From Rhodanobacter sp. OK091 (GTDB taxonomy: Bacteria; Pseudomonadota; Gammaproteobacteria; Xanthomonadales; Rhodanobacteraceae), in assembly GCF_900142825.1 (NCBI RefSeq), contig NZ_FRCH01000002.1:744001-808000 (forward strand): a stretch of 64,000 nt of DNA. Direction: 5' to 3'. Below the pieces are notes generated by a model. The model did not search any database, was not told where the DNA came from, and saw only the letters and a list, made by a program, of their open reading frames with translations. Below are positions 1 through 64,000 of this stretch, one piece after another. A program made the position numbers and the translations under genes. Position 1 is the stretch's first letter. Each line of letters starts with the position of its first letter.

Positions 1-2195
1 CGATTGCCTTCCTCTGGCTGGGCGGCGGAGGCATCGCGTCGGCGGCGATCAATGCACGGCGGCAACCTGGTGACGCCGCTGCGGCACTGGCCGATGGCAA
101 TCCGCCCTTCGCGCCGAACGCGTTCATACGCATAGACACTAACGGTGCAGTGCGACTGGTCATGTCCTCAGCGGAGATGGGGCAGGCGATCTATACCGGT
201 TCGAGCATGTTGCTCGCCGAGGAACTGGGCGTCGGCCTGGATCAGATCACCGTCGAGCATTCGCCGGCCAGCGACGAGCTATACGGCATGCCGCTGCTGG
301 GTGGGCAGGTTACCGGCGGATCCACCAGTACACGCGGTACCTGGCAGGTGCTGCGCGAAGCTGGCGCTGTCGCACGCGCGTTGCTTGTTACCGCCGCGGC
401 AGCGCAGTGGCATGTTGATCCGTCGACATGCACCGTGGATCGCGGCGTGGTTCATCACGCCTCCTCGGGACGCAGCCTGGGTTTCGGTGCGCTGGCCTCG
501 GCGGCGGGCAAACTGCCCATGCCAGGCAAGGTGCAGTTAAAAGATCCCAAGGACTTCCAACTGATCGGCAAGCCATTGCGGCGCGTGGATTCCGCCGACA
601 AGGTCAGAGGCGCCACCCAATTCGGTATCGATGTACGCGTGGCCGGCATGAAGATCGCCGCTGTTCGGGCGTGCCCTACCTTCAATGGAAAACTCGCCAC
701 GGTCGATGACAAAGCGGCCAGGGCAGTACCCGGCGTGGTGGATGTGATCCGTATCGATGATGCGGTTGCCGTGGTGGGCGAGCATTTCTGGGCTGCCAAG
801 CAAGGCCTGGAAGCGCTGGATATCACATGGAAACGAGGTGAAAACGCCAATCTCACGACCCAGCAACTCCGCGACGCGCTCGCTGAGAGTGCACTCAACG
901 GCAAGTCGATCGTTGCGCGCGAGGTCGGCAGCCGGCCGGCTGATGGGAAAGCCGTCGAGTCGGTCTATCAGTCGCCGATGCTCGCGCACGCGACGATGGA
1001 GCCACTCAACGCCACCGTCTTCGTGACTTCCGACAAGTGCGAAATCTGGCTGGGTACCCAGGTGCCCGCGCGGGTTCTCAGCGCGGCGGCAAAGATCACC
1101 GGCCTGCCCGAAGACAAGATCATCGTGCACAACCAGTATCTCGGCGGTGGTTTCGGGCGACGCCTGGAAACGGACTCGGCGGAGCAGGCGATAGCCCTGG
1201 CCAAGCAGGTGTCGTATCCGCTCAAGGTCATCTGGACGCGCGAGGAAGATATCCGCCACGACCGCGTGCGACCGATGTATCACGATCGCATTTCGGCCGT
1301 ACTCGACGCGAATGGCCGACCGACCTGGTATGGCTACCGCACCAGCGGTGGCACCGTACTGGGACGTTGGGCGCCGATGGCCATGGGCAAGGACGGCCTC
1401 GACAGCGATGCCGTCGAATGCGTCGTGGAATTGCCTTACGAGATCCCGAACCTCAAGGTCGAATGGATTCGCCATGACATGCCCCCGGGGCTGGTCGTCG
1501 GCTGGTGGCGGGGCGTGGGATCGACGCATAACCTGTTCGTCGTCGAGAGCTTCATGGACGAGCTCGCGCATCACGCCGGCAAGGATCCACTGGAATACCG
1601 GCGTGCCTTGCTGCAGAAGAATCCACGGACTTTGGCCGTACTCAACCTGGCCGCCGAAAAAATAGGGTGGGGTGGTCCGCCACTACCCCCGCGGATTGCG
1701 CGCGGCATAGCGTTAGGCGAGCCGTTCGGTAGCCGGGTGTGTGCCATCGTGGAGGCGGAAGTCACTGCGCAGGGCGAAGTGCGTCTGCGCCGTGCCGTAG
1801 TCGCGCTGGACTGCGGCATCGGGGTCAATCCCAGCTCCATCGAAGCACAGATCCAGGGCGGACTTCTGTTTGGCCTCAGTGCCGCGCTCTACAGCGAGAT
1901 CACGATCAAGGATGGTGCCATCGAGCAGAGCAATTTCAACGACTACCGAAACCTGCGCATCAACGAAACTCCGTTGATCGAAGTCCATCGCATCGAAAAC
2001 AGCGAAGCGCCCGGTGGTCTGGGCGAAGTCGGTACCGCGATCGCGGCGCCAGCCCTGGCCAACGCCATCTTTGCCGCAACAGGCGTGCGCCTCTACAAGC
2101 TCCCGGTGGATCGAAATCTGCTTGTGCAGGATGCCAGTGCACTCAAGAGCGTGGTGTCCGCCACCGTCGCCGCTCAGGGGAGGAACGACGCGTGA
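1..2195 (+). CDS. Molybdopterin-binding large subunit of a xanthine dehydrogenase/isoquinoline oxidoreductase-type Mo hydroxylase (5' end outside window)
   Basis: The reading frame is open to the left edge (codons from base 3), so the true start lies outside; 730 residues are visible, which is close to full length for the IorB/CoxL-type family (about 730-770), so only the extreme N-terminus is missing. The first visible residues are hydrophobic and small (FLWLGGGGIASAA), as expected for the core of a Tat signal. Molybdopterin-site motifs are present: GGGFGRR near residue 380 and GGLGEVG near residue 675, the latter carrying the catalytic glutamate of the family. The enzyme would hydroxylate aldehydes or N-heterocycles in the periplasm. 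The next gene overlaps its stop by 4 bases and encodes the cytochrome c electron acceptor. A 2Fe-2S subunit gene would be expected just upstream. The substrate cannot be read from the sequence. Confidence 0.9.
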   Translation, partial: IAFLWLGGGGIASAAINARRQPGDAAAALADGNPPFAPNAFIRIDTNGAVRLVMSSAEMGQAIYTGSSMLLAEELGVGLDQITVEHSPASDELYGMPLLGGQVTGGSTSTRGTWQVLREAGAVARALLVTAAAAQWHVDPSTCTVDRGVVHHASSGRSLGFGALASAAGKLPMPGKVQLKDPKDFQLIGKPLRRVDSADKVRGATQFGIDVRVAGMKIAAVRACPTFNGKLATVDDKAARAVPGVVDVIRIDDAVAVVGEHFWAAKQGLEALDITWKRGENANLTTQQLRDALAESALNGKSIVAREVGSRPADGKAVESVYQSPMLAHATMEPLNATVFVTSDKCEIWLGTQVPARVLSAAAKITGLPEDKIIVHNQYLGGGFGRRLETDSAEQAIALAKQVSYPLKVIWTREEDIRHDRVRPMYHDRISAVLDANGRPTWYGYRTSGGTVLGRWAPMAMGKDGLDSDAVECVVELPYEIPNLKVEWIRHDMPPGLVVGWWRGVGSTHNLFVVESFMDELAHHAGKDPLEYRRALLQKNPRTLAVLNLAAEKIGWGGPPLPPRIARGIALGEPFGSRVCAIVEAEVTAQGEVRLRRAVVALDCGIGVNPSSIEAQIQGGLLFGLSAALYSEITIKDGAIEQSNFNDYRNLRINETPLIEVHRIENSEAPGGLGEVGTAIAAPALANAIFAATGVRLYKLPVDRNLLVQDASALKSVVSATVAAQGRNDA

Positions 2196-3496
2196 AACGC
2201 TTCCTCATCATCGTGGTTCTCGTGCTGGTTCTCGGCGGCGTGGCGTATTTCGCCCTGAATCGCACCGACAGCTCAGACGGCACGGCGCCGGCGATTGCCG
2301 GGGCCCCTGTCACCTCTGACGTGCTTGCGCGCGGCGAATACCTCACCAAAGCCGCCGACTGCATCGCTTGCCATACGGTTCCTGGTTCGGGCAAGCCGTT
2401 CGCCGGCGGCGTCGCGTTCCGGCTGCCATTCGGCACGATTTATTCGTCGAACATCACGGCGGATGCGGAAAGCGGCATCGGCAGCTGGAGCGATGATGAT
2501 TTCGTTCGCGCGGTACGTGAAGGCGTGCGCAAGGATGGCAAGCGGCTTTACCCGGCGTTCCCCTATACCTCGTACACGCAGCTGAGCCGCAGCGATGTCC
2601 TCGCGATCAAGGCCTATCTGTTCAACCTGCCGAAGATTTCGCAGCCTGACAAACCCAATGATTTCGGCTTTCCTTTCAACCAGCGCTGGGCGATGGGCTT
2701 CTGGAATGCGGCGTTCTTCAAGAGCCGGCGTTTTGTCGCCGATGCATCGAAATCGCCGCAGTGGAACAGCGGGGCGTATCTCGCGGGTGCACTGGGACAC
2801 TGCGCGGAATGCCACACGCCACGAAATGCCGGCTTCGGCCTGGAGCACGGTAACGAACTGGCCGGTGAGGTATTGCAGGGCTGGCGCGCTTACAACATCA
2901 CCGCTGACCCGGTGCACGGCATTGGTGCATGGAGTGATGGCGAGATCGCCAGCTATCTGTCCACCGGACACGCAGATGGCCGTGGCTCCGCCTCCGGTCC
3001 GATGGGCGAGGCCGTGGAAAACAGCCTTCAATTCCTGAAACCCGAAGACACGGCAGCCCTGGTGACCTATCTACGCAGCATTCCCGCGCGGGAAGGGAAG
3101 GACCCTATCGCCATCGATGCGAAAGCGGCTCCCGCACTGGCTTCCAGCGACACAGCTCCCGGCGGAGACAGTGCCGATGTAAAAAGCGCGGGGCTGAAAC
3201 TCTTCGAAAGCGCCTGCGCAAGCTGCCACCAATGGAATGGCCAGGGCCAGCAGACACCGTACGCCTCGTTGCTGGGTACGCGCGGCGTCAATGACATCAA
3301 CGGTGGCAATGCCACCCAGGTCATCTTGCATGGTTCCAGAATGCGCCTCGATGGACACGATGTCTCCATGCCGGAGTTTGGCCGTGCTTACTCGGACACG
3401 GAGGTAGCGGCTTTGGCGAACTATGTCATCGCGCACTTCGGGAACAAAAAGGGGGCGGTCACCCCTTACGCGGTTGCGCAAGGTCGCCAACGCTAG
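2192..3496 (+). CDS. Three-haem cytochrome c electron acceptor of the Mo hydroxylase
   Basis: 434 residues starting at a GTG that overlaps the stop of the Mo subunit (GTGA), with AGGGGAGGA just upstream as ribosome site; the overlap argues for translational coupling. An N-terminal membrane anchor or signal (FLIIVVLVLVLGGVAYFAL) is followed by three c-type haem sites: CIACH at residue 57, CAECH at 204 and CASCH at 342. This is the layout of the cytochrome subunit of membrane alcohol/aldehyde dehydrogenases and of IorAB-type hydroxylases. It would pass electrons from the molybdenum subunit to the quinone pool or a terminal oxidase on the periplasmic side. A paralogue lies at 52693-53958. The family call is secure; the exact electron partner is inferred. 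Confidence 0.92.
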   Translation: MKRFLIIVVLVLVLGGVAYFALNRTDSSDGTAPAIAGAPVTSDVLARGEYLTKAADCIACHTVPGSGKPFAGGVAFRLPFGTIYSSNITADAESGIGSWSDDDFVRAVREGVRKDGKRLYPAFPYTSYTQLSRSDVLAIKAYLFNLPKISQPDKPNDFGFPFNQRWAMGFWNAAFFKSRRFVADASKSPQWNSGAYLAGALGHCAECHTPRNAGFGLEHGNELAGEVLQGWRAYNITADPVHGIGAWSDGEIASYLSTGHADGRGSASGPMGEAVENSLQFLKPEDTAALVTYLRSIPAREGKDPIAIDAKAAPALASSDTAPGGDSADVKSAGLKLFESACASCHQWNGQGQQTPYASLLGTRGVNDINGGNATQVILHGSRMRLDGHDVSMPEFGRAYSDTEVAALANYVIAHFGNKKGAVTPYAVAQGRQR

Positions 3497-3713
3497 ATCG
3501 TGGATGCGGGTTCGCGTCGATCCCATACCCGTGCAGCCTGCTGCGCGTGTAGCGGTTCATTGACCAGGATTGCAGAAGGCGATTGTAACGCTGCCGTTCA
3601 CACGCGGCCCGATCCGTGCAGGCCGAACGTGGGGCAGGTAACGATGGGGCATCTCGCAGCGAAAGCTCAGGATCACCGGCTTATTCGCTCCCCAACCCAC
3701 GAAGGTCATGTTC

Positions 3714-4418
3714 ATGAAAACCCGCTACCTCCACCGAAAAGAGCTGCTCGCCGCCATGGCTGTTGCGATCTCGGCAACCAGCATTTCCGCAATGGCTGCC
3801 GATCAGCCCATACACGTGCGCGGAACCGTCGCCGACGTGACGGCTACCGGCTTTACCGTGCAGACCGATGCCGGCTCCAGAACCATCACCATCGCAGCCG
3901 ATACACGAATTACCGGCGTGGTGCCGAGCAGCCTCGACCAGATCGCGCCAGGCTCGTTCATCGGTTCGGCCAACGTGCCCGATGGCAAGACCTCGCGTGC
4001 GCTCGAAGTGGTGGTATTCCCATCGGCGATGAAAGGATCCGGCCTGGGTGACTACGCATGGGATCTCCCCGCCAAAGGCGGCAGCACATCGGCGATGACC
4101 AACGGCAGCGTGATGCCTTCGGCGATGACGAACGGCACCGTCAAAAAGATGAATCACGCGATGCCGATGGCATCGGCGATGACGAACGGTACCGTGAAGA
4201 GCGCTTCCGGCAGCAGCGATCGCATGCTGGTGGTTGATTATGGAAAGGGCGAAAAGACGATCGCCGTGCCAGCCAACGTGCCGGTGGTGACCTTCAAACC
4301 TGCTGACAGGAACGCGATCGTCAAGGGCACGCATGTTTTCGTGGTGGGCTTGCCTGGCAATCCGGTGAACGCCAAGATCGTGACCGTCGGCCTCGATGGC
4401 ACCGTGCCTCCCATGTGA
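3714..4418 (+). CDS. Exported DUF5666-like protein with internal SAMTNG repeats
   Basis: 234 residues from the ATG at 3714; an ATG at 3708 is also possible, but GAAGG at 3701-3705 is better spaced for 3714. A clear signal peptide ends near AMA-AD. Two beta-rich stretches of the type 'V.G.V..V...G.TV....G..TI.....T.I' flank a low-complexity linker. They resemble the OB-like DUF5666 module found in periplasmic proteins of unknown role. The linker carries three copies of SAMTNG(S/T)V, encoded by near-identical DNA starting at 4089, 4119 and 4173. The gene stands alone between the cytochrome c gene and the convergent YedY-like gene. Function unknown; periplasmic location is likely. Confidence 0.7.
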   Translation: MKTRYLHRKELLAAMAVAISATSISAMAADQPIHVRGTVADVTATGFTVQTDAGSRTITIAADTRITGVVPSSLDQIAPGSFIGSANVPDGKTSRALEVVVFPSAMKGSGLGDYAWDLPAKGGSTSAMTNGSVMPSAMTNGTVKKMNHAMPMASAMTNGTVKSASGSSDRMLVVDYGKGEKTIAVPANVPVVTFKPADRNAIVKGTHVFVVGLPGNPVNAKIVTVGLDGTVPPM

Positions 4419-4573
4419 TGGGCAGCGGCATTTGAAGTATTCCACGTCGTCCGTCCTTGCCTGCATGCTGTGGGCAGGGACGGAGCGCTCGAATGTCTTT
4501 TGTGTCGGCCCCTCGGGATCGTCATGAGCGATATATGACCGATCCCGGGGTTCGAAGCCGCTACGCATCCCGA

Positions 4574-5329
4574 TCAGATGCCGGCGTACCACTCGTAGCC
4601 CTGGTCTTCCCAATAGCCGCCCTTGCCGTCGCCAATCGCATCGAAGGATTTGACCACCTCGATGCGGCTCAGGTATTTCGCCTGCTTGTAGCCAAGTTGC
4701 CGACCCACGCGCAGGCGCAGGGGCGCACCGTTCGGCACCGGTAGCGGTTTGTCGTTCAAGCCGAAAGCCAGCAGTGTCTGCGGATGCCTCGCCTCGTCGA
4801 TGTCCACGCTCTCGTAATAAGGCGTGTCCACGTCCATCTCGTCGAAGCAGTGAAAAACGACGAAGCGTGCCTGCGGATCGGCCCCGACGTGGTCGAGCAC
4901 GGCGGAGAGCAAGGTGCCTTGCCATTTGCCGATGGCGCTCCAGCCTTCCACGCAATCGTGCCGGGTGATCTGCGTGCGCGTGTCGAGTTTCTTCAGGTCG
5001 TCGATCGACAGCATGGCGGGGTGGCTGACCATGCCGTCCACCTGCAATTTGTAGTCACGGAACTGATTCGCCATCAGCGTCTGATACGCCGGCGTGTTGG
5101 GCATCGTGGTGCCGTTGGGATGAAATACCGAGGAGATGTCGGCCTCGGTATATTCCTTCGCCATGGCGCTGGACGGTGCCAGCAAAGCCTGCACGCGGCG
5201 GTTCAGCCCCTCGGCCTTGCCCAGCACCTTCGGACCCCAGCTGCTTTGCGAAATGCGGTCGCAGCCGGCGACGATCAGGCTGGCCGTACCCATGATGGCG
5301 ATGCGCAGGAATGATCGGCGGTCAGTCAT
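4574..5329 (-). CDS. YedY/MsrP-like molybdopterin-dependent oxidoreductase, Tat lipoprotein
   Basis: 251 residues. Start chosen at the ATG giving MTDRRSFLRIAIMG, which has a twin-arginine motif followed by a lipobox (LIVAGC, Cys23), so the product is predicted to be Tat-exported and lipid-anchored. The sulfite-oxidase-fold core shows the molybdenum-ligand cysteine in RHDCVEGW (Cys126), followed by the family stretch KWQG..LSAVLDHVG and a C-terminal LGYKQAKYL segment. The start overlaps the stop of the upstream cytochrome b gene by 8 bases, so the two form an operon on the minus strand and probably a membrane complex in which the cytochrome b supplies or removes electrons. Substrate unknown: related enzymes reduce oxidised methionine or other S- or N-oxides, but this member has a different membrane partner from classical MsrQ. 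Confidence 0.88.
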   Translation of the reverse strand: MTDRRSFLRIAIMGTASLIVAGCDRISQSSWGPKVLGKAEGLNRRVQALLAPSSAMAKEYTEADISSVFHPNGTTMPNTPAYQTLMANQFRDYKLQVDGMVSHPAMLSIDDLKKLDTRTQITRHDCVEGWSAIGKWQGTLLSAVLDHVGADPQARFVVFHCFDEMDVDTPYYESVDIDEARHPQTLLAFGLNDKPLPVPNGAPLRLRVGRQLGYKQAKYLSRIEVVKSFDAIGDGKGGYWEDQGYEWYAGI

Positions 5330-6260
5330 GGGAACGCTCCTCGGCAGAGATCGTCTCGTCTGGATCGGAGGTATGGCCTTTACCTGCATCGACTTTGTAA
5401 TAACCGGTGATCATGCCGCGCAGCTGATTGAACACACCGCTTATGAGCACTTCGAACAGATGGATCAGCACGAAGGCGACGAATGCCCAGGCGATGATGA
5501 AATGAATGGTCCGTGCCGACTGGCGGCCACCAACAGCCTCGACCAGGGGCGAGAGCACGGCATCCATGCGCGGCGACATCGCCAGTCCCATCAGCACGAT
5601 GCCGACACCGAACACGAAGATCACGATGAGGTAGGCGAGCCGTTGCAGGATGTTGTAGCGCAGCGCCTCTTCGCCGTGCGGATGCTTGAAGCGGATGTGG
5701 TCGAGGATCGAATGACCGATGCCGCGCCAGTCACTGCGGGTGGGCCACAGATCGCGTTGCAGGTGCCTTCTGGCGAGGGAATAGCCGACGTAGCAAAGCC
5801 CGTTGAGCACGAACACCCAGGCGAAGAAGAAGTGCCAGCGCCTTCCCATCGCCAGCCAGCCGGCGCCCGGTACGGTGAGCCAGGATGGAAAGCCGCGTAC
5901 TTCAGGCGTGCCGTCGCTGCCTTTGGATACGCCCAGCACGCCGGTGGTGGTGAATTCGAGGCTGCCGATCCGGGTGGTGCCGACCAGGTTTCCTGCCGAA
6001 TCCTGATGGGCGTCCAGGGTCAGCAGTTCCTTGCCCTTGTCGGACCGGTTGCCCCAGTAAAGGCTCGGATGCGCGTTGAAGATCTGCAAGCCGCTGAACA
6101 GCATCAGCGACAGTGCGATGACGTTGATCCAGTGCATGATCCGGATCGGCAGCGTATGCCGATAGACCAGCCGGCGCGATGGCTGCGGCGACACGGGTGC
6201 CGGCGTCTCCAACTCGACAACAGCAACACTTTCCGTATTCACGATGTGCACCCCCGGCAA
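5322..6260 (-). CDS. Cytochrome b561-type membrane subunit, partner of the YedY-like molybdoprotein
   Basis: 312 residues. After a proline-rich cytoplasmic N-terminus come several hydrophobic segments (IALSLMLFSGLQIF, FFFAWVFVLNGLCYVGYSLA, LAYLIVIFVFGVGIVLMGLAMS, IIAWAFVAFVLIHLFEVLISG). Histidines sit at the expected haem-ligand places (IMHWINV, FKHPHG, TIHFIIAWAF, LIHLFE). This is the pattern of the Ni,Fe-hydrogenase/thiosulfate-reductase cytochrome b family (cytochrome b561 domain). A periplasmic loop of about 70 residues, with the YWGN region, lies between helices 1 and 2. It is transcribed before and overlaps the molybdoprotein gene, so it most likely anchors it and links it to quinones. 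A 274-base gap upstream holds its own promoter region; I saw no clear -35/-10 pair there. Confidence 0.88.
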   Translation of the reverse strand: MPGVHIVNTESVAVVELETPAPVSPQPSRRLVYRHTLPIRIMHWINVIALSLMLFSGLQIFNAHPSLYWGNRSDKGKELLTLDAHQDSAGNLVGTTRIGSLEFTTTGVLGVSKGSDGTPEVRGFPSWLTVPGAGWLAMGRRWHFFFAWVFVLNGLCYVGYSLARRHLQRDLWPTRSDWRGIGHSILDHIRFKHPHGEEALRYNILQRLAYLIVIFVFGVGIVLMGLAMSPRMDAVLSPLVEAVGGRQSARTIHFIIAWAFVAFVLIHLFEVLISGVFNQLRGMITGYYKVDAGKGHTSDPDETISAEERSHD

Positions 6261-6534
6261 AACATGACCAACAGAGCAGTGTTCAATTATGCGGATGCGA
6301 CGGAGATCGATCTCTCACCAGCCGCATCGACAGCATTTTGTCTTACTTTCGTTGCCATGCCGCGTGAAGTTACTCGCCGGTAAGGGGAGAGCGCAAATGG
6401 ATGCTGCGCCAACCTCCTGGCGATGCGGTTCTCAAGGGGGCAGATCCGTTGCTGACCAACGCACATGGGCGCAGCGATGCGCAACCGATAGCCGCGGGAC
6501 AGTGACGGTTCGACCATCTGGGTCTGCCAGTCCA

Positions 6535-9500
6535 TCAGCCCATAGGTCGTCTTCCAAACAGACGCGGGTCAAACACCACATGTCCGGGAATGGCCAGCAC
6601 CACGTCGGTGCCGCCGAGCTCGCCACGGCGAATGGTCAGAGTGGCGCCGAGTTTTTCCGCCCGCTCGTGCATGCCGACCAAACCCCAGTGACCGTCACGC
6701 CGGCCCTGCCGGATAGTGCTCGCCTGGATGCCGCGGCCGTCGTCGCGAACGGCGATGCGCAAGCTTTGCGGTTGGTAGCTGATATCGACCTTGATCAACT
6801 TGGCGTTGGCATGGATGAAGGCGTTGCGCATGGCTTCGCGGACGATTTCGACGACTTCGTCGCAGGCGGGAGGGCATAAGGGTTTCTCGACGCCGCTCAT
6901 GCTTACCCGGAAGGGTGTGCCATAGGTGGATGCCAGCTCTTCGCCGATCGCGTGAATGGATTGGGTAAGTTGCCCCCGTCCCTGATCGGCGCCGCGCAGC
7001 GCCACGATCTTGTCGCGCCCTTCGACCAGCATGTCACGCGCCTGGACGATCGCTGCATCCAGGGCGCCGCGCTGGCGATCGTCGGCAGGCAGCCCAGCGA
7101 CCAGCGCTTGCAGGCGAAGCAACAGGCCTTGTACGCCTTGCAGCAAGGTGTCGTGCAATTCCCGCGCAATGCGTTCGCGTTCGCGGGTGCGCTCTTCAAG
7201 ACGCAGGCGGATCCGCCCGCTCATCAGACGCAGCCACCACAGATAGAGCGCTGCGATCAGCAGAAGTCCGGCGGCGATGCATAGCAGGCGGAACCACGAG
7301 GTTTGAAAGAACTGCGGCGCAATACTGAAGTCGATGCTGGCGTCTTGGTCGTTCCAGATACCGTCGTCATTCGCAGCAGTGACATGGAAGCGGTACTTGC
7401 CCGGCCCGAGATTGGAATAGAACGCCTCGCGGCGGGTGCCGCTGTCCTGCCATTGGTTATCCACGCCGTCGAGCTTGTAGCGGAATCGCACACGGTCGGG
7501 AATGGCCAGGCTGGTGGCGGTGTAGTCAAGGCGCACATTGCTGGTGTGCTGCGGCAGGCGCAGCGATTGCGGGTTGGTATAGCTGCGGTCGCCGGCAGTC
7601 AGGCCCTGGATGAATACCGGCGGCGCGATGGGATTGCGGTGCAGGCGCGCAGGATCGATCCATGCAACGCCCTGGTTGGTGTTGAACCAGATGCGGCCCA
7701 GGGAATCCGCGGCGGCAGTCGATACAGGCGAGGCCTGCAACGCAATGCCGGGCAAGCCGTCGTGGTAGTCGTACAACTCATAAGCTGCGCGGTAGCCGCC
7801 GCCGAAGCCTTTATGGAAGGCATCGGCATCAATATGCATGACGCCCCGGCTGCCATTGATCCAGACGTCGCCGCGGTCGGTGCGTACGATGCCCGACACG
7901 CCGGCCAGCACCTGCGGCTCGGTGATGGCGAGCGACTCGAATCGTCCCTGGCGCAGGCGGGCGAGTCCGCCATCGCCACCGACGAGCAGGTCGCCAGCGC
8001 TGGTGTCGATGGTGGCGATATTGCCGACGTGCAAGCCCTGGGCCGGTCCGAATACCTGCCGCACCTGGCCGTCGATCGACAGTATCCGGTTTTCGGGGTA
8101 GCCGGCCCAGAGCCGGCCGGAGGCATCGAGAGCGAGCGCGCTGGGTGTCATCGCATCCAGTCCGGGGCCCTGATCAACACGGGTCCAGTGGTTCTGGTCC
8201 CAGTGATAAAGGCCGTTGTCGGCAAAGCTGGCCCACAGTCCGCCTTGTCGGTCCGAGGCTATCGCCCGGACGGTCACAAGCTTGCCGGCCACCGGCAGCT
8301 CGAGCGGGACGAAACGGCCATTCACCATCCGGCCGAGGCAGTCGTACCCGACCAACCACAAGGTGTTGTCGGCCGCGTAGAGTGCCGCGTCGATATGGGG
8401 TAGGCCTTGCGAGATCACTTCCGCGTCTTGCGCGGTAGCACGCAGGAGCGAACCGCCGCTCGCCATCCAGATCTGGCCTACATCGCTGGCGACGAGCTCG
8501 GAACTGGCTGCTGGCACCGCCTTGGTGTTCGCCGGCACCCGCACTTTGTTGAGATGAAAACTGCTCAAACCCAGATTGGTACCGGCCCACAGCGTGCCTT
8601 CGCGGTCCTCGAGCAGCGGTACCGCAACGTCCGATGGCAAGCCGCTATCGTGATTGAACACGCCATCGATGTCGGCGGGTTGCAGCGAGCGGCCGCCGGC
8701 CAGGCGAGACGGCGACGACACCCGATAGACGCCGCCCCGCTCGGCATCGGACCCCCACAGATGACCGTCATGGTCGAACAGCAAGCGCTTGGATCGTGCG
8801 AAGGACGTTCTGGCCAGCGGTTGCTTCAGATCGGGCGAAGGGTGCGCCGCGGACAAGCCGGGCAGGGCGCGAGTGCCGTGCAACCCGTCCGACAGCCACA
8901 GCGTGCCGTCAGATGCCTGCGCCAGAACGGCATCCGGATCCACGCGCTCGCTGGTGCTCTCGAAACGGTGCGAACCCTTGCGCAGGAACATCAACTGGTC
9001 GCCGGTGGTCACCCACAACGTGCCCTCGCTGTCGGCCATCACCCAGTCGGCCCGTTTCGCCGGATAGCCCCAGTCGCTACCTATGGTCTGCCAATGCCGG
9101 CCATCGAAGCGCGCCAGCCCTCCGCGGCTGGCGGCCCATAGGCTGCCGTCACCGGCTTGGGCGAAGGCGATCACCATGCCGGTTGGAAAGCCGTCGCGAT
9201 CGGTGTAGTGCGTAACGTGGCCGGCCTTGAGCACGCTGGCGCCGCCGTAGAAAAAGCCGATCCACAGGGAACCGTCTGGAAGCATGGACAGGGCGGTGAT
9301 GTCCATGGAACGGAAGCCTTCGCCCGGCGAAGGTTCGTAGCGTTCGAATCTAGCGCCGTCGAAGCGGTAAAGGCCGGTTCCTGTGCCCAGCCACAGGAAC
9401 CCGTCGCCACCCTGGGCCAGCGCCCAGATGTCCGCCGGCGCAGCGCGCTCGACGGTCCAGGAGGTCAGCCGAAACTGCTCGGCCGTGCTGACGGGTTGCG

Positions 9501-9597
9501 CGCTTATGCACCAACACAGACCCAGCAGGCACGCGCCCAACAGGTTTCGCAGCGCGTTGTATGTACTGTGCTTCATCCACATCGCTCTGATAAGCAT
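6535..9597 (-). CDS. Hybrid-free sensor histidine kinase with Reg_prop propeller, Y_Y_Y and HisKA_3/HATPase domains
   Basis: Up to 1020 residues; the start is uncertain, because the first ATG (9597) has AAGGAG only one base away, while downstream ATGs at 9582 and 9576 precede the signal peptide (LLGACLLGLCWCISAQP). Repeated W(L/V)G.(G/D).GL..(F/Y)DG units from about residue 45 to 660 form the two-component-regulator propeller. A Y_Y_Y domain follows at about 685-750 and one transmembrane helix near 770-790. The HisKA_3 box RELHDTLLQG (His near 815) comes next, then a HATPase domain with an N box (EAMRNAFIHANAK) and a G box (DDGRGI). The kinase would sense a periplasmic signal and phosphorylate the divergently encoded NarL/LuxR-type regulator at 9756. 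A frameshifted paralogue is at 46161-49177. Confidence 0.93.
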   Translation of the reverse strand: MLIRAMWMKHSTYNALRNLLGACLLGLCWCISAQPVSTAEQFRLTSWTVERAAPADIWALAQGGDGFLWLGTGTGLYRFDGARFERYEPSPGEGFRSMDITALSMLPDGSLWIGFFYGGASVLKAGHVTHYTDRDGFPTGMVIAFAQAGDGSLWAASRGGLARFDGRHWQTIGSDWGYPAKRADWVMADSEGTLWVTTGDQLMFLRKGSHRFESTSERVDPDAVLAQASDGTLWLSDGLHGTRALPGLSAAHPSPDLKQPLARTSFARSKRLLFDHDGHLWGSDAERGGVYRVSSPSRLAGGRSLQPADIDGVFNHDSGLPSDVAVPLLEDREGTLWAGTNLGLSSFHLNKVRVPANTKAVPAASSELVASDVGQIWMASGGSLLRATAQDAEVISQGLPHIDAALYAADNTLWLVGYDCLGRMVNGRFVPLELPVAGKLVTVRAIASDRQGGLWASFADNGLYHWDQNHWTRVDQGPGLDAMTPSALALDASGRLWAGYPENRILSIDGQVRQVFGPAQGLHVGNIATIDTSAGDLLVGGDGGLARLRQGRFESLAITEPQVLAGVSGIVRTDRGDVWINGSRGVMHIDADAFHKGFGGGYRAAYELYDYHDGLPGIALQASPVSTAAADSLGRIWFNTNQGVAWIDPARLHRNPIAPPVFIQGLTAGDRSYTNPQSLRLPQHTSNVRLDYTATSLAIPDRVRFRYKLDGVDNQWQDSGTRREAFYSNLGPGKYRFHVTAANDDGIWNDQDASIDFSIAPQFFQTSWFRLLCIAAGLLLIAALYLWWLRLMSGRIRLRLEERTRERERIARELHDTLLQGVQGLLLRLQALVAGLPADDRQRGALDAAIVQARDMLVEGRDKIVALRGADQGRGQLTQSIHAIGEELASTYGTPFRVSMSGVEKPLCPPACDEVVEIVREAMRNAFIHANAKLIKVDISYQPQSLRIAVRDDGRGIQASTIRQGRRDGHWGLVGMHERAEKLGATLTIRRGELGGTDVVLAIPGHVVFDPRLFGRRPMG

Positions 9598-9703
9598 GCT
9601 CCTTGTTGCGATCCGTATTCCGGTCGGAGGCTGCTTTGGAGCGGGTTACTGACGGGCAGTGTATCGGCAACGCTCCACCGCGTCCGGCGGCCCGGACGGT
9701 GTG

Positions 9704-9724
9704 TTCACCCGAATGGGCATTGAA
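9704..9724. promoter_or_regulatory. 21-nt motif shared with the region before the second response regulator
   Basis: The core CACCCGAATGGGCATTGAA at 9706-9724 matches 54143-54161 at 18 of 19 positions (19 of 21 over the full element). It contains the inverted triplets CCC-N4-GGG. It lies between the divergent sensor kinase and response regulator genes, 31 bases before the regulator start. A binding site for this regulator family is an inference from the position and conservation only. Confidence 0.4.
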
Positions 9725-9755
9725 CCTTTCGCCGCGGCGCCGGATAGTGCCTGGC

Positions 9756-10388
9756 GTGGAAAACCAGAATGGCAAGCTCAGGGTACTCATCGCCGACGAC
9801 CATCCGGTCATGCGGGACGGCCTGCGCGCCGCGATCGACAGCGCCGCCGACATGACCGTGGTCGGCGAAGCGGCCGATGGCGCGCAAAGCGTGGCGCGTT
9901 TTCGCCAGCTGCAGCCCGACGTGGCCTTGTTGGACCTGCAGATGCCGGAGATGGACGGGTTGCAGGCGATCGCCGCGATCCGCGCCGAATACCCCGATGC
10001 CCGGCTGGTCATCCTGACGACCTACCCTGGCGATGCCCGGGTGAGGCAGGCGCTGGCCCTGGGAGCCACGGCCTACCTGCTCAAGACCTCCACCCGCGAC
10101 GACATTCTGCAGGCGATTCGCAGCGCAGCGATTGGACGTCGCACGATCGTCGGCGAACTGGCGAGCGAGGTCGCCTCGCATGCCGTGGCGGACATGCTTA
10201 CCGCCAAGGAACTAAGTGCGCTGCGTCTGGTAGCCACGGGGCATGGCAACAAACGCATCGCCGAGATGCTGTGCATTTCCGAAGACACAGTGAAGGCGCG
10301 TCTCAAGAGCATCATGGCGAAGCTGGGCGCGTCGGACCGCACGCATGCGGTGACCATCGCGATCCGGCGGGGCTTTCTCGACTCGTAA
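9756..10388 (+). CDS. NarL/LuxR-family response regulator
   Basis: 210 residues from a GTG giving VENQNGKLRVLIADD; longer upstream readings look non-coding. The receiver domain (1-125) has the acidic pocket (ADD near residue 14), phosphoacceptor Asp60 in LLDLQMPEMDG and the conserved lysine in YLLKTSTR. A LuxR-type helix-turn-helix occupies about 148-205 (LTAKELSALRLVATGHGNKRIAE..CISEDTVK). It is encoded back-to-back with the propeller-type sensor kinase, which is very probably its cognate kinase. The likely targets are nearby oxidoreductase genes, but no direct evidence for this exists in the sequence. A paralogue truncated to the receiver is at 54270. Confidence 0.93.
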   Translation: MENQNGKLRVLIADDHPVMRDGLRAAIDSAADMTVVGEAADGAQSVARFRQLQPDVALLDLQMPEMDGLQAIAAIRAEYPDARLVILTTYPGDARVRQALALGATAYLLKTSTRDDILQAIRSAAIGRRTIVGELASEVASHAVADMLTAKELSALRLVATGHGNKRIAEMLCISEDTVKARLKSIMAKLGASDRTHAVTIAIRRGFLDS

Positions 10389-10701
10389 ACCAAAGATGCC
10401 CATAGCGGCGCACCCCGGATTTGATTCTGGGGCGCGCTGGTAAGGCGTTGGGCTGAAGGGGCGTATTCGTCGAGCCGGTTTTGCACCCAGGCCTCCATCG
10501 AGATACCCCAATTCGGGTAGTTGCGGCTTGCCCATTCCGGGCTGTGCATGAGCGCGAGCCTCGGGGAAAGTGAACGCCTCCGCTCGCTTCGCGGAACTTC
10601 TCTCCGAGGCATCGACGCGAGATGCCGAGCCCTTCGTGAGCGATCTCGCCGGGAGCCCCTGGCGCGAGCTGCTCTTCCCCGTTTTCACCCAGGAGACCGC
10701 C
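10389..10701. other. Intergenic region without an assigned gene
   Basis: About 313 bases between the response regulator and the isochorismatase-like gene. The minus strand is open through most of it with a somewhat protein-like composition, but there is no recognisable family, start site or homologue. A weak inverted repeat (CCTCGG at 10559, CCGAGG at 10604) is present. The AGGAG ribosome site of the next gene lies at its 3' end. Confidence 0.4.
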
Positions 10702-11355
10702 ATGTCCATCACTGCAACGCCTACACCCGGCAAGCTGTTGCTGACCCCGGAGGATCATGCCTTGATCATGATCGACTTCCAGTCGCAGATGTCGTTCGCG
10801 ACGCATTCCATCGACGCCATCACGCTGCGCAACAACGCCGGCCTGGTGGCGCGTGCGGCGGCCAGCTTCAAGGTGCCGACCATCCTCACCACCGTCGCCG
10901 AGAAGAGTTTTTCCGGCCCGATGTTCAGCGAGGTCACCGACCCGTTCCCGGGCCAGGCGCTGCTGGATCGCACGTCGATGAATACCTGGGAAGACGCCGC
11001 CGTCATCAAGAAGGTGAATGAGATCGGCAAGACGCGCCTGGTGCTGGCGGGTCTTTGGACGTCTGTCTGCATCGTCGGTCCGGCGCTGTCGGCGATCGAT
11101 CAGGGCTTCGAAATCTATGTGATTACCGACGCCTGCGGCGATGTCTCGGCCGAAGCGCACAATCGGGCCATCGAGCGCATGGTGCAGGCGGGCGCCCGCC
11201 CGATGACGGCACTGCAATATCTGCTGGAGCTTCAGCGCGACTGGGCGCGCACGGAGTCGTACGACAGCACCACCGGCATCGCCAAGCAGTTCGGTGGTTC
11301 TTATGGCCTGGGGATCATCTACGCCAGGTCGATGTTCGGCGCGCACGAAGGCTGA
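10702..11355 (+). CDS. Isochorismatase-family cysteine hydrolase (YcaC-like)
   Basis: 217 residues from ATG 10702, with AGGAG eight bases upstream. The cysteine-hydrolase fold is clear: the catalytic Asp in MIDFQ, the family segment SFSGPMF..VTDPFPGQ, the N.WED region and the nucleophile cysteine in LWTSVC. The extended C-terminal segment (LLELQRDWAR...YGLGIIYA) is typical of the YcaC subgroup, which hydrolyses unknown amide or ester substrates. It starts a co-directional run with XapX, an amidohydrolase and DoxX. A second member of the same subgroup, with the same C-terminal motif, lies at 60241-60870. Cytosolic; substrate unknown. Confidence 0.9.
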   Translation: MSITATPTPGKLLLTPEDHALIMIDFQSQMSFATHSIDAITLRNNAGLVARAAASFKVPTILTTVAEKSFSGPMFSEVTDPFPGQALLDRTSMNTWEDAAVIKKVNEIGKTRLVLAGLWTSVCIVGPALSAIDQGFEIYVITDACGDVSAEAHNRAIERMVQAGARPMTALQYLLELQRDWARTESYDSTTGIAKQFGGSYGLGIIYARSMFGAHEG

Positions 11356-11367
11356 GTGTGGTCATGA

Positions 11368-11390
11368 GCGGCGGCCTCGCCGGCCGCCGC
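11368..11390 (+). terminator. GC-rich hairpin between isochorismatase-like and XapX genes
   Basis: GCGGCGGCC and GGCCGCCGC form a perfect 9-bp stem around a 5-base loop, 12 bases after the stop of the upstream gene. There is no T-run, so it may be an attenuator or an mRNA-stability hairpin rather than a full terminator. Confidence 0.45.
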
Positions 11391-11416
11391 ATTCACGTTG
11401 TCGAGTGGAGAGGTCG

Positions 11417-11695
11417 ATGAAGCCCTATATTCTTTCTATCGCCGCGGGATTGCTGGTGGGCATCGTCTACAGCCTGTTGAAGGTTCGCTCGCCTGCGCCA
11501 CCGGTGATCGCCCTGGTCGGCCTGCTGGGAATTCTTGCCGGCGAACAGATCCCACCCCTGATCAAGCACCTTCTGAACCGGGATGCCGTGGAGACCTCCT
11601 GGCTCCACGGACAGGTCAAGCCACACGTGTTCGGCAATCTTCCCGAAGGCCAGCGCGCGACCAAGCCGACACCTGAGACGGAGGCCAAGTCATGA
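11417..11695 (+). CDS. XapX-domain small membrane protein
   Basis: 92 residues, ATG 11417 preceded by GGAGAGG. Two hydrophobic segments (ILSIAAGLLVGIVYSLL and PPVIALVGLLGILAGEQI) with the SPAPP linker between them are the signature of the XapX family (DUF1427, about 50-90 residues). The last 35 residues are hydrophilic. The stop overlaps the ATG of the amidohydrolase (ATGA), so the two are co-translated. XapX proteins often accompany isochorismatase- and amidohydrolase-type genes. Their function is unknown; inner-membrane location is predicted. Confidence 0.88.
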   Translation: MKPYILSIAAGLLVGIVYSLLKVRSPAPPVIALVGLLGILAGEQIPPLIKHLLNRDAVETSWLHGQVKPHVFGNLPEGQRATKPTPETEAKS

Positions 11696-13581
11696 GCCCC
11701 GCGCAGACCATCCCCGAGCTGATCCTGCATCGCGGCCAGTTCGCCACGCTCGATCGCGGCCAGCCCCATGCCTCGGCAGTGGCGATTGCCGGCGGCCGCT
11801 TCATTGCGGTGGGCAGCGATGCCGACATCATGGCGCTGGCCGGCACCAACACGCGTGTGGTCGACCTCAAGGGCCGTCGCGTGTTGCCCGGTTTGATCGA
11901 CAACCATCTGCACATCATCCGTGGCGGCCTGAACTACAACCTTGAACTGCGCTGGGATGGTGTGCGTTCGCTGTCCGACGCGATGAGCATGCTCAGACAG
12001 CAGGTGGCCATCACCCCGGCGCCGCAATGGGTGCGTGTAGTCGGAGGGTTCACCGAGCACCAGTTCGCCGAAAAGCGCTTGCCGACGATCGACGAGCTCA
12101 ACGCCGTGGCGCCGGACACGCCGGTATTCCTGCTGCATCTTTACGATCGTGCGCTGCTCAACGCGGCCGCGCTACGCGCCGTCGGCTATACCCGCGACAC
12201 GCCGGAGCCGCCGGGCGGGCAGATCGTGCGCGATAGCGATGGCAACCCCACCGGCTTGCTGCTTGCCAAGCCGAATGCCTCGATTCTTTATGCAACGCTC
12301 GGGCGCGGTCCGAAGCTGCCGTTCGATTACCAGCTCAATTCCACGCGCCACTTCATGCGCGAGCTCAATCGGCTCGGCGTCACCGGTGCGATCGATGCCG
12401 GCGGCGGCTCGCAGAACTACCCGGAAGACTATGCGGTGATCCAGCAACTGGCCGACGAAGGCCAGCTGACCATCCGCCTCGCCTACAACCTGTTCACGCA
12501 GAAACCCAAGGCGGAGAAGGACGACTTTCTCCACTGGACGCGGACGTCCAAGTACAAGCAGGGCGACGATTACTTCCGCCACAACGGTGCGGGCGAGATG
12601 CTGGTGTTTTCCGCGGCGGACTTCGAGGATTTCCGTCAGCCCCGGCCGGACATGCCGGCCGAGATGGAGGGCGATCTCGAAGGTGTGGTGCGTGTACTGG
12701 CCGAGAATCGCTGGCCGTGGCGCATGCATGCCACCTACGACGAAACCATCAGCCGCGCGCTGGATGTGTTCGAGCGGGTGAACCAGGATATCCCGCTGGA
12801 GGGATTGAACTGGTTCTTCGATCACGCCGAGACGATCTCCGAACAGTCGATCGACCGCATCGCGGCGCTCGGCGGCGGTATCGCCGTGCAGCATCGCATG
12901 GCCTACCAGGGCGAGTACTTCGTCGAGCGCTATGGCATGGGCGCGGCGGAAGCCACGCCGCCGGTCGCAAAAATCCTGGAGAAGGGTGTGCGGGTGTCGG
13001 CCGGTACCGATGCGACCCGCGTGGCGTCGTATAACCCGTGGGTATCGCTGGCTTGGCTCATCACCGGGCGCACCGTGGGCGGCTTGCGTCTCTATCCCCA
13101 GCGCAATTGTCTGGATCGCGAAACCGCATTGCGCATGTGGACCCAGAACGTCACCTGGTTCTCCAACGAAGTGGGCAAGAAGGGCCAGATCAAGGTCGGC
13201 CAGTTCGCGGATCTGGTGGTGCCGGATCGCGATTTCTTCGCCTGCGCTGAAAGTGAGATCGCCGACACCGCCTCGGAGCTGACCATGGTCGGCGGCAAGA
13301 TCGTGTACGCCGCCGGTATGTTCACCGACCTGGATGAATCGCCGATTCCGCCAGCGATGCCGGATTGGTCGCCAGTGCGCCGCTTCGGCGGTTATGCCGC
13401 ATGGGGTGAGAACAAGGCTGGCGCAACGGCAGTACGCCAAATGGCGATGCAATCTTGCGGTTGCGCGCATGCCTGCGGCATCCATGGTCACGATCACGCT
13501 ACGGCCTGGTCGAGCAAGCTGCCGATAGCCGATCTCAAATCCTTCTGGGGCGCGCTGGGCTGCGCCTGCTGGGCGATATGA
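11692..13581 (+). CDS. YtcJ-type amidohydrolase (amidohydrolase 3) with Cys/His-rich C-terminal tail
   Basis: 629 residues. The metal-dependent hydrolase fold is shown by the N-terminal beta region (GGRFIAVGSDADI), the LPGLIDNHLHI metal motif near residue 70, the DHAE segment near residue 385 and the SAGTDATR segment near residue 440. The product would hydrolyse an amide or ester bond in a cyclic or N-acyl substrate in the cytoplasm. The gene overlaps XapX upstream and DoxX downstream by 4 bases each. The last 45 residues are unusual: they hold CGCAHACGIHGHDH, then GCACW at the extreme end, giving six cysteines and four histidines suited to metal binding. The family call is sure, the substrate unknown. 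Confidence 0.9.
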   Translation: MSPAQTIPELILHRGQFATLDRGQPHASAVAIAGGRFIAVGSDADIMALAGTNTRVVDLKGRRVLPGLIDNHLHIIRGGLNYNLELRWDGVRSLSDAMSMLRQQVAITPAPQWVRVVGGFTEHQFAEKRLPTIDELNAVAPDTPVFLLHLYDRALLNAAALRAVGYTRDTPEPPGGQIVRDSDGNPTGLLLAKPNASILYATLGRGPKLPFDYQLNSTRHFMRELNRLGVTGAIDAGGGSQNYPEDYAVIQQLADEGQLTIRLAYNLFTQKPKAEKDDFLHWTRTSKYKQGDDYFRHNGAGEMLVFSAADFEDFRQPRPDMPAEMEGDLEGVVRVLAENRWPWRMHATYDETISRALDVFERVNQDIPLEGLNWFFDHAETISEQSIDRIAALGGGIAVQHRMAYQGEYFVERYGMGAAEATPPVAKILEKGVRVSAGTDATRVASYNPWVSLAWLITGRTVGGLRLYPQRNCLDRETALRMWTQNVTWFSNEVGKKGQIKVGQFADLVVPDRDFFACAESEIADTASELTMVGGKIVYAAGMFTDLDESPIPPAMPDWSPVRRFGGYAAWGENKAGATAVRQMAMQSCGCAHACGIHGHDHATAWSSKLPIADLKSFWGALGCACWAI

Positions 13582-13988
13582 CCATGCGCGATCTGTTCGA
13601 ATCACAGGTCATACGCTGGGTGGCCTTGCTGCTGCTCTGTGCCGCCTATCTGCAAGGCGGCATCGACAAGGCCGCGGATTTCGGCGGCGCCGTCGGTGAA
13701 ATGCAGCACTTCGGCCTCGCGCCGCCGGCGCTGTTTGCCGCGATGACCATCGTGCTGGAGCTCGGCGCGTCACTGTTGATCCTTACCGGCTTCTATCGCT
13801 GGCTGGGCGCGCTGGCGCTCGCCGTCTTCACGCTGATGGCGACGTTCATGGCCGCCCGCTTCTGGGAGCTACCGCCGCCTCAGCGGCTGCCGGCGGCCAA
13901 TACGTTCTTCGAGCATCTTGGCCTGGTCGGCGGATTCCTGCTGGTGGCATGGCACGACCTGCGCGAACGGCGCGCCGCGATGACATGA
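13578..13988 (+). CDS. DoxX-family membrane protein
   Basis: 136 residues from the ATG overlapping the amidohydrolase stop (ATGA); a second ATG lies 6 bases downstream. Four hydrophobic segments are visible (WVALLLLCAAYLQGGIDKA, PALFAAMTIVLELGASLLIL, WLGALALAVFTLMATFMAA, FFEHLGLVGGFLLVAW). The ...GGIDKA..F and LELGASLLILTGF patterns fit the DoxX family, whose members affect quinone-linked or thiosulfate-linked electron flow or redox homeostasis. Its place at the end of the isochorismatase/XapX/amidohydrolase unit suggests a shared transcript. Confidence 0.87.
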   Translation: MTMRDLFESQVIRWVALLLLCAAYLQGGIDKAADFGGAVGEMQHFGLAPPALFAAMTIVLELGASLLILTGFYRWLGALALAVFTLMATFMAARFWELPPPQRLPAANTFFEHLGLVGGFLLVAWHDLRERRAAMT

Positions 13989-14039
13989 CGGCACCTTCAT
14001 TCACCGATCTTCTGTTGTTCCCCTGATCTGGAGCTTCCC

Positions 14040-14951
14040 ATGCGCATCAAGTCTCTCGTACTGGCGGCCGTCCTCGGACTCGGCGCGGCTTCGCTCGCTA
14101 CCATTGCGCCACTGGAAGCGCGTACAGCGCAAGCCATTCCCGAAGTCGCAGTGGGCTCGCAGTACGACACCACGCATGTGTATGTCGATCCCGCGGAAGT
14201 CGACCACTTCGTGCAGAGTTTCCTCGCCACCTTCGGCGGACAAAGCACCAAGCAAGTCGTGGCTACCGTCACGCCTACGCCCAGCAGCACCACCTCGCAG
14301 CTGTTGCAGACGCCGGTGGGCACGGTGTCGCTGTTCGGTTTCAAGACGCCGATCCCCCATCCGTTCGGCACGGAGCGCACCGGTTATCTGGTGAAAGACA
14401 TGGATGCGGCGATCCGCGCGGCACGCGCGGCCGGTGCCGACGTCATCGTCGAAGCCTTCCCCGATCCGATCGGCCGCGACGCCGTGATCCAGTGGCCGGG
14501 CGGCGTGAACATGCAGCTCTATTGGCACACCACCGCGCCGAACTATGCGGCGTTCCAGACCGTGCCGGAGAATCGCGTCTACGTGTCCAGGGATAGAGCG
14601 AACGCGTTCATCCATAGTTTCCTCGCCTTCGCCCATGGCAAGGTGGTCTCCGATGATGCGCATGCGCCAGGCGCCGAGATCGGACGTCCAGGCGACACCT
14701 ATCGCCGTGTTCGCATCGAATCGACCTTCGGCAAGATGTCGGTGCAGGTCACCGACGGCCATCTGCCGTATCCCTACGGGCATGAGCTGACCGGTTACGA
14801 AGTCGTCAATGTCAGCGATACGCTGGTGAAGGCCAAAGCCAGCGGCGCAAAAGTGCTGGTGGAGCCTTACGTGGCCGATGGACGACAGATTGCCATGCTG
14901 GCTTTTCCGGGCAACTACGTCGCGGAGATCCATGCGGCGGTGGGCAAGTAA
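14040..14951 (+). CDS. Exported two-domain glyoxalase/VOC-fold protein
   Basis: 303 residues. A signal peptide (LVLAAVLGLGAASLATIAPLEARTAQA) precedes two similar beta-alpha-beta-beta-beta modules, at about 40-165 and 180-300. Each has a ...VYV....V..F..SFL....G start and a GYLVKD/GYEVVN segment, and ends with a ...ADVIVEAF or AKVLVEPY strand. This is the vicinal-oxygen-chelate fold. Most VOC proteins are cytosolic, so the signal peptide is notable. The gene lies between DoxX and a porin with short gaps, suggesting a common periplasmic role. No reaction can be assigned; the usual H/E metal ligands are not obvious by eye. Confidence 0.75.
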   Translation: MRIKSLVLAAVLGLGAASLATIAPLEARTAQAIPEVAVGSQYDTTHVYVDPAEVDHFVQSFLATFGGQSTKQVVATVTPTPSSTTSQLLQTPVGTVSLFGFKTPIPHPFGTERTGYLVKDMDAAIRAARAAGADVIVEAFPDPIGRDAVIQWPGGVNMQLYWHTTAPNYAAFQTVPENRVYVSRDRANAFIHSFLAFAHGKVVSDDAHAPGAEIGRPGDTYRRVRIESTFGKMSVQVTDGHLPYPYGHELTGYEVVNVSDTLVKAKASGAKVLVEPYVADGRQIAMLAFPGNYVAEIHAAVGK

Positions 14952-14956
14952 GCGCG

Positions 14957-16351
14957 ATGCGATGGGTCGCCCTCGCCAGTGCTGGCGCCTTCCTGCTTGC
15001 GCATGCGGTACATGCGCAGGAGACGGGCGTCGCACCTGCGAGGCCAGTGCCGTTGTTCAATCGGTGGCAGGAGAACTGGTCGCCGCTGGCCGACCCGGCG
15101 CTGCGCACTGAACCGGGCGATTCGCTCAAATACATCGCGCTTTCCGCCAACAACCCGGCCAGCTATCTCTCATTGGGTGTGAACCTGCGAGAGCGCGTGG
15201 AATTCAACGACGCTGCGGGTTTTGGCGTGGGCGGTGGCCGCAGCGACAGTTACCTGATCCAGCGCTTGCAAGCCCACGTGGATATCCACTTCAACGAGCA
15301 CTGGCAGCTGTTCACTCAGCTGGAAGACGCTCGCGATGCCAACAAGCGCACCACCACTCCGGTCGACAAGAACCCGCTCGATCTGCGGCTGGCCTTTCTT
15401 GCATATAGCCACAGCTTCGATGCGGGCACCTTCAAGGCGCGTATCGGCCGCCAGGAATTCGCTTTCGATCTGCAGCGCTTCGTGTCGCTGCGGGATGGGC
15501 CGAACGTACGCCAAGCCTTCGATGCAGTGTGGGCGGATTGGGAAACCGGGCGTTGGCGTTTCATCGGCTTCATCAGCCAGCCGGTGCAGTATGCGGACGC
15601 GCATCCGTTCGATGACAGCTCAAGCGGCCATGTGCGTTTCAGTATGCTGCGCGTGGAGCGCCAGGTGTTCGGCAATCAGGAGCTGTCCGCTTATTACTCG
15701 CTGTTCGCGCGCGACAACGCCAGATACATCGACGGCAGCGGTCGCGAGCTGCGCCATGTCTTCGATACTCGCTATGCCGGCGCGGCCCGCGGTTTCGACT
15801 GGGATCTCGAAGCGATGGCGCAGCGCGGTTCGGTGGGTGTCAAGGACATTCGCGCCTGGGCGATCGGCACGCGCGCGGGCTACACCTTCGCATCGATCGA
15901 CTGGCAGCCACGCATCGGTTTGCAAGTGGATGCGGCCTCGGGCGATCGGCATCGCGGCGACAACATCATCGGCACCTTCAATCCGCTGTTTCCGAACGGC
16001 TACTACCTCACCTTGGCCGGTTTTACCGGCTACACAAATTTCGTCCATGTGAAGCCGTCCGTCACGTTGAAGCCGTCTTCACGCCTGACCCTCATTGGCG
16101 CGCTTGGTTTGCAATGGCGCGAGACGACGGCCGATGCGGTGTACACGCAGCCCAACGTCGCGGTGCCCGGCACGGCGGGCAACGGCGGCCGCTGGACCGG
16201 TGTCTATGGGCAACTACGCGCCGACTACGTCTTCAATGCCAATCTCGCCGCAGCGGTGGAGATGGTGCATTTCGAGATCGGCGATGCCATCCGCCGCGCG
16301 GGTGGGCACAACAGCAACTATCTGGGCGTCGAGCTCAAATACATGTGGTGA
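14957..16351 (+). CDS. Alginate-export-family outer-membrane beta-barrel porin
   Basis: 464 residues, starting 6 bases after the previous stop. A signal peptide (LASAGAFLLAHAVHAQ) is followed by an amphipathic beta-rich protein with motifs of the alginate export (AlgE-like) porin family: LSLGVNLRERVEFN, YLIQRLQAHVDIHF, ...ARIGRQEFAFDLQRFVSLRDGPNVRQAFD. The C-terminal strand ends in an aromatic residue (ELKYMW), as outer-membrane barrels do. It would be a diffusion or export channel for small organic acids or oligosaccharides. Its place after the amidohydrolase unit suggests uptake of that pathway's substrate, which is an inference. Confidence 0.85.
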   Translation: MRWVALASAGAFLLAHAVHAQETGVAPARPVPLFNRWQENWSPLADPALRTEPGDSLKYIALSANNPASYLSLGVNLRERVEFNDAAGFGVGGGRSDSYLIQRLQAHVDIHFNEHWQLFTQLEDARDANKRTTTPVDKNPLDLRLAFLAYSHSFDAGTFKARIGRQEFAFDLQRFVSLRDGPNVRQAFDAVWADWETGRWRFIGFISQPVQYADAHPFDDSSSGHVRFSMLRVERQVFGNQELSAYYSLFARDNARYIDGSGRELRHVFDTRYAGAARGFDWDLEAMAQRGSVGVKDIRAWAIGTRAGYTFASIDWQPRIGLQVDAASGDRHRGDNIIGTFNPLFPNGYYLTLAGFTGYTNFVHVKPSVTLKPSSRLTLIGALGLQWRETTADAVYTQPNVAVPGTAGNGGRWTGVYGQLRADYVFNANLAAAVEMVHFEIGDAIRRAGGHNSNYLGVELKYMW

Positions 16352-16393
16352 GTCCACCGGTGCGCACCATCGAACTCAGGGAAAACGAAGACC

Positions 16394-17068
16394 ATGAAAC
16401 TGACCGTGCCGACCCTACTCAGCTTCAATGCCGGCTATGTCGATACGGCAGGCTTCCTGGCTTTGCACGGGCTGTTCACCGCCCACGTCACCGGCAACTT
16501 CGTCACCATCGGCGCGGCATTGGTACTGGGCACGTCCGGCATCGTCACCAAGCTGCTGGCGCTGCCGACCTTCTGTGTGGTGGTGGTGCTCGCGCGCCTG
16601 CTGCGCTATCGCCTGATCGATCGCGGCTGGCCAGTTCTCAAGACCATGCTGGGGGTGAAGTTGCTGCTGCTGACCATAGGCGGCGTTCTAGCCATCCATT
16701 ACGGTCCATTTCCCCGCGGTGATGACGGGTTCGCGATGCTCACCGGGCTCACACTGGTGGCAGGTATGGCGGTGCAGAATGCATTGCAGCGCGTGCATCT
16801 GGGCGCCGCGCCGCCCACCACGCTGATGACCGGTACTACCACCCAGATCATGCTCGACGTCGGCGATCTCCTGCAAGGCGTACCGGCCGATCAGAAAGAC
16901 GCGATCCATGTGCGCCTGGGACGCATGGGCCAGGCGTTGCTTGCCTTCGCATTGGGTTGCGCCATGGCCGCCTTGCTCTATGCCGGGGTGAGCACCTGGT
17001 GTTTCGCGCTGCCGCCGCTGCTGGCGCTAGCCGCCTATCTTCATCGCGACGCCAGCGCAGGTGGCTGA
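16394..17068 (+). CDS. DUF1275 (YoaK-family) membrane protein
   Basis: 224 residues with about six hydrophobic segments. The N-terminal signature (LSFNAGYVDTAGFLALHGLFTAHVTGNFV) and the later AGMAVQNALQRVHLG...TTLMTGTTTQI segment are diagnostic of DUF1275. Members are inner-membrane proteins of unknown transport role. It sits 42 bases after the porin and 38 bases before dps, in the same direction. Confidence 0.88.
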   Translation: MKLTVPTLLSFNAGYVDTAGFLALHGLFTAHVTGNFVTIGAALVLGTSGIVTKLLALPTFCVVVVLARLLRYRLIDRGWPVLKTMLGVKLLLLTIGGVLAIHYGPFPRGDDGFAMLTGLTLVAGMAVQNALQRVHLGAAPPTTLMTGTTTQIMLDVGDLLQGVPADQKDAIHVRLGRMGQALLAFALGCAMAALLYAGVSTWCFALPPLLALAAYLHRDASAGG

Positions 17069-17106
17069 GTTGACGCCGTCAATATTCCATTTACCAGAAG
17101 GAGACG

Positions 17107-17628
17107 ATGATGAAAGACACGAGCAAGGCCAAACAGCGGCGAAAAGCTCCGCTGACCACGCCCACGACGTTGGGTGAAGATGCAAGGCGCGACATAGGCG
17201 GCGAACTCAATGCGCTGCTTGCCGATTTCTTCGCGCTTTATCTGAAAACAAAGAACTTCCATTGGCACATGTCCGGACCCCATTTCCGCGACTATCACCT
17301 GCTGCTGGACGAGCAGGCGGACGATATCTACGCCACGCTGGATCCGATCGCCGAGCGGGTGCGCAAGATCGGCGGCACCACGCTGCGTTCCATTGGGCAT
17401 ATCGCCAGGCTTCAGCGTCTCAGCGATAACGACGCGGACTTCGTCTCGCCAGGCGACATGCTGGCGGAGCTGCGCGAGGACAATGCGCGCGTCGTTTCGA
17501 CGATGCGCGAGGTGCATGGTCTCTGCGACGAATACGGCGATGTGGCTACGGCCAGCTTGCTGGAGAACTGGATGGACGAGGCGGAGCGTCGGCTGTGGTT
17601 TTTGTTCGAGTCCGGGCGGAATGCCTGA
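17107..17628 (+). CDS. dps: Dps-family DNA-binding ferritin-like protein
   Basis: 173 residues. AAGGAG at 17098-17103 could serve the ATG at 17107 or, with better spacing, the ATG at 17110. A lysine/arginine-rich N-terminus (KAKQRRK) typical of DNA-binding Dps precedes the ferritin-like four-helix domain. Ferroxidase residues are in place: KNFHWHMSGPHF (His) and LLLDEQADDIY (Asp, Glu) lie across the dimer interface, and LENWMDEAERRLWFL closes the last helix. The protein oxidises iron with peroxide and protects DNA. It fits the catalase, haloperoxidase and flavoreductase genes around it. A strong hairpin directly follows the stop. Confidence 0.93.
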   Translation: MMKDTSKAKQRRKAPLTTPTTLGEDARRDIGGELNALLADFFALYLKTKNFHWHMSGPHFRDYHLLLDEQADDIYATLDPIAERVRKIGGTTLRSIGHIARLQRLSDNDADFVSPGDMLAELREDNARVVSTMREVHGLCDEYGDVATASLLENWMDEAERRLWFLFESGRNA

Positions 17629-17631
17629 GTC

Positions 17632-17670
17632 CATGGGCGGCCACCTCTCATGGCGCGGTGGCCGCCCATG
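17632..17670 (+). terminator. Strong 14-bp-stem hairpin after dps
   Basis: CATGGGCGGCCACC and GGTGGCCGCCCATG pair perfectly around an 11-base loop, 4 bases after the dps stop. No T-run follows, so it may be a Rho-assisted terminator or an RNA-stability element. The remaining 280 bases up to the next gene hold no gene I can support. Confidence 0.6.
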
Positions 17671-17950
17671 CGAATGCGCGACGGTCGTGATCCAGCCGCC
17701 GAACCAACTACGGCCAGCAGATCCGTTCGCGTCCAAGAAGTACAACTACCCGGACGAGTAGATCAGGTTTACCTCGATAGGTCTTCGCATCTGTTCTTGA
17801 CTGAAGACAATGAACGCTACGCCAGCATCTTGTCGCCCCGCTGGATCATTCCTCGCGTTCCACCATGCGCCGGTCGCCTTGCCGGCGCGTGCACGAAGTG
17901 TCACGCAAACGCCCCCCAAGGCAGCGACGAATCGAACCAGGAGATCCCGT

Positions 17951-18940
17951 ATGTCGTCGAAGGATTCCAGCCATGACATCGATCCAGCACGTCGTGCTTT
18001 TCTCGGTACCACTGCAATGGTTTCCGCAGCACTGGCATTGCCCATAGCCGGATTCGCAGCAAGCGCTTCCGGCCAGGGCAAGGCCGCACCTACCTCACCT
18101 CGACATGGACACTCTGACATGACCACGATTACCGCCAAAGACGGAACGCAGATCTATTACAAGGATTGGGGGAAGGGACAGCCCGTCGTGTTCTCCCACG
18201 GTTGGCCGCTGACGGCCGACGCGTGGGAGGCACAGATGCTCTTCCTCAGCTCGCATGGCTACCGCACTATCGCTCACGACCGTCGCGGTCACGGCCGTTC
18301 GGGCCAGCCATGGGACGGCAATGACATGGACACCTATGCCGACGATCTCGCCGCGCTGATCGAAAAGCTGGACCTGAAGAACGTGGTCCTGGTCGGCCAC
18401 TCCACCGGTGGCGGCGAAGTGGCGCACTACATCGGACGCCATGGCAATGCGCGCGTGGCCAAGCTGGTGCTGATCGGTGCCGTGCCGCCGATCATGGTCA
18501 AGACCGCCGCCAATCCCGGTGGACTGCCGATCGAAGTGTTCAACGACATCCGCCAGAAGACCCTGGCTGATCGTTCGCAGTTCTTCAAGGACCTTTCCGG
18601 CCCCTTCTTCGGTGCGAACCGGGCGGGATCCAAGGCGACGCAGGGCATGCGCGATTCCTTCTGGATGCAGGGCATGATGGGCAGCCTCAAGGGCCAATAC
18701 GACTGCATCAAGGAGTTCTCTGAAGTCGACTACACGCCGGACCTGAAGAAAGTCGAAGTGCCGACGCTGGTCATTCACGGCGACGATGACCAGATCGTGC
18801 CGATCGACCATGCCGGTCGCCTCTCCGCCAAGATCGTCAAGCACGCCACGCTGAAGGTCTATCCGGGGGCGCCTCATGGCCTGACCGCGACCCATCAGGA
18901 GCAGGTCAACAACGACTTGCTCGAGTTCATCCGTTCCTAG
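17951..18940 (+). CDS. Tat-exported alpha/beta hydrolase of the cofactor-free haloperoxidase (arylesterase) family
   Basis: 329 residues from ATG 17951, with AGGAG seven bases upstream. The Tat signal ([27 protein letters not shown]) is followed by the hydrolase domain. Oxyanion region [12 protein letters not shown], nucleophile elbow GHSTGGGEV, acid HGDDDQIVP and catalytic His in GAPHGLT match the non-haem chloroperoxidase/arylesterase group. These enzymes hydrolyse esters and form peracids that can halogenate. The Tat signal is an addition not usual for cytosolic members. It is flanked by dps and a flavoreductase in an oxidant-handling region, with its own hairpin terminator. Confidence 0.9.
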
Positions 18941-18951
18941 GCCAGCCAAGT

Positions 18952-18976
18952 ACCGGTCGCGGTTTCCGCGACCGGT
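18952..18976 (+). terminator. Perfect 11-bp hairpin after the haloperoxidase-type gene
   Basis: ACCGGTCGCGG and CCGCGACCGGT pair perfectly with a TTT loop, 11 bases after the stop codon. A short TTGCT tail follows. It is a likely transcription end. Confidence 0.6.
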
Positions 18977-19084
18977 TGCTCAAGCCCGACAGCGGCGTGC
19001 CGTTGGTTCGGCGGCGCAAGGGAATATGATGGATCGATACCTAATAATGGACATCTCGGCTCATCCTGGACAGTGAGATGCACT

Positions 19085-20767
19085 ATGCAAGACGAGATGC
19101 GTGACACGAGCTACATCGGGGCAAATCCTGAATCTGGCTCCGATACGCGCGGTGCGCAGCGATTTCCCCGCCTGACCGACGAGATGGCCGAACGCGTCGC
19201 GGCCTATGGCGAGGCCGAGCAGGTGCCTGCCGGCACGATTCTGTTCGAGCGCGGTCAACGCGGTGCGGATTTCTTTCTCGTACTGGACGGCGGCATCGAA
19301 ATCATCGATCTCGACGATGACGGCCATCCGCGGAAGATCACCACGCATACGCGCCATCAATTCACCGGCGAGCTCGACCATTTCAATCAACGCATGATCC
19401 TGGTATCGGGCTTGACGATGGTTGAAAGCCGCCTGATCCGTATCACCCGCGAAAACTTCCGCAGGCTGGTCAGCGGAGAACCCGATATTGGTGAGATCAT
19501 CATGCGGGCGTTCATTCTTCGCCGCGTGAACATTATCCAGCAGGGTATCGGTGGTGTCGTGCTGATAGGGCCCGGCCACGGCGCGGACACGCTGCGGCTG
19601 CAGCGGTTCCTGGTTCGAAACGGTTACCCGCATCGCCTGATCGATACCGACCTCGACCCGAAGGCGGCAGGATTGCTCGACACGTTCGAAGTCCAGCCGC
19701 ATTTGTTTCCCGTCGTGGTTTCACCCGATCATCAGATGTTGATGAATCCGTCGACGGCGGAGCTTGCCGATAGCCTGGGATTGACTGAGTCGCTCGAGCC
19801 CGGCCACGTCCACGATGTCGCCGTGGTGGGGGCCGGGCCGGCCGGCCTGGCTGCAGCGGTATATGCCGCCTCGGAGGGTCTGGACACCATCGTGATCGAA
19901 GGCTTGGCGCCTGGCGGTCAGGCGGGCACCTCGTCGAAGATCGAGAACTATTTGGGATTTCCTACCGGCATTTCCGGGCAGGCGTTGGCGGGACGTGCGC
20001 AAATTCAGGCGCAGAAATTTGGCGCTCGCCTGGCCATCTCACGCAACGTGATGAGCCTTCACTGTGCATCGCAGCCTTACCAGCTGGAGCTGGACGATGG
20101 ACAACGAGTGACGGCGCGCGCTGTCGTGATCGCGACGGGTGCGCGCTATCGCAAGCTGGATGTGCCCAACTACGAACGCTATGAAGGACAGGGTATCCAC
20201 TACGCGGCCACGCCCATGGAAGGGAAGCTTTGCGCTGGCGAGGAAGTCGTTGTGGTGGGCGGGGGAAATTCCGCTGGACAGGCGGCGGTGTTTCTTTCGC
20301 GCATCGCCGCGCATGTGCATATGCTGGTGCGCGGTACCGGGTTGGCAGCCACCATGTCCGACTACCTCATTCGACGCATCCAACAATCGCCCCGGATTAC
20401 CCTACATACCGAAACACAGATCGTGGGCCTCGAGGGAGGCGACCGGTTGCAACACGTGACCTGGTCCGGACGGCGCGACGGCTCGTGCGAAACCCGGGCG
20501 GTCGCCAACGTATTCGTGATGGTAGGGGCCGAACCGAACACGGACTGGCTCCATGGCTGTCTCGCACTCGATGCGAAAGGCTTCGTCATCACCGGCATCG
20601 ATGGCGAAGGCATGCCTACTTCCGTGCCGTTTGCGACCAGCAAGCCTGGCATCTTTGCGGTCGGGGATGTGCGTAGCGGCTCGGTCAAGCGGGTGGCGTC
20701 CGGTGTCGGCGAAGGGTCGGTGGTGATCCAGGCTGTGCACTCATTCCTGAATCCGGATGCGGGTTGA
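19085..20767 (+). CDS. Cyclic-nucleotide-binding domain fused to a thioredoxin-reductase-like flavoprotein
   Basis: 560 residues from ATG 19085 (a GTG at 19073 is an alternative). Three parts are visible. A cNMP-binding beta-roll occupies about 25-140 (FERGQRGADFFLVLDGGIEI). A thioredoxin/glutaredoxin-like segment follows at about 155-215 (VLIGPGHGADTLRLQRFL). A two-dinucleotide-fold reductase with GAGPAGLAAAVYA (FAD) and VVVGGGNSAGQAAVFLS (NADPH) completes it, ending with GIFAVGDVRSGSVKRVASGVGEGS. The CxxC redox pair of true thioredoxin reductase is absent: that position reads YAATPMEGKLC. The protein probably oxidises NADPH and passes electrons to an unknown acceptor under nucleotide control. 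It lies before another flavoreductase and an MFS exporter. Confidence 0.88.
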   Translation: MQDEMRDTSYIGANPESGSDTRGAQRFPRLTDEMAERVAAYGEAEQVPAGTILFERGQRGADFFLVLDGGIEIIDLDDDGHPRKITTHTRHQFTGELDHFNQRMILVSGLTMVESRLIRITRENFRRLVSGEPDIGEIIMRAFILRRVNIIQQGIGGVVLIGPGHGADTLRLQRFLVRNGYPHRLIDTDLDPKAAGLLDTFEVQPHLFPVVVSPDHQMLMNPSTAELADSLGLTESLEPGHVHDVAVVGAGPAGLAAAVYAASEGLDTIVIEGLAPGGQAGTSSKIENYLGFPTGISGQALAGRAQIQAQKFGARLAISRNVMSLHCASQPYQLELDDGQRVTARAVVIATGARYRKLDVPNYERYEGQGIHYAATPMEGKLCAGEEVVVVGGGNSAGQAAVFLSRIAAHVHMLVRGTGLAATMSDYLIRRIQQSPRITLHTETQIVGLEGGDRLQHVTWSGRRDGSCETRAVANVFVMVGAEPNTDWLHGCLALDAKGFVITGIDGEGMPTSVPFATSKPGIFAVGDVRSGSVKRVASGVGEGSVVIQAVHSFLNPDAG

Positions 20768-20864
20768 TACCCAGCCGTTTCGGCGCAGCATGAATCACGT
20801 CCCTGCTACGTCGTGGTCGCCAGAGTGCATGACATGACTCTTCGTCAAAATGCATGGAGGTCTC

Positions 20865-22241
20865 ATGAACCAACATTTTGATGCCGTCGTGATCGGCGCG
20901 GGACAGGCAGGGCCACCGCTCGCCGAAAAGTTGAGCGGCGCAGGCAAGCGCGTCGCCGTGATCGAGCGAAAGCTGGTGGGTGGTACCTGCGTGAATACCG
21001 GGTGCATACCGACCAAAGCCATGGTGGCCAGCGCCTACGTAGCGCACATGTCGCGGCGCGCGCATGAGTACGGCGTGCGGCAAGCTGGGGACGCCCTCGT
21101 CGACATGCGACAAGTCTGGCAGCGGACCCAGGGCATTTCAGGAGCAGCCCGCAATGGTGTCGACCATTGGCTGCACAACATGTCTCATGTGACCTTGCTG
21201 GAAGGGCACGCCCGCTTCGAGTCGGCGACCGCTTTGCGGCTAGGCGATAACCTCATCGAAGCAGAGTCATTCTTCATCAATGTCGGCGGACGTGCGGCAG
21301 TGCCCGATCTCTCCGGCATCGATGCCGTCCCGTTTCTGACCAATACGGGCATGATGGAGCTTCGCGATTTGCCGGAGCACCTGATAATTATCGGCGGTAG
21401 CTATATCGGCCTGGAGTTCGGGCAGATGTTTCGCCGCTTCGGATCGAAGGTGACCATCGTCGAGCGGTCCGCGCGCTTGTTGCCGCACGAAGACGAGGAC
21501 ATTTCAACATCCATTCTGGCGCTGCTTCAGGACGAAGGCATCACGGTGCATCTGGGCGCTGAATGCATTGCGCTGGAAGGGGGCGCCGGTGCGGTGAGAG
21601 TGAAGGCGCAGGGCAATAGAGTTTGCGAGAACGCCGTGGGTACGCATTTGCTGCTCGCCGTGGGTCGCCGGCCCAACACGGACGACCTTGGCCTGGACAA
21701 GGCGGGCGTCGCTGTCGACACGCATGGTTACATCGAGGTCGACGAGCACTGCCGGACCAATGTGCCCGGCATATGGGCCATGGGCGATTGCAATGGGCGG
21801 GGTGCTTTTACCCATACCGCCTATAACGATTTCGAAATCGTCGCCTCGGATGTGCTCGATCGAGGCCAGCGGCGCATTTCGGACCGCATCCTTGCCTACA
21901 GCTTGTTTACCGATCCTCCGCTGGCCCGGGTCGGTATGACCGAACAGGAGGCACGGCGATCCGGGCGCAGGGTTCTGGTCGGTACAAGGCCCATGTCGCG
22001 GGTAGGGCGGGCGATCGAGCGCGGTGAGACGGTCGGTTTCATGAAGGTTGTCGTCGACGGATCCACTCAAGCATTGCTAGGCGCCGCCATTCTTGGCGTG
22101 AACGGCGATGAAGCCATTCATTGCCTGCTTGATGCGATGTACGCCAAATCGCCGTACACCGTCGTCTCCCATGCCGTGCATATCCACCCGACGGTGTCGG
22201 AGTTGCTGCCGACGGTGCTGCAAGATCTTCGAGCGGTCTAA
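20865..22241 (+). CDS. Class I pyridine nucleotide-disulfide oxidoreductase (mercuric-reductase-like)
   Basis: 458 residues from ATG 20865 with GGAGGT four bases upstream. The FAD fold (VVIGAGQAGPPLAEKL), the redox pair in GGTCVNTGCIPTKA, the NAD(P) fold (IIIGGSYIGLEFGQMF), the second FAD motif (GIWAMGDCNGRGAFTHTAYND) and the C-terminal catalytic HIHPTVSELLP are all intact. It lacks the N-terminal heavy-metal domain and the C-terminal vicinal cysteines of true MerA, so mercury reduction is not implied. Homologues reduce disulfides or other electrophiles. It lies between the cNMP-flavoprotein and an MFS exporter, 97 and 59 bases away. Confidence 0.9.
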   Translation: MNQHFDAVVIGAGQAGPPLAEKLSGAGKRVAVIERKLVGGTCVNTGCIPTKAMVASAYVAHMSRRAHEYGVRQAGDALVDMRQVWQRTQGISGAARNGVDHWLHNMSHVTLLEGHARFESATALRLGDNLIEAESFFINVGGRAAVPDLSGIDAVPFLTNTGMMELRDLPEHLIIIGGSYIGLEFGQMFRRFGSKVTIVERSARLLPHEDEDISTSILALLQDEGITVHLGAECIALEGGAGAVRVKAQGNRVCENAVGTHLLLAVGRRPNTDDLGLDKAGVAVDTHGYIEVDEHCRTNVPGIWAMGDCNGRGAFTHTAYNDFEIVASDVLDRGQRRISDRILAYSLFTDPPLARVGMTEQEARRSGRRVLVGTRPMSRVGRAIERGETVGFMKVVVDGSTQALLGAAILGVNGDEAIHCLLDAMYAKSPYTVVSHAVHIHPTVSELLPTVLQDLRAV

Positions 22242-22300
22242 ATGGGAAAAGTCCAAGTGTGGGAAAAGAAAAGGTACTCACTCATGAATGTTGGGGTGCG

Positions 22301-23890
22301 ATGAGCGACGATCGAGCAGTGGGCTCTGTATGGGCGCCTTTCAAGTCAACTGTCTTTCGTTGGCTGTGGGTGGCTACGCTTGCCTCCAATATCGGTACCT
22401 GGATCAACGACACGACGTCCGGCTGGATGATGACGTCCCTATCGGCATCGCCCTTGTTCGTCTCATTGGTACAAACCGCAGGGTCGCTGCCGGTTCTTGC
22501 GCTTGCCATGGTCGCAGGCGCTCTCGCCGATATCGTGGATCGACGACGCTTTCTGATCATCACGCAATCCTGGACGCTGATCGTGGCGACCGCGCTCTCG
22601 GTAACGACGTGGATACATATGCTTACGCCGGAGCTGCTCTTGCTGCTCACGCTCGGGCTCGGCATCGGTTCCGCCATGAGCATGCCGGCGATGTCGTCGA
22701 CCACTCCCGAAGTAGTGCCAGCCGCACAGTTGCCTGCCGCCGTGGCGATGACTTCCATCGGGTTCAATGCCTCCCGCGCGATTGGCCCGGCGATCGGCGG
22801 ACTCATCCTGCTCAGCCTCGGTCCAGCTACCGCGTATGCGTTGAACGCCTTGTCCTTCCTGGCGGTGATTGGCGTATTGCTGTGGTGGAAGCGCGAGCCG
22901 ACCCGATCGGATCTGCCCGCGGAGCAGTTCTTCGGTGCCTTGCGCGCCGGTGTCCGCTACGTGGCCAACTCTTCGGATTTCCGTGGCGTGTTGCTGCGCG
23001 CCGTGCTGTTCTTTCTGTTTGCCACAGCCACCTGGTCTTTGCTCCCGCTCTATGTGCGCGGCGAGCTCAAGGCGGGACCCGCGATCTATGGCGTGATGCT
23101 GGGCAGTGCAGGGCTGGGCGCTATCGTGGGCGGGCTCTTGTTGCCGATGCTTCGGCCATGGCTCAGCCGGGAACAGCAAGTGTTGGCCGCAAGCGTGCTC
23201 TATGCGCTGACGATGGTATCGATGGCTTACTTGCGTGACCCTGTCTTCGCGTGTGCGGCGATGATGATCATCGGCGCCTGCTGGATCGCCGTGCTGTCGG
23301 CCTTGCAGGTTTCGGCGCAAACCACGGTTCCTTCATGGGTGCGTGCCCGCGCGCTTTCGATTTATATCACCGCGTTTTCCACGGGGCTGGTTGTTGGCAG
23401 CGCGGTGTGGGGCTGGGCGGCCTCTCATTGGGGCATCCAGTCGGCACTGTCTGCGGCGTCGCTCGGTCTGGCTCTGTCAGCCGCAGCCACCATGAAGATC
23501 GGCCTGAAAGGCAAGGACCCGGATGACCTCGTGCCGTCGGCGCACTGGCCCTTGCCGATTGTCTCCGAAGAGATCGTTCGCGATCGCGGCCCAGCTCTGG
23601 TCAACGTTTCCTATTCGGTTCGCCCGGAATGCCGTGCCGAATTTCTCAAAGCCATGCATGAATTGGGACGTGGCCGACGCCGCAACGGTGCCATCTTCTG
23701 GTGCATCTTTCAGAACGCGGAGCATCCGGATGATTACATCGAAACCTTCATGATCGCCTCCTGGCTTGAACATCTGCGTCAACATGAGCGTGTTTCGCGT
23801 GACGATCAGCGGCTGCAATCCGCCATCGAGGCCCTCTTGAACGAGGGTCATGCGCCTGTCGTACGCCATTACATTGGCGGGCAGGGTTAA
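22301..23890 (+). CDS. MFS exporter with a C-terminal ABM-like domain
   Basis: 529 residues from ATG 22301; an in-frame GTG at 22259 would add 14 residues without any signal feature. About ten to twelve transmembrane helices (residues 20-400) show the EntS/MFS_3-type pattern (FRWLWVATLASNIGTWINDTTSGWMM, the ADIVDRRRFLI loop). After residue 415 a soluble segment begins (VNVSYSVRPECRAEFLKAMHELGRGRRRNGA... YIETFMIASWLEHLRQHERVS). It resembles the dimeric alpha/beta ABM (antibiotic biosynthesis monooxygenase) ferredoxin-like fold. Such fused exporters are known but uncharacterised. The substrate may be a quinone, antibiotic or siderophore-like compound. The gene ends the co-directional redox run. 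Confidence 0.85.
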   Translation: MSDDRAVGSVWAPFKSTVFRWLWVATLASNIGTWINDTTSGWMMTSLSASPLFVSLVQTAGSLPVLALAMVAGALADIVDRRRFLIITQSWTLIVATALSVTTWIHMLTPELLLLLTLGLGIGSAMSMPAMSSTTPEVVPAAQLPAAVAMTSIGFNASRAIGPAIGGLILLSLGPATAYALNALSFLAVIGVLLWWKREPTRSDLPAEQFFGALRAGVRYVANSSDFRGVLLRAVLFFLFATATWSLLPLYVRGELKAGPAIYGVMLGSAGLGAIVGGLLLPMLRPWLSREQQVLAASVLYALTMVSMAYLRDPVFACAAMMIIGACWIAVLSALQVSAQTTVPSWVRARALSIYITAFSTGLVVGSAVWGWAASHWGIQSALSAASLGLALSAAATMKIGLKGKDPDDLVPSAHWPLPIVSEEIVRDRGPALVNVSYSVRPECRAEFLKAMHELGRGRRRNGAIFWCIFQNAEHPDDYIETFMIASWLEHLRQHERVSRDDQRLQSAIEALLNEGHAPVVRHYIGGQG

Positions 23891-23990
23891 ACCTGAGCGG
23901 ACGATGTGCAGCATCGTGTCGCTCTGCCGGAAGTGATCGATAACGACCGGTGAATCAACCGTATCAGCTTGGTGAAGGAGACCATGAACG

Positions 23991-24302
23991 ATGGACAAGA
24001 CTATCTCGATCAAAAATAACTCGTCTGCGCATCGATTCGAGGCAGAGGTTGACGGCGAAGTCGCCGTTGCGACCTACAGCATCGACGGCCAGACCATTAC
24101 TTTCATACACACCGTCGTGCCAGTCGCTCTCCGTGGCCGGGGTATCGCCACGCAGTTGATACGCACGGCGCTCGCGGATTCGCGAGAACATCATTGGAGT
24201 GTCGTTCCCCAATGCCCCATGTTTGCGGCCTATATGAAGAGTCATCCGGAAACCCACGATCTGTTGGCGCCAGAGGGTCGAAAAATGCTGGGGCTCGCAT
24301 AG
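23991..24302 (+). CDS. Small GNAT-fold N-acetyltransferase (COG2388/NATD1-like)
   Basis: 103 residues. The acetyl-CoA loop VPVALRGRGIATQLI, preceded by the TYSIDGQTITFIHT strand, and the terminal QCPMFAAYMKSHPE segment are the signature of this minimal GNAT subgroup. Members are about 90-110 residues, so the protein is complete. Cytosolic; the acceptor is unknown. GAAGGAGA lies at 23972-23979, about 11 bases before the ATG. Confidence 0.87.
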   Translation: MDKTISIKNNSSAHRFEAEVDGEVAVATYSIDGQTITFIHTVVPVALRGRGIATQLIRTALADSREHHWSVVPQCPMFAAYMKSHPETHDLLAPEGRKMLGLA

Positions 24303-24306
24303 CCTC

Positions 24307-24432
24307 TTACGCCGGAAGTGAGCGCTGATTTTTCGCGGTGGATTCCACCCGGATCGGCAGGTGGTCGGAGACCGACATGAGAAGTGAGGAGAAAGCTACC
24401 GTTTCAGGTATAGGAGGGGAGGGGATGACTGC
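24307..24432 (-). pseudogene. C-terminal remnant of an endonuclease/exonuclease/phosphatase-family gene
   Basis: On the minus strand the last 22 codons read MSVSDHLPIRVES...LPA followed by a stop. SDHLPI is the conserved catalytic-histidine motif at the C-terminus of EEP-fold enzymes. An in-frame stop at 24433-24435 and the lack of any upstream domain show that only the tail survives, convergent with the acetyltransferase gene. The match rests on one short motif. Confidence 0.45.
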
Positions 24433-24498
24433 TTAAGCTGCTCCCGGACTTCTCGCAATCGTAGGGTATGGGTTCTACAGCCATCGGAGGAGCAGGGT

Positions 24499-24852
24499 AT
24501 GACGCGAAGCTCTCGTGAAATTGACACATCTGTGCCGCCGAGCGGCAGCGGATGTGTTGAATGTCTGAAAGAAGGCAACTGGTGGCTACACCTGAGGCGA
24601 TGCGCTCAGTGCGGTCATGTTGGATGTTGTGATGCATCGCCAAACCAGCATGCAACGAAACATTTTCACGCGACGGGTCACCCGTTCATAGCGAGCTACG
24701 AACCAGATGAAGCGTGGTTCTATGACTATCGCCAGAATGTCTTTTTCGATGGCCCCGAACTAGCGCCTCCGTTGTCGCATCCGCGCCATCAGCCTGTCCC
24801 AGGCCCTGCAGGCGCTGTTCCTTCGAACTGGATGGATCTATTGCATGACTGA
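24499..24852 (+). CDS. UBP-type zinc-finger protein
   Basis: 117 residues, ATG 24499 with GGAGGAG upstream. The zinc ligands are clear: GCVECLKEG, RRCAQCGHVGCCD, NQHATKHFHATGHPF, giving the Cys/His set of the zf-UBP (BUZ) fold. The ...EDEAWFYDY-like segment (here DEAWFYDYRQNVFF) that follows is also typical. Bacterial stand-alone zf-UBP proteins are common and uncharacterised. The proline-rich C-terminus ends in NWMDLLHD. Confidence 0.88.
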   Translation: MTRSSREIDTSVPPSGSGCVECLKEGNWWLHLRRCAQCGHVGCCDASPNQHATKHFHATGHPFIASYEPDEAWFYDYRQNVFFDGPELAPPLSHPRHQPVPGPAGAVPSNWMDLLHD

Positions 24853-24913
24853 AGGTCTGCGTGCCCTCAACGGGATTCGGACGCGCCCTGACCTCCATTA
24901 ACCAGTGCGAGAT

Positions 24914-25144
24914 ATGTGCCGGACACGCAAAGAACTTGAAGTGATGATCGTCGAGCTCGGGAAGGGTATTCCTGACATGATCGAGGCATTCCCCGAACCT
25001 TCGGATTTTTGGGAAGCGTTCGACGAAAAATCCGATCCTATCGAGGAGGCTGCCTGTTCCACGGATGTGGACTGGGTGCGGCAACGCATTGCCATCTTGC
25101 TGATGCAGTACAACGTTCCAGATGCGCCAGACTACGCTGGCTGA
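24914..25144 (+). CDS. Small acidic hypothetical protein
   Basis: 76 residues from ATG 24914 (an in-frame GTG lies at 24905). Acidic and helical, with MIEAFPEPSDFWEAFDEKSDPIEEAA near the middle and a VRQRIAILLMQYNV helix close to the end. No family is recognised. It sits 61 bases after the zinc-finger gene in the same direction. The composition is protein-like rather than random. Confidence 0.55.
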   Translation: MCRTRKELEVMIVELGKGIPDMIEAFPEPSDFWEAFDEKSDPIEEAACSTDVDWVRQRIAILLMQYNVPDAPDYAG

Positions 25145-25202
25145 TGTCCAGCCGCACCGCAGTCGCTGCGTTACGCGGCACGTAGCATGTGTGCATGCTT
25201 AT

Positions 25203-26027
25203 TTATCTGCGCGTTTTCCCAAATAGCCAATCGCGCCACCAAAAACCGGGATAAATATCACTCGGAAGGTCATGGTCGAGACCTTCGTACTCCCTTAACA
25301 CTATCTTCTGTCCTCCTGCATCTTTGATGGATTTATAGAATCTACGGTCAGACGTTATGGGATTCTCGCTATCCGAGCCTCCGTGGATGACGAGGATGGG
25401 AAGGTTTCTATAGATGCTTGCTAGTGAATCATCTGGCGCAATGCCGGAAATCGGAACAATTGCGGCGAAGAGAGATGGCTCCAGCATGGGTGAAAGCCAC
25501 GCGGCCGATCCCCCCATGGAAAATCCAACGGCATATGTTCTCGACTGATCCACTGGGTGGCGAGAAGAAAAATCTTTCACCAACTCCATTGCAGATTTCA
25601 GCGCTTCGGACGGCTCGGATTTTTGGTCTGGCGTAACAGGGCCGTAGTTGGCACTCCTGATATGAAACTGTGGAATAAGAACAAAGGCTTGGTAGCGCTC
25701 ACGCACTTCCGGCATGGCCCAGCTTTTTGCTAGGCGATCAAGTTGGCTCACATTGTCCTCGCCTATACCACCCGACCCATGGAGTTGCAGAATGAGTGGA
25801 TAGATAGTTCCGGCCTTAAGGTGCGAAGGAGCAAGTAGTCGGTAGGAAACAGTCGTTCCGTCAGGTGCTTGGAATTTCTCGCCCTGAAACTCATTTGCCG
25901 AAACGGATTCAAAGACGTTCTTGCCTAATGGCCGTATACCTTGGATACGCTCTTGTTGAACAGCACTGGACGTACAGCCAGTAACCAGTGCGTAGACGAG
26001 AATTACTGCGTACCTACGAATCGTCAT
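25203..26027 (-). CDS. Lipoprotein alpha/beta hydrolase (esterase/dienelactone-hydrolase-like)
   Basis: 274 residues. A lipobox (LVTGC, Cys18) marks a lipoprotein. The hydrolase domain has ILQLHGSGGIGEDN (oxyanion), the nucleophile elbow GFSMGGSAAW, the acid in VIHGGSDSENP and a catalytic His in GLDHDLPS. Architecture and length resemble predicted secreted peptidases/esterases of the PHB-depolymerase-like group. Codon use differs from neighbours: many AAA, ATA, TTA and A/T-ending codons and a visibly lower GC content. Together with the lack of co-directional partners, this suggests recent acquisition. Confidence 0.83.
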   Translation of the reverse strand: MTIRRYAVILVYALVTGCTSSAVQQERIQGIRPLGKNVFESVSANEFQGEKFQAPDGTTVSYRLLAPSHLKAGTIYPLILQLHGSGGIGEDNVSQLDRLAKSWAMPEVRERYQAFVLIPQFHIRSANYGPVTPDQKSEPSEALKSAMELVKDFSSRHPVDQSRTYAVGFSMGGSAAWLSPMLEPSLFAAIVPISGIAPDDSLASIYRNLPILVIHGGSDSENPITSDRRFYKSIKDAGGQKIVLREYEGLDHDLPSDIYPGFWWRDWLFGKTRR

Positions 26028-26313
26028 TTCTCAGCTCCAGATAACGGTTGGTGTAGCACCACGCCTCGCGAGGCCAGATGCCACTCAAGATGTGCCGCTT
26101 CTTGGATTTCGCGGCACCGAAACTCCGCATGTCACTAAGCAGCATTAGTTGCTTCAATAGTCCCGAGGGCCGACGGCTTGTGCACGCCAGTCGTGAAGGC
26201 CCGAACCTGCCGAAGATATCCTGGGCCTCCTCGTGCTCGAGCCGTTGGCGCCCAGAGTCACTCCATCGCGCACGATGGACAAACCATCCATTCGCGCGGC
26301 TGCATCCGGATAC

Positions 26314-26790
26314 TCAGTCCTTCATACGAGTCATGATCCGCTCGAACATCGACTGTCGTTCCAGCGCGTCATCCAGCCGGTCAAGGCATGCCATCAGCTG
26401 GCCTGTTTCTGCCGTGAGGTCCAGCGCCGCTTCTTCGAAGGATTGCCACAGTGGCTGTAGCCGGCGGACCAGGCGCCGCCCGGCGGCGGTGAGTGCCAGC
26501 CTGCGCCGCCGCGCATCCGTCGCGTCGGCCTGGGAATCGACAAGGCCCGCTCTTTCCAGCGAATGTCGCGTCTGGCTGACCGAGACATGGGTGATTCTCA
26601 GCGTCGATGCCAGTTCACCGACGGTAGCAGGGCCATTGAGCGCCAGCTGATTGAGCACCCCAAGCCAACGTTGCTCGAATTCGATTCCCAGCGCGGCATA
26701 CACGCGGGCCGCATCACCATCGATGCTCTCCGAAAGCCGTCTAAGCCGCGCGCCAATGCCGGCACCCGCCAAGCCTCTTACATAGTCCAT
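26314..26790 (-). CDS. MarR-family transcriptional regulator
   Basis: 158 residues. The winged helix-turn-helix is at about 45-110 (GPATVGELASTLRITHVSVSQTRHSLERAGLVDSQADATDARRRRLALTAAGRRL), with the DARRRRLALT wing characteristic of MarR. It is divergent from the serine-hydrolase gene. The 91-base gap contains a perfect 12-bp palindrome placed inside a promoter, so it very likely represses that gene and possibly itself. The ligand is unknown. Confidence 0.9.
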   Translation of the reverse strand: MDYVRGLAGAGIGARLRRLSESIDGDAARVYAALGIEFEQRWLGVLNQLALNGPATVGELASTLRITHVSVSQTRHSLERAGLVDSQADATDARRRRLALTAAGRRLVRRLQPLWQSFEEAALDLTAETGQLMACLDRLDDALERQSMFERIMTRMKD

Positions 26791-26813
26791 TCAACATACC
26801 CGTCTTGAGTTCC

Positions 26814-26841
26814 TTGACATTATGTAGGCGCCTACGAATAT
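26814..26841 (+). promoter_or_regulatory. Promoter with embedded GTAGGCGCCTAC palindrome (predicted MarR operator)
   Basis: A consensus-like -35 TTGACA at 26814-26819 and a -10 candidate GAATAT at 26836-26841 (16-base spacer) face the serine hydrolase. The perfect palindrome GTAGGCGCCTAC at 26824-26835 fills the spacer, the ideal position for a MarR repressor. A half-site-like AAGCCTAC follows at 26848-26855. Confidence 0.6.
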
Positions 26842-26881
26842 CATGCAAGCCTACCGCTGATCGCCCGAGAGAGGCAGAAAC

Positions 26882-28078
26882 GTGACCTGTCGTGATCCCG
26901 ACTTTCTCCTGATAAGTAGGCGCAGGCTGCTGGCAGCCGGGCTTGCCGCCTTTGTACTGCCTTCCTTCGGCAGGCAACTGGACAGGCTCATCGAGAGTTC
27001 TCCCACCTTCGACGCTTTCGTCGCGAAACAAATGCGCTTGGCCAAGATTCCGGGATTGGCCGTGGGCTTGGCGCGAGCGGGCGTCGTGCGCCTGGCGCGG
27101 GGCTATGGCTATGCCGATATCGATCGGCGGCGGCCGGTAACGGCGGAGACGCTGTTCCACCTCGCCTCCGTCACCAAGACGGTGACCGCTACGGCTATCA
27201 TGCAGCTCGCCGAAGCGGGGCGATTGAGCATGGACGAACCCGTCGCTCGTCATCTTGATTTCCCTGTGGCCAATCCGCGCCACCCGGATGCGCCGATCAC
27301 CTTTCGTCATCTGTTGATGCATACCTCCAGTATTTCGGACGCGAAATACTATGAGGTCGACTTTCGAGAGCAGGGCCGCGATGCGACGCTGCCGCTGGCC
27401 GATTTCCTGAAGGAGTATCTTGTGCCGGGCGGTCGGGCCTACTCCAGCGAGAAGTGCTTCGCAAATGTGGCGCCTGGCTCGACGTGGGATTACAGCAATG
27501 TCGGCTATGGCCTGTTGGGTTATCTCGCCGGCCGTATAGGCAATGAAGACATGCGCGAACAGACCCACAGACGGATATATGCGCCGCTGGCGATGCACCA
27601 TACCCATTGGACCCTGAGTGACACCCCTGCGGCCCAGGTGGCAACGCCTTACGACATGGTCGACGGTGTCCTCACCGCGGTGAAGCCCGTGGGTTTCCCC
27701 GACTGGCCCGCCGGCATGCTTCGTTCCTCCATCGCGGATTTCATTCGTTTCGTGGCTGCATCCGCCAACGGCGGCAGCGCCCTTGGCGCCCGGATCCTCA
27801 GGACGCAAACCATGGCGCAGATGCTCGACATGCAGAAACCCGCGGGGCTGCCCGATTGGCTGACTGGCCAAGGGCTCGGCTGGATGGCTTCGCGGTTTAA
27901 CGGTACCGTGACGCCGAATCACTGGGGTGGTGACCCGGGCGTCTTCACGGCGGTCTATATCGCACCCCAGACGCGAACAGGCGTCGCGCTGTTTGCCAAT
28001 GCAACGGCTACGACCGAAAGCAAAACGGCCATGAAAAATATCGCCAGTCGACTACTAGGCATGGGAGAGGGTGGCTAA
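26882..28078 (+). CDS. Exported serine hydrolase of the class C beta-lactamase/PBP4* family
   Basis: 398 residues from a GTG start with a GAGAGAGG box upstream. Tat-like signal SRRRLLAAGLAAFVLP. The active-site SxxK is in ASVTKTVTA and the YxN in YSNVGYG. The third motif is HWGGDPG rather than a KTG-like triad, as in many esterase-type members of this fold. It would cleave esters or peptides in the periplasm; beta-lactam hydrolysis cannot be claimed. Expression is probably controlled by the divergent MarR regulator through the palindrome in the shared promoter. Confidence 0.88.
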   Translation: MTCRDPDFLLISRRRLLAAGLAAFVLPSFGRQLDRLIESSPTFDAFVAKQMRLAKIPGLAVGLARAGVVRLARGYGYADIDRRRPVTAETLFHLASVTKTVTATAIMQLAEAGRLSMDEPVARHLDFPVANPRHPDAPITFRHLLMHTSSISDAKYYEVDFREQGRDATLPLADFLKEYLVPGGRAYSSEKCFANVAPGSTWDYSNVGYGLLGYLAGRIGNEDMREQTHRRIYAPLAMHHTHWTLSDTPAAQVATPYDMVDGVLTAVKPVGFPDWPAGMLRSSIADFIRFVAASANGGSALGARILRTQTMAQMLDMQKPAGLPDWLTGQGLGWMASRFNGTVTPNHWGGDPGVFTAVYIAPQTRTGVALFANATATTESKTAMKNIASRLLGMGEGG

Positions 28079-28186
28079 CCCTCGAGAGGCGTTATCAGGT
28101 CGCAGCCTGGATTTACCTTGCGGGGCAGAGCAACGACCGGAGCGAGCCTCCGAGAGACCCTGAGCGCCGAGATTTCTGCCGGCGCC

Positions 28187-28206
28187 ACTTACTCGATCGT
28201 GTGTCG
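28187..28206. repeat. 20-nt exact intergenic repeat, copy 1
   Basis: ACTTACTCGATCGTGTGTCG occurs here and at 55424-55443, both outside genes. The core contains the palindrome CGATCG. Role unknown. Confidence 0.6.
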
Positions 28207-28427
28207 GGCATCTCGCAAGCAAAGGTCAACGCCATCGCCAGGCGATTGAACGAACGTCAGAGGAAGACCAGCGACCGAGTAGTCGGCGGGCCGGCTCATG
28301 CATGCCGAAACGAGATCGCCGGTAGCAACTGGCGACAGCCTCGCACAGCCTACGATCGCAAGCTGGATTTTTTTTGCGTTGCAGCGTGACACCCCGCGTC
28401 TTCGGCGTCTTAATCGCTCTCAGGGGA

Positions 28428-28450
28428 TTTAGATCGATCCAAGTCAAGAG
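28428..28450. promoter_or_regulatory. Operator-like TTAGATCGATCCAA element, distal copy
   Basis: An imperfect palindrome with a GATCGATC core flanked by TT/AA, at 28429-28442. The 23-base stretch matches the proximal copy at 28830 at 21 positions. A central CG in a palindrome is typical of LacI-family operators, which commonly control glycan-use loci. Confidence 0.45.
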
Positions 28451-28829
28451 CAATTCGGGTCATATCGCTTTGCGAAGGATCTGATCGACTTGGAGTGAGG
28501 CGGGGAGGGCTAAGGACCGCGCATCACGCGCCGCCCGAGATGTCGCTGTTTCCCGCCAGACCGGTTGGAAGGAATGGGAAGCGCCGCATGAAACCAGAAA
28601 CCGTCCGTATTCCCGTGATGACAAGCCCCTGCACAGCATGCGTGCCCGCGTTCGTGAGGGCTGTTGCCAGGAGCGGGCATGGTTGCCACCGTGTTCTCCG
28701 CATGAGTTCCGGGGTGGCGATCACCCGTTTCCGTCGATGTGTTCACTCCGTCGAGCGGCGATCGCAAGCGCATCCGGTGCCTTGAAACTTCCATCGCTGA
28801 CGAGCCTGGCGCTTGTTGGCTGCCGAAAT

Positions 28830-28852
28830 TTTAGATCGATCCAATTCGAGAG
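28830..28852. promoter_or_regulatory. Operator-like TTAGATCGATCCAA element, proximal copy
   Basis: Second copy of the palindrome, about 105 bases before the TonB receptor start. Position and conservation suggest a repressor or activator site for the receptor-GH92-GH2 locus. No LacI-type gene is present in the window. Confidence 0.5.
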
Positions 28853-28956
28853 GGAGGAGGACACCTGCAGTAACAGATCGTGCATCGCAGCAGTGATCAA
28901 ACGGGGGGTCACCGCGCCGGCTCTGAACGGCGCACCAAGTATGGGAATCAAGAAAG

Positions 28957-31900
28957 ATGACTTATCTGCCTCACGCGTTTACGCGCAAGCCGTTGTACGC
29001 CGCACTCGCCTTGGCGACCTTGTCATTTGGCGGCTGCCTGGGAATACCCGCGGTCGCCTTTGCACAGACATCTGCGCCTGCTTCAACCTCAACGACAACA
29101 CCGACGCCAGCGCCGGCGTCCGATAAAGACAAGAAAGCCAAAAAAGAGAAAACCGGGAACGCAACCAATCCCACTACGCTCCAAACGGTCGTCGTCACGA
29201 GTTTTCGCCAGTCGGTCGACCAGAACATGCAGGACAAGCGCGATTCCAATTCCATCGTCGAGGTCATCAACGCGCAGAACATCGCGCAGTTCCCCGCCAA
29301 GAACATCGCCGATGCCCTGGCGCATGTGCCCGGCGTGGTCATCACCCGCGAGTCGGGCGAAGGCAAGACGGTCAGCATTCGAGGCCTTGCGCCCGAGCTG
29401 ACGCTGACTGAATTGAACGGCAACTACGTGGCCTCGGCCGATACCTCGGCCGGCCTGACGCGGTCGTTCAACTACTCGATGATGCCCGCCAACATGTTTT
29501 CGGACATCAAGCTCTACAAGAGCCTGGAAGCGCGTCTGGATGAAGGTGGCATCGGCGGCAACGTGGACCTGCGCACGCGCCGCCCGCTGGAGATGAAGGC
29601 GAACGACGGCTTCGTGTCCGTCAATGGCGCGGGCTCCGACAACAGCAGCAAGATCACTCCGCAAGTCTCGGCGCTGTGGTCGTGGAAAAACAAGGACCAG
29701 ACCTTCGGCGTCCTGGTCGCGGGGTCGTACCAGAAGCGCCGGGATATCGATTACACGGCCAATGCGTCGAGTTGGCACTGGTGGGCCAACAACTGCACCG
29801 ACCAGGCGACGTGCACCGAACCGCCGGTAAACGTGCATGGGCAGCAGTACGACAGTGCGGTGGCATCCAACCTCGCCCTGTGGCCGGGTGGCGGCGTGAC
29901 CGACCAGGCCGGCAACAGCTATTCGGGCTACTGGATGCCGCAGCAGTTCGCCACCAGCCGCAACCAGCTGGACCTGAAGACCAAGGGTCTCCAGGCCACC
30001 ATGCAACTCAAGCCCAGCGATCATTTTCTGCTGACGGGCAATTACTTCCGCTTCCAGCGGCAGCAGACCCAGATCACCAACACCCTGGAGGTACCCGAGT
30101 GGGGCCTGCCCACCGGCAGCTACGCGGACCAGCAGGGCAGGCTGCTCGCTCCCAATGGATTGACGTTCGACCCGTCGCACACTGTCGTCACCGGTGCGAA
30201 CTACGTGCTTCCGCCCGCAGGTACGGGCTGCAACTCGCTGACCAACCCCGTCACCGGCGCGCAACGACAGCCGGTGGACGTCTGTTCCACGGAGATACCG
30301 TGGCTCAACGGCAACTACTCCATCGAAAAGGCCACCTCGCAAACCCTCAACCTCGAAGGCGAGTGGGACAACGGCGGCAGCCTCAGCGGATCGTTCAACG
30401 TAGGCCGCACATGGGCGACGGGCGGCCCCTCGGTGGAACTGGGCATGGCCGCCAAGCCGCGCAACTTCGTCAATGGCCAGTGGGTGGACGGCAGCAACGG
30501 AGCCGCATGGACGCTGAACGGCAAGCCGACCCTCACGGCCTCGCCGAACGTGCTGCAGAACATGCTCGCCGGTGCGGGACAGGTGGACCTTGGCTCGACC
30601 GGTTCCAACATGGTCAATACCAGCACCTCGCAGAATTTCGCCCAGGCGGACTTCACGTGGGCCTTCGAGGACAGCTGGATGCAATCGCTGCAGTTCGGCG
30701 TCAAGTACCGCGACAACCATGCCGAGCAGCAGGGCAACGAACTGCGCTGGTACTGCAAGGGCACTACGTTGCAGTTCCAGTCCTGCGATCCGAATGCCGG
30801 CCAGTTGCCGGCGGGCTTCCTCCTGCCGAACTCGCTCGACGGCAACACCGAGGCCTACAACGACAACACCTTCCCGGCGATCAATTTCCCGGCCTACTAC
30901 AACCACCTCAACTCCACCTACGACCGGGTGGCGTACAACCATCCCGAAGACAAGTCGACGATCCGGGAAAAGATCTCGGCCGCCTACGTTCAGGCGAACT
31001 TCGATACGGGCTCGCTACGAGGCAACGTGGGCCTTCGCTTTGTCAGCACGAAGCAAGACCTCACCGTCGCCGACGAGATCACCACCAACAATGCGGTGTA
31101 TTACCACGACGCGAACGGCAACATCCTGATCTGTCCGGCCAATGGCGTGAACGCCGGTGGCGGTCCGTGCGCACCGGGCGATTTCCAGTACCTGCCGCGC
31201 GAGCAGTCGGTGGTGCAGACGTTCTCCAACGCTTCTACCTCCAAGCGGTACAACAAGCTCCTGCCCAGCTTCAACGTCGCGTGGACCTTCGCGAACGACT
31301 TCGTGCTGCGCGCGGCCGGGTCGCAGGCGATGGCACGTGCCAATTACACCGACCTGGCCCAGCTGGGCAGCCTCACCGACAACACCCAGGCCTACTACAA
31401 CGATCGCAAGCAGTTCGGCGCACCTCTGCCCGGGTGGTACGGCAGCGGCGCCAACGCGGATCTGAAGCCGTTCACGGCCACCCAGTTCGACCTGGCGGGC
31501 GAGTGGTACTACGCGCCCGAATCGGTCGTCGGCCTAGATCTGTTCGAGAAGAAGGTGAAGAACTTCGTCGTACCGGTCACCGTCAACAACATCACGGTGA
31601 ATGTCGGTGGCACCGAACAGAACTTCATGCAGTACAGCACCAATGCCAACGGCCGCTCGGGCACCTCCAAGGGCGTGGAGCTCTACACGCAGCACACCTT
31701 CAAATCGGGCTTTGGCTACATCGCCAATTACACGCTCAACAAGACCAACGAAACTCCCGTTTCGCTCGGCGACACCCAGGTGGGCAAGTCGGAGCTGATC
31801 GGCAGCGCCAAGTACGCGGCGAACGTGTCGTTGTTCTATGAAAAGAATGGACTCCTGCTTCGCGCCACCAATAACTGGACGGGCCGGACCATGCAGGGCT

Positions 31901-32127
31901 TGTCGTCGGGCCTGCCGATCTATACGCGGCCGTACCACCAGCTCGACTTGAATGGCGACTACGAGTTCAACAAGCACCTGATGGTGACTGCGTCGATCAT
32001 CAACCTGACGCGTTCCATGCCTCGCCAATACCTGGGCGGCGACACGACGGCACGCCTGTACGAGCTGGAGTATGCCGGGCGCCAGTACTACGTGGGCCTG
32101 ACATACAAGTTCGGCGATGGTGGTTGA
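28957..32127 (+). CDS. TonB-dependent outer-membrane receptor (carbohydrate-linked, Xanthomonas/Caulobacter type)
   Basis: 1056 residues. The signal peptide (PLYAALALATLSFGGCLGIPAVAFAQ) is followed by a low-complexity linker, a TonB-box-like TVVVTS, and a plug domain at about 85-210 (NIADALAHVPGVVITRESGEGKTVSIRGL). The 22-strand barrel ends with the aromatic signature YYVGLTYKF. Length and plug type match the TonB receptor subgroup associated with glycan utilisation in Xanthomonadales. It would import an oligosaccharide across the outer membrane. The next two genes encode an alpha-mannosidase and a GH2 enzyme, pointing to a mannose-containing glycan. Two operator-like palindromes precede it. 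Confidence 0.93.
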   Translation: MTYLPHAFTRKPLYAALALATLSFGGCLGIPAVAFAQTSAPASTSTTTPTPAPASDKDKKAKKEKTGNATNPTTLQTVVVTSFRQSVDQNMQDKRDSNSIVEVINAQNIAQFPAKNIADALAHVPGVVITRESGEGKTVSIRGLAPELTLTELNGNYVASADTSAGLTRSFNYSMMPANMFSDIKLYKSLEARLDEGGIGGNVDLRTRRPLEMKANDGFVSVNGAGSDNSSKITPQVSALWSWKNKDQTFGVLVAGSYQKRRDIDYTANASSWHWWANNCTDQATCTEPPVNVHGQQYDSAVASNLALWPGGGVTDQAGNSYSGYWMPQQFATSRNQLDLKTKGLQATMQLKPSDHFLLTGNYFRFQRQQTQITNTLEVPEWGLPTGSYADQQGRLLAPNGLTFDPSHTVVTGANYVLPPAGTGCNSLTNPVTGAQRQPVDVCSTEIPWLNGNYSIEKATSQTLNLEGEWDNGGSLSGSFNVGRTWATGGPSVELGMAAKPRNFVNGQWVDGSNGAAWTLNGKPTLTASPNVLQNMLAGAGQVDLGSTGSNMVNTSTSQNFAQADFTWAFEDSWMQSLQFGVKYRDNHAEQQGNELRWYCKGTTLQFQSCDPNAGQLPAGFLLPNSLDGNTEAYNDNTFPAINFPAYYNHLNSTYDRVAYNHPEDKSTIREKISAAYVQANFDTGSLRGNVGLRFVSTKQDLTVADEITTNNAVYYHDANGNILICPANGVNAGGGPCAPGDFQYLPREQSVVQTFSNASTSKRYNKLLPSFNVAWTFANDFVLRAAGSQAMARANYTDLAQLGSLTDNTQAYYNDRKQFGAPLPGWYGSGANADLKPFTATQFDLAGEWYYAPESVVGLDLFEKKVKNFVVPVTVNNITVNVGGTEQNFMQYSTNANGRSGTSKGVELYTQHTFKSGFGYIANYTLNKTNETPVSLGDTQVGKSELIGSAKYAANVSLFYEKNGLLLRATNNWTGRTMQGLSSGLPIYTRPYHQLDLNGDYEFNKHLMVTASIINLTRSMPRQYLGGDTTARLYELEYAGRQYYVGLTYKFGDGG

Positions 32128-32137
32128 AAGAGGGCGG

Positions 32138-32216
32138 GCAGGGTCGGGCTTCTTGCCTGACCCTGCAGCCGGCCGGCCTTCCGCCTTTCTCCTTCTCTCA
32201 GCCGGGGAGAAGGAGA
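32138..32216 (+). terminator. Two successive hairpins between the TonB receptor and GH92 genes
   Basis: First hairpin: GCAGGGTC at 32138-32145 pairs with GACCCTGC at 32159-32166, extended by an inner GGC/GCC. Second: TCTCCTTCTC at 32188-32197 pairs with GAGAAGGAGA at 32207-32216. They could reduce read-through or stabilise the receptor mRNA, giving a lower level of the enzymes than of the receptor. Confidence 0.5.
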
Positions 32217-32271
32217 GAGTTGCCACGCGCACGGAGGCGGATGCGCCTTCACTCCGCAACAGGAAGAGATC

Positions 32272-34668
32272 ATGAACTCCTCTCTCGCACGCCTTCGTCG
32301 TCGCGCTTCGGCCTTTTTCGACCGGCGCGCCGGCATGGCCATCGTGCTGGCGATCTTCGCGGCCGGAAGCATCGGCGCGGGCCATGCCAGGAATGGCAGC
32401 ACGCCTCCATCCGCAATGTCAGCCGTCGATGAGGCCAACCCCTTGGTCGGTACCGAGCCACTGGATAGGCAGGCCTTGATCGGCAACGCACCACCGCCGG
32501 GCGAGCCGCTGTATTCGGGCATGACGTCGCCGGGTGCGAGCTTGCCGCAAAGTTCCACCGAGGCGGCGCCGGTCAACATCAACGCCGATCTCAGCTATCC
32601 CACGGGCGTCGCCGCGTCCTATGCCTACGGCCGTCCGACGATGATCGGCTTCACCGGCGGCGGCTCGACCTACGGCGCCCGCGCCGCGCCGATGATCATG
32701 CCGGTGGTCGGTGACTGGACCGTACCGCCGGACTATGCGCCGTCGTACTACGACAAGGCGCGTGAAAAGGCATCGCCCGGCTACTATGCGGTCGACCTCG
32801 CCACATTCCACACCCGTGTCGAGCTGACGGCGACGCAATGGACCAGCCTGATCCGCTTCACCTTTCCGGCGAGCCATCGCTCGAACGTCGTGGTCAATCT
32901 GCGCCGCGCCGGGGGCAACGTGGAGGTGGTCGATGACCACACCATTCGCGGCGTCGCCGAGGAGGGGCGCGCGGAGCGCGACTCGGACGGCGCCTGGTTC
33001 GTCGCGGAATTCTCGCGTCCGTTCGCGGGCTTCGGCACCTTCCGCGCGAACCTGAGCGACAAAGGCGAAGGGCTCGGTGGCGAGGACGTGCAGGCTGCCC
33101 GCCGCAAGGTCTCCGGCAGCTATGCAGGCGCCTACGTCACCTTCGACACGCGTTCTGGCGAGCAGGTGCTCGTGAGAATCGCCCACGGCCACAGTGCCGA
33201 GGAAGCCGAGCAGCGTCTGCACGCCGAGGCTGGCGGCTGGGATTTCGAACGCGTGCACGCCCAGGCGCGCGCGGCCTGGGCGCAACTGTTCGATCGTGTC
33301 GAAGTCGCCGGCGGCACGCCGAAGCAGCGCATGCTGTTCTACTCGACGCTGTATCACTCGTTCGCCAGCCCACGGCTGATCGCGCGCAAGGGCGCCCGCT
33401 TCACCGACGCGGACGGCCACGCCCAGGTCGCCACCTACGATCGCTACGGGCCGGTGCCTTTCTGGGATACCGGCCGCAACCAGATCGCGCTGCTGATGCT
33501 GCTCGAGCCGGACGTCGTGCAGGACATCATGCACTCCGAGCTGGACCGTGCGCGCGAACGCGGCTACATGGACACGTCGTTCCACGGCGACCATGCCGTA
33601 TTCCTCTACGACGGAGCATGGCAGCGCGGCATCCCGTTCGATTACGCCGCCGCGTACACGTATCTGCGCAAGAATGCGACCGACCCGAAGGGGCCGCGCG
33701 GTTACCTCACCGAATACATGAAGAACGGCTGGATCGCCGACATCGTGCCGCCGGGCAATCCCAGCCCGCCGTATGCCGGTGGCAAGGCAGGCGTCGCCAC
33801 CACGCTCGAATACGCCTGGGACGATCATGCGCTGGCCGATGTCGCCCGTCGTCTGGGCAAGACGGACGACGCCCAGATGTTCATGCGCCGCGCCACGAAC
33901 TACCGCAACGTATTCGATCCGTCGGTGGGCTTCATGCGCGGCCGCACCGCGGATGGCAAGTGGATCTCGCCGTTCGATCCGGGCGAGCCGTACTACAACT
34001 TCATGATGAAGGAAGCCTCGGGCTGGTCCACGCTGTGGCTGGTGCCGCACGACGTGCAAGGCTTGATGAATCTGCTCGGCGGCCGCGATGCATTCAACGC
34101 CAAGCTCGATGCCTTTTTCTCCACGCCTTACCAGCCCCAAGGCATCTGCCGCGACTGCACAGGCATGATCGGGCAGTACGTGCAGGGCAACCAGCCGGAC
34201 CAGCAGGCGGCCTACCTCTATGCATGGAGCGGCCAGCCCTGGAAGACGCAGGCGCTGACACGTCGCATCCTCGCCGAGCTGTACGGCAGCGACGCCAGCG
34301 GCTACGGCTTTCCCGGCATGGACGACCAGGGCTCGACTTCATCGTGGTATGTGCTCAGCGCGATGGGCTTCTATCCGGTCGACCCTTCGAGTCCCGACTA
34401 CGTCATCGGCAGTCCGATCTTCGACCGGATCCGGTTGCGCATGGGCAACGGCAAGATCTTCGAGATCGTCGCGCGCAACAACTCGGCCCGGAACATATAC
34501 ATCAAGTCCGCTACGCTCAACGGCAAGCCGTGGACCAAACCCTGGTTCAGCTATGCCGACATCGCGAACGGCGCCACGTTGGTGCTCACGATGGGGCCCG
34601 AGCCGAACAAGGCCTGGGGTGGGGACCCGCACGATGCGCCGCCGTCGATGTCGGTGGAGCGGCCATGA
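32272..34668 (+). CDS. GH92 family alpha-1,2-mannosidase
   Basis: 798 residues. A signal/anchor segment (MAIVLAIFAAGSIGAGHA) precedes a NPLVGTEPL...GNAPPPGEPLYSGMTSPGA start typical of GH92. The family core is present: RFTFP....NVVVNL, a DTRSGEQVLVRI beta domain, and the (alpha/alpha)6 catalytic domain with GPVPFWDTGRNQIALLML, YMDTSFHGDHA, EYMKNGWI, the EASGWSTLWLVPHDVQGLM segment and the C-terminal GMDDQGSTSSWYVLSAMGFYPVDPSSPDY stretch. The enzyme is a calcium-dependent exo-mannosidase in the periplasm. It follows the TonB receptor and precedes a GH2 enzyme, with a 37-base gap to the latter. Confidence 0.93.
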   Translation: MNSSLARLRRRASAFFDRRAGMAIVLAIFAAGSIGAGHARNGSTPPSAMSAVDEANPLVGTEPLDRQALIGNAPPPGEPLYSGMTSPGASLPQSSTEAAPVNINADLSYPTGVAASYAYGRPTMIGFTGGGSTYGARAAPMIMPVVGDWTVPPDYAPSYYDKAREKASPGYYAVDLATFHTRVELTATQWTSLIRFTFPASHRSNVVVNLRRAGGNVEVVDDHTIRGVAEEGRAERDSDGAWFVAEFSRPFAGFGTFRANLSDKGEGLGGEDVQAARRKVSGSYAGAYVTFDTRSGEQVLVRIAHGHSAEEAEQRLHAEAGGWDFERVHAQARAAWAQLFDRVEVAGGTPKQRMLFYSTLYHSFASPRLIARKGARFTDADGHAQVATYDRYGPVPFWDTGRNQIALLMLLEPDVVQDIMHSELDRARERGYMDTSFHGDHAVFLYDGAWQRGIPFDYAAAYTYLRKNATDPKGPRGYLTEYMKNGWIADIVPPGNPSPPYAGGKAGVATTLEYAWDDHALADVARRLGKTDDAQMFMRRATNYRNVFDPSVGFMRGRTADGKWISPFDPGEPYYNFMMKEASGWSTLWLVPHDVQGLMNLLGGRDAFNAKLDAFFSTPYQPQGICRDCTGMIGQYVQGNQPDQQAAYLYAWSGQPWKTQALTRRILAELYGSDASGYGFPGMDDQGSTSSWYVLSAMGFYPVDPSSPDYVIGSPIFDRIRLRMGNGKIFEIVARNNSARNIYIKSATLNGKPWTKPWFSYADIANGATLVLTMGPEPNKAWGGDPHDAPPSMSVERP

Positions 34669-34705
34669 TCGCCGGGGTATTGCAACGTCTCATGAGGAAG
34701 TGCGA

Positions 34706-36574
34706 ATGACGAGCAACATCGGGATCCGAGGCATGAGTGCCTTGATGAACATGGCCATGGCGATGAGCTTCGCCTCGATGGCGATGGCGGCACCGGAGCA
34801 GACAACCATCTGGAACGGCAAGGTGGCGCCCTTGGCGACACCGTGGACGACCGAGGTGTCGCCCCGCAACGCGTTGCCCGAGTACCCGCGCCCGCAGCTG
34901 GCGCGCCCGTCGCTGGAGCATCCGCAATGGATGAGTCTCAACGGGCTTTGGCAATACGCGCCGGATGACGGGCAGGGCAAGCCGCCGTTCGGCCAGACGC
35001 TGAAGGGGCATGTTCTGGTGCCGTATCCGATCGAGTCCGTGCTCTCGGGCGTGCAAAAGCATTCGGACTTCATGTTCTATCGCCGGCTGGTGGACATCCC
35101 GGCTGCCTTCACCGCGCATGGCCAGCACGTGCGGCTGAATTTCGGTGCGGTGGACCACGACGCCACGGTCTACGTCAACGGTACGCAGATAGCGCGCCAT
35201 GCGGGTGGCTATACATCTTTCAGTGCGGACATCACGTCGGCGATTCGCCCCCAGGGAGCGCAGGAGATCATCGTCGCCGTGCATGCGCCGGTGGACGCCG
35301 CCAACGTGATGGTCGGCAAGCAGCGGCTGAAACCCGAAGGCATCTTCTACACGGCGGCCTCGGGAATCTGGCAGTCGGTATGGCTGGAGCCGGTGCCGGC
35401 CATCAGCCTGGCGCAGCTGAATTTCACACCGGCCCGTACTCTGGATGCCTTCGCAGTCACTTCGAAGCTGGATGGCCGTAGCGAGCGCGCCACGCTGCAT
35501 GTCACCGCGTATGCGGATGGCAAGGCGGTAGGTGAGGCGAGTGGTGCAGCCGGCCAACCGCTGCATCTGGCCATCGCGCATCCGCGCCTGTGGAGCCCGC
35601 AGGATCCCTTCCTGTACACCTTCAAGGCCACGCTTACGCAGGGCGATCAACGCGACGAAGTGACCAGCTATGCCGGCCTGCGCTCCATCGGTGTCGAGAA
35701 GGTAGGCGGGCGCAACCGCATCGTGTTGAACGGCAAGCCGACCTTCCTGCTGGCCACGCTGGACCAGGGCTACTGGCCGGACGGCATCTACACCGCGCCC
35801 ACCGACGCGGCGCTGAAGTTCGACATACAGAAGACCAGAGACCTGGGCTTCAACACCATCCGCAAACACATCAAGGTGGAACCGGCACGCTGGTATTACT
35901 GGGCCGACCGCATCGGCCTGATGGTATGGCAGGACATGCCGGCGCTGCCGACCGATCGCAACGACAAGCTCAGCGCCGCCGACAAGACCGCCTTCCGCGC
36001 CGATGTCTCGTCCATCGTCGAGCAGCTCGAGGGCGAAACCTCGATCATCGGCTGGATTCCGTTCAACGAGGGCTGGGGCCAGTGGAGCATTCCGGCCGCC
36101 GCCGAACTGGCCGCGCAGATCAAGCAACTCGACCCGTCGCGCCTGGTCGATGCGCGCAGCGGCGCCAACTGTTGCGACACCAAGGGCGACCCGCACGCCG
36201 GCGACGTCTACGACGTACATGACTACCAGGGCCCCGGCCTGCCCAGCCCGGACGCAGAGCGCGCCGCCATCGACGGCGAGCACGGCGGCCTGACCCTGGG
36301 CATTCCCGGCCATGTCTGGCCCAACACGCCGATCAACCCTTACGGCGCAGTGAAGGATCACGACGCATTGAACGCCGGCTACGTCGCCAATACCGCCGTG
36401 CTGCGCGACAAGGGTGTGGCCAAAGGCATGTCCGGCAGCGTCTACACCCAGATCACCGATGTCGAGGGCGAGCACAACGGCTTGTACACCTACGACCGCA
36501 AAGTCGAGAAGGTGGATGAGGTCAAGGTGCGCGCGATCAATGAGGAGACGATACGCGCCGGCGCGCAGCCCTGA
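34706..36574 (+). CDS. GH2-family exported glycoside hydrolase
   Basis: 622 residues from ATG 34706 with GAGGAA upstream. A methionine-rich signal peptide (MNMAMAMSFASMAMAA) is followed by the sugar-binding jelly roll (DFMFYRRLVDIP...LNFGAVDHDATVYVNG..IARHAGGY). An immunoglobulin-like domain (about 235-340) and a TIM barrel come next. The acid/base glutamate is in FNEGWGQW (Glu455). Typical substrates of this group are beta-galactosides or beta-mannosides; beta-mannoside is attractive beside GH92 but is not shown by the sequence. It is the third gene of the glycan locus. Confidence 0.9.
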   Translation: MTSNIGIRGMSALMNMAMAMSFASMAMAAPEQTTIWNGKVAPLATPWTTEVSPRNALPEYPRPQLARPSLEHPQWMSLNGLWQYAPDDGQGKPPFGQTLKGHVLVPYPIESVLSGVQKHSDFMFYRRLVDIPAAFTAHGQHVRLNFGAVDHDATVYVNGTQIARHAGGYTSFSADITSAIRPQGAQEIIVAVHAPVDAANVMVGKQRLKPEGIFYTAASGIWQSVWLEPVPAISLAQLNFTPARTLDAFAVTSKLDGRSERATLHVTAYADGKAVGEASGAAGQPLHLAIAHPRLWSPQDPFLYTFKATLTQGDQRDEVTSYAGLRSIGVEKVGGRNRIVLNGKPTFLLATLDQGYWPDGIYTAPTDAALKFDIQKTRDLGFNTIRKHIKVEPARWYYWADRIGLMVWQDMPALPTDRNDKLSAADKTAFRADVSSIVEQLEGETSIIGWIPFNEGWGQWSIPAAAELAAQIKQLDPSRLVDARSGANCCDTKGDPHAGDVYDVHDYQGPGLPSPDAERAAIDGEHGGLTLGIPGHVWPNTPINPYGAVKDHDALNAGYVANTAVLRDKGVAKGMSGSVYTQITDVEGEHNGLYTYDRKVEKVDEVKVRAINEETIRAGAQP

Positions 36575-36780
36575 GGCCCGCGTGTGGCTTGTTGGAGAAA
36601 CCTCTGGAAAGATCGGCTTCCAGGCTGAATGATGTATGTGACGGAAATTCGGCAAAAGCCGTGGTGGGGCAGAGCGCCCGTGATGCGGATCGATGCAACG
36701 GGGGAAGCATTCGGCAGAGGAGCGCCGATGCCTGCTACGACGTCGGACCTGGAAAACATTTTGAAGCAGCGAGGAGCACG

Positions 36781-37767
36781 ATGGTCGAGGCGGCGACAAG
36801 TCTAGGTATCGATGAGTTGCATACTTATTGGGCATGCGTATGCGCGCCGGGATCCGCTGCGCCGCTACCGCAGGATGTCGTGAAGACGTTGCTGGCTGGC
36901 TTGCGTCTCAACGTGCTGGAAACCCTGCGCTATCTGCATCAGAAGCAGCCGAGTTATGCGCAATTCGAAGCCTGGGTAGGGGAGCGCAATGGCGGCGAGC
37001 TGAAAGAAGTCTCGCTGACTCGCTTGCGGCGTGCACTGGCAGGCGAGGCCGTCGGCGCCGAAGTCGGCAATCTCGAGCGTGTCGAAGGCCTGACCGCCGA
37101 CGACCTTGCACACTGGCACGAGCATGGCTATGTCGTCCTGCGCAACGCGATCAGTTCGGAAGCGGCGGAAACCGCAGAGAGGGCCATCTACGATTTTCTA
37201 GGGATGGACCGCGACGACCCGGAGTCCTGGTATCGCGAATCGCTGGGCCATTCCATCTGGGTGCCGCTACTGCGGCATCCGGCACTGGTGGCCAATCGTC
37301 GCGCGCCACGTATTCATAAGGCCCATGCTCAACTGTGGGGGCGCGAGGATCTTTGGGTAACCATCGACCAGGGCGGATTCAATCCGCCGGAGCGCAAAAA
37401 CTGGCCGTTTCCCGGACCGCATTTGCACTGGGATGCCACGCTCGCCGAACCGCACCGCCTTGAATTGCAGGGCATCGTGTATCTCGCCGACGTCGATGAG
37501 GACCAGGGGGCATTCAGCTGCGTGCCGGGCTTTCATCGCACGCTGAAGCAGTGGCTGAAAAGCGTTCCCGCCGGCGTGAATGCGAGTGATCACGCGCGGC
37601 GCACCTTGACGATGAAGCCGATCGCCGCAAAGCGCGGCGACATGATCATCTGGCATCACCTGCTGCCGCATGGCAGCAGTCCGAACCGTGCACAGCGACC
37701 ACGCGTCGTGCAATACATGTCGCTACGACCGACGCGCTTTGCCTACACCGAGGAATGGAAGTCTTGA
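36781..37767 (+). CDS. Phytanoyl-CoA dioxygenase (PhyH)-family Fe(II)/2-oxoglutarate oxygenase
   Basis: 328 residues from ATG 36781 with GAGGAG upstream; longer in-frame starts lack a ribosome site. The first 110 residues are a helical extension. The PhyH domain begins near LTADDLAHWHEHGYVVLRNAIS. Iron ligands are HWD (His216, Asp218) and a distal His297 in LLPHGSSPN, followed by an arginine (RPRVVQY) suited to bind 2-oxoglutarate. It hydroxylates an unknown small molecule. It lies 206 bases after the GH2 gene in the same direction and may or may not belong to that locus. Confidence 0.88.
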   Translation: MVEAATSLGIDELHTYWACVCAPGSAAPLPQDVVKTLLAGLRLNVLETLRYLHQKQPSYAQFEAWVGERNGGELKEVSLTRLRRALAGEAVGAEVGNLERVEGLTADDLAHWHEHGYVVLRNAISSEAAETAERAIYDFLGMDRDDPESWYRESLGHSIWVPLLRHPALVANRRAPRIHKAHAQLWGREDLWVTIDQGGFNPPERKNWPFPGPHLHWDATLAEPHRLELQGIVYLADVDEDQGAFSCVPGFHRTLKQWLKSVPAGVNASDHARRTLTMKPIAAKRGDMIIWHHLLPHGSSPNRAQRPRVVQYMSLRPTRFAYTEEWKS

Positions 37768-38078
37768 TGGCGATGGCTTGGCCACTCGACTCTGATTCCC
37801 GACGTTTTCAGATTCCGGGATTCCGGGATTGATGCAGCAACTCGACATCACGCCGCAGCAACCCTGACATCGAGACAGCTTCGCAAGAGAGCGCACGGCA
37901 TCGATTCTTTACAAGCTCAGGTAAAGGCTGTACATACGCCAGGCAGGCCACTCGCACAGGGGCGACGGTCGCATCAATCGAATGTAGCCCGATGGGGGCG
38001 CGCGCAGGCTGGTAGGCATGGATTGCTTTACGCGCGCGTACAGCACCCGGTCGGCTTGCGCGCAAACAAGGGACTGGC
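37768..38078. other. Intergenic region before the 1199-residue gene
   Basis: 311 bases without a gene. Contains a tandem ATTCCGGG ATTCCGGG at 37812-37827 and presumably the promoter of the two-gene unit downstream. No convincing -35/-10 pair or operator was recognised. Confidence 0.4.
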
Positions 38079-41000
38079 ATGGACCGGACGCGCAACGCTG
38101 TAGAACGCCATCTGCTGCACTTCGACGCGTCCAAGGACAAGCCGGGCGATCGGGTTCTCACTTATTACTCCGGCATGACGCCGCATCGGGTGCATGCGCA
38201 TACGCGCTCGACGCTGGCCGATGCACGTGTCGGCAATCCGCTGCTGCAAAAATTGCCCGACGCGCAGTTCAGTCATTACCTCGAAGTCGATCTGCCTTCG
38301 GACTCGGTGATGATGACTTACCTGGCGCGCGCCACCGAGGTCGACGGCTCGCCCACGGAGGATTTCCTCTCGCTGGCCATCCACGTGCCGCGCGCCGGCC
38401 GGCGCGAATGCGTGGCCAGGCGAGGCCTGCTGGCTGCAGGCGTGGACGATATCCACCCGAAGCTGGCGTGGCTGCTGGGCGACGATGCCGCCGATGGCGC
38501 CAGCGTGCATTCACTGCTGCGCGCAGGGCGCATCGAACCGGACGCCCTGCATGACCTGATCGATCCTTTTGAAACCGCATCGACGCTGCTTTTCCAGCAT
38601 CCCGGACTGATCAACCTCAACAGCGACAACGGTGGCGAGATCCCGGCCATCATCCTGCAGCAGTGCGTCGGCCGTGCCCTGCGGCTTCGTGGACGCAGCC
38701 TGCTGAACGCGATTCGTGACCTCGGCGCCGACTGGTCCCGGCGCGTTCCGCTGCTCGATGATGGTCAGGTCGTCACCGATGAGGAAGGCACGGTATTCAC
38801 CATCGAGGTGCACGAACGCGTCCGTCGGTTCATGTCCGAACCGATGGGGCTCGCGCTCAAGTATTCCCAGCAGCTCCAGGAGCTCGAAGGGCAGACCTGG
38901 CGCGTGCAGTACGGCAAGACCATCGATGAGCACAAACCGCTTAAAGCTTCCGCCGTCGCCACGCGGCCCCTGCTTCGCGCCGACCAGACGCGCTGGACGC
39001 TGAAGGCGCTAAGCCGGATGAATGGCGTGAGCACCGGTTCGGTGACATTCCAGCCGCCTCGCGAAGGTGGCTGGACCATCAAGGAAACCTGGTCGTCCGA
39101 CGATGCGGTGTCGATGGATGAGGAAACGGTCGCGGCCCTGGTCGAGGGGCGCATGTTCGCCCGCGTGGATACGGCCACGCATGAAGGTGCGTGGATCGGT
39201 ACGTTCGCCGCGCAGGTACTGAAGGACGACGAGACGGCGACATTCACGGCGAAACACCAGAGCAACCGTTCCGGTGCCGATTTCGCGACGGTGGCCCTCT
39301 CGCTGGATGCCTTGCGCCTGGATCTCGAGGTCGACCTGAAGGTGACCTCGAAATCGACGGCCGATGCGCTGGCCAGCGTCAACTTGTTCGTCCGCGAGCC
39401 CAGCGGACTCGAACGCAAAGTATGGAGTGCGCGGCCGACGACCAAGGGGCAGTACGGCAACCTGCGTGTCGACGTCATCAATGAATGGTTGCGCCACCTG
39501 GGTGCGTACGCCGAGTTCTACGACGCCGCCGAGAAGATCATCACGCCGGCAGGCTGGACCTCGAGGATGCCCCTGGACATCGCCCCGGACTTCGACAAGC
39601 ACGCGACGAAGAAATACATCGACGTCCTCGCGCCAGTCGACAACGTCTTCGGTATCCCCCTGGGGCCGATGACCACCACGCTCGACATCCCGGTACCGGC
39701 CGCGGCCGCGTCGGTCAAGCTTTACTGGGGCGGCCTGGGTACGGGCGAGTACGACGACACGGCCTGTGCCTGCGGAATCACCTGCACGGCCGTGCTGGAA
39801 CTGGCCCTTCCCGTGGTCATGCTGATCAACGGCGCATCGCAGAGCAACTCGGGATTCATCAGCAACCTGATGAAGGACCCGAAAGTCCGTTACGGAATTT
39901 ACGCCCTGGGCGCGGCCCTTATCGGCGCGGGGTCCGGAAGCTATATCGGACTGTCCCAGAATCCCGGCAAGGCAGCCGGCACGGTCGCCGTGAAGCTGTT
40001 GCCCGCGCTGGCCAAGTTTGGTCTCAAGAAGCTCTCGATCTACCTCGCTGAAAAAGCAGCCGAGGGCGTGGCCAAGCGATCCATCCCGCTGATCGGGTTG
40101 GCCTTCCTCGCGTTCGATACCGCCGTGACCCTGCTGCAGCTCGGCCAGACCATCGCCGCGGTGGTGCAGTCGCCGTTCTATTACACGACGAAACTGACCC
40201 GCACCTTTGACTTGCGCGGCCGCGTGCTGCCCGATCCGGCATTCAACAAGTTCCCCGACCACCACGACAGGATGGTGGTGCACGTGCTTTACGACGCGGG
40301 CAATGCCTTGCCCGTACAGGAGCAGCGCCTGCCGGCAGAAACCCTGTCCCGTCCGCTGCCGTTCGAGTTTCTCGACATCGCTGCCGGCGGTCGCGTCAAG
40401 GTCATCGTGATCTTCTATGCCGCCAACGGCTGGCAATCGGCGTTCGGCGCGACCTCGTGGATCGACGCGAAGGGAGCGAACGGCAGCGCGACGCTGGACC
40501 TCGATGTGACGGTCAAGAATGCACTGATCCCGCTGTCGAAAGATTCGGTGTATCAGCACCGGCAGGCGCTCGCCTATGAAGGCGGCAAGCACCGTTGGAG
40601 ACAGGGGCCGGCGCCCACCACGACCATTATCACGGTGTCTCCGGACGCCGGGCATCGCCTGCTGTCCCTGGGCGGCATCACCGTGGCGCAACGTCCGGCC
40701 ATGCTCGCCTACTCCTGGCAGGCGACCGGCTTGAACCTGGCGCGCGACCGGCCGGGCGCGCGCAGCGACGAGGCCATGTTCGCGATGCAGAACGTTTCGC
40801 TGCTGGAGGACCCCGAAGCCGGCTGCGCGGTGACCCCGGTGGGTTTCACGCTTCCCTGCGGCATCGCTTATGACATCGGCTCGTCCGAGGACGGCAGCGG
40901 CGCGAACTACTACCTGGATCCGTCGCTCGGCGAGTTCGATCCCGACGAGAACCTTGCCGGCGGCTATCACATCCGGCGCATCGCGTTGTCGCTCGGCGCC

Positions 41001-41678
41001 AAGCCGCGGTTCGAGCCAGGCTCGGCGCAAAGCTGGGGACGTTTTCCGCGTGCGGTCGACGGTTTCCTCGTCCATCCCCAGGGTTATGCCGTCGCGGTCA
41101 GCGCCGACACGTCCAAGTTGTACATCCTGCAATTGCCCAAACAGGCCGGCGAAAACACACGCGCCACGATGGCGAGCATGTATAGCGGGGAAGGGGAGCG
41201 CGTCGGCCTGATGAAGCTGCCCCGCGCGGTCGCCGTGGCGCTGGATGGACGTCTGCTGGTGCTCGAGGAGGGCAACCGCCGCATCCAGTGCTTCGACATT
41301 TCGGGCAATCCCGTGCCGTACTTCAAGCAGGCCGGCAGCAGCGAAAAATCCGCGATCCTGTCGCTGCGCGCAACGTCGGCCCAATCGACCCGGTACCTGG
41401 ATCTTTCGGTCGAGGCGAAAGGCTATGTCTTCGTGCTGGCCTGTGACGAGAACGGCTCGATTCCCGAGCATTACCGGGTCGATATCTACGAGCCCGACGG
41501 CAGCTTCCTGGTCAGCACGCCACGCGTGACGGCGGCCCGGATCGCGGTCGACCTGGCCCGCAGCCTGTACACGCTCAACTGGGAAACCTGGATCGGTGCC
41601 GAGGGCCGTACGGAGCCTTCGGTCAGCATGTGGCTACCGCCGCCGCCAAAGATGCGTGCCGGCAAGGGGAAAAAGTGA
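38079..41678 (+). CDS. Uncharacterised 1199-residue protein with central hydrophobic region and propeller-like C-terminus
   Basis: No family is recognised. No signal peptide. Residues 1-150 are beta-rich with LLHFDASKDKPGD at the start; 150-300 look helical. Residues about 300-560 hold repeated beta strands of immunoglobulin-like character. A cysteine cluster (CACGITC) near 562-570 opens a hydrophobic region with three stretches (near 574-590, GIYALGAALIGAGSGSYIGL at 606-625, IPLIGLAFLAFDTAVTLLQL at about 669-690), which could insert into a membrane. After another beta-rich part, residues from about 990 show NHL/propeller-like blades (LPRAVAVALDGRLLVLEEGNRRIQCFD). The stop overlaps by one base the ATG of the pentapeptide-repeat gene (TGATG), so the two products are almost certainly made together. 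Possible roles include a pore-forming or delivered protein or a surface scaffold; none is proven. Confidence 0.75.
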   Translation: MDRTRNAVERHLLHFDASKDKPGDRVLTYYSGMTPHRVHAHTRSTLADARVGNPLLQKLPDAQFSHYLEVDLPSDSVMMTYLARATEVDGSPTEDFLSLAIHVPRAGRRECVARRGLLAAGVDDIHPKLAWLLGDDAADGASVHSLLRAGRIEPDALHDLIDPFETASTLLFQHPGLINLNSDNGGEIPAIILQQCVGRALRLRGRSLLNAIRDLGADWSRRVPLLDDGQVVTDEEGTVFTIEVHERVRRFMSEPMGLALKYSQQLQELEGQTWRVQYGKTIDEHKPLKASAVATRPLLRADQTRWTLKALSRMNGVSTGSVTFQPPREGGWTIKETWSSDDAVSMDEETVAALVEGRMFARVDTATHEGAWIGTFAAQVLKDDETATFTAKHQSNRSGADFATVALSLDALRLDLEVDLKVTSKSTADALASVNLFVREPSGLERKVWSARPTTKGQYGNLRVDVINEWLRHLGAYAEFYDAAEKIITPAGWTSRMPLDIAPDFDKHATKKYIDVLAPVDNVFGIPLGPMTTTLDIPVPAAAASVKLYWGGLGTGEYDDTACACGITCTAVLELALPVVMLINGASQSNSGFISNLMKDPKVRYGIYALGAALIGAGSGSYIGLSQNPGKAAGTVAVKLLPALAKFGLKKLSIYLAEKAAEGVAKRSIPLIGLAFLAFDTAVTLLQLGQTIAAVVQSPFYYTTKLTRTFDLRGRVLPDPAFNKFPDHHDRMVVHVLYDAGNALPVQEQRLPAETLSRPLPFEFLDIAAGGRVKVIVIFYAANGWQSAFGATSWIDAKGANGSATLDLDVTVKNALIPLSKDSVYQHRQALAYEGGKHRWRQGPAPTTTIITVSPDAGHRLLSLGGITVAQRPAMLAYSWQATGLNLARDRPGARSDEAMFAMQNVSLLEDPEAGCAVTPVGFTLPCGIAYDIGSSEDGSGANYYLDPSLGEFDPDENLAGGYHIRRIALSLGAKPRFEPGSAQSWGRFPRAVDGFLVHPQGYAVAVSADTSKLYILQLPKQAGENTRATMASMYSGEGERVGLMKLPRAVAVALDGRLLVLEEGNRRIQCFDISGNPVPYFKQAGSSEKSAILSLRATSAQSTRYLDLSVEAKGYVFVLACDENGSIPEHYRVDIYEPDGSFLVSTPRVTAARIAVDLARSLYTLNWETWIGAEGRTEPSVSMWLPPPPKMRAGKGKK

Positions 41679-43870
41679 TGTTTATTTTTGAAGGCATCTT
41701 CGGCATCTATCCGTGGGACCAGCCCCAGAACAGTGTCCGCTTCATGTTCTTGGTCGACGCGCAGGCGGAGCGCATGCGCATCTACACGAAATTCGGCTTG
41801 GCGAAGGAGCTCACTTTTCAGGAATTCATGAATCTCATGCCGAGGCCGAACTTGCGCGCCACGGGTGGATTGCTGGCGGCCATGAACGATGCGCAAGGGG
41901 GGCGATTGGCCGAAGGCACGTCGTTGTTCCAGGGCATGGTCGGTGACTCGCTGAAGCTCGGTGCCATGCCTGCATTCGAGTCGGTGGCGACGGGTATCAG
42001 CTCGATCAAGGCATCCCACGAATGCGGCAAATCGGATTTCTCGCCCTTCGGCGGCGTGACGATCGATTTCACCGGCGTCGACTTCTCCGGCGTCCGTTTC
42101 AGGGAAGCCGATTTTTCCCGCGCCATCGTAACGAACACGAACTTCCAGGGCGCGACGTTCGAGGGTTGCCGTTTCGTCGGCGATCAGTTGAAAGGCGTCC
42201 GGCTCAACGGTGCGCGAATCGCCGGGCAGGAATGGAGGGGACTCGATCTCACGGCAACGGTATTCGACGATGCCGTACTGGACGGCACGCAGTTCCACGA
42301 CTGCAAGTTCCCCAGGGCATCGTTCAAGAATGCGAAGATCAACGGGGCCTGGTTCGCTCAGTTGCCGATGGAGAGCACGGTTTTCGACGGGGCTGCCGGG
42401 TCCGCCCTATTTGGCGGATGCGACCTTTCCCGCGCGAGCTTTGTGGGTGCGAAGCTTCCGGGAGCGGGCTATATCACTTCGAAACTCGACGGCGCGTCAT
42501 TCAGGCAGGCCGACCTCAGCGGAGCGCGCTTCGGCGCGGTCGACCCCTATCCCGCGGCGAGCATGGACGGGGTGAATTTCGACGGCATCACCGCGCCGGG
42601 AGCGGTCTTCGTCGGCGCAAGCTTTGCCAGGGCGACCTTCAATGCCGCGAAGCTGGCAGGTGCCGCGTTCAATGGCTGCACGCTGAAGGACATATCGTTC
42701 AAAGGCGCCGAGCTTACCCATGCGAGTTTCGGGCCGCTCGGGAAGTTGGGGCCTGCCAACATCACCGATGTGAATTTCGAAGGAGTGGCCGCGTCGGGCG
42801 CGGTATTCGTGGGTACCAGCCTGACGAAGGCCTCGTTCAAGGGTGCTCGGCTGCAACAAACCGCGTTTGGCGGGGCGGCACTCAAAGAGGTCTCATTCCA
42901 GGATGCGGAGATGGAGGGCGTTTCCTTTAGCCTGGTGTCCGCGGCGGCGGTGCTGGATAAAGTCGACTTCGATAACTCCGGCCTGCAAGGCGCCGATTTT
43001 TCCGGGGTCAATCTGGCCGGCACCGTATCGCACACACGCAAGCCGCGGCTGGGCCGGACCCTCGAGAAGCGCACGCGCCTGGTCAAGGCGAAGTTCAAGA
43101 CGGGCTTCCTCGGTGCCGACTGGTCTTACGTCGACGCGACGGAAGCGACCATTACCGTCGAACTCGTGGGGGAGGTCAGGGGATTCAATGCCTCGTACGC
43201 CATTCTCCCGCAGGTCAGCTTCGCCAACCTCAATCTCCCTGGGGCGAATTTCAGCCACGCCCAGCTGAAGCGCTCGATGTTCAGCAGCTGCATTCTCAAC
43301 GAGGCCAACTTCGGGGAAGCCATCCTGGAGGGCGCCGACTTCACCGAGGCGAAGCTGGAAACAGCAACGTTCGAGAAAGCGGGACTGATGGGCGCGCTCT
43401 TTACCAAAGCCTGGCTGGCGGAGGCGAAATTCAACGGGGCTGTCCTGACCGATGTGAATTTCTCGGGCGCGATGCTCGCCGCCGTCGATTTCAAGACGAT
43501 CCAGGGCCGCAATCTGGCCGGCGTGACATTCTCCACGGCCTTCCTGGTCGGGGCGGTTTTCGCCAACGTCAGCACGTCCAGATCACGGGGCGTCCGCACG
43601 GATTTCTCCTCGGCCTGCCTTGCCGGCGCCGATTTTTCGCAGGCATCGCTCGCGGACGCGATTCTCAGCAATGCGCAACTTTCCTCCGCCGGCGGCAAGA
43701 TCAAAGTCATCAACGTCGTCAAAGGCACGAGCGAAGAATTCGTTTACGAGAAGACCAAGATGGACGCCAATACAACCGGGGCCACCACCACCTGTCCTGA
43801 CGGAAATCTTGGCGCATGCCGTATCGACCAGCTTTACGTGAAGCCAGTACCGGTGGAATGGAGGTACTGA
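41678..43870 (+). CDS. Large pentapeptide-repeat protein coupled to the 1199-residue protein
   Basis: 730 residues from ATG 41678, which overlaps the upstream stop by one base. The first 120 residues form a non-repeat domain (FIFEGIFGIYPWDQPQNSVRFMFL...). Two blocks of A(D/N)LXX-type pentapeptides follow, roughly residues 127-450 and 509-670, separated by a beta-containing insert (LEKRTRLVKAKF...). The motif centre is mostly F or L with small residues (A.F.GA.L.GA.F), predicting a right-handed quadrilateral beta-helix. Residues near 295-345 and 362-412 repeat each other at about 66-residue spacing (VNFDGITAPGAVFVGASF, VNFEGVAASGAVFVGTSL). The C-terminus adds a short non-repeat cap. No signal peptide. 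Function unknown; it may be a partner, chaperone or immunity-like protein of the upstream product. Confidence 0.85.
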   Translation: MFIFEGIFGIYPWDQPQNSVRFMFLVDAQAERMRIYTKFGLAKELTFQEFMNLMPRPNLRATGGLLAAMNDAQGGRLAEGTSLFQGMVGDSLKLGAMPAFESVATGISSIKASHECGKSDFSPFGGVTIDFTGVDFSGVRFREADFSRAIVTNTNFQGATFEGCRFVGDQLKGVRLNGARIAGQEWRGLDLTATVFDDAVLDGTQFHDCKFPRASFKNAKINGAWFAQLPMESTVFDGAAGSALFGGCDLSRASFVGAKLPGAGYITSKLDGASFRQADLSGARFGAVDPYPAASMDGVNFDGITAPGAVFVGASFARATFNAAKLAGAAFNGCTLKDISFKGAELTHASFGPLGKLGPANITDVNFEGVAASGAVFVGTSLTKASFKGARLQQTAFGGAALKEVSFQDAEMEGVSFSLVSAAAVLDKVDFDNSGLQGADFSGVNLAGTVSHTRKPRLGRTLEKRTRLVKAKFKTGFLGADWSYVDATEATITVELVGEVRGFNASYAILPQVSFANLNLPGANFSHAQLKRSMFSSCILNEANFGEAILEGADFTEAKLETATFEKAGLMGALFTKAWLAEAKFNGAVLTDVNFSGAMLAAVDFKTIQGRNLAGVTFSTAFLVGAVFANVSTSRSRGVRTDFSSACLAGADFSQASLADAILSNAQLSSAGGKIKVINVVKGTSEEFVYEKTKMDANTTGATTTCPDGNLGACRIDQLYVKPVPVEWRY

Positions 43871-43951
43871 GCATGGAAGCGTTTCGGCGATCCCTGAATC
43901 GCCTGTTGCGCCGCTGTTTTACGTAGCTTCCTGGAGATGCCCTGATTTTGC

Positions 43952-44044
43952 TCGTCATCCCGGCATCGCGAAACGATATCCGGGACCCGGTGCCTTTGCG
44001 TATCAACGAAAGACACTGGGTTCCCGCTTTCGCGGGAATGACGA
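43952..44044. repeat. REP/MITE-like imperfect inverted repeat
   Basis: Two arms, TCGTCATCCCGG... at the left and ...CGCGGGAATGACGA at the right, are inverted copies with indels enclosing about 20 bases. The CGTCATTCCCGCGAAAGCGGG type of arm is widespread in intergenic repeats of proteobacteria. The rest of the 43871-44292 gap holds nothing recognisable. Confidence 0.7.
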
Positions 44045-44292
44045 AAACAGAGGTCAACCAGAGCATCCCTGGGGCTTCCTTACGTCACACAAGGAAGACG
44101 GGGAAGGTAAGGACAGCGGCGATCATCAGCCATGCCGCTGTCCGTCCGGCGAGGCAAATGGATCGCAGGTTGCGCTGATGCGACGTCCACGCAAGCTCAT
44201 CGAAATTGCGGAGCGCTGTGGAGATTGCCGGTTCCAAACTTCTCGACGTTCTCCAAGCCGTTTGATGGTGCAGCGAGGTCAATCCTTCAAAA

Positions 44293-44922
44293 TCAGCCTC
44301 GTTGCGAAGCCGTACCTGATACATAACGATTGCCAGACACGCTCCACCGCCATGGGAAGTCCTTGCCTCGGCTGATGCCAATACGAGTGCTAACCGCTAC
44401 ATCCTTGGGTGGGGCTATGCCATCGTCGACGATGGCGAAGCCCTCATGGGTAGCCACCAGATCAAGCCCATCTTGAGCTCCGCTGATGCCCATCGCCTGA
44501 GTCAGGCGGGCTGGTCCACGGCATAGATCACGATCACTCGCTATCCGTGGACGCGCTGCGCGCAGTTGTGCAATCCCGTGAAGCGGTTCCAGCGCGCGGA
44601 TGAGTACGCCGCAACCACCTCCCTTGGGACCAGACACGCAGTTACAGCACCAGTGCATGCCGTAAGTGAAATAGACATACATGTGCCCCGGTGGTCCAAA
44701 CATGGTTGCATTTCGTGGCGTCTTTCCCCAGTACGTATGCGCCGCTGGATCGATCGCGCCGACATAGGCCTCTACTTCCACGATGCGACCTGCGCGGCCA
44801 TCTGCTGCTGCCAGGATCTTGTTGAGCAGTCGTGGTGCCACCGTGGTCGCAGCCCGATTGTAGAACGCACGCGACAAGGGCCTTCCCGGCCAGATGAGCG
44901 ACGCAGTTTTTTCTTGAACCAT
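44293..44922 (-). CDS. DNA-3-methyladenine glycosylase (AAG/Mpg family)
   Basis: 209 residues, the usual length for bacterial AAG. Family motifs: LSRAFYNRAATTVAPRLLNKIL, the catalytic glutamate in RIVEVEAYVG, AAHTYWGKTPRNATMFGPPGHMYVYFTYGMHWCCN, the GVLIRALEPL segment and LCRGPARLTQAMGI. The enzyme excises alkylated purines in base-excision repair. It is a single minus-strand gene between the pentapeptide-repeat gene and a scar region. Confidence 0.92.
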   Translation of the reverse strand: MVQEKTASLIWPGRPLSRAFYNRAATTVAPRLLNKILAAADGRAGRIVEVEAYVGAIDPAAHTYWGKTPRNATMFGPPGHMYVYFTYGMHWCCNCVSGPKGGGCGVLIRALEPLHGIAQLRAARPRIASDRDLCRGPARLTQAMGISGAQDGLDLVATHEGFAIVDDGIAPPKDVAVSTRIGISRGKDFPWRWSVSGNRYVSGTASQRG

Positions 44923-45382
44923 CCGGACTATCCCATAAGTGTCGTCAGTACGGGTACATTACACAGTGCTAGAAGCGCTGGCTTATCGAGTGCGTCTGCG
45001 CGCTCGTTCGAGGCTTTATCGTGGTGAAGGCTTTGCCGCTGTTATCGAGGGCAGGACAGCGTGAGGGCGGCTGGGGTTTGATCTCGTCCACAACCTTGGC
45101 CCTCGTTCACGCGCATGTGCGCACCGTTCGTTGAGGTACATCGCAGGCTGCCGATCTTTGGCGTAGGCAGGCGCCTACTGCCGTCGGGGCCAACACTGAT
45201 TGGTGCACATCTTTGCAGTCCCAAACCACCGTAGCCCCGCGAGTCTCGCGGGGACAGGGAGTCGGGTGCGAGCCGACGTTCAGACGCAGACTGATGACCG
45301 GTACGCAAATTTCGTGCTGGGGCATCTCCCGCGCAGTCACTCCACTCCGCCGAAGAAACGGGATGGGCCGGGGCGTGCCACG
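44923..45382. other. Gene-free scar region before the IS3 remnant
   Basis: About 460 bases without an intact gene. Contains a near-perfect palindrome at 45235-45253 and, near 45164-45175, GGCAGGCGCCTACTGCC-like sequence reminiscent of the AGGCGCCT core of the MarR operator at 26824. The stretch is probably decayed sequence that once held the 5' part of a cupin gene. Confidence 0.4.
45235..45253. repeat. Near-perfect palindrome CCCCGCGAG-T-CTCGCGGGG
   Basis: Nine paired bases on each side of a single T. It could be a terminator stem left by a lost gene or a repeat arm. Confidence 0.5.
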
Positions 45383-45457
45383 CTCGCTACCGCTATGACG
45401 CATATTGCCATCCAGAACGCGCTCGACGGCAAGGCGGCCCAGTGGATGGAACGGTAA
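45383..45457 (+). pseudogene. C-terminal fragment of a cupin-domain protein
   Basis: In frame, the bases read TAMTHIAIQNALDGKAAQWMER and then stop. MTHIAIQ.ALDGK...WME is the characteristic end of small cupin proteins of the quercetinase-like/mandelonitrile-lyase-like group, whose metal-binding barrel would lie upstream. No such barrel is present, so only the tail remains, cut short next to the IS3 remnant. Confidence 0.6.
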
Positions 45458-45489
45458 GTCAGTTCATCCGCATCCTGGATGCGGCGACC

Positions 45490-46083
45490 TCGATCCTTTT
45501 TGAAGCGCGCGCGGGCGCGACCTTTCATCGCGTCGCGCGCGTGAAGCGTGAGAACGGCATCGAGGCCCGTCGCCACCGACGCTTCAAGGTCACCCGCTAT
45601 GCCTGCCGCCACAAGAACACGGGCGCCGGATCGGCTTCGCCGGCAGTCCCATGCCGAACGTCCGAACCAGTACTGGCTGGGCGACGTGACCTTCATCAAT
45701 ACGCGTGAGGGCTGGTTCCACCTCGCCGTGCTGATCGACCTGTGCTCGCGCAAGGTCATTGGCTGGGCGATGTCTGATCGTAACGACGAGCCGCTCATCT
45801 CCGATGCCCTGCGCATGGCGATCAAGCATCGGCAGCGCGTCGCCTGATGGCCGCCTATGGCCTGCTGCCTAGCAGGATCCAGTCGGGCAACTGCTGGGAC
45901 AACTCGGCGATGGAGACTTTCTTCAAGTCGCTCAAGACCGAGCGCACTGACGGCAAGGTCTACCGCACGTGGGCCGATGCCAGGGCCAAGGTGTTCGATT
46001 ACATCGAGCGTTTCTACAACAACAAACGACGCCACTCGACACTCGGCTACTTCAGCCCGATACAGTTCGAGCAGCAGAGATGA
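45490..46083 (+). pseudogene. IS3-family transposase (OrfB) remnant
   Basis: Three frames together give an IS3 OrfB. Frame 1 reads HRVARVKRENGIEARRHRRFKVT near 45530-45600. Frame 2 reads PNQYWLGDVTFINTREGWFHLAVLIDLCSRKVIGW from about 45655 to a stop at 45847. Frame 3 reads RIQSGNCWDNSAMETFFKSLKTE...YNNKRRHSTLGYFSPIQFE to 46083. The HSDRGSQY-type segment with the second catalytic aspartate is deleted at the junction near 45840. With two frame changes and a missing DDE residue the element is dead. OrfA and clear terminal repeats were not found. It ends about 78 bases before the second sensor kinase. Confidence 0.85.
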
Positions 46084-46160
46084 TTCGCTTAGGATGGTGC
46101 CTGTGAATCCGGCAGCGGTCCAGTGGCTGCAATCAGTCACCTCATTTCTAGGCGATGTAA

Positions 46161-49100
46161 ATGAAGGAGTCGAAGGTCGTGGAGTCGTTGATAGCATCGG
46201 TGGCTGTTTGTCTCGCGCGACGTACCGGTCTCGTGGGTGTAGCACTGTTGTCCTTGGTGTTTATTGCATCCAGCTGCTTTGCAGGCGTGGGGTCGAAAGA
46301 CGCCGCTTGGGGCTTGGATCATTTTCAACACACCCCCTATACCGCAACCGAGGGAGCGCCTGAAGGTGTTACGTCGTTGGTCCAGACGACAGATGGGTAC
46401 CTTTGGGTCGGGGGAAGCGAAGGTCTTGCTAGTTTCGATGGCCTGAAATTCGTCCCGTTCGAGCCGCGTGAGCGTGGGCAGCTCCTTTCGACCCAGATCT
46501 ACACACTATTCGCCGACCATGGAGGCGGACTCTGGATTGGTTACGACGGCAAAGGTATCAGCCATCTGAAGGATGGTCGTCTTAAACACTATGGATCTGC
46601 CGAAAATTACCAGCTCACGGTAACAACGCAGATTTTTGAAAGCAGTCGCGGAACCGTTTTTGCGATAGGGCGAGGTCCGTTCAGCGAATTTCAGAATGGC
46701 CATTGGCGAGAAGTATTTCCCACGAGCAATCTCGCCATCACCGCAGCAACTATCGACAGAAGCAGCACACTTTGGCTCGGCGGAATAGAGAAGGTCTTTG
46801 GTCTCGTGAAGGATCGGACCAAATGGTCGATGCGGGATTTTCGGCCAAGAGCAGAATCATAAGTCTTGCCGTCGTAGACAGTGTCCTCTACGTCACCGAA
46901 TTAAGCGGGCCAACAAGAAGGCTGCAAATCGACGGCACCAAGCTTCATGAGCTACCGAGCTTGCCGGTGCGAACTGTGGCGCCGCTGCTCGACCGACATG
47001 GAGGGCTCTGGGCCCCAACATTAGGAGCGGGGGTGCGCAGAATATCTGCTATTTCAAGCTTGAATGAACCGGCCGATCCATCGGCGGCAAGCGATACCTT
47101 CAGCAAAGGAGACGGGCTGACGGGCGACTACGCATGGCCCTCTTTGCTCGACAAGGAGGGGGACGTTTGGATAGGCACCCAGTTTGGGGTCGACCGGTTC
47201 AGAGAAACGTCGTTCGTTAATGTACGTCTACCCGATGGCATCCAGTCACCCGCGGTTAGCCCCGGCGAACCGGGTGCCGTATGGATTGGCAGTAGCGAGA
47301 TGCCGGTTATGCATCTGGCTAACGGCCAGCTCCGCTCAACGGCTGTACCGGCATACACCTTCGCCAAATGTTTTGATGAAAGCACTGGCAACGCATGGGC
47401 CGCGAACGACGGATTGTGGCTATTGGATCCCAAACAGCCACGGCGCGTCGAATCGAATCCTGCAAAAAAACGCGTGATTGCATTATCCCTTGCCTGCGGC
47501 GAGCACGGCCACATGCTGGTCGTGTTTCAGACCTTAATTGGGGTCTATGAGCGGCTCAACGGACAGTGGCGGGAGCGCCCCGATCTAGAGCATCCGCTTG
47601 TCATCGAATCGGCAGGCGGCGAAAGGTTTTTCTTGGGATATCCGGAAAATAGGTTCGCGATCGTCGATGGCTCCGTTGTTCAACGCTATCAATCGGCAGA
47701 CGGCCTGCACGTTGGCGATGTTACGTCGTTCGCGACGTTCGGAAAGAATGCGTTCGTGGGCGGGCTGGCCGGACTCGCACTTCTCAAGGATGGCCGTGTC
47801 CATGCACTTCAATCATCGGATGATCCTCCCCTATCGAATATCACAGGTCTCGCGCACGATCTGCAGGGAAACTTGTGGATACATATGTCAGCGGGAGCGG
47901 CAAGAATCGACCGAGAAGATGTCGCACACATCCTTGCGGATCCCGATTACCGCGCCCCATACAAGCTGTTTGATTCCACGGACGGACTTCGTGGTGTCCC
48001 GGCACAGCACAACGCGTTGCCGTCACTTATCCGCGATGGCGAGGGCAAGCTCTGGTTCAGTTCTCAAGCAAGAGTCGCCTGGCTCGATCCGCAAGAGATG
48101 GTACAAAACACGGTGCGCCCGAATGTATCCGTCACCAAAGTGATCGCGGAAGGGGCGGCGTATGAGCCGCAAAGGCACCTGAAGCTGCCGCGGGTCCGGA
48201 ACATCGAGATCGATTTCAACGCTCCCCTGTTGCGGGCGCCCGAGCGCGCGCAATTTCAATATCGCATGGATGGAGTGGACGTGGACTGGCAGGATGCGGG
48301 TACGAGACGAGCGGCGTTCTATACCAATTTGTCACCAGGGGCGCACGATTTCCGCGTGCGGGTCGCTAATGAATCTGGCGTCTGGGGTGAGGCTGCCGCT
48401 GACATCAGGCTGGATATCGCGCACGCGTTCTATGAAGACTGGAAGTTTCGGACGGCCTGCCTGGGGCTGGCCATGGGCTTGCTGTGGCTTCTTGTGCATC
48501 TCCGGATCCACAAAGCCACGGAGCGTCTCAAGGCCCAGCTGGAAATACGTGCGGATGAGCGTGAAGCGGTAGCGCGGGACATCCATGACACGTTCTTGCA
48601 AAGCGCCCAGTCCATCGCGCTCCAGCTTGATGTCTTGGGCACGACAGTCAGCGACACCGATCTCAAGAGCCGGATATCCCGCTTATCGGCGGTGGCGCGA
48701 GATTCTCTTGCGGAAAGTAGGGACAGGATTCGGCTGCTCAGAGATCATGCGCTTGTCGCCGAAGATCCGTTGACTAACGCGCTAAACGCGGCCCAGGCGC
48801 ACGCGACCGAACATGGCATCGAGCTTGTGGCTTCCCTGACGGGGCAAAGGCGATCCGTGGCGGCGGCGGCCGCGGATGAGCTCATTCCGGTGATCCATGA
48901 GTTGGTCTGGAACGCTTGCCGCCATGCTCAGGCATCCCGCATCGACATCGCCATGCTCTTCGGCATGCTGAGTTTCGCGCTCATTGTGCGCGACGATGGG
49001 ATCGGCTTGGGCGAGCAGGTGATCAGGGGCGGATCACCGCAGGGCCATTGGGGCATTCAGGGTGTGAAGGAGCGCGTGGCGCGCATTGGCGGCAGCGTAC

Positions 49101-49177
49101 GTTTTGAGCGATTGACCCCGCATGGCACCCGGGTGGTGATCAGAATCCCGGCACGCCGGATGTACGCCAGAAACTGA
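46161..49177 (+). pseudogene. Propeller-type sensor histidine kinase, frameshifted
   Basis: Two overlapping frames (46161-46862 and, from before 46862, to 49177) together give about 1000 residues with the same architecture as the kinase at 6535-9597. The parts are a signal peptide (LLSLVFIASSCFAG), a Reg_prop propeller, a Y_Y_Y domain (FQYRMDGVDVDWQDAGTRRAAFYTNLSPG), one transmembrane helix, the HisKA_3 box ARDIHDTFLQ and a HATPase domain (DDGIGLGE). Frame 1 runs through GGIEKVFGLVKDRTKW, then reads into a stop, while the next frame continues with VDAGFSAKSRIISL; the shift lies near 46815-46840. It may be a real null mutation, a sequencing error or, less likely, a programmed shift. Codons elsewhere look well kept. 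The IS3 remnant lies just upstream. Confidence 0.85.
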
Positions 49178-49421
49178 TTGTCGTCATCCATGGTGGCATT
49201 CATGGCTTTACATGCGGTTTGATTTCTGCGGTCACACCCTGCTGTAAGGGAGTCTGACTGCGTGCCTGATCACCCATTAGGGTCTATGGCGCCTCTGGGT
49301 GCGCTCCTATGATTAAAAAGCTTTTCGCTTCCATAAGGGAGCGGATGGACCAGCAATGCTATTCCCTGGACACCACGCGATGTCGCGTAAACGGATCACC
49401 CTTGGGCAAGAGAGGCAGCTA

Positions 49422-49808
49422 ATGAACAAGCGCGAACAGGCACCAACGCACGAGGCGCTGGATCAGGATTTCCTGGACGCGCAAAGAGCGCGTCTGATCA
49501 AGCTGCGCGATGACCTGACCAAGGTGGCGGACGTCGCCGGCGAAGAGGAAGAGGCCGTGCAGTTCGAGGCTGGTGGCGAGGCGCGCGATGACGCCGATAG
49601 CGCCGAGGGCATGGCTATCCAGGAGAACGACGAGGCGGTTTTCCACCGCAATGTGGGCCGGCTCGCCCAAGTGATCCGTGCGCTTGAACGCATGGATAAG
49701 GGCGTATACGGCCTCTCTGAAAAGAGTGGCTCGCCCATCCCGAAGGCCAGGCTGATCGCCGTGCCGGAGGCAACCCTGACCCTGGATGAAGAAGAACGAC
49801 GCGACTGA
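49422..49808 (+). CDS. DksA/TraR-family protein lacking zinc-finger cysteines
   Basis: 128 residues from ATG 49422 with GAGAGG upstream. The N-terminal helical hairpin (ALDQDFLDAQRARLIKLRDDLTKVADV...EARDDADSAEGMAIQENDEAVFHRNVGRLAQVIRALERMDKGVYG) matches the coiled-coil of DksA/TraR-like proteins that enter the RNA polymerase secondary channel. In the globular domain, where the family normally has C..C and C..C, this protein reads GLSEKSGSPIPKARL and TLTLDEEE, so all four zinc cysteines are gone. Comparable cysteine-free DksA homologues are known in other bacteria. It may tune transcription under oxidative stress, when zinc-finger DksA fails. Confidence 0.85.
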   Translation: MNKREQAPTHEALDQDFLDAQRARLIKLRDDLTKVADVAGEEEEAVQFEAGGEARDDADSAEGMAIQENDEAVFHRNVGRLAQVIRALERMDKGVYGLSEKSGSPIPKARLIAVPEATLTLDEEERRD

Positions 49809-49809
49809 C

Positions 49810-49885
49810 GTTGAAGCCAGGGCTTCAACACGTCATTAGGCTTCGATGCCATGCGGTTGTTGTTGACCTGGCCTGCTTGGCCAGG
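49810..49885. terminator. Pair of hairpins between convergent genes
   Basis: GTTGAAGCC/GGCTTCAAC (49810-49829, 2-base loop) and CCTGGCC/GGCCAGG (49867-49885, 5-base loop) lie between the dksA-like gene and the end of the Mo hydroxylase operon. They are suited to stop transcription from both sides. Confidence 0.55.
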
Positions 49886-49922
49886 GCGCGACGCATCGTG
49901 CCGAACTGCCCGATGATATGGG

Positions 49923-52208
49923 TCAGGCAAAGATCGGCGAGTCTTGGCGGGCAACGGGAAGGTGCAATGGCCGCCATCCAACAACGCGCTTGATCGCGTT
50001 GATCAGTGCAGCTGCAGTGGGCGCCTGAGCGATTTCCGCCGCCCCCAGGAAAGGGGCGCCCGGACGGTCAATCAATTCGACTTCGATGGCGGCAGGGATG
50101 TGGGGAAAGCGCGCGATCGGGTAGCTGGACCAATCGACACTCTGCACGCCGTTCTCGCCGACCAGCGCCTGCTCGTAGAGCGTCCAGCTCGAAGACTGCA
50201 CGATGCCGCCTTCGATCTGGTTCGTGAGTCCATCGGGGCTGACGATCTGGCCGCAATCGACCGCTGCGACCACACGGACAATGCGGACCGAACGGGCGGC
50301 TTTGTCCAGCTTGACCTCCAGGGCTATGGCGCAGTAGCCCATGAGGTTTTTGTATTGGGAAAAGGCAAACCCGATACCGTGCCCCTCGGGCAGCGGCGTG
50401 GCCAGATTCCAGCCGAAACGGTTGGCGGCTCGCTGGATGACGTCGCGCGCACGCGGATCATCCAGATGCTGAAGTCGATAGGCCACCGGATCCTCGCCGA
50501 ATTGCTCGGCTAGGTCATCCATCATGCCTTCGATGGTGGTGACATTGATGTATGCGCCAAGCGACCGCATCGCCGAGGTGCGAAATGGCATATCGGTAAC
50601 GAAGTGCATGTCGACGCGTACGGACGGAATGCGATAAAGCGGAACGGCATTTCGATCAGCATCGCCTTCCGGTTGCGGAATAGGCGCGGGCGAGGCAGGC
50701 GCGGCCGGATGGGCCAGCAGCGTGGCCGGTATCAAGCGACCCGCATTGACGATGCGTGAATTGTGGGGCGTGCTCCAGAGCGCGTGATGCCAGGATTGCA
50801 GCTTCCCATGAGCGTCTGTCACGGCGTTGATCTCCGTGAGCATGGCGGGGCCAAGCGGTTCCCATCCGGCCTCCTGGTCGCGCATCCACTGAACCCGGAC
50901 CGGACGATTGGGCGTGCGATAGGCCAGGACAGCCGCGTCGCACGCCGCGTCATCGGCGCCGTTGTGGCCATAGCAGCCGGCTCCTTCCGCATGAATGCAT
51001 CGCACGTTCTCCTTGGGCAAGCCCAGCAACTCGGCGATGCCAGCCCGCAAAGGAAAAACCCCTTGGGAATGAGTCCACACGGTCAGCATGTCGTTGCGAA
51101 AGACGGCCACCGCGCAGGACGGTCCGATAGATCCGTGAAGCACATACTGCTTGGTCATCGCCAGGCTGCGCGTGGGCGATGCCGGCGCGCTGATCGATGC
51201 GGCGGAGGCGTTGGAAAGAACCTGTTTTACAGGACCGTTGTTTTCCCGGGTCGTTACGTAGAGACGTTCGGGCAGCGTCTTCAGTACGGCGTGGATGGTG
51301 TCGTTCGTCGGATACGTCTGCGTTAGTTGCCATTGGGCACGTTCGCGCAGCGCCCGCATGGCTTGAATCGCCTCCCATTCATGCTCGGCGAGCACGGCGA
51401 GGAAATTGCCGTCGCGAACGACTTTCACGACGCCCCGCATGGTCTCGATCGCGCGGGTATCGATCTCTTTCAGCTGCGCGCTTGCATTGGGTGGCCGAAC
51501 GACACGCGCATGCAGCATGCCGTCAAGCCGCAAGTCCTGCACATAGGCGGTTCCGCCAGTGACTTTGGCGGGGATGTCTACCCGCGGAATTGAATGCCCG
51601 ATGTAGCGATACGCGGAAGGATCGCCTTGGGGCGAAACGGATTTGGCCTGTTGATGGAGGTTGACGCCCTGCGCAGCTTCTTCATATGTCATCTGCCGGC
51701 CATCGCCCGACAGAATGATCCCGTCGCGGAGCATGAGGCTCTTGGTGGGTACGCCAAGTTTGGCCGCTGCCGCCTCGAGCAGCATCTGCCGAACCTGGAT
51801 GGCTGCGTGATAGATCGCCGTGCCGCCATCGGCCATGGAATGGCTGCCGGCGGTATAGCCTTCATCGGGCGTCAACGCGGTGTCGGCGGTGACGAACTTG
51901 AACTTGTCGAGCGGCATGGCCAATTGATCGGCAGCGATCTGCCAGAGCGCTGTACGTACGCCGGTACCAAGCTCCACCTTGCCGCTGCAAACCGTGACTC
52001 CCTGCGCGTCGATCTTGATCCACGAGTCGAGGATGGGGTCGATCTTGAGATCGCCAGGAAGGTCGGGAGCAAGAATGGTTGCGCCGAGCGTATTTGTCTC
52101 GCCCGCCAAGGCTCGCCATGAGCCGAACAGGGCAAAGCTGACCATAAAGCCGCTGCCGGCAAGGAACGCGCGGCGGCTCTTGTCGACCGGAGCATCCGCG
52201 GGTTTCAT
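49923..52208 (-). CDS. Molybdopterin-binding subunit of a nicotinate-dehydrogenase-like Mo hydroxylase
   Basis: 761 residues. Tat signal KSRRAFLAGSGFMVSFALFG. The xanthine-dehydrogenase-type fold is clear (GKVELGTGVRTALWQIAADQL, AGSHSMADGGTAI, WEAIQAMRAL, NGADDAACDAAVLAYR, MRSLGAYINV, CGQIVSPDGLTNQIEGGIVQS). The first pterin loop reads GCYGHNGADD, as in the NicB-like branch, instead of the GGGFGRR of the window's other Mo subunit. The catalytic glutamate is in FLGAAEIAQAP. The start overlaps the 2Fe-2S gene by 4 bases, forming a cytochrome / 2Fe-2S / Mo operon. It would hydroxylate an N-heterocycle or aldehyde in the periplasm; the substrate is not shown. Confidence 0.9.
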   Translation of the reverse strand: MKPADAPVDKSRRAFLAGSGFMVSFALFGSWRALAGETNTLGATILAPDLPGDLKIDPILDSWIKIDAQGVTVCSGKVELGTGVRTALWQIAADQLAMPLDKFKFVTADTALTPDEGYTAGSHSMADGGTAIYHAAIQVRQMLLEAAAAKLGVPTKSLMLRDGIILSGDGRQMTYEEAAQGVNLHQQAKSVSPQGDPSAYRYIGHSIPRVDIPAKVTGGTAYVQDLRLDGMLHARVVRPPNASAQLKEIDTRAIETMRGVVKVVRDGNFLAVLAEHEWEAIQAMRALRERAQWQLTQTYPTNDTIHAVLKTLPERLYVTTRENNGPVKQVLSNASAASISAPASPTRSLAMTKQYVLHGSIGPSCAVAVFRNDMLTVWTHSQGVFPLRAGIAELLGLPKENVRCIHAEGAGCYGHNGADDAACDAAVLAYRTPNRPVRVQWMRDQEAGWEPLGPAMLTEINAVTDAHGKLQSWHHALWSTPHNSRIVNAGRLIPATLLAHPAAPASPAPIPQPEGDADRNAVPLYRIPSVRVDMHFVTDMPFRTSAMRSLGAYINVTTIEGMMDDLAEQFGEDPVAYRLQHLDDPRARDVIQRAANRFGWNLATPLPEGHGIGFAFSQYKNLMGYCAIALEVKLDKAARSVRIVRVVAAVDCGQIVSPDGLTNQIEGGIVQSSSWTLYEQALVGENGVQSVDWSSYPIARFPHIPAAIEVELIDRPGAPFLGAAEIAQAPTAAALINAIKRVVGWRPLHLPVARQDSPIFA

Positions 52209-52696
52209 GCGCGCTCCTTGAGCGCGCCAGCATTCAGGCGCTGCCCTTTGTCGGCCACCTGGCGGATGGCGGCGAGGATGCGCTTATGAGTGCCGCATCG
52301 GCAGAGGTTGGGAGCCATGTGCTCGCGGATCTGCTGTTCGGTGGGCCGGGCAACCTGCTCGAGCAGCGCCTGGGCACGCATGATCATGCCCGCGATACAG
52401 TAGCCGCACTGTACGGCCTGGTGATCGATGAAAGCCTGCTGGAGTGGCCCGGGTCGTTCCGTCGTGCCGAGGCTTTCAAGGGTGCGGACTTCTCTCGTCC
52501 CTACAGACGACACAGGGAAGAGGCAGGAGAAGACGGGGCGTCCGTCCACCAGCACCGTACACGCGCCGCATTGCCCCATGCCGCAACCATATTTGGCTCC
52601 GTTGAGCTTGAGGTGATCACGGAGTGCGTAGAGAAGCGGCGTTTCAGGCGTTACCTCCAGCGGTTGTGTCTGGCCGTTGACGTTGAGGTTGATCAT
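52205..52696 (-). CDS. 2Fe-2S subunit of the Mo hydroxylase
   Basis: 163 residues from the ATG at 52696, with GGGAG upstream in the reverse direction. The plant-type ferredoxin site has Cys38, Cys43, Cys46 and Cys58 (YGCGMGQCGACTVLVDG). The second helical cluster uses QCGYCIAGM and LCRCGTHKRI. This is the small subunit of three-part aldehyde/nicotinate oxidoreductases and is exported with the Tat-targeted large subunit. It overlaps both neighbours by 4 bases. Confidence 0.94.
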   Translation of the reverse strand: MINLNVNGQTQPLEVTPETPLLYALRDHLKLNGAKYGCGMGQCGACTVLVDGRPVFSCLFPVSSVGTREVRTLESLGTTERPGPLQQAFIDHQAVQCGYCIAGMIMRAQALLEQVARPTEQQIREHMAPNLCRCGTHKRILAAIRQVADKGQRLNAGALKERA

Positions 52697-53958
52697 GGGC
52701 TTTTCTCCCGCAGCTCCGCGACATGCTTGTCCAGGTCTGGCCACGGTGTGGGTTGGGCTGAGGTCGAGCGCACATAGGTGGCCAGATCCGCAATCTGTTG
52801 ATCCGTCAGCACGTCAGCGAACGGAGGCATGTACACGGTGTGATCCGGCTGCGCCGGCCAGGCCAGTCCCTTGTGAACCGTCATCACGAAATTCCTCGGC
52901 GAGGGACTCATGACTGCCGAACTCATCGTCAGTGCTGGACGTCCCATGGCGTCTCGCATCGGTGAGCCGTCGTCATGGCACTCGGCACAGGCGCCCGCAA
53001 ATACCTGCTTGCCGCGATCGATGCGTTGGGCCAGATCACTGAGCGCCGCGGAAGATTGAGGCGCGCGCCATGGCTGTTGAAGGGACAGCAGATATGCGGC
53101 GATGGCTTCGACATCCTCGCGTGGCACGCGTCGCAGATTTTCGGTGACAGGACGCATGGGTCCGGCAGCGGCGCCATGCTCGCCAGCCAGTCCCGTGCTC
53201 AGATAGTCGGCAATCTGTTGAGCTACCCAGGGATGGGGTGACGCGGCCAATTGATCGAGCGCAGGCGCTGACCATTGATCGACAACGCCACCCTGCATGT
53301 ATTCGCGGCGTTTCTCTCCGCCGATGACGCCCATCATGGTGTGGCAGGAAGAACAATGGCCGAGACCTTCCACCAGGTATTTGCCGCGATCAACGGGTGA
53401 GTCGCTTGCCGCCGGTTGCGCGCCTTCCCGCAGATAAAGCAGGTTCCAGAAAGCCAGCGATGGCCGGAAGCGCAAGGGCAGGGGCAGTTCGTTGGTCCTG
53501 GCTGGAGCGTAGGCAGCCGGCCGGGTCATGAGAAACGCGTACGCCGCCTCGATGTCGTGGTCCGTGACCTTGGTGTAGTGGATGTAGGGGAATGCGGGAT
53601 AAAGCAGATGCCCGTCGCGCGATACACCCTGGCGCATGGCCCGGCGGAAGGCCTCGAGCGACCAGGTGCCAATACCTGTCGCGCGGTCGGGTGTGATGTT
53701 GGTGGTGTAGATGATGCCGAAGGGCGTCTTGAGTGGCAGGCCGCCAGCGTAGTCGGCGCCGTCTGGAGCGGTATGGCACACGACGCAGTCGCCCAGCGCG
53801 ACGACACGCGCCCCTTGAGCAATGAGCGTTGGCGTTAAAGCCACATTGGGCTTGGCCACGGGATCGATGGACGGCTTGATCGCCAGGGCGAACAACACTC
53901 CCGCCCCAATCACCAGCGCGGCAACGACAGCCACTACTAACTTCCGCTTTTTTTTCAT
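52693..53958 (-). CDS. Three-haem cytochrome c of the Mo hydroxylase operon
   Basis: 421 residues from the ATG at 53958 (MKKKRKLVVAVVAALVIGAG). A lysine-rich N-terminus and one hydrophobic helix act as membrane anchor. Haem sites: CVVCH at residue 58, CSSCH at 202 and CAECH at 324, with axial-methionine candidates downstream of each. It is the first gene of the operon, whereas its paralogue at 2192 follows its Mo subunit. It would carry electrons from the hydroxylase to the respiratory chain. Confidence 0.92.
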   Translation of the reverse strand: MKKKRKLVVAVVAALVIGAGVLFALAIKPSIDPVAKPNVALTPTLIAQGARVVALGDCVVCHTAPDGADYAGGLPLKTPFGIIYTTNITPDRATGIGTWSLEAFRRAMRQGVSRDGHLLYPAFPYIHYTKVTDHDIEAAYAFLMTRPAAYAPARTNELPLPLRFRPSLAFWNLLYLREGAQPAASDSPVDRGKYLVEGLGHCSSCHTMMGVIGGEKRREYMQGGVVDQWSAPALDQLAASPHPWVAQQIADYLSTGLAGEHGAAAGPMRPVTENLRRVPREDVEAIAAYLLSLQQPWRAPQSSAALSDLAQRIDRGKQVFAGACAECHDDGSPMRDAMGRPALTMSSAVMSPSPRNFVMTVHKGLAWPAQPDHTVYMPPFADVLTDQQIADLATYVRSTSAQPTPWPDLDKHVAELREKSP

Positions 53959-54140
53959 GCTCGCCACCCGAGACAGAGATTGCGGTTGTGATGGCTCCGC
54001 CACAGGGAATCTCAAAAGACATATGAGTAGACCCATTGGCGCGCGGCAAAAAAACACCCGAAAGGGCAATTCGGGAAACCCGATAAGCCCGTGGAAAGCG
54101 GCGCTCCCGTTCTTTCTCATACGTTCCTGGCAGGCGCGTT

Positions 54141-54161
54141 TCCACCCGATTGGGCATTGAA
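54141..54161. promoter_or_regulatory. 21-nt motif shared with the region before the first response regulator
   Basis: CACCCGATTGGGCATTGAA at 54143-54161 in the 311-base divergent gap between the cytochrome c gene (minus strand) and the receiver-only regulator (plus strand). It equals the 9706-9724 element at 18 of 19 positions. No other feature was recognised in this gap. Confidence 0.4.
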
Positions 54162-54269
54162 TGGAGGCTTTGCCAGGCAGATAGTTTTCGACAGGCCGCC
54201 TCTGCGAAGGAGCGCCAATGACCGCCATCGAAGACGGTGCCTTGCCTCCGCGGGCCTGAAGGAGCAACT

Positions 54270-54659
54270 GTGGTGCGCGATAAAGGAAGCCTTCGTGTTC
54301 TGATTGTCGATGACCATCCTATTATGCGTGATGGTCTCGTTGCGGCGGTCGAAGGCGATGACCGGATGATCGTCGCGGGCCAGGCGGGCGATGCGGCGGA
54401 ATCCATACGTCGCTATCGCGAATTACGTCCCGACGTCACGCTTATCGACCTGGAGATGCGCGGCACCGATGGCTTCAAAGCCATTGCCACGATCATGGAT
54501 GAAGATCCATCGGCGCGCATTCTTGTCATTGCCTCCTCGATGAGCGATCCGCGCATAGAACGCGCATTGGTCATGGGGGCTGGCGCCTACCTGCTGAAAA
54601 CGGCCACTCGGGTGGACATTCCTGCCGCCATTCGGTCGCTGGCAAACAGATCTATCTAG
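54270..54659 (+). CDS. Receiver-domain-only response regulator
   Basis: 129 residues from a GTG at 54270 with AAGGAG five bases upstream. It aligns without gaps to the first 129 residues of the regulator at 9756: VDD pocket near 14, phosphoacceptor Asp60 in LIDLEMRGTDG, lysine in YLLKTATR. It ends at IRSLANRSI, exactly where the linker to the LuxR-type DNA-binding domain would begin. No helix-turn-helix remnant follows: the next gene starts within 20 bases. It may act as a phosphate sink or protein-binding switch for the propeller-type kinases, or be a decayed regulator. Confidence 0.85.
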   Translation: MVRDKGSLRVLIVDDHPIMRDGLVAAVEGDDRMIVAGQAGDAAESIRRYRELRPDVTLIDLEMRGTDGFKAIATIMDEDPSARILVIASSMSDPRIERALVMGAGAYLLKTATRVDIPAAIRSLANRSI

Positions 54660-54676
54660 TACGCGCGGTATGAGTG

Positions 54677-55306
54677 ATGTCAGAGAAGAGTGCGATGAAT
54701 CTGCAGCGAAAGATAGGCGTATGGAAGGACATTTCCATCGAGATGGCCGCCTGGGATGGCGCGGAAGCACCGGTGAATCTCTCGTGCGCCTGCATGTTCG
54801 AGCGCGAGATCGGCAATGCGGGATGGGCGGGAGGCATGCGGCATCTGGATGCGGCGCTGGGTGGCGCGTTGTCTGCGCTCCGGCGGTCCGGAGCCTTTCG
54901 CGGCAGTTACCTCGAAACCTTGCTGCTCGACCGTCTCCCTCCTGCGATTCCGGCTCAGGTCGTCCTGGTGATCGGTCTCGGCGATCCTGATGCCTGGACG
55001 CCAAGCGTGTCAGCCATGGCGGCGGCCACCGCTGTTCGAATGGCGATGCAGCACCGTTTCACAAGCTGCGCTTTTGCTCCAAGCCTCCTTGATGCCGGAT
55101 TTGATGGGCGAGCCATTTCCGGTGTGGCGCAGACCATGATGAAGGCTGTCCTCACGGTGATTGGCGCGCAGGAAAAAGTGACCGAGTCGGGTCTCGCCTC
55201 GGCTCATCGCCTTCGCCGTTGGATCTTTGATGTTGGTGTCTCACACTTTGATCAAACGACAGAGTCATTTCAGCAGGCACTGTCAGCCAGTGCCCGAAGA
55301 GCCTGA
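54677..55306 (+). CDS. Stand-alone M17 leucyl-aminopeptidase N-terminal (macro-like) domain protein
   Basis: 209 residues from ATG 54677; an ATG at 54695 is better spaced to AGAGAAGAG and is an alternative. The segment VNLSCACMFEREIGNAGWAGGMRHLDAALGGALSALRRSGAFRGSYLETLLLDRLP...AQVVLVIGLGDPDAWT resembles the N-terminal domain of M17 aminopeptidases. The metal-binding catalytic domain is absent, so no peptidase activity is expected. The N-terminal domain is related to macro domains that can bind nucleotides or ADP-ribose. It starts 17 bases after the receiver-only regulator and is probably co-transcribed with it. Role unknown. Confidence 0.6.
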   Translation: MSEKSAMNLQRKIGVWKDISIEMAAWDGAEAPVNLSCACMFEREIGNAGWAGGMRHLDAALGGALSALRRSGAFRGSYLETLLLDRLPPAIPAQVVLVIGLGDPDAWTPSVSAMAAATAVRMAMQHRFTSCAFAPSLLDAGFDGRAISGVAQTMMKAVLTVIGAQEKVTESGLASAHRLRRWIFDVGVSHFDQTTESFQQALSASARRA

Positions 55307-55423
55307 GCGGGATCGATGCTAAAGATGGCGGGGGAGGCGGATCGGCGCGCCTCATATCGCGCAGCGCCGCCAATGGATGACCTCGCCAGTCCGCAGCATC
55401 CTGTCCTGAGATATGCCGACACG

Positions 55424-55443
55424 ACTTACTCGATCGTGTGTCG
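55424..55443. repeat. 20-nt exact intergenic repeat, copy 2
   Basis: Identical to 28187-28206. Here it is preceded by ACACG, so that GACACGA and TCGTGTGTC flank it as a partial inverted repeat. It lies 108 bases before the carboxymuconolactone-decarboxylase-like gene. Confidence 0.6.
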
Positions 55444-55551
55444 ACAGTGATGCGCACGTGGGCCTACCTTCAATACGTATCCGATCGCAGCATGAGTGCA
55501 GCGCGCGAAGCGCCACCACGTGCCTGCCTACTCTGAAGTGGAGAGCCTGCC

Positions 55552-56136
55552 GTGAGACTTCCTCCGATCTTGCCTGCCGAGCTCACCGGCGAGCAGCGCC
55601 AGCTTTATGAGGATATGCGGCGGGGAAGCAGCGCGAAATACAGTAGCTTCCGGACGGTGGATGACCATGGCGCGCTGCTTGGACCATGGAACGCCTGGTT
55701 GCACGACCCCGCCATTGGCGCTGCCATGTGGGGCCTTTCAAAGGCCCTGACTGCCGCATCACGCTTACCCGACAACGTTCGGCAAATTCTCATCCTCGTA
55801 GTCGGAGCGGCCTACGCAGCTGATTACGAGTTGTACGCACATGAGGCGGTAGCTCGAACCAAGCACGGGGTAAGCGACGAGGTGCTCGTCAGCATAACGG
55901 CCGGCCGGATGCCCACCTCGCTCAATGAGGACGAAAGACTGGCCTACGACCTGGCTAGTGCGTTGTGTCAAGGGAAGGCACTTTCACATCTCGCGTATCG
56001 AACCGGGCAACGGCATTTCGGTCAGCCGGGTCTCAACGAGTTGATTTACCTCGTCGGCTATTACTCGATGCTGGCGATAACACTTAACGCTTATGACGTC
56101 CCGGCTCCCGAGGAGCCCGCAACTCAACCCGCCTGA
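55552..56136 (+). CDS. Carboxymuconolactone decarboxylase/AhpD-like protein
   Basis: 194 residues from GTG 55552 with GGAGAG upstream. The helical family shows GPWNAWLHDPAIGAAMWGLSKALTAASRLPDNVRQILILVVGAAYAADYELYAHEAVA, including the E..H pair of the active-site region. The CxxC of peroxidase-active AhpD is absent, which fits the branch related to carboxymuconolactone decarboxylase. The C-terminal half (LNEDERLAYDLASAL...YLVGYYSMLAITLNAYDVP) is also typical. It opens a cluster with two hydrolase/MBL pairs. Confidence 0.88.
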   Translation: MRLPPILPAELTGEQRQLYEDMRRGSSAKYSSFRTVDDHGALLGPWNAWLHDPAIGAAMWGLSKALTAASRLPDNVRQILILVVGAAYAADYELYAHEAVARTKHGVSDEVLVSITAGRMPTSLNEDERLAYDLASALCQGKALSHLAYRTGQRHFGQPGLNELIYLVGYYSMLAITLNAYDVPAPEEPATQPA

Positions 56137-56232
56137 TGGCTAATAGCCATGACGGGGCGACTCTTCTTCGCGCCATTGCGGCATCGGGTCGACACCGCTG
56201 ATTCATTCATTACCCATCAGGCAGGAACGATC

Positions 56233-57096
56233 ATGGCTGTTCGACACCACACCCTTAAAGCCAATGGCATCCGGCAGCACTACATCGACGCGGGCGCGGG
56301 ACCGGTTGTCGTGCTTCTGCATGGATTCCCCGAAACCAATTACGCATGGCGACACCAGATTCCAGTGCTCGCGGAGCGTTATCGTGTGATCGCGCCCGAT
56401 CTTCGCGGCTACGGAAAGAGCGACAAACCTGCGACAGGCTACGACAAGCGCACCATGGCGGCGGATCTGTCAGCGCTATTGGATTCTCTGGATATCGGCC
56501 CCATCGCCCTGGTGGGGCACGACCGTGGAGCCCGTGTGGCTACGCGCTTTACTAAGGACAACCCCGATCGCGTTAAGCGCCTTGTCGTCATGGACAACGT
56601 TCCGACGCGAATCGTGGCTCAGTCGATGAATGCCCACATCGCCAAGTCCTACTGGTTTTTCCTGTTTCACCAAGTGCTGGATTTGCCAGAAGCACTCATC
56701 GCCGGGCGGGAAGACATATGGCTCAGGCATTTCTTTACGGACTGGTGTTACGACCCGCAGACCATCCGCAACAACGACTTCGATGCCTACGTGGAGGCTT
56801 ACAAGGCGCCAGGCGCGGTTCGCGGAGCCATGGCCGACTATCGCGCTGCGCCTGAAGATGTCCGGCAGGACGAGGTGGACGCCGACATCAAGATCAGGTG
56901 TCCCACCATGTCGATCTGGGGCGAGGACTTCGAGGCGGTGGGCGGGAGTTTTGATATGGCAGCAGTGTGGCGAGGCATGGCTGAGAACTTGCGTGCCGAA
57001 CCTATCGCCCAGTGCGGGCATCTTCCCCAGGAAGAGCAGCCCGAGATCGTTAATCGACTGCTCGTGGATTTTCTTGCAGGATGGGAGGGCGTGTAA
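56233..57096 (+). CDS. Alpha/beta hydrolase of the haloacetate dehalogenase/epoxide hydrolase type
   Basis: 287 residues from ATG 56233 (AGGA upstream). Oxyanion motif LLHGFPETNYAWRHQ and nucleophile elbow GHDRGARV with aspartate as nucleophile. A DLRGYGKSDKP motif precedes it, and the catalytic His lies in QCGHLPQEEQPE. An aspartate nucleophile with these flanks is typical of fluoroacetate/haloacetate dehalogenases and epoxide hydrolases. Cytosolic. The TAATG junction couples it to the exported MBL-fold protein next to it. Confidence 0.9.
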   Translation: MAVRHHTLKANGIRQHYIDAGAGPVVVLLHGFPETNYAWRHQIPVLAERYRVIAPDLRGYGKSDKPATGYDKRTMAADLSALLDSLDIGPIALVGHDRGARVATRFTKDNPDRVKRLVVMDNVPTRIVAQSMNAHIAKSYWFFLFHQVLDLPEALIAGREDIWLRHFFTDWCYDPQTIRNNDFDAYVEAYKAPGAVRGAMADYRAAPEDVRQDEVDADIKIRCPTMSIWGEDFEAVGGSFDMAAVWRGMAENLRAEPIAQCGHLPQEEQPEIVNRLLVDFLAGWEGV

Positions 57097-58049
57097 TGCG
57101 TTTGCGGTTATCACTACGTGCTGTTGTCATGAGCCTGGGTATGGTTGCCGGGGCTGCCCATGCCGCATCGCCTTTGCGCGATACGCAGGGGAGTGGCTTC
57201 TATCGTCTGCGCCTTGGCGACGACATGGTCACGGCTCTGCTCGACGGGACTCATCCGTTCAAGGCGGATGAACTGTTTACCGGCATCGAACGTGACAAAG
57301 TCGACGCCATTCTGGCCGACAATTTTCTCAGTTCGCCCGTAGAAGGTTCGATCAATGCGTTCCTCATCGATACGGGTTCGCACCTGATTCTTATCGATAC
57401 CGGGGCGGGCCCTCTTTATGGCAAGGATGGCGGTTACCTTGCGGATAATCTGATCGCTGCGGGTTACCGTCCCGAAGATGTCGACGACATCCTGATTACG
57501 CATCTGCACCTTGATCACGAGGGTGGTCTCATGCGGAACGGCATCATGGCATTTCCGAATGCCACGATTCATATTGCGAAAGCGGATCTGGATTTCTGGC
57601 TGAATCCAGCTAATGCATTCCGGGTGCCGAAGCTTCTGCAGCCGATGTTTGCGGGAGCCAAGAGTTCACTGGGTCCCTATGTCGCCAGCGGCCAGGTCAA
57701 GCCATTTGAGCCAGACCAGGAAGTGGTCGAAGGTATTCGGGCGATCGCGGCTCCTGGGCATACCCCGGGTCACACATGGTTCCTGGTCTCGAGCGGAAAG
57801 GATCATCTTCTGGCCTGGGGCGATACCGTGCATGTCGCCGCGGTGCAGCTGGCCGAGCCGCAGGCCGCTATCAAGTACGACTTCGATAGCGCCGCCGCCG
57901 TGTCGGCGCGCCAGCGCGCCTTCGCCGAGGCGGCAAGCAAGGGATACTGGATAGCGGCGGCGCACATTTCGTTTCCCGGCCTCGGCCATATTCAAAGGGC
58001 AGGGCAAGGATTTACCTGGATACCGGCCAACTACACGCGTACCCCCTGA
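57096..58049 (+). CDS. Exported metallo-beta-lactamase-fold hydrolase (first copy)
   Basis: 317 residues from the ATG overlapping the previous stop by one base. Signal peptide RAVVMSLGMVAGAAHA. Zinc motif THLHLDHEGG, strand INAFLIDTGSHLILIDTG, later ligands in PGHTPGHT and GDTVHV, and a last His in AAHISFPGLGHI. The overall pattern matches the lactonase-like (AHL-lactonase-related) periplasmic MBL group. A paralogue with the same layout lies at 59202-60185, again following an alpha/beta hydrolase. Confidence 0.9.
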   Translation: MRLRLSLRAVVMSLGMVAGAAHAASPLRDTQGSGFYRLRLGDDMVTALLDGTHPFKADELFTGIERDKVDAILADNFLSSPVEGSINAFLIDTGSHLILIDTGAGPLYGKDGGYLADNLIAAGYRPEDVDDILITHLHLDHEGGLMRNGIMAFPNATIHIAKADLDFWLNPANAFRVPKLLQPMFAGAKSSLGPYVASGQVKPFEPDQEVVEGIRAIAAPGHTPGHTWFLVSSGKDHLLAWGDTVHVAAVQLAEPQAAIKYDFDSAAAVSARQRAFAEAASKGYWIAAAHISFPGLGHIQRAGQGFTWIPANYTRTP

Positions 58050-58404
58050 GCGGTACGCACGACGCACTGTCATCGGTGTCGCTCGCGAAAATATGCCTGC
58101 GGAAGTAGCCCTTGACTACTCGAGATTCAATGACGCGGCGATCCCGGACTATCGACGCTGCTCGACGCAGTGGACTACCGGGATGAACTCGACGGTACGA
58201 GCGCGTTCGCGCTCGCACTTCGTTCCATCAACAGAATCCATCAGCAGGCGGACCTACTCGATAAGGTGAAAATGATTTGCCTCATCCGGGATGTGCTTCA
58301 CGGGTATGCAGGGGCGATATTGATGTCCGCAGGAACCCAGGCGTGAATGGCGAGCCACCAACGTCTTCTGCGACACCTGTTGTCCATTCCATTGAGGAGT
58401 TGCT
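58050..58404. other. Intergenic region between the two hydrolase/MBL pairs
   Basis: 355 bases without a gene. Contains a perfect hairpin GAGCGCG-TT-CGCGCTC at 58199-58214. Near 58100 a TTGACT lies upstream of AT-richer sequence, a possible promoter element. The GAGGAG ribosome site of the next gene ends the gap. Confidence 0.45.
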
Positions 58405-59205
58405 ATGCATCGTTTCCATTGCCGTTCGTTTGCCGGACTTATGCTGGCAATTGTCTCACTGACTTCGTTCGCTACCGGAAAGGTGGCGGAAAAACCGATC
58501 TCGGATACCACCGTTGTACTGGTTCACGGCGCGTGGGCTGACGGCTCGAGCTGGAGCAAGGTGATTCCGTTGCTGCAGGCAAAGGGGTTGCATGTACTCG
58601 TGGTCCAGAATCCCCTGACGTCGCTTGCCGACGATGTGGCAGCGACCAAGCGCACCATGGCTTCCGCGCCAGGCAAGGTGGTGTTGGTGGGGCATAGCTG
58701 GGCCGGCACGGTCATCACCGAGGCGGGTACAGATCCGAAGGTGGTCGCACTGGTCTACGTCGCCGCGTTCGCCAACAAGGACGGCCAGGCGGGTGGCGAG
58801 CTCGTCAACGCTTATCCCAAGCCGCCTGCCTTGGGAGCCGTGCATGACGATGGCCACGGCTTCCTCTACCTGTCGGCCGAGGGTGTGCAGAAGGATTTTG
58901 CTCCGGATTTGCCGGCATCCGAGTCCGCCGTCATGGCCGTGACGCAAGGGCCGCTCGCGGCGAGCACGTTCAACGACAAGGTTACTGACGCGGCGTGGAA
59001 AACCCGGCCGTCCTGGTACATCGTTTCCGCCAATGATCGCGTCATTAGCCCCCAGCTTGAGCGTGACTCCGCAAAGCTGATGAATGCCAAGACCACGGTC
59101 CTGGCCTCCAGTCACGTCTCCTTGTTGTCACATCCCAAGGAAGTGGCGGCAGTGATCGAGGACGCAGTGAAGTCCGTTGATGCTTCGCCTAGGACTTCCA
59201 AATGA
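58405..59205 (+). CDS. Exported alpha/beta hydrolase (EstA/methylesterase-like)
   Basis: 266 residues, ATG 58405 with GAGGAG upstream. Signal peptide FAGLMLAIVSLTSFATG. VVLVHGAWADGSSWSKVIPLLQAKG is the oxyanion segment and GHSWAGTVI the serine elbow; the acid is in VSANDRVISP and the catalytic His in SSHVSLLSHP. This is the small plant-methylesterase/hydroxynitrile-lyase-like group common in soil bacteria. The ATGA overlap with the next MBL gene marks an operon. Confidence 0.9.
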   Translation: MHRFHCRSFAGLMLAIVSLTSFATGKVAEKPISDTTVVLVHGAWADGSSWSKVIPLLQAKGLHVLVVQNPLTSLADDVAATKRTMASAPGKVVLVGHSWAGTVITEAGTDPKVVALVYVAAFANKDGQAGGELVNAYPKPPALGAVHDDGHGFLYLSAEGVQKDFAPDLPASESAVMAVTQGPLAASTFNDKVTDAAWKTRPSWYIVSANDRVISPQLERDSAKLMNAKTTVLASSHVSLLSHPKEVAAVIEDAVKSVDASPRTSK

Positions 59206-60185
59206 AAGTGACGCGACGATTCTCCAGAGGTGACCGTGTGTGTTCACGACTGGCGCCATGGGCTCGGTACGGATTCGCCCTGGCGTTGGTCGCGTCCTCC
59301 GCGCACGCCGACGTGTTGCCCGCATCGACCGTGGGCGGCGCCACCTATCGCCTGAAGGTGGGCCAGGATGAAGTCATCGCGCTGTCCGACGGCGACTTCG
59401 GATTGGATACGTCGCAGCTGCTGATCGCGCCCGCTGGGGTACGTCTGCCGATGCTGTTGCAGTCCGCGCACGACGGCCAGGTGGTGACCACCTCAGTCAA
59501 CGCTTATCTCGTGAAGACCGGGGGCAAGTTGGTGCTTATCGACACCGGCGCCGCCGATCAACTCGGAGACAGTCTGGGCAAGCTCGGGAAGAGCTTGGCC
59601 AAAGCTGGCATCGATCCGTCCAAGATCGACGCGGTGTTGTTGACTCACCTGCATATCGATCACGTCTCGGGATTGATGCATGGCGGAACGCCCACTTTTC
59701 CCAACGCGACAGTCTGGGTAGATCGTAGGGAACTTGCTTTCTGGTCTGATCCGTCCAATGCGCCCAAGGTGGATCCGGTGATGAGGGGCACGTTCGACGT
59801 CGTCGCCAAGACGCTGTCGCCGTACCGCGACAAGGGGCGACTCAAGACCTTCACAGGGGGAGCAAAAGTGGCGCCCGATATTGTCGCGACGGACACCGTG
59901 GGGCATACGCCAGGGCACACTTCGTTCGTGCTGAAGAGCCAGGGGCAGCAATTGGTGTTCTGGGGTGACTTGATCCACGTGGGAGACGTGCAGTTCCCCG
60001 CGCCAGCGATCACCATCCGCTTCGATTTCGATCAGCCGGCGGCGGCTCAAGAACGCAACAAGGCCCTTGCACGGGCAGCTAGTAGTGGAACCTGGATTGC
60101 GGGTTCACATTTGGCATTTCCTGGCATGGGGCACGTAAAGAAAAACGGGGATGCCTTTGTATGGGAGCCGGCGGGTAAGCCGTGA
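59202..60185 (+). CDS. Exported metallo-beta-lactamase-fold hydrolase (second copy)
   Basis: 327 residues, start overlapping the previous stop by 4 bases. Signal peptide ARYGFALALVASSAHA. Zinc motif THLHIDHVSG; VNAYLVKTGGKLVLIDTGA; VGHTPGHTSFV; WGDLIHVGDVQFP; and GSHLAFPGMGHV at the end. It is clearly paralogous to the protein at 57096, with the same domain length and the same closing H-x-x-F-P-G-(L/M)-G-H motif. Together with its partner hydrolase it may degrade lactone or ester compounds in the periplasm. Confidence 0.9.
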   Translation: MKVTRRFSRGDRVCSRLAPWARYGFALALVASSAHADVLPASTVGGATYRLKVGQDEVIALSDGDFGLDTSQLLIAPAGVRLPMLLQSAHDGQVVTTSVNAYLVKTGGKLVLIDTGAADQLGDSLGKLGKSLAKAGIDPSKIDAVLLTHLHIDHVSGLMHGGTPTFPNATVWVDRRELAFWSDPSNAPKVDPVMRGTFDVVAKTLSPYRDKGRLKTFTGGAKVAPDIVATDTVGHTPGHTSFVLKSQGQQLVFWGDLIHVGDVQFPAPAITIRFDFDQPAAAQERNKALARAASSGTWIAGSHLAFPGMGHVKKNGDAFVWEPAGKP

Positions 60186-60240
60186 GGCCATGCCACAAGA
60201 TGTTCGACGATGATTTCGGCCACGTATCGAGGAAGTCTAG

Positions 60241-60870
60241 ATGACCGGTCCCTTGCCACTCATTACACCCACCGACTGCGCTCTGCTGCTGGTCGACCTG
60301 CAAGCTGGCTTGGCATTCGGTGTGGGCTCCATCGATCGGCAGGTTCTGCGTGACAATGTCATCGCAGTCGCGAAAACGGCGAACGTATTCAAGCTGCCGG
60401 TGGTGGCCAGCACGTCGGCCAGCAAGGTCTACAGTGGCCCCTTGATGCCGCAAATCCAGGCGGCCATACCTGACGTGCGGCCTATCGAACGACGCAACAT
60501 GAACGCGTGGGAAGATGAGGCAGCCCGGTCGGCCATTATCGCCACCGGCCGTAAACGTCTTCTTATCGCGGGGTTGCTAACAGAGGCTTGCGTATCATTT
60601 TGCGCGTTGTCCGCGAAAGCCGAAGGAATCGACGTATTCGTCATCGCGGATGCTTGCGGTGGCCTGACGGACACCAGTCATCAACTGGCGCTGCGTCGGA
60701 TGGAGACCGCCGGCGTGACGCTTACTTCATGGATACAGGTCTTGCTGGAGCTTCAACGGGACTGGACGCTCCACGAAACATACGATGGCGCGCGCGCCAT
60801 CGTAGAGGCGCATGGTGGTGGTTACGGCATCGGCCTCACCTACGCGCGGGACATGATCCATCCTTCCTGA
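60241..60870 (+). CDS. Isochorismatase-family cysteine hydrolase (second YcaC-like copy)
   Basis: 209 residues from ATG 60241 with GAGGAA upstream. LLLVDLQAGLAF (catalytic Asp), RRNMNAWEDEA, nucleophile Cys in LLTEACVSFCALSA, and the C-terminal LLELQRDWTLHETYDGARAIVEAHGGGYGIGLTYARDM. It shares the extended C-terminus with the protein at 10702-11355, so both belong to the YcaC subgroup, but the flanks of the cysteine differ (TEACVSF versus TSVCIVG). It follows the hydrolase/MBL operon after 55 bases and is followed by a hairpin. Confidence 0.9.
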   Translation: MTGPLPLITPTDCALLLVDLQAGLAFGVGSIDRQVLRDNVIAVAKTANVFKLPVVASTSASKVYSGPLMPQIQAAIPDVRPIERRNMNAWEDEAARSAIIATGRKRLLIAGLLTEACVSFCALSAKAEGIDVFVIADACGGLTDTSHQLALRRMETAGVTLTSWIQVLLELQRDWTLHETYDGARAIVEAHGGGYGIGLTYARDMIHPS

Positions 60871-60888
60871 GCTTCGCCGATGTCCGAT

Positions 60889-60929
60889 AGACACGGCGTT
60901 CATTGCGCATTGAAGTCTACGCCGTGTCT
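60889..60929 (+). terminator. Hairpin terminating the hydrolase cluster
   Basis: AGACACGGCGT (60889-60899) pairs perfectly with ACGCCGTGTCT (60919-60929) around a 19-base loop, 18 bases after the isochorismatase-like stop. A weak T-poor tail follows. Likely end of the transcript before the catalase gene. Confidence 0.55.
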
Positions 60930-61021
60930 TAAGCGTGTTATGCGCTCATCCCGTGATATTGATGCCACCTGAGCGGAGTACTCCCCCCGTTTGCCTATCA
61001 TCGACGACTTGGACAATCACT

Positions 61022-62458
61022 ATGAACACCAAGCTGGCCACTCTCACCACCTCATCCGGCGCGCCGGTTCCCGACAACCAGAACAGCCTCACCGCCGGTC
61101 CGCGCGGCCCTTTGCTGGTGCAGGACCATCAACTGTTCGAGAAGCATGCCCACTTCAACCGCGAGCGCATCCCCGAGCGCGTGGTGCATGCCAAGGGCTC
61201 TGCAGCGCACGGTACGCTCACCATCACCCACGACATCACCAAGTACAGCCGAGCCAAAGTATTCAAACCGGGTAGCGAGACGCCGCTATTCCTGCGCTTC
61301 TCCACCGTGGCAGGCGAGCGCGGCGCCGCTGATGCTGAGCGAGACGTGCGCGGCTTCGCCATCAAGTTCTACACCGAGGAAGGCAACTGGGATTTGGTGG
61401 GCAACAACACGCCGGTGTTCTTCGTGCGCGATCCGTACAAGTTCCCCGACTTCATCCACACCCAGAAGCGCGACCCGCGCACCAATATGCGCAGCGCCAC
61501 CGCCATGTGGGATTTCTGGTCGCTCTCACCCGAATCGCTGCACCAAGTGACCACTCTGATGAGTGATCGCGGCCTGCCCGCCAGCCTGCGCCATATGCAC
61601 GGTTTCGGTAGTCATACCTATAGCTTCTGGAATGACCAGGACGAGCGCTACTGGGTGAAGTTCCACTTCAAGACCCAGCAGGGCATCGAGAACTGGACCA
61701 ATGAGCATGCCGCCAAGGTGATCGGCGATGACCGCGAATCGCACCAGCGCGATCTCTACGAGGCCATCGAACGCAAGGACTTCCCGAAGTGGACCATGTA
61801 CATACAGATCATGCCGGAGAAGGACGCCGAGAAAACCCCGTACAACCCGTTCGACCTCACCAAGGTTTGGCCGCACAAGGATTACCCGCTGATCGAAGTG
61901 GGCGTGATGGAGCTCAACAAGAACCCGGAAAACTACCACGCCGAAGTGGAGCAATCGAGCTTCTCACCGGCCAACGTGGTACCTGGCATCAGCCACAGCC
62001 CGGACAAGATGCTGCAGTTCCGCATCTTCTCCTACGCCGACGCAGCGCGTTATCGTCTGGGCACCAACCATGAGGCGCTGGAAGTGAACCGTCCGCGCTG
62101 CCCAGTGCATAACTATTACCGCGATGGGGAGATGCGCTTCGACGTTAATGGCGGCGGCAGCGTGAACTACGAGCCCAACTCCTTCAACGGCCCGGTCGAA
62201 GACAAATCGACCAAGGAGCCACCGCTGAAGATTTCCGGCGACGCAGACCGCTACGACCATCGCCAGGGGAACGACGATTACACGCAACCAGGCGACCTGT
62301 TCCGTCTGATGAATGCGGACCAGCAACAGCAATTGTTCAACAACATCGCCGCAGCCATGCAGGGTGTGCCGGAGGAAATCATCCGTCGTCAGCTGGGCCA
62401 TTTCAGCAAGGCCGACCCTGCCTACGGTGCGGGCGTGGCCAAGGCACTCTCGCTTTAG
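61022..62458 (+). CDS. katA: Monofunctional haem catalase
   Basis: 478 residues from ATG 61022, the size of small-subunit clade 3 catalases. Distal His56 in [12 protein letters not shown], the conserved [32 protein letters not shown] stretch, the distal Asn in [10 protein letters not shown], and the proximal tyrosine in [17 protein letters not shown] are all present. It destroys hydrogen peroxide in the cytoplasm. It stands alone after a terminator. The upstream 90 bases have no clear OxyR box by eye. Confidence 0.95.
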
Positions 62459-62520
62459 TGGGAGACGATGTCGCTCTCATAGGGCGACATCGGTCCTCCG
62501 GATTCAGCTAAAGGTCTGCT

Positions 62521-62823
62521 ATGGCAATCAAGCACCAAGAGAGTGCATTCAATCAGTTGAGCATGGGGCCTTCTCGAAAAGCTAATGTTGTACCTTTGCG
62601 GTTGTACGACATGAGAACACCCCCTTCGTTCGCGCAGTGGGCGCAAACGGTGGAACTCATCCTCGCCATCGAGCCCGATCCCACCGTAGCCATGGCGTGG
62701 TTTGTTGGCGAAGACATCGCGGAGCTTGATGGCTTGACCGGCTATGAACTGGTGCAAGCTGGCAAGAAATCTCTGCTGGACGATTTTCTTCGCGCCATCC
62801 TCGAAGGGCATTGCGACGAATAA
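62521..62823 (+). CDS. Small Xre/MbcA/ParS-type (DUF2384-like) antitoxin-domain protein
   Basis: 100 residues. The C-terminal half (AMAWFVGEDIAELDGLTGYELVQAGKKSLLDDFLRAI) matches the toxin-binding domain of MbcA/ParS antitoxins: a W-x-x-(x)4-L.G.TP.EL-like core and a closing helix. The N-terminal half is short and lacks an obvious Xre helix-turn-helix. RES-type toxins usually follow such genes, but no RES protein is encoded within the window. It may be an orphan or decayed antitoxin. Gene status is fairly likely, family assignment tentative. Confidence 0.55.
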   Translation: MAIKHQESAFNQLSMGPSRKANVVPLRLYDMRTPPSFAQWAQTVELILAIEPDPTVAMAWFVGEDIAELDGLTGYELVQAGKKSLLDDFLRAILEGHCDE

Positions 62824-62853
62824 GGGCGCACTGAACCAATGCCGGGGCTGAAT

Positions 62854-63083
62854 ATGAGACTCGACATCGTGCTGAATGGCCGCCCTGTGGACATTCTTCG
62901 GTAGGCGTCGATGTGGTGCTTCGGATCGATCCGCTCGTCTACTCCTCCATACCCGTGCGTAAATCCGCGAATGAGCGGTATACGATCCTTTCTGCTGCGC
63001 TTTTCATTGAGGGAATTGCGCGGGTCGATGCATTCACCACTCAAGGAACTAGCGATAGGCTTCGACCAAGGCTGCGGCCGTAG
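62854..63083 (+). pseudogene. Possible frameshifted small gene after the antitoxin-like ORF
   Basis: An ATG at 62854 reads MRLDIVLNGRPVDILR and stops at 62904. The alternative frame then reads a protein-like stretch (VDVVLRIDPLVYSSIPVRKS, then ERYTILSAALFIEGIARVDA) to a stop at 63083. One single-base change would join them into a protein of about 76 residues. No family recognised. It overlaps the end of the convergent monooxygenase gene by 43 bases. Low certainty. Confidence 0.25.
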
Positions 63084-64000
63084 TCGACGACAGCTTGTCC
63101 CTGCGCCGTACGAGCTTTCTCATAAGCAGCCAACGCTTCGTCGATGGAGCGGCCAGCCATAGCGGCAGCGAGGGTCATGGCGTCCCCTGCAGCTTTCGCA
63201 ACACCCATGGCGGTGTGAGGCCGGGCAATGAATGCTGCATCTCCGAGTAATGCCAAGCGCTGGTTGATCATGCGAGGCGTTTCGTAATCATAGATGGGTT
63301 GCACGAAAGGTTGCGCCTCCGTGGTAACAGCTGCCGCAAACGAGGGGGGGAGTAGGGCGCTTGCGTCGGCGCGCAACTGATCGCGGATATCCTCAGGCAA
63401 CTCGCCAGGCCCAAGTGACAAGGCGCTGGCGCGCCCAGCGCGTTCCAGTAAATCGCGCAGCTTCTCGAAAGGCATCGTTCGATACCAGACCCAGTTGTAG
63501 CGCCGCTCTCCGGGCCTTGTTTGACCATCCGAGCCTGGGATGAGGTAGCCGAGCGCATGTATCCCTTCGCCAAAATGAAAGGCCATGCGTTCGAACAGTT
63601 GGGCCTTCGCCTGCTCCGGCATCGCTTCTTCCGGCACCAGGCCGCGCCAGGCAACGTAGCCGGCGTAGTTCGGGAGAATGCCTTGCGAGCCGTCACCATT
63701 GACATAGTTGCGCACGGTCGAACCTTGCCCGTCCGCCCCGATGAGTACGTCGAACGCCTGGGTGCTGCCGTCGATTAACGAGACCTGGGCTCTCTGTTCA
63801 GAACGTTCTACGTATTCAACCGCTGCCCCTGTCAGATACAACTGTTCTGGAAGCAACTTTCGGAAGCCGTCATAGAGAAGGTCCCAAGACATCTGCATCT
63901 GCGGTCGATGTTCGCGACTGATCACCTCGCCGCGGCGGTCAAGGACGATGCGCTCGTTTGTCCAGACACCCACCTCGGCCAGATCAGGTCGGTCCACTTG
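63041..64000 (-). CDS. FAD-dependent aromatic-type monooxygenase (N-terminus outside window)
   Basis: The frame is open to the right edge; about 319 residues are visible and the first GxGxxG of the FAD fold is missing, so 60-80 N-terminal residues lie outside. Visible motifs: MSWDLLYDGFRKLLP, the second FAD contact VLIGADGQGSTVRNYV (DG motif), and the third, RLALLGDAAFIARPHTAMGVAKAAGDAMTLA (GD motif with the PxxAxG-like region). This is the PHBH/UbiH-type family, which hydroxylates aromatic compounds using NAD(P)H and oxygen. The C-terminus (VVDYGRSLGRSLSL) is complete. Confidence 0.88.
   Translation of the reverse strand, partial: QVDRPDLAEVGVWTNERIVLDRRGEVISREHRPQMQMSWDLLYDGFRKLLPEQLYLTGAAVEYVERSEQRAQVSLIDGSTQAFDVLIGADGQGSTVRNYVNGDGSQGILPNYAGYVAWRGLVPEEAMPEQAKAQLFERMAFHFGEGIHALGYLIPGSDGQTRPGERRYNWVWYRTMPFEKLRDLLERAGRASALSLGPGELPEDIRDQLRADASALLPPSFAAAVTTEAQPFVQPIYDYETPRMINQRLALLGDAAFIARPHTAMGVAKAAGDAMTLAAAMAGRSIDEALAAYEKARTAQGQAVVDYGRSLGRSLSLVP

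What the first reader, a model, noticed from the sequence alone, without database searches (positions are those of the whole stretch)
38079..43870. Two-gene system: unassigned 1199-residue protein coupled to a pentapeptide-repeat protein
The genes overlap by one base (TGATG), so the products are made together. The first has no recognisable family, no signal peptide, a central hydrophobic region of about 130 residues (565-695) and a propeller-like C-terminus. The second is a long right-handed beta-helix with its own N-terminal domain. A large, multi-domain, partly hydrophobic protein paired with a repeat protein resembles toxin/partner, contractile-system cargo or surface-assembly pairs. It stands alone among metabolic genes. 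This is the best candidate for an undescribed system here.
Basis: partly seen in the sequence, partly recalled or inferred. Interest (0 to 1): 0.75.

Follow-up and report, generated by a model that had tools for sequence, protein, structure and literature searches.

The report
Conserved pair: giant protein, beta-helix partner
Two neighbouring bacterial genes, one for a giant protein of no named family and one for a rod-shaped repeat protein, were found together at every site we could check, sometimes beside antibiotic-type synthesis genes, so they look like one undescribed working unit whose job is still unknown.

Summary
P1 (38079-41678, 1199 aa) and P2 (41678-43870, 730 aa) overlap by one base and are real, constrained genes. 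P1 matches no Pfam, PHROG or PADLOC family; only an NHL-propeller stretch (1033-1089) and, in relatives, CHRD-like pieces are recognisable. P2 is a pentapeptide beta-helix. The pairing is far beyond chance: 21 P1 loci were found in sampled genomes, 20 could be tested, and all 20 have a pentapeptide gene in the same gene row (one frameshifted). In the host family a P2-tail profile hits all 12 P1 genomes and only 2 of 185 others, weakly. The pair is rare, sporadic and accessory, in four gene arrangements. Relatives add partners: a type I polyketide synthase and glycine-rich proteins (Xenorhabdus plus four related loci, 5 of 5, three of them near-identical), a BPI-like gene between P1 and P2 (2 loci of one genus), an AMP-ligase/PKS (1 Dyella). 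No contractile-system spike gene lies within 10 kb of P1. Best reading: an undescribed multi-protein complex, P1 a membrane-active body, P2 a rod with an exchangeable head, tied to inter-organism chemistry. The mechanism is inferred and confidence in it is low.

The parts
37819..38078 (+). upstream leader conserved with the Dyella kyungheensis copy; start of the conserved cassette block
   Evidence: blastn block 37819-43893 at 85% to L014, no match over 36577-37818; no sigma-70-like site found
38079..41678 (+). P1, 1199 aa, unnamed family: N-terminal region with conserved His, hydrophobic middle, NHL stretch near the end
39072..39428 (+). P1 residues about 332-450: region aligned with the parts of three relatives that hit CHRD; the window protein itself has no CHRD hit and the limits are approximate
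   Evidence: CHRD pieces at 346-389, 399-441 and 420-485 of L032, L031 and L033; alignment
39759..40145 (+). P1 residues 561-689: hydrophobic region with two segments over the threshold (561-587, 668-689) and a Gly-rich stretch near 603-626
41175..41345 (+). P1 residues 1033-1089: NHL propeller repeats
   Evidence: phmmer and profile hits to TRIM71/Thin NHL domains
41678..43870 (+). P2, 730 aa pentapeptide-repeat protein
   Evidence: PF00805 2.1e-69; model pLDDT 77; PDB fold matches HetL, Qnr, MfpA
41678..42052 (+). P2 N-terminal non-repeat head, residues 1-125; relatives carry other heads (LamG in G1227)
43589..43867 (+). P2 C-terminal tail with invariant T...T-x-CP...G-x-C motif, in the host family strong only in P1-bearing genomes
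   Evidence: alignment A5 and genome search

Best explanation
SHOWN: P1 and P2 are one co-inherited, accessory gene unit. P1 is a conserved family over its full length; P2 is a pentapeptide beta-helix with a C-terminal Cys motif and an N-terminal head that differs between lineages. INFERRED: the two products form a complex made in the cytosol (by eye neither start looks like a signal peptide). P1 is the membrane-active body: hydrophobic segments between other regions could insert into a membrane, while the NHL stretch binds a partner, perhaps P2. P2 is a rigid rod that presents an exchangeable recognition head. The complex acts on other organisms (competitor, insect or other eukaryote) and in several lineages is made together with a polyketide or lipopeptide product, glycine-rich proteins, or a BPI-like lipid-binding protein. 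How it leaves the cell is unknown.
For: Pairing in 20 of 20 testable P1 loci and P2-tail profile in 12 of 12 P1 genomes against 2 weak hits in 185 others. Sporadic, accessory distribution: 12 of 197 family genomes, 1 of 17 in the own genus; present on a Xenorhabdus (insect pathogen, recalled) megaplasmid near transposase genes. Hydrophobic segments at alignable places in relatives. P2 heads differ between lineages, one a LamG lectin-type domain. dN/dS of P2 is about 2.7 times that of P1. A PKS lies downstream of the gene row, within about 5 kb, in 5 of 5 Xenorhabdus/f183 loci, and an AMP-ligase/PKS about 3 kb beyond P2 in G040. BPI/TULIP-type gene between P1 and P2 in G641 and G1298.
Against: No toxin, adhesin or secretion family is matched; no catalytic motif was found; no usable structure of P1 was obtained (pLDDT 29). 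Apart from P1, P2, the glycine-rich genes and the PKS, the only gene family found in three loci is one whose L031 member is an AraC-type regulator; no exporter or immunity gene recurs, but most neighbours were not named. Relatives' gene rows differ, which a single fixed machine would not predict. The five PKS loci are not independent: the Xenorhabdus, G839 and G1067 P1 copies are 92-98% identical. The hydrophobic middle could equally be a lipid-binding or buried core; a strict GxxxGxxxG occurs in the window protein (616-624) but is not conserved.
Confidence: 0.33

Rival explanations
1. Lipid or polyketide handling: P1/P2 (with BPI-like and glycine-rich partners) bind, sequester, transport or give self-protection against a PKS/NRPS product inside the producer.
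For: PKS near the pair in 6 of 20 testable loci; P1 genomes are richer in type I PKS domains: 8 of 12 with two or more PF16197 hits against 11 of 95 without P1, Fisher p 7.5e-5; BPI-like gene between P1 and P2; a pentapeptide protein is the proposed resistance gene in the Photorhabdus speirobactin operon (passages of PMC12406682).
Against: 14 of 20 loci show no PKS nearby in the DNA seen (G078, G1227 and G028 lie on contigs of 8, 16 and 25 kb), including the window, whose first PKS hit lies 37.6 kb beyond P2. G067, G094 and G1227 carry the pair with no PF16197 hit at 1e-8. The PKS-richness test does not correct for genome size, and with one or more hits it is 10 of 12 against 50 of 95, p 0.06. 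P2 is 582-915 aa where complete, against 251 aa for the speirobactin protein, and scores below the Qnr cut-off.
Confidence: 0.27
2. Structural assembly: P1 and P2, with glycine-rich and collagen-like proteins where present, build an extracellular or intracellular filament, coat or granule.
For: Beta-helix, propeller and glycine-rich repeat proteins are typical building blocks (general knowledge); nine glycine-rich X419-type genes in five loci, up to three copies in one; P2 length varies freely.
Against: No sorting signal or autotransporter part was matched; the glycine-rich genes were found only in the Xenorhabdus/f183 loci; P1 has a hydrophobic middle.
Confidence: 0.22
3. Cargo or adaptor of a contractile injection system (T6SS, eCIS).
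For: Pentapeptide proteins serve as T6SS accessory proteins in Burkholderia glumae (abstract of PMC8747328); a glycine zipper is needed for translocation of a T6SS effector (abstract of PMC10240207); in G839 a weak spike-domain hit lies about 6 kb from P2.
Against: No spike domain within 10 kb of P1 in any of 20 genomes searched; three of them (G641, G1298 and the 71%-complete G715) have no PF04717 hit at 1e-5.
Confidence: 0.05
4. Chance neighbours with unrelated functions.
For: In the window the pair lies in a variable region downstream of a glycosidase operon.
Against: 20 of 20 linkage across Rhodanobacteraceae, Xenorhabdus/f183 and f216, with changed gene order.
Confidence: 0.01

Closest known systems
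Pentapeptide-repeat proteins (HetL, Qnr, MfpA, AlbG, Alr5209)
   Same: P2 has the same repeat and right-handed beta-helix fold; it scores over the NCBIfam Alr5209 cut-off (136 against 125)
   Different: P2 is about three times longer, has its own head and a Cys-motif tail, was always found with P1, and fails the Qnr, MfpA and HetL cut-offs
NHL-repeat propellers (TRIM71, Thin)
   Same: P1 residues 1033-1089
   Different: only this stretch of 1199 residues matches
Pentapeptide self-resistance proteins in NRPS/PKS clusters (speirobactin gene E; AlbG)
   Same: pentapeptide gene near a synthase in 6 of 20 loci
   Different: much larger, always with P1, and mostly without a synthase nearby
T6SS DUF2169/pentapeptide accessory proteins
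   Same: pentapeptide protein beside a large partner
   Different: no spike gene within 10 kb of P1 and P1 matches no Pfam family
MoxR-vWA ternary conflict systems with pentapeptide or propeller effectors (PMC7159879, passages seen)
   Same: same kinds of repeat modules
   Different: P1 and P2 match no Pfam MoxR or vWA model; neighbours were not searched for these genes

Membership tests
Pentapeptide-repeat protein (PF00805) | tandem pentapeptide repeats over the curated cut-off | tested here: met
   P2: 228.9 bits against cut-off 20.2, 15 stretches
Pentapeptide-repeat protein (PF00805) | right-handed beta-helix | tested here: met
   AlphaFold2 pLDDT mostly 75-95 over about 130-440 and 510-730; Foldseek top hit HetL 4.5e-10
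Alr5209 family (NF052603) | score over NCBIfam cut-off | tested here: met
   136 against 125 bits; but the model has 113 positions and matches seven repeat stretches of a 730-aa protein, so this says little beyond 'pentapeptide repeats'
Qnr/MfpA gyrase-protecting proteins | score over NCBIfam cut-off | tested here: not met
   109.3 against 240 for Qnr; 74.4 against 360 for MfpA
Qnr/MfpA gyrase-protecting proteins | strongly acidic DNA-like surface | tested here: inconclusive
   P2 pI 6.3 overall, 4.7 for residues 480-670
NHL-repeat family | NHL repeats forming a propeller | tested here: inconclusive
   P1 1033-1089 matches PDB NHL domains, but P1 has no Pfam NHL hit and no usable model
CHRD-domain protein (PF07452) | CHRD domain over cut-off | tested here: inconclusive
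   window P1 no hit; L031, L032, L033 over cut-off in pieces, L030 not at 0.001
T6SS/eCIS cargo | VgrG/gpV spike or similar gene in the neighbourhood | tested here: not met
   0 of 20 genomes within 10 kb of P1; nearest 11 kb, about 6 kb from P2, in G839
Known anti-phage system | match in PADLOC-DB | tested here: not met
   no match for P1, P2 or five Xenorhabdus genes
Phage-borne protein | P1 in phage collections | tested here: not met
   no tblastn match in 50,697 phage records; none confirmed in IMG/VR with two peptide patterns; no PHROG
Secreted pore-forming or injected toxin pair | export, membrane insertion or toxicity | not testable with these tools
   needs expression and assay
Self-resistance gene of a PKS/NRPS cluster | lies inside or beside a synthase cluster | tested here: inconclusive
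   6 of 20 testable loci; not the window

The most novel reading that the evidence does not exclude
P1 and P2 are the core of an undescribed protein-lipid delivery particle: P1 is a membrane-active body that carries a PKS- or lipopeptide-type lipid (loaded with help of BPI-like or glycine-rich partners), and the P2 rod with its exchangeable head aims it at other cells. That would be a bacterial system which delivers a small molecule with a dedicated protein carrier.
Probability: 0.1. Interest if true: 0.85.

Novelty: categorically new. Interest (0 to 1): 0.52.

Why it matters
A large protein family without a Pfam, PHROG, PADLOC or significant NCBIfam match travels with a pentapeptide protein across distant Pseudomonadota and in some of them sits beside polyketide synthases and lipid-binding proteins. 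Pentapeptide proteins other than gyrase protectors are poorly understood (general knowledge), so a fixed partner gives a direct way to test what a long one does. The rating 'categorically new' rests on no known whole system fitting the pair in the tests tried, not on a shown mechanism; if function turns out toxin-like it would drop to a new variant of a known kind.

Tried and rejected
P1 structure: AlphaFold2 on the window and three Dyella sequences gave mean pLDDT 29 and pTM 0.22; it was not used for any search. Contractile-system cargo: spike-gene survey negative. Anti-phage system: PADLOC negative. Phage or plasmid cargo: no phage hit; one plasmid hit, the Xenorhabdus bovienii megaplasmid. 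P2 as a Qnr-type protein: below cut-offs. P2 heads as beta-trefoil (a guess from memory): PDB profile searches of two head types found one hit at E 3.3 and none; Pfam gave weak CBM_5_12 (0.008) and Fascin (0.09) hits in one relative; not claimed. A weak FtsH-ternary-domain hit to one head (0.08) was left as chance. Seven class-level hits outside the own genome matched the NHL stretch only and are not counted as P1. The two weak P2-tail hits in P1-less genomes were looked at: G057 is a short pentapeptide protein; G037 is a 132-aa ORF of doubtful reality in a fragmented genome. Pfam LD_SV2, over its cut-off in P2, was taken as a repeat match. Papers: ten searches, five of which returned no paper, found no description of the pair in titles, abstracts or listings; I opened four papers (passages or abstract only); subscription papers are not held. 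An early simple ORF picker mis-called several genes on the wrong strand; searches replaced it, and the L050 genes were still mis-called and were placed by tblastn.
Full report
OBSERVATION. The same one-base overlap fits four relatives (L027, L037, and L035 and L036 if the ATG aligned with the window's is the start); L028 overlaps by four bases, L029, L032, L033 and L034 have gaps of 12-41 bases, and the starts of L030 and L031 are uncertain. Both are real, constrained genes, and P2 changes faster.

P1. No Pfam family at E up to 1, no PHROG at 0.01, no PADLOC at 0.1, one NCBIfam hit at 0.098 to an NHL protein. In the PDB, phmmer finds NHL propellers at 1033-1089 (8.3e-13), and a 13-row family profile finds the same and otherwise only hits at 0.2 or worse outside NHL proteins. 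Four of 13 family members, not the window, have a Pfam CHRD hit at 0.1; of four rescanned, L031, L032 and L033 pass the cut-off, in pieces at 346-485, and L030 has none at 0.001. A 16-row alignment shows conserved His at 41, 66, 102 (15 of 16 rows, the other row being cut at its start by my gene caller) and 174 and 999 (16 of 16). Hydrophobic segments over a Kyte-Doolittle threshold of 1.6 lie at 561-587 and 668-689 in the window and near 603-626 in several relatives. The AlphaFold model failed (pLDDT 29), so domain limits outside these hits are approximate.

P2. Pentapeptide repeats with E 2.1e-69. The model is good over most of 125-730 and poor over 1-105 and around 455-500; Foldseek returns HetL, Qnr, MfpA and AlbG. 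The tail has an invariant T...T-x-CP...G-x-C pattern in 11 Rhodanobacteraceae copies (the frameshifted G028 copy was left out of that alignment). The N-terminal head differs: in G1227 it is a LamG domain (3e-12), in Xenorhabdus and four f183 copies another type, in three Rhodanobacteraceae a third.

PAIRING. P1 was found in 12 of 197 host-family genomes, own included, and in 1 of 17 of the own genus. The family is Rhodanobacteraceae, from Dyella kyungheensis. A class sample of 369 gave no full P1 apart from the own genome. A phylum sample of 398 gave 5 with the own; the family of G877 (f183, Enterobacteriaceae-like by its small endosymbiont-type genomes, my inference) 4 of 295, two of them already seen; the family of G641 (f216) 3 of 100; the class of G641 1 of 190, G641 itself. 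One plasmid record, Xenorhabdus bovienii NZ_FO818638.1, has it too. That makes 21 loci: 12 in the host family, 4 in f183, 3 in f216, the plasmid, and G715. G715 is cut by its contig end and cannot be tested. In all other 20 a pentapeptide gene lies in the same row; in G028 it is frameshifted. The loci are not all independent: the Xenorhabdus, G839 and G1067 copies are 92-98% identical, the window and G064 copies 91%. Four arrangements were seen: P1-P2; P1-X419-(X217)-P2 with X419 a glycine-rich protein; P1-BPI-like-P2; and P2-P1-P1 in G987. The reverse test: a profile of the P2 tail hits 14 of 197 family genomes, namely all 12 P1 genomes (5.5e-24 or better) and two others at 3.7e-7 and 2.8e-4; these two were examined and are not convincing P2 genes. 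P2-type genes outside the host family were not searched for in P1-less genomes.

SETTING. In the window the conserved block is 37819-43893. A TonB/GH92/GH2 block upstream ends at 36576-36588 both in Dyella kyungheensis and in three P1-less congeners. The pair therefore sits in a variable region behind a conserved glycosidase operon. Few neighbours recur: besides P1, P2, the glycine-rich genes and PKS genes, one family occurs in three loci, its L031 member an AraC-type regulator. In Xenorhabdus, G839, G877, G1067 and G987 (5 of 5) a type I PKS lies downstream of the gene row; in G1067 about 4 kb of further glycine-rich and pentapeptide-like pieces lie between. In G040 an AMP-binding enzyme (FAAL-type by my reading) and a KS-bearing frame of over 5,600 codons begin about 3 kb beyond P2. 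In G641 and G1298, one genus, a 595-aa protein with a BPI/LBP C-terminal domain (1.6e-8; LBP structure 5.4e-5) lies between P1 and P2. The own genome has a PKS/NRPS frame whose first KS-associated hit is 37.6 kb beyond P2 (G000:C1:825463). Across 107 family genomes, 8 of 12 with P1 and 11 of 95 without have two or more PKS domain hits (Fisher p 7.5e-5, uncorrected for genome size); for one or more hits it is 10 of 12 against 50 of 95 (p 0.06).

CONTRACTILE SYSTEMS. PF04717 spike domains occur in 17 of 20 P1 genomes (the X. bovienii genome was not searched). On the P1 contig they occur in eight: in G839 about 11 kb from P1 and 6 kb from P2 (weak, 1.7e-7, on the far side of the PKS), and more than 100 kb away in G000, G002, G036, G040, G094, G987 and G1067. 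This gives no support to a cargo role.

MECHANISM. Shown: gene unit, co-inheritance, fold of P2, the NHL stretch, hydrophobic segments, PKS and lipid-binding neighbours in some lineages. Inferred: complex formation, membrane insertion, recognition by the P2 head, and action on other organisms. The two leading readings, outward-acting complex (0.33) and handling or self-protection for a lipid or polyketide (0.27), are close and may both be partly true.

NOVELTY. No library searched names P1, and ten paper searches found no description of the pair (listed in Tried and rejected); only open-licence papers were searched. I rate it categorically new because no known whole system fitted in the tests made (P2 is a member of the pentapeptide fold family), with the caution that function is unproved.

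Noticed in passing
window 43952-44047: A roughly 95-base element about 80 bases beyond P2 folds into a multi-stem structure (window 43940-44060: z -5.7 against shuffles); a 16-base core pattern occurs once in the window with up to 2 mismatches and no Rfam family matches. It may be a mobile intergenic repeat.
   Followed up: partly
G000:C1:825463-851625 (outside the window): An open frame of 10,771 codons with seven PKS KS-associated hits: a large NRPS/PKS-type gene in the same genome, first hit 37.6 kb beyond P2.
   Followed up: no
L017:8268-9527, L049 (three copies), L048, L064, L065: A family of mostly 370-445-aa proteins with a conserved N-terminal half and a GNGGNGG-rich C-terminal half; the members scanned have no Pfam or NCBIfam match, except a weak collagen-repeat match in one.
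   Followed up: partly
L067:8059-9846 and L050:7529-9310: A bacterial BPI/LBP-like (TULIP) gene lies between P1 and P2 in two genomes of one genus.
   Followed up: partly
L031:4388-6569: The P2 gene of G028 is split by a frameshift while its P1 frame is intact as called; whether this is sequencing error or decay is unknown.
   Followed up: no
L065:7312-14309: G987 has two P1-type genes in tandem, the second short (830 codons as called; the search gives an 878-codon frame).
   Followed up: no
L084:1456-1854 (minus): A short ORF in G037 beside a flavin-dependent-oxidoreductase-like gene (by eye) ends in a motif like the P2 tail (3.7e-7); it may be chance or a separate use of the tail.
   Followed up: partly
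window 36589-37767: A phytanoyl-CoA dioxygenase-type gene (PF05721) lies between the conserved glycosidase operon and the cassette; blastn finds nothing like it at that place in Dyella kyungheensis.
   Followed up: no
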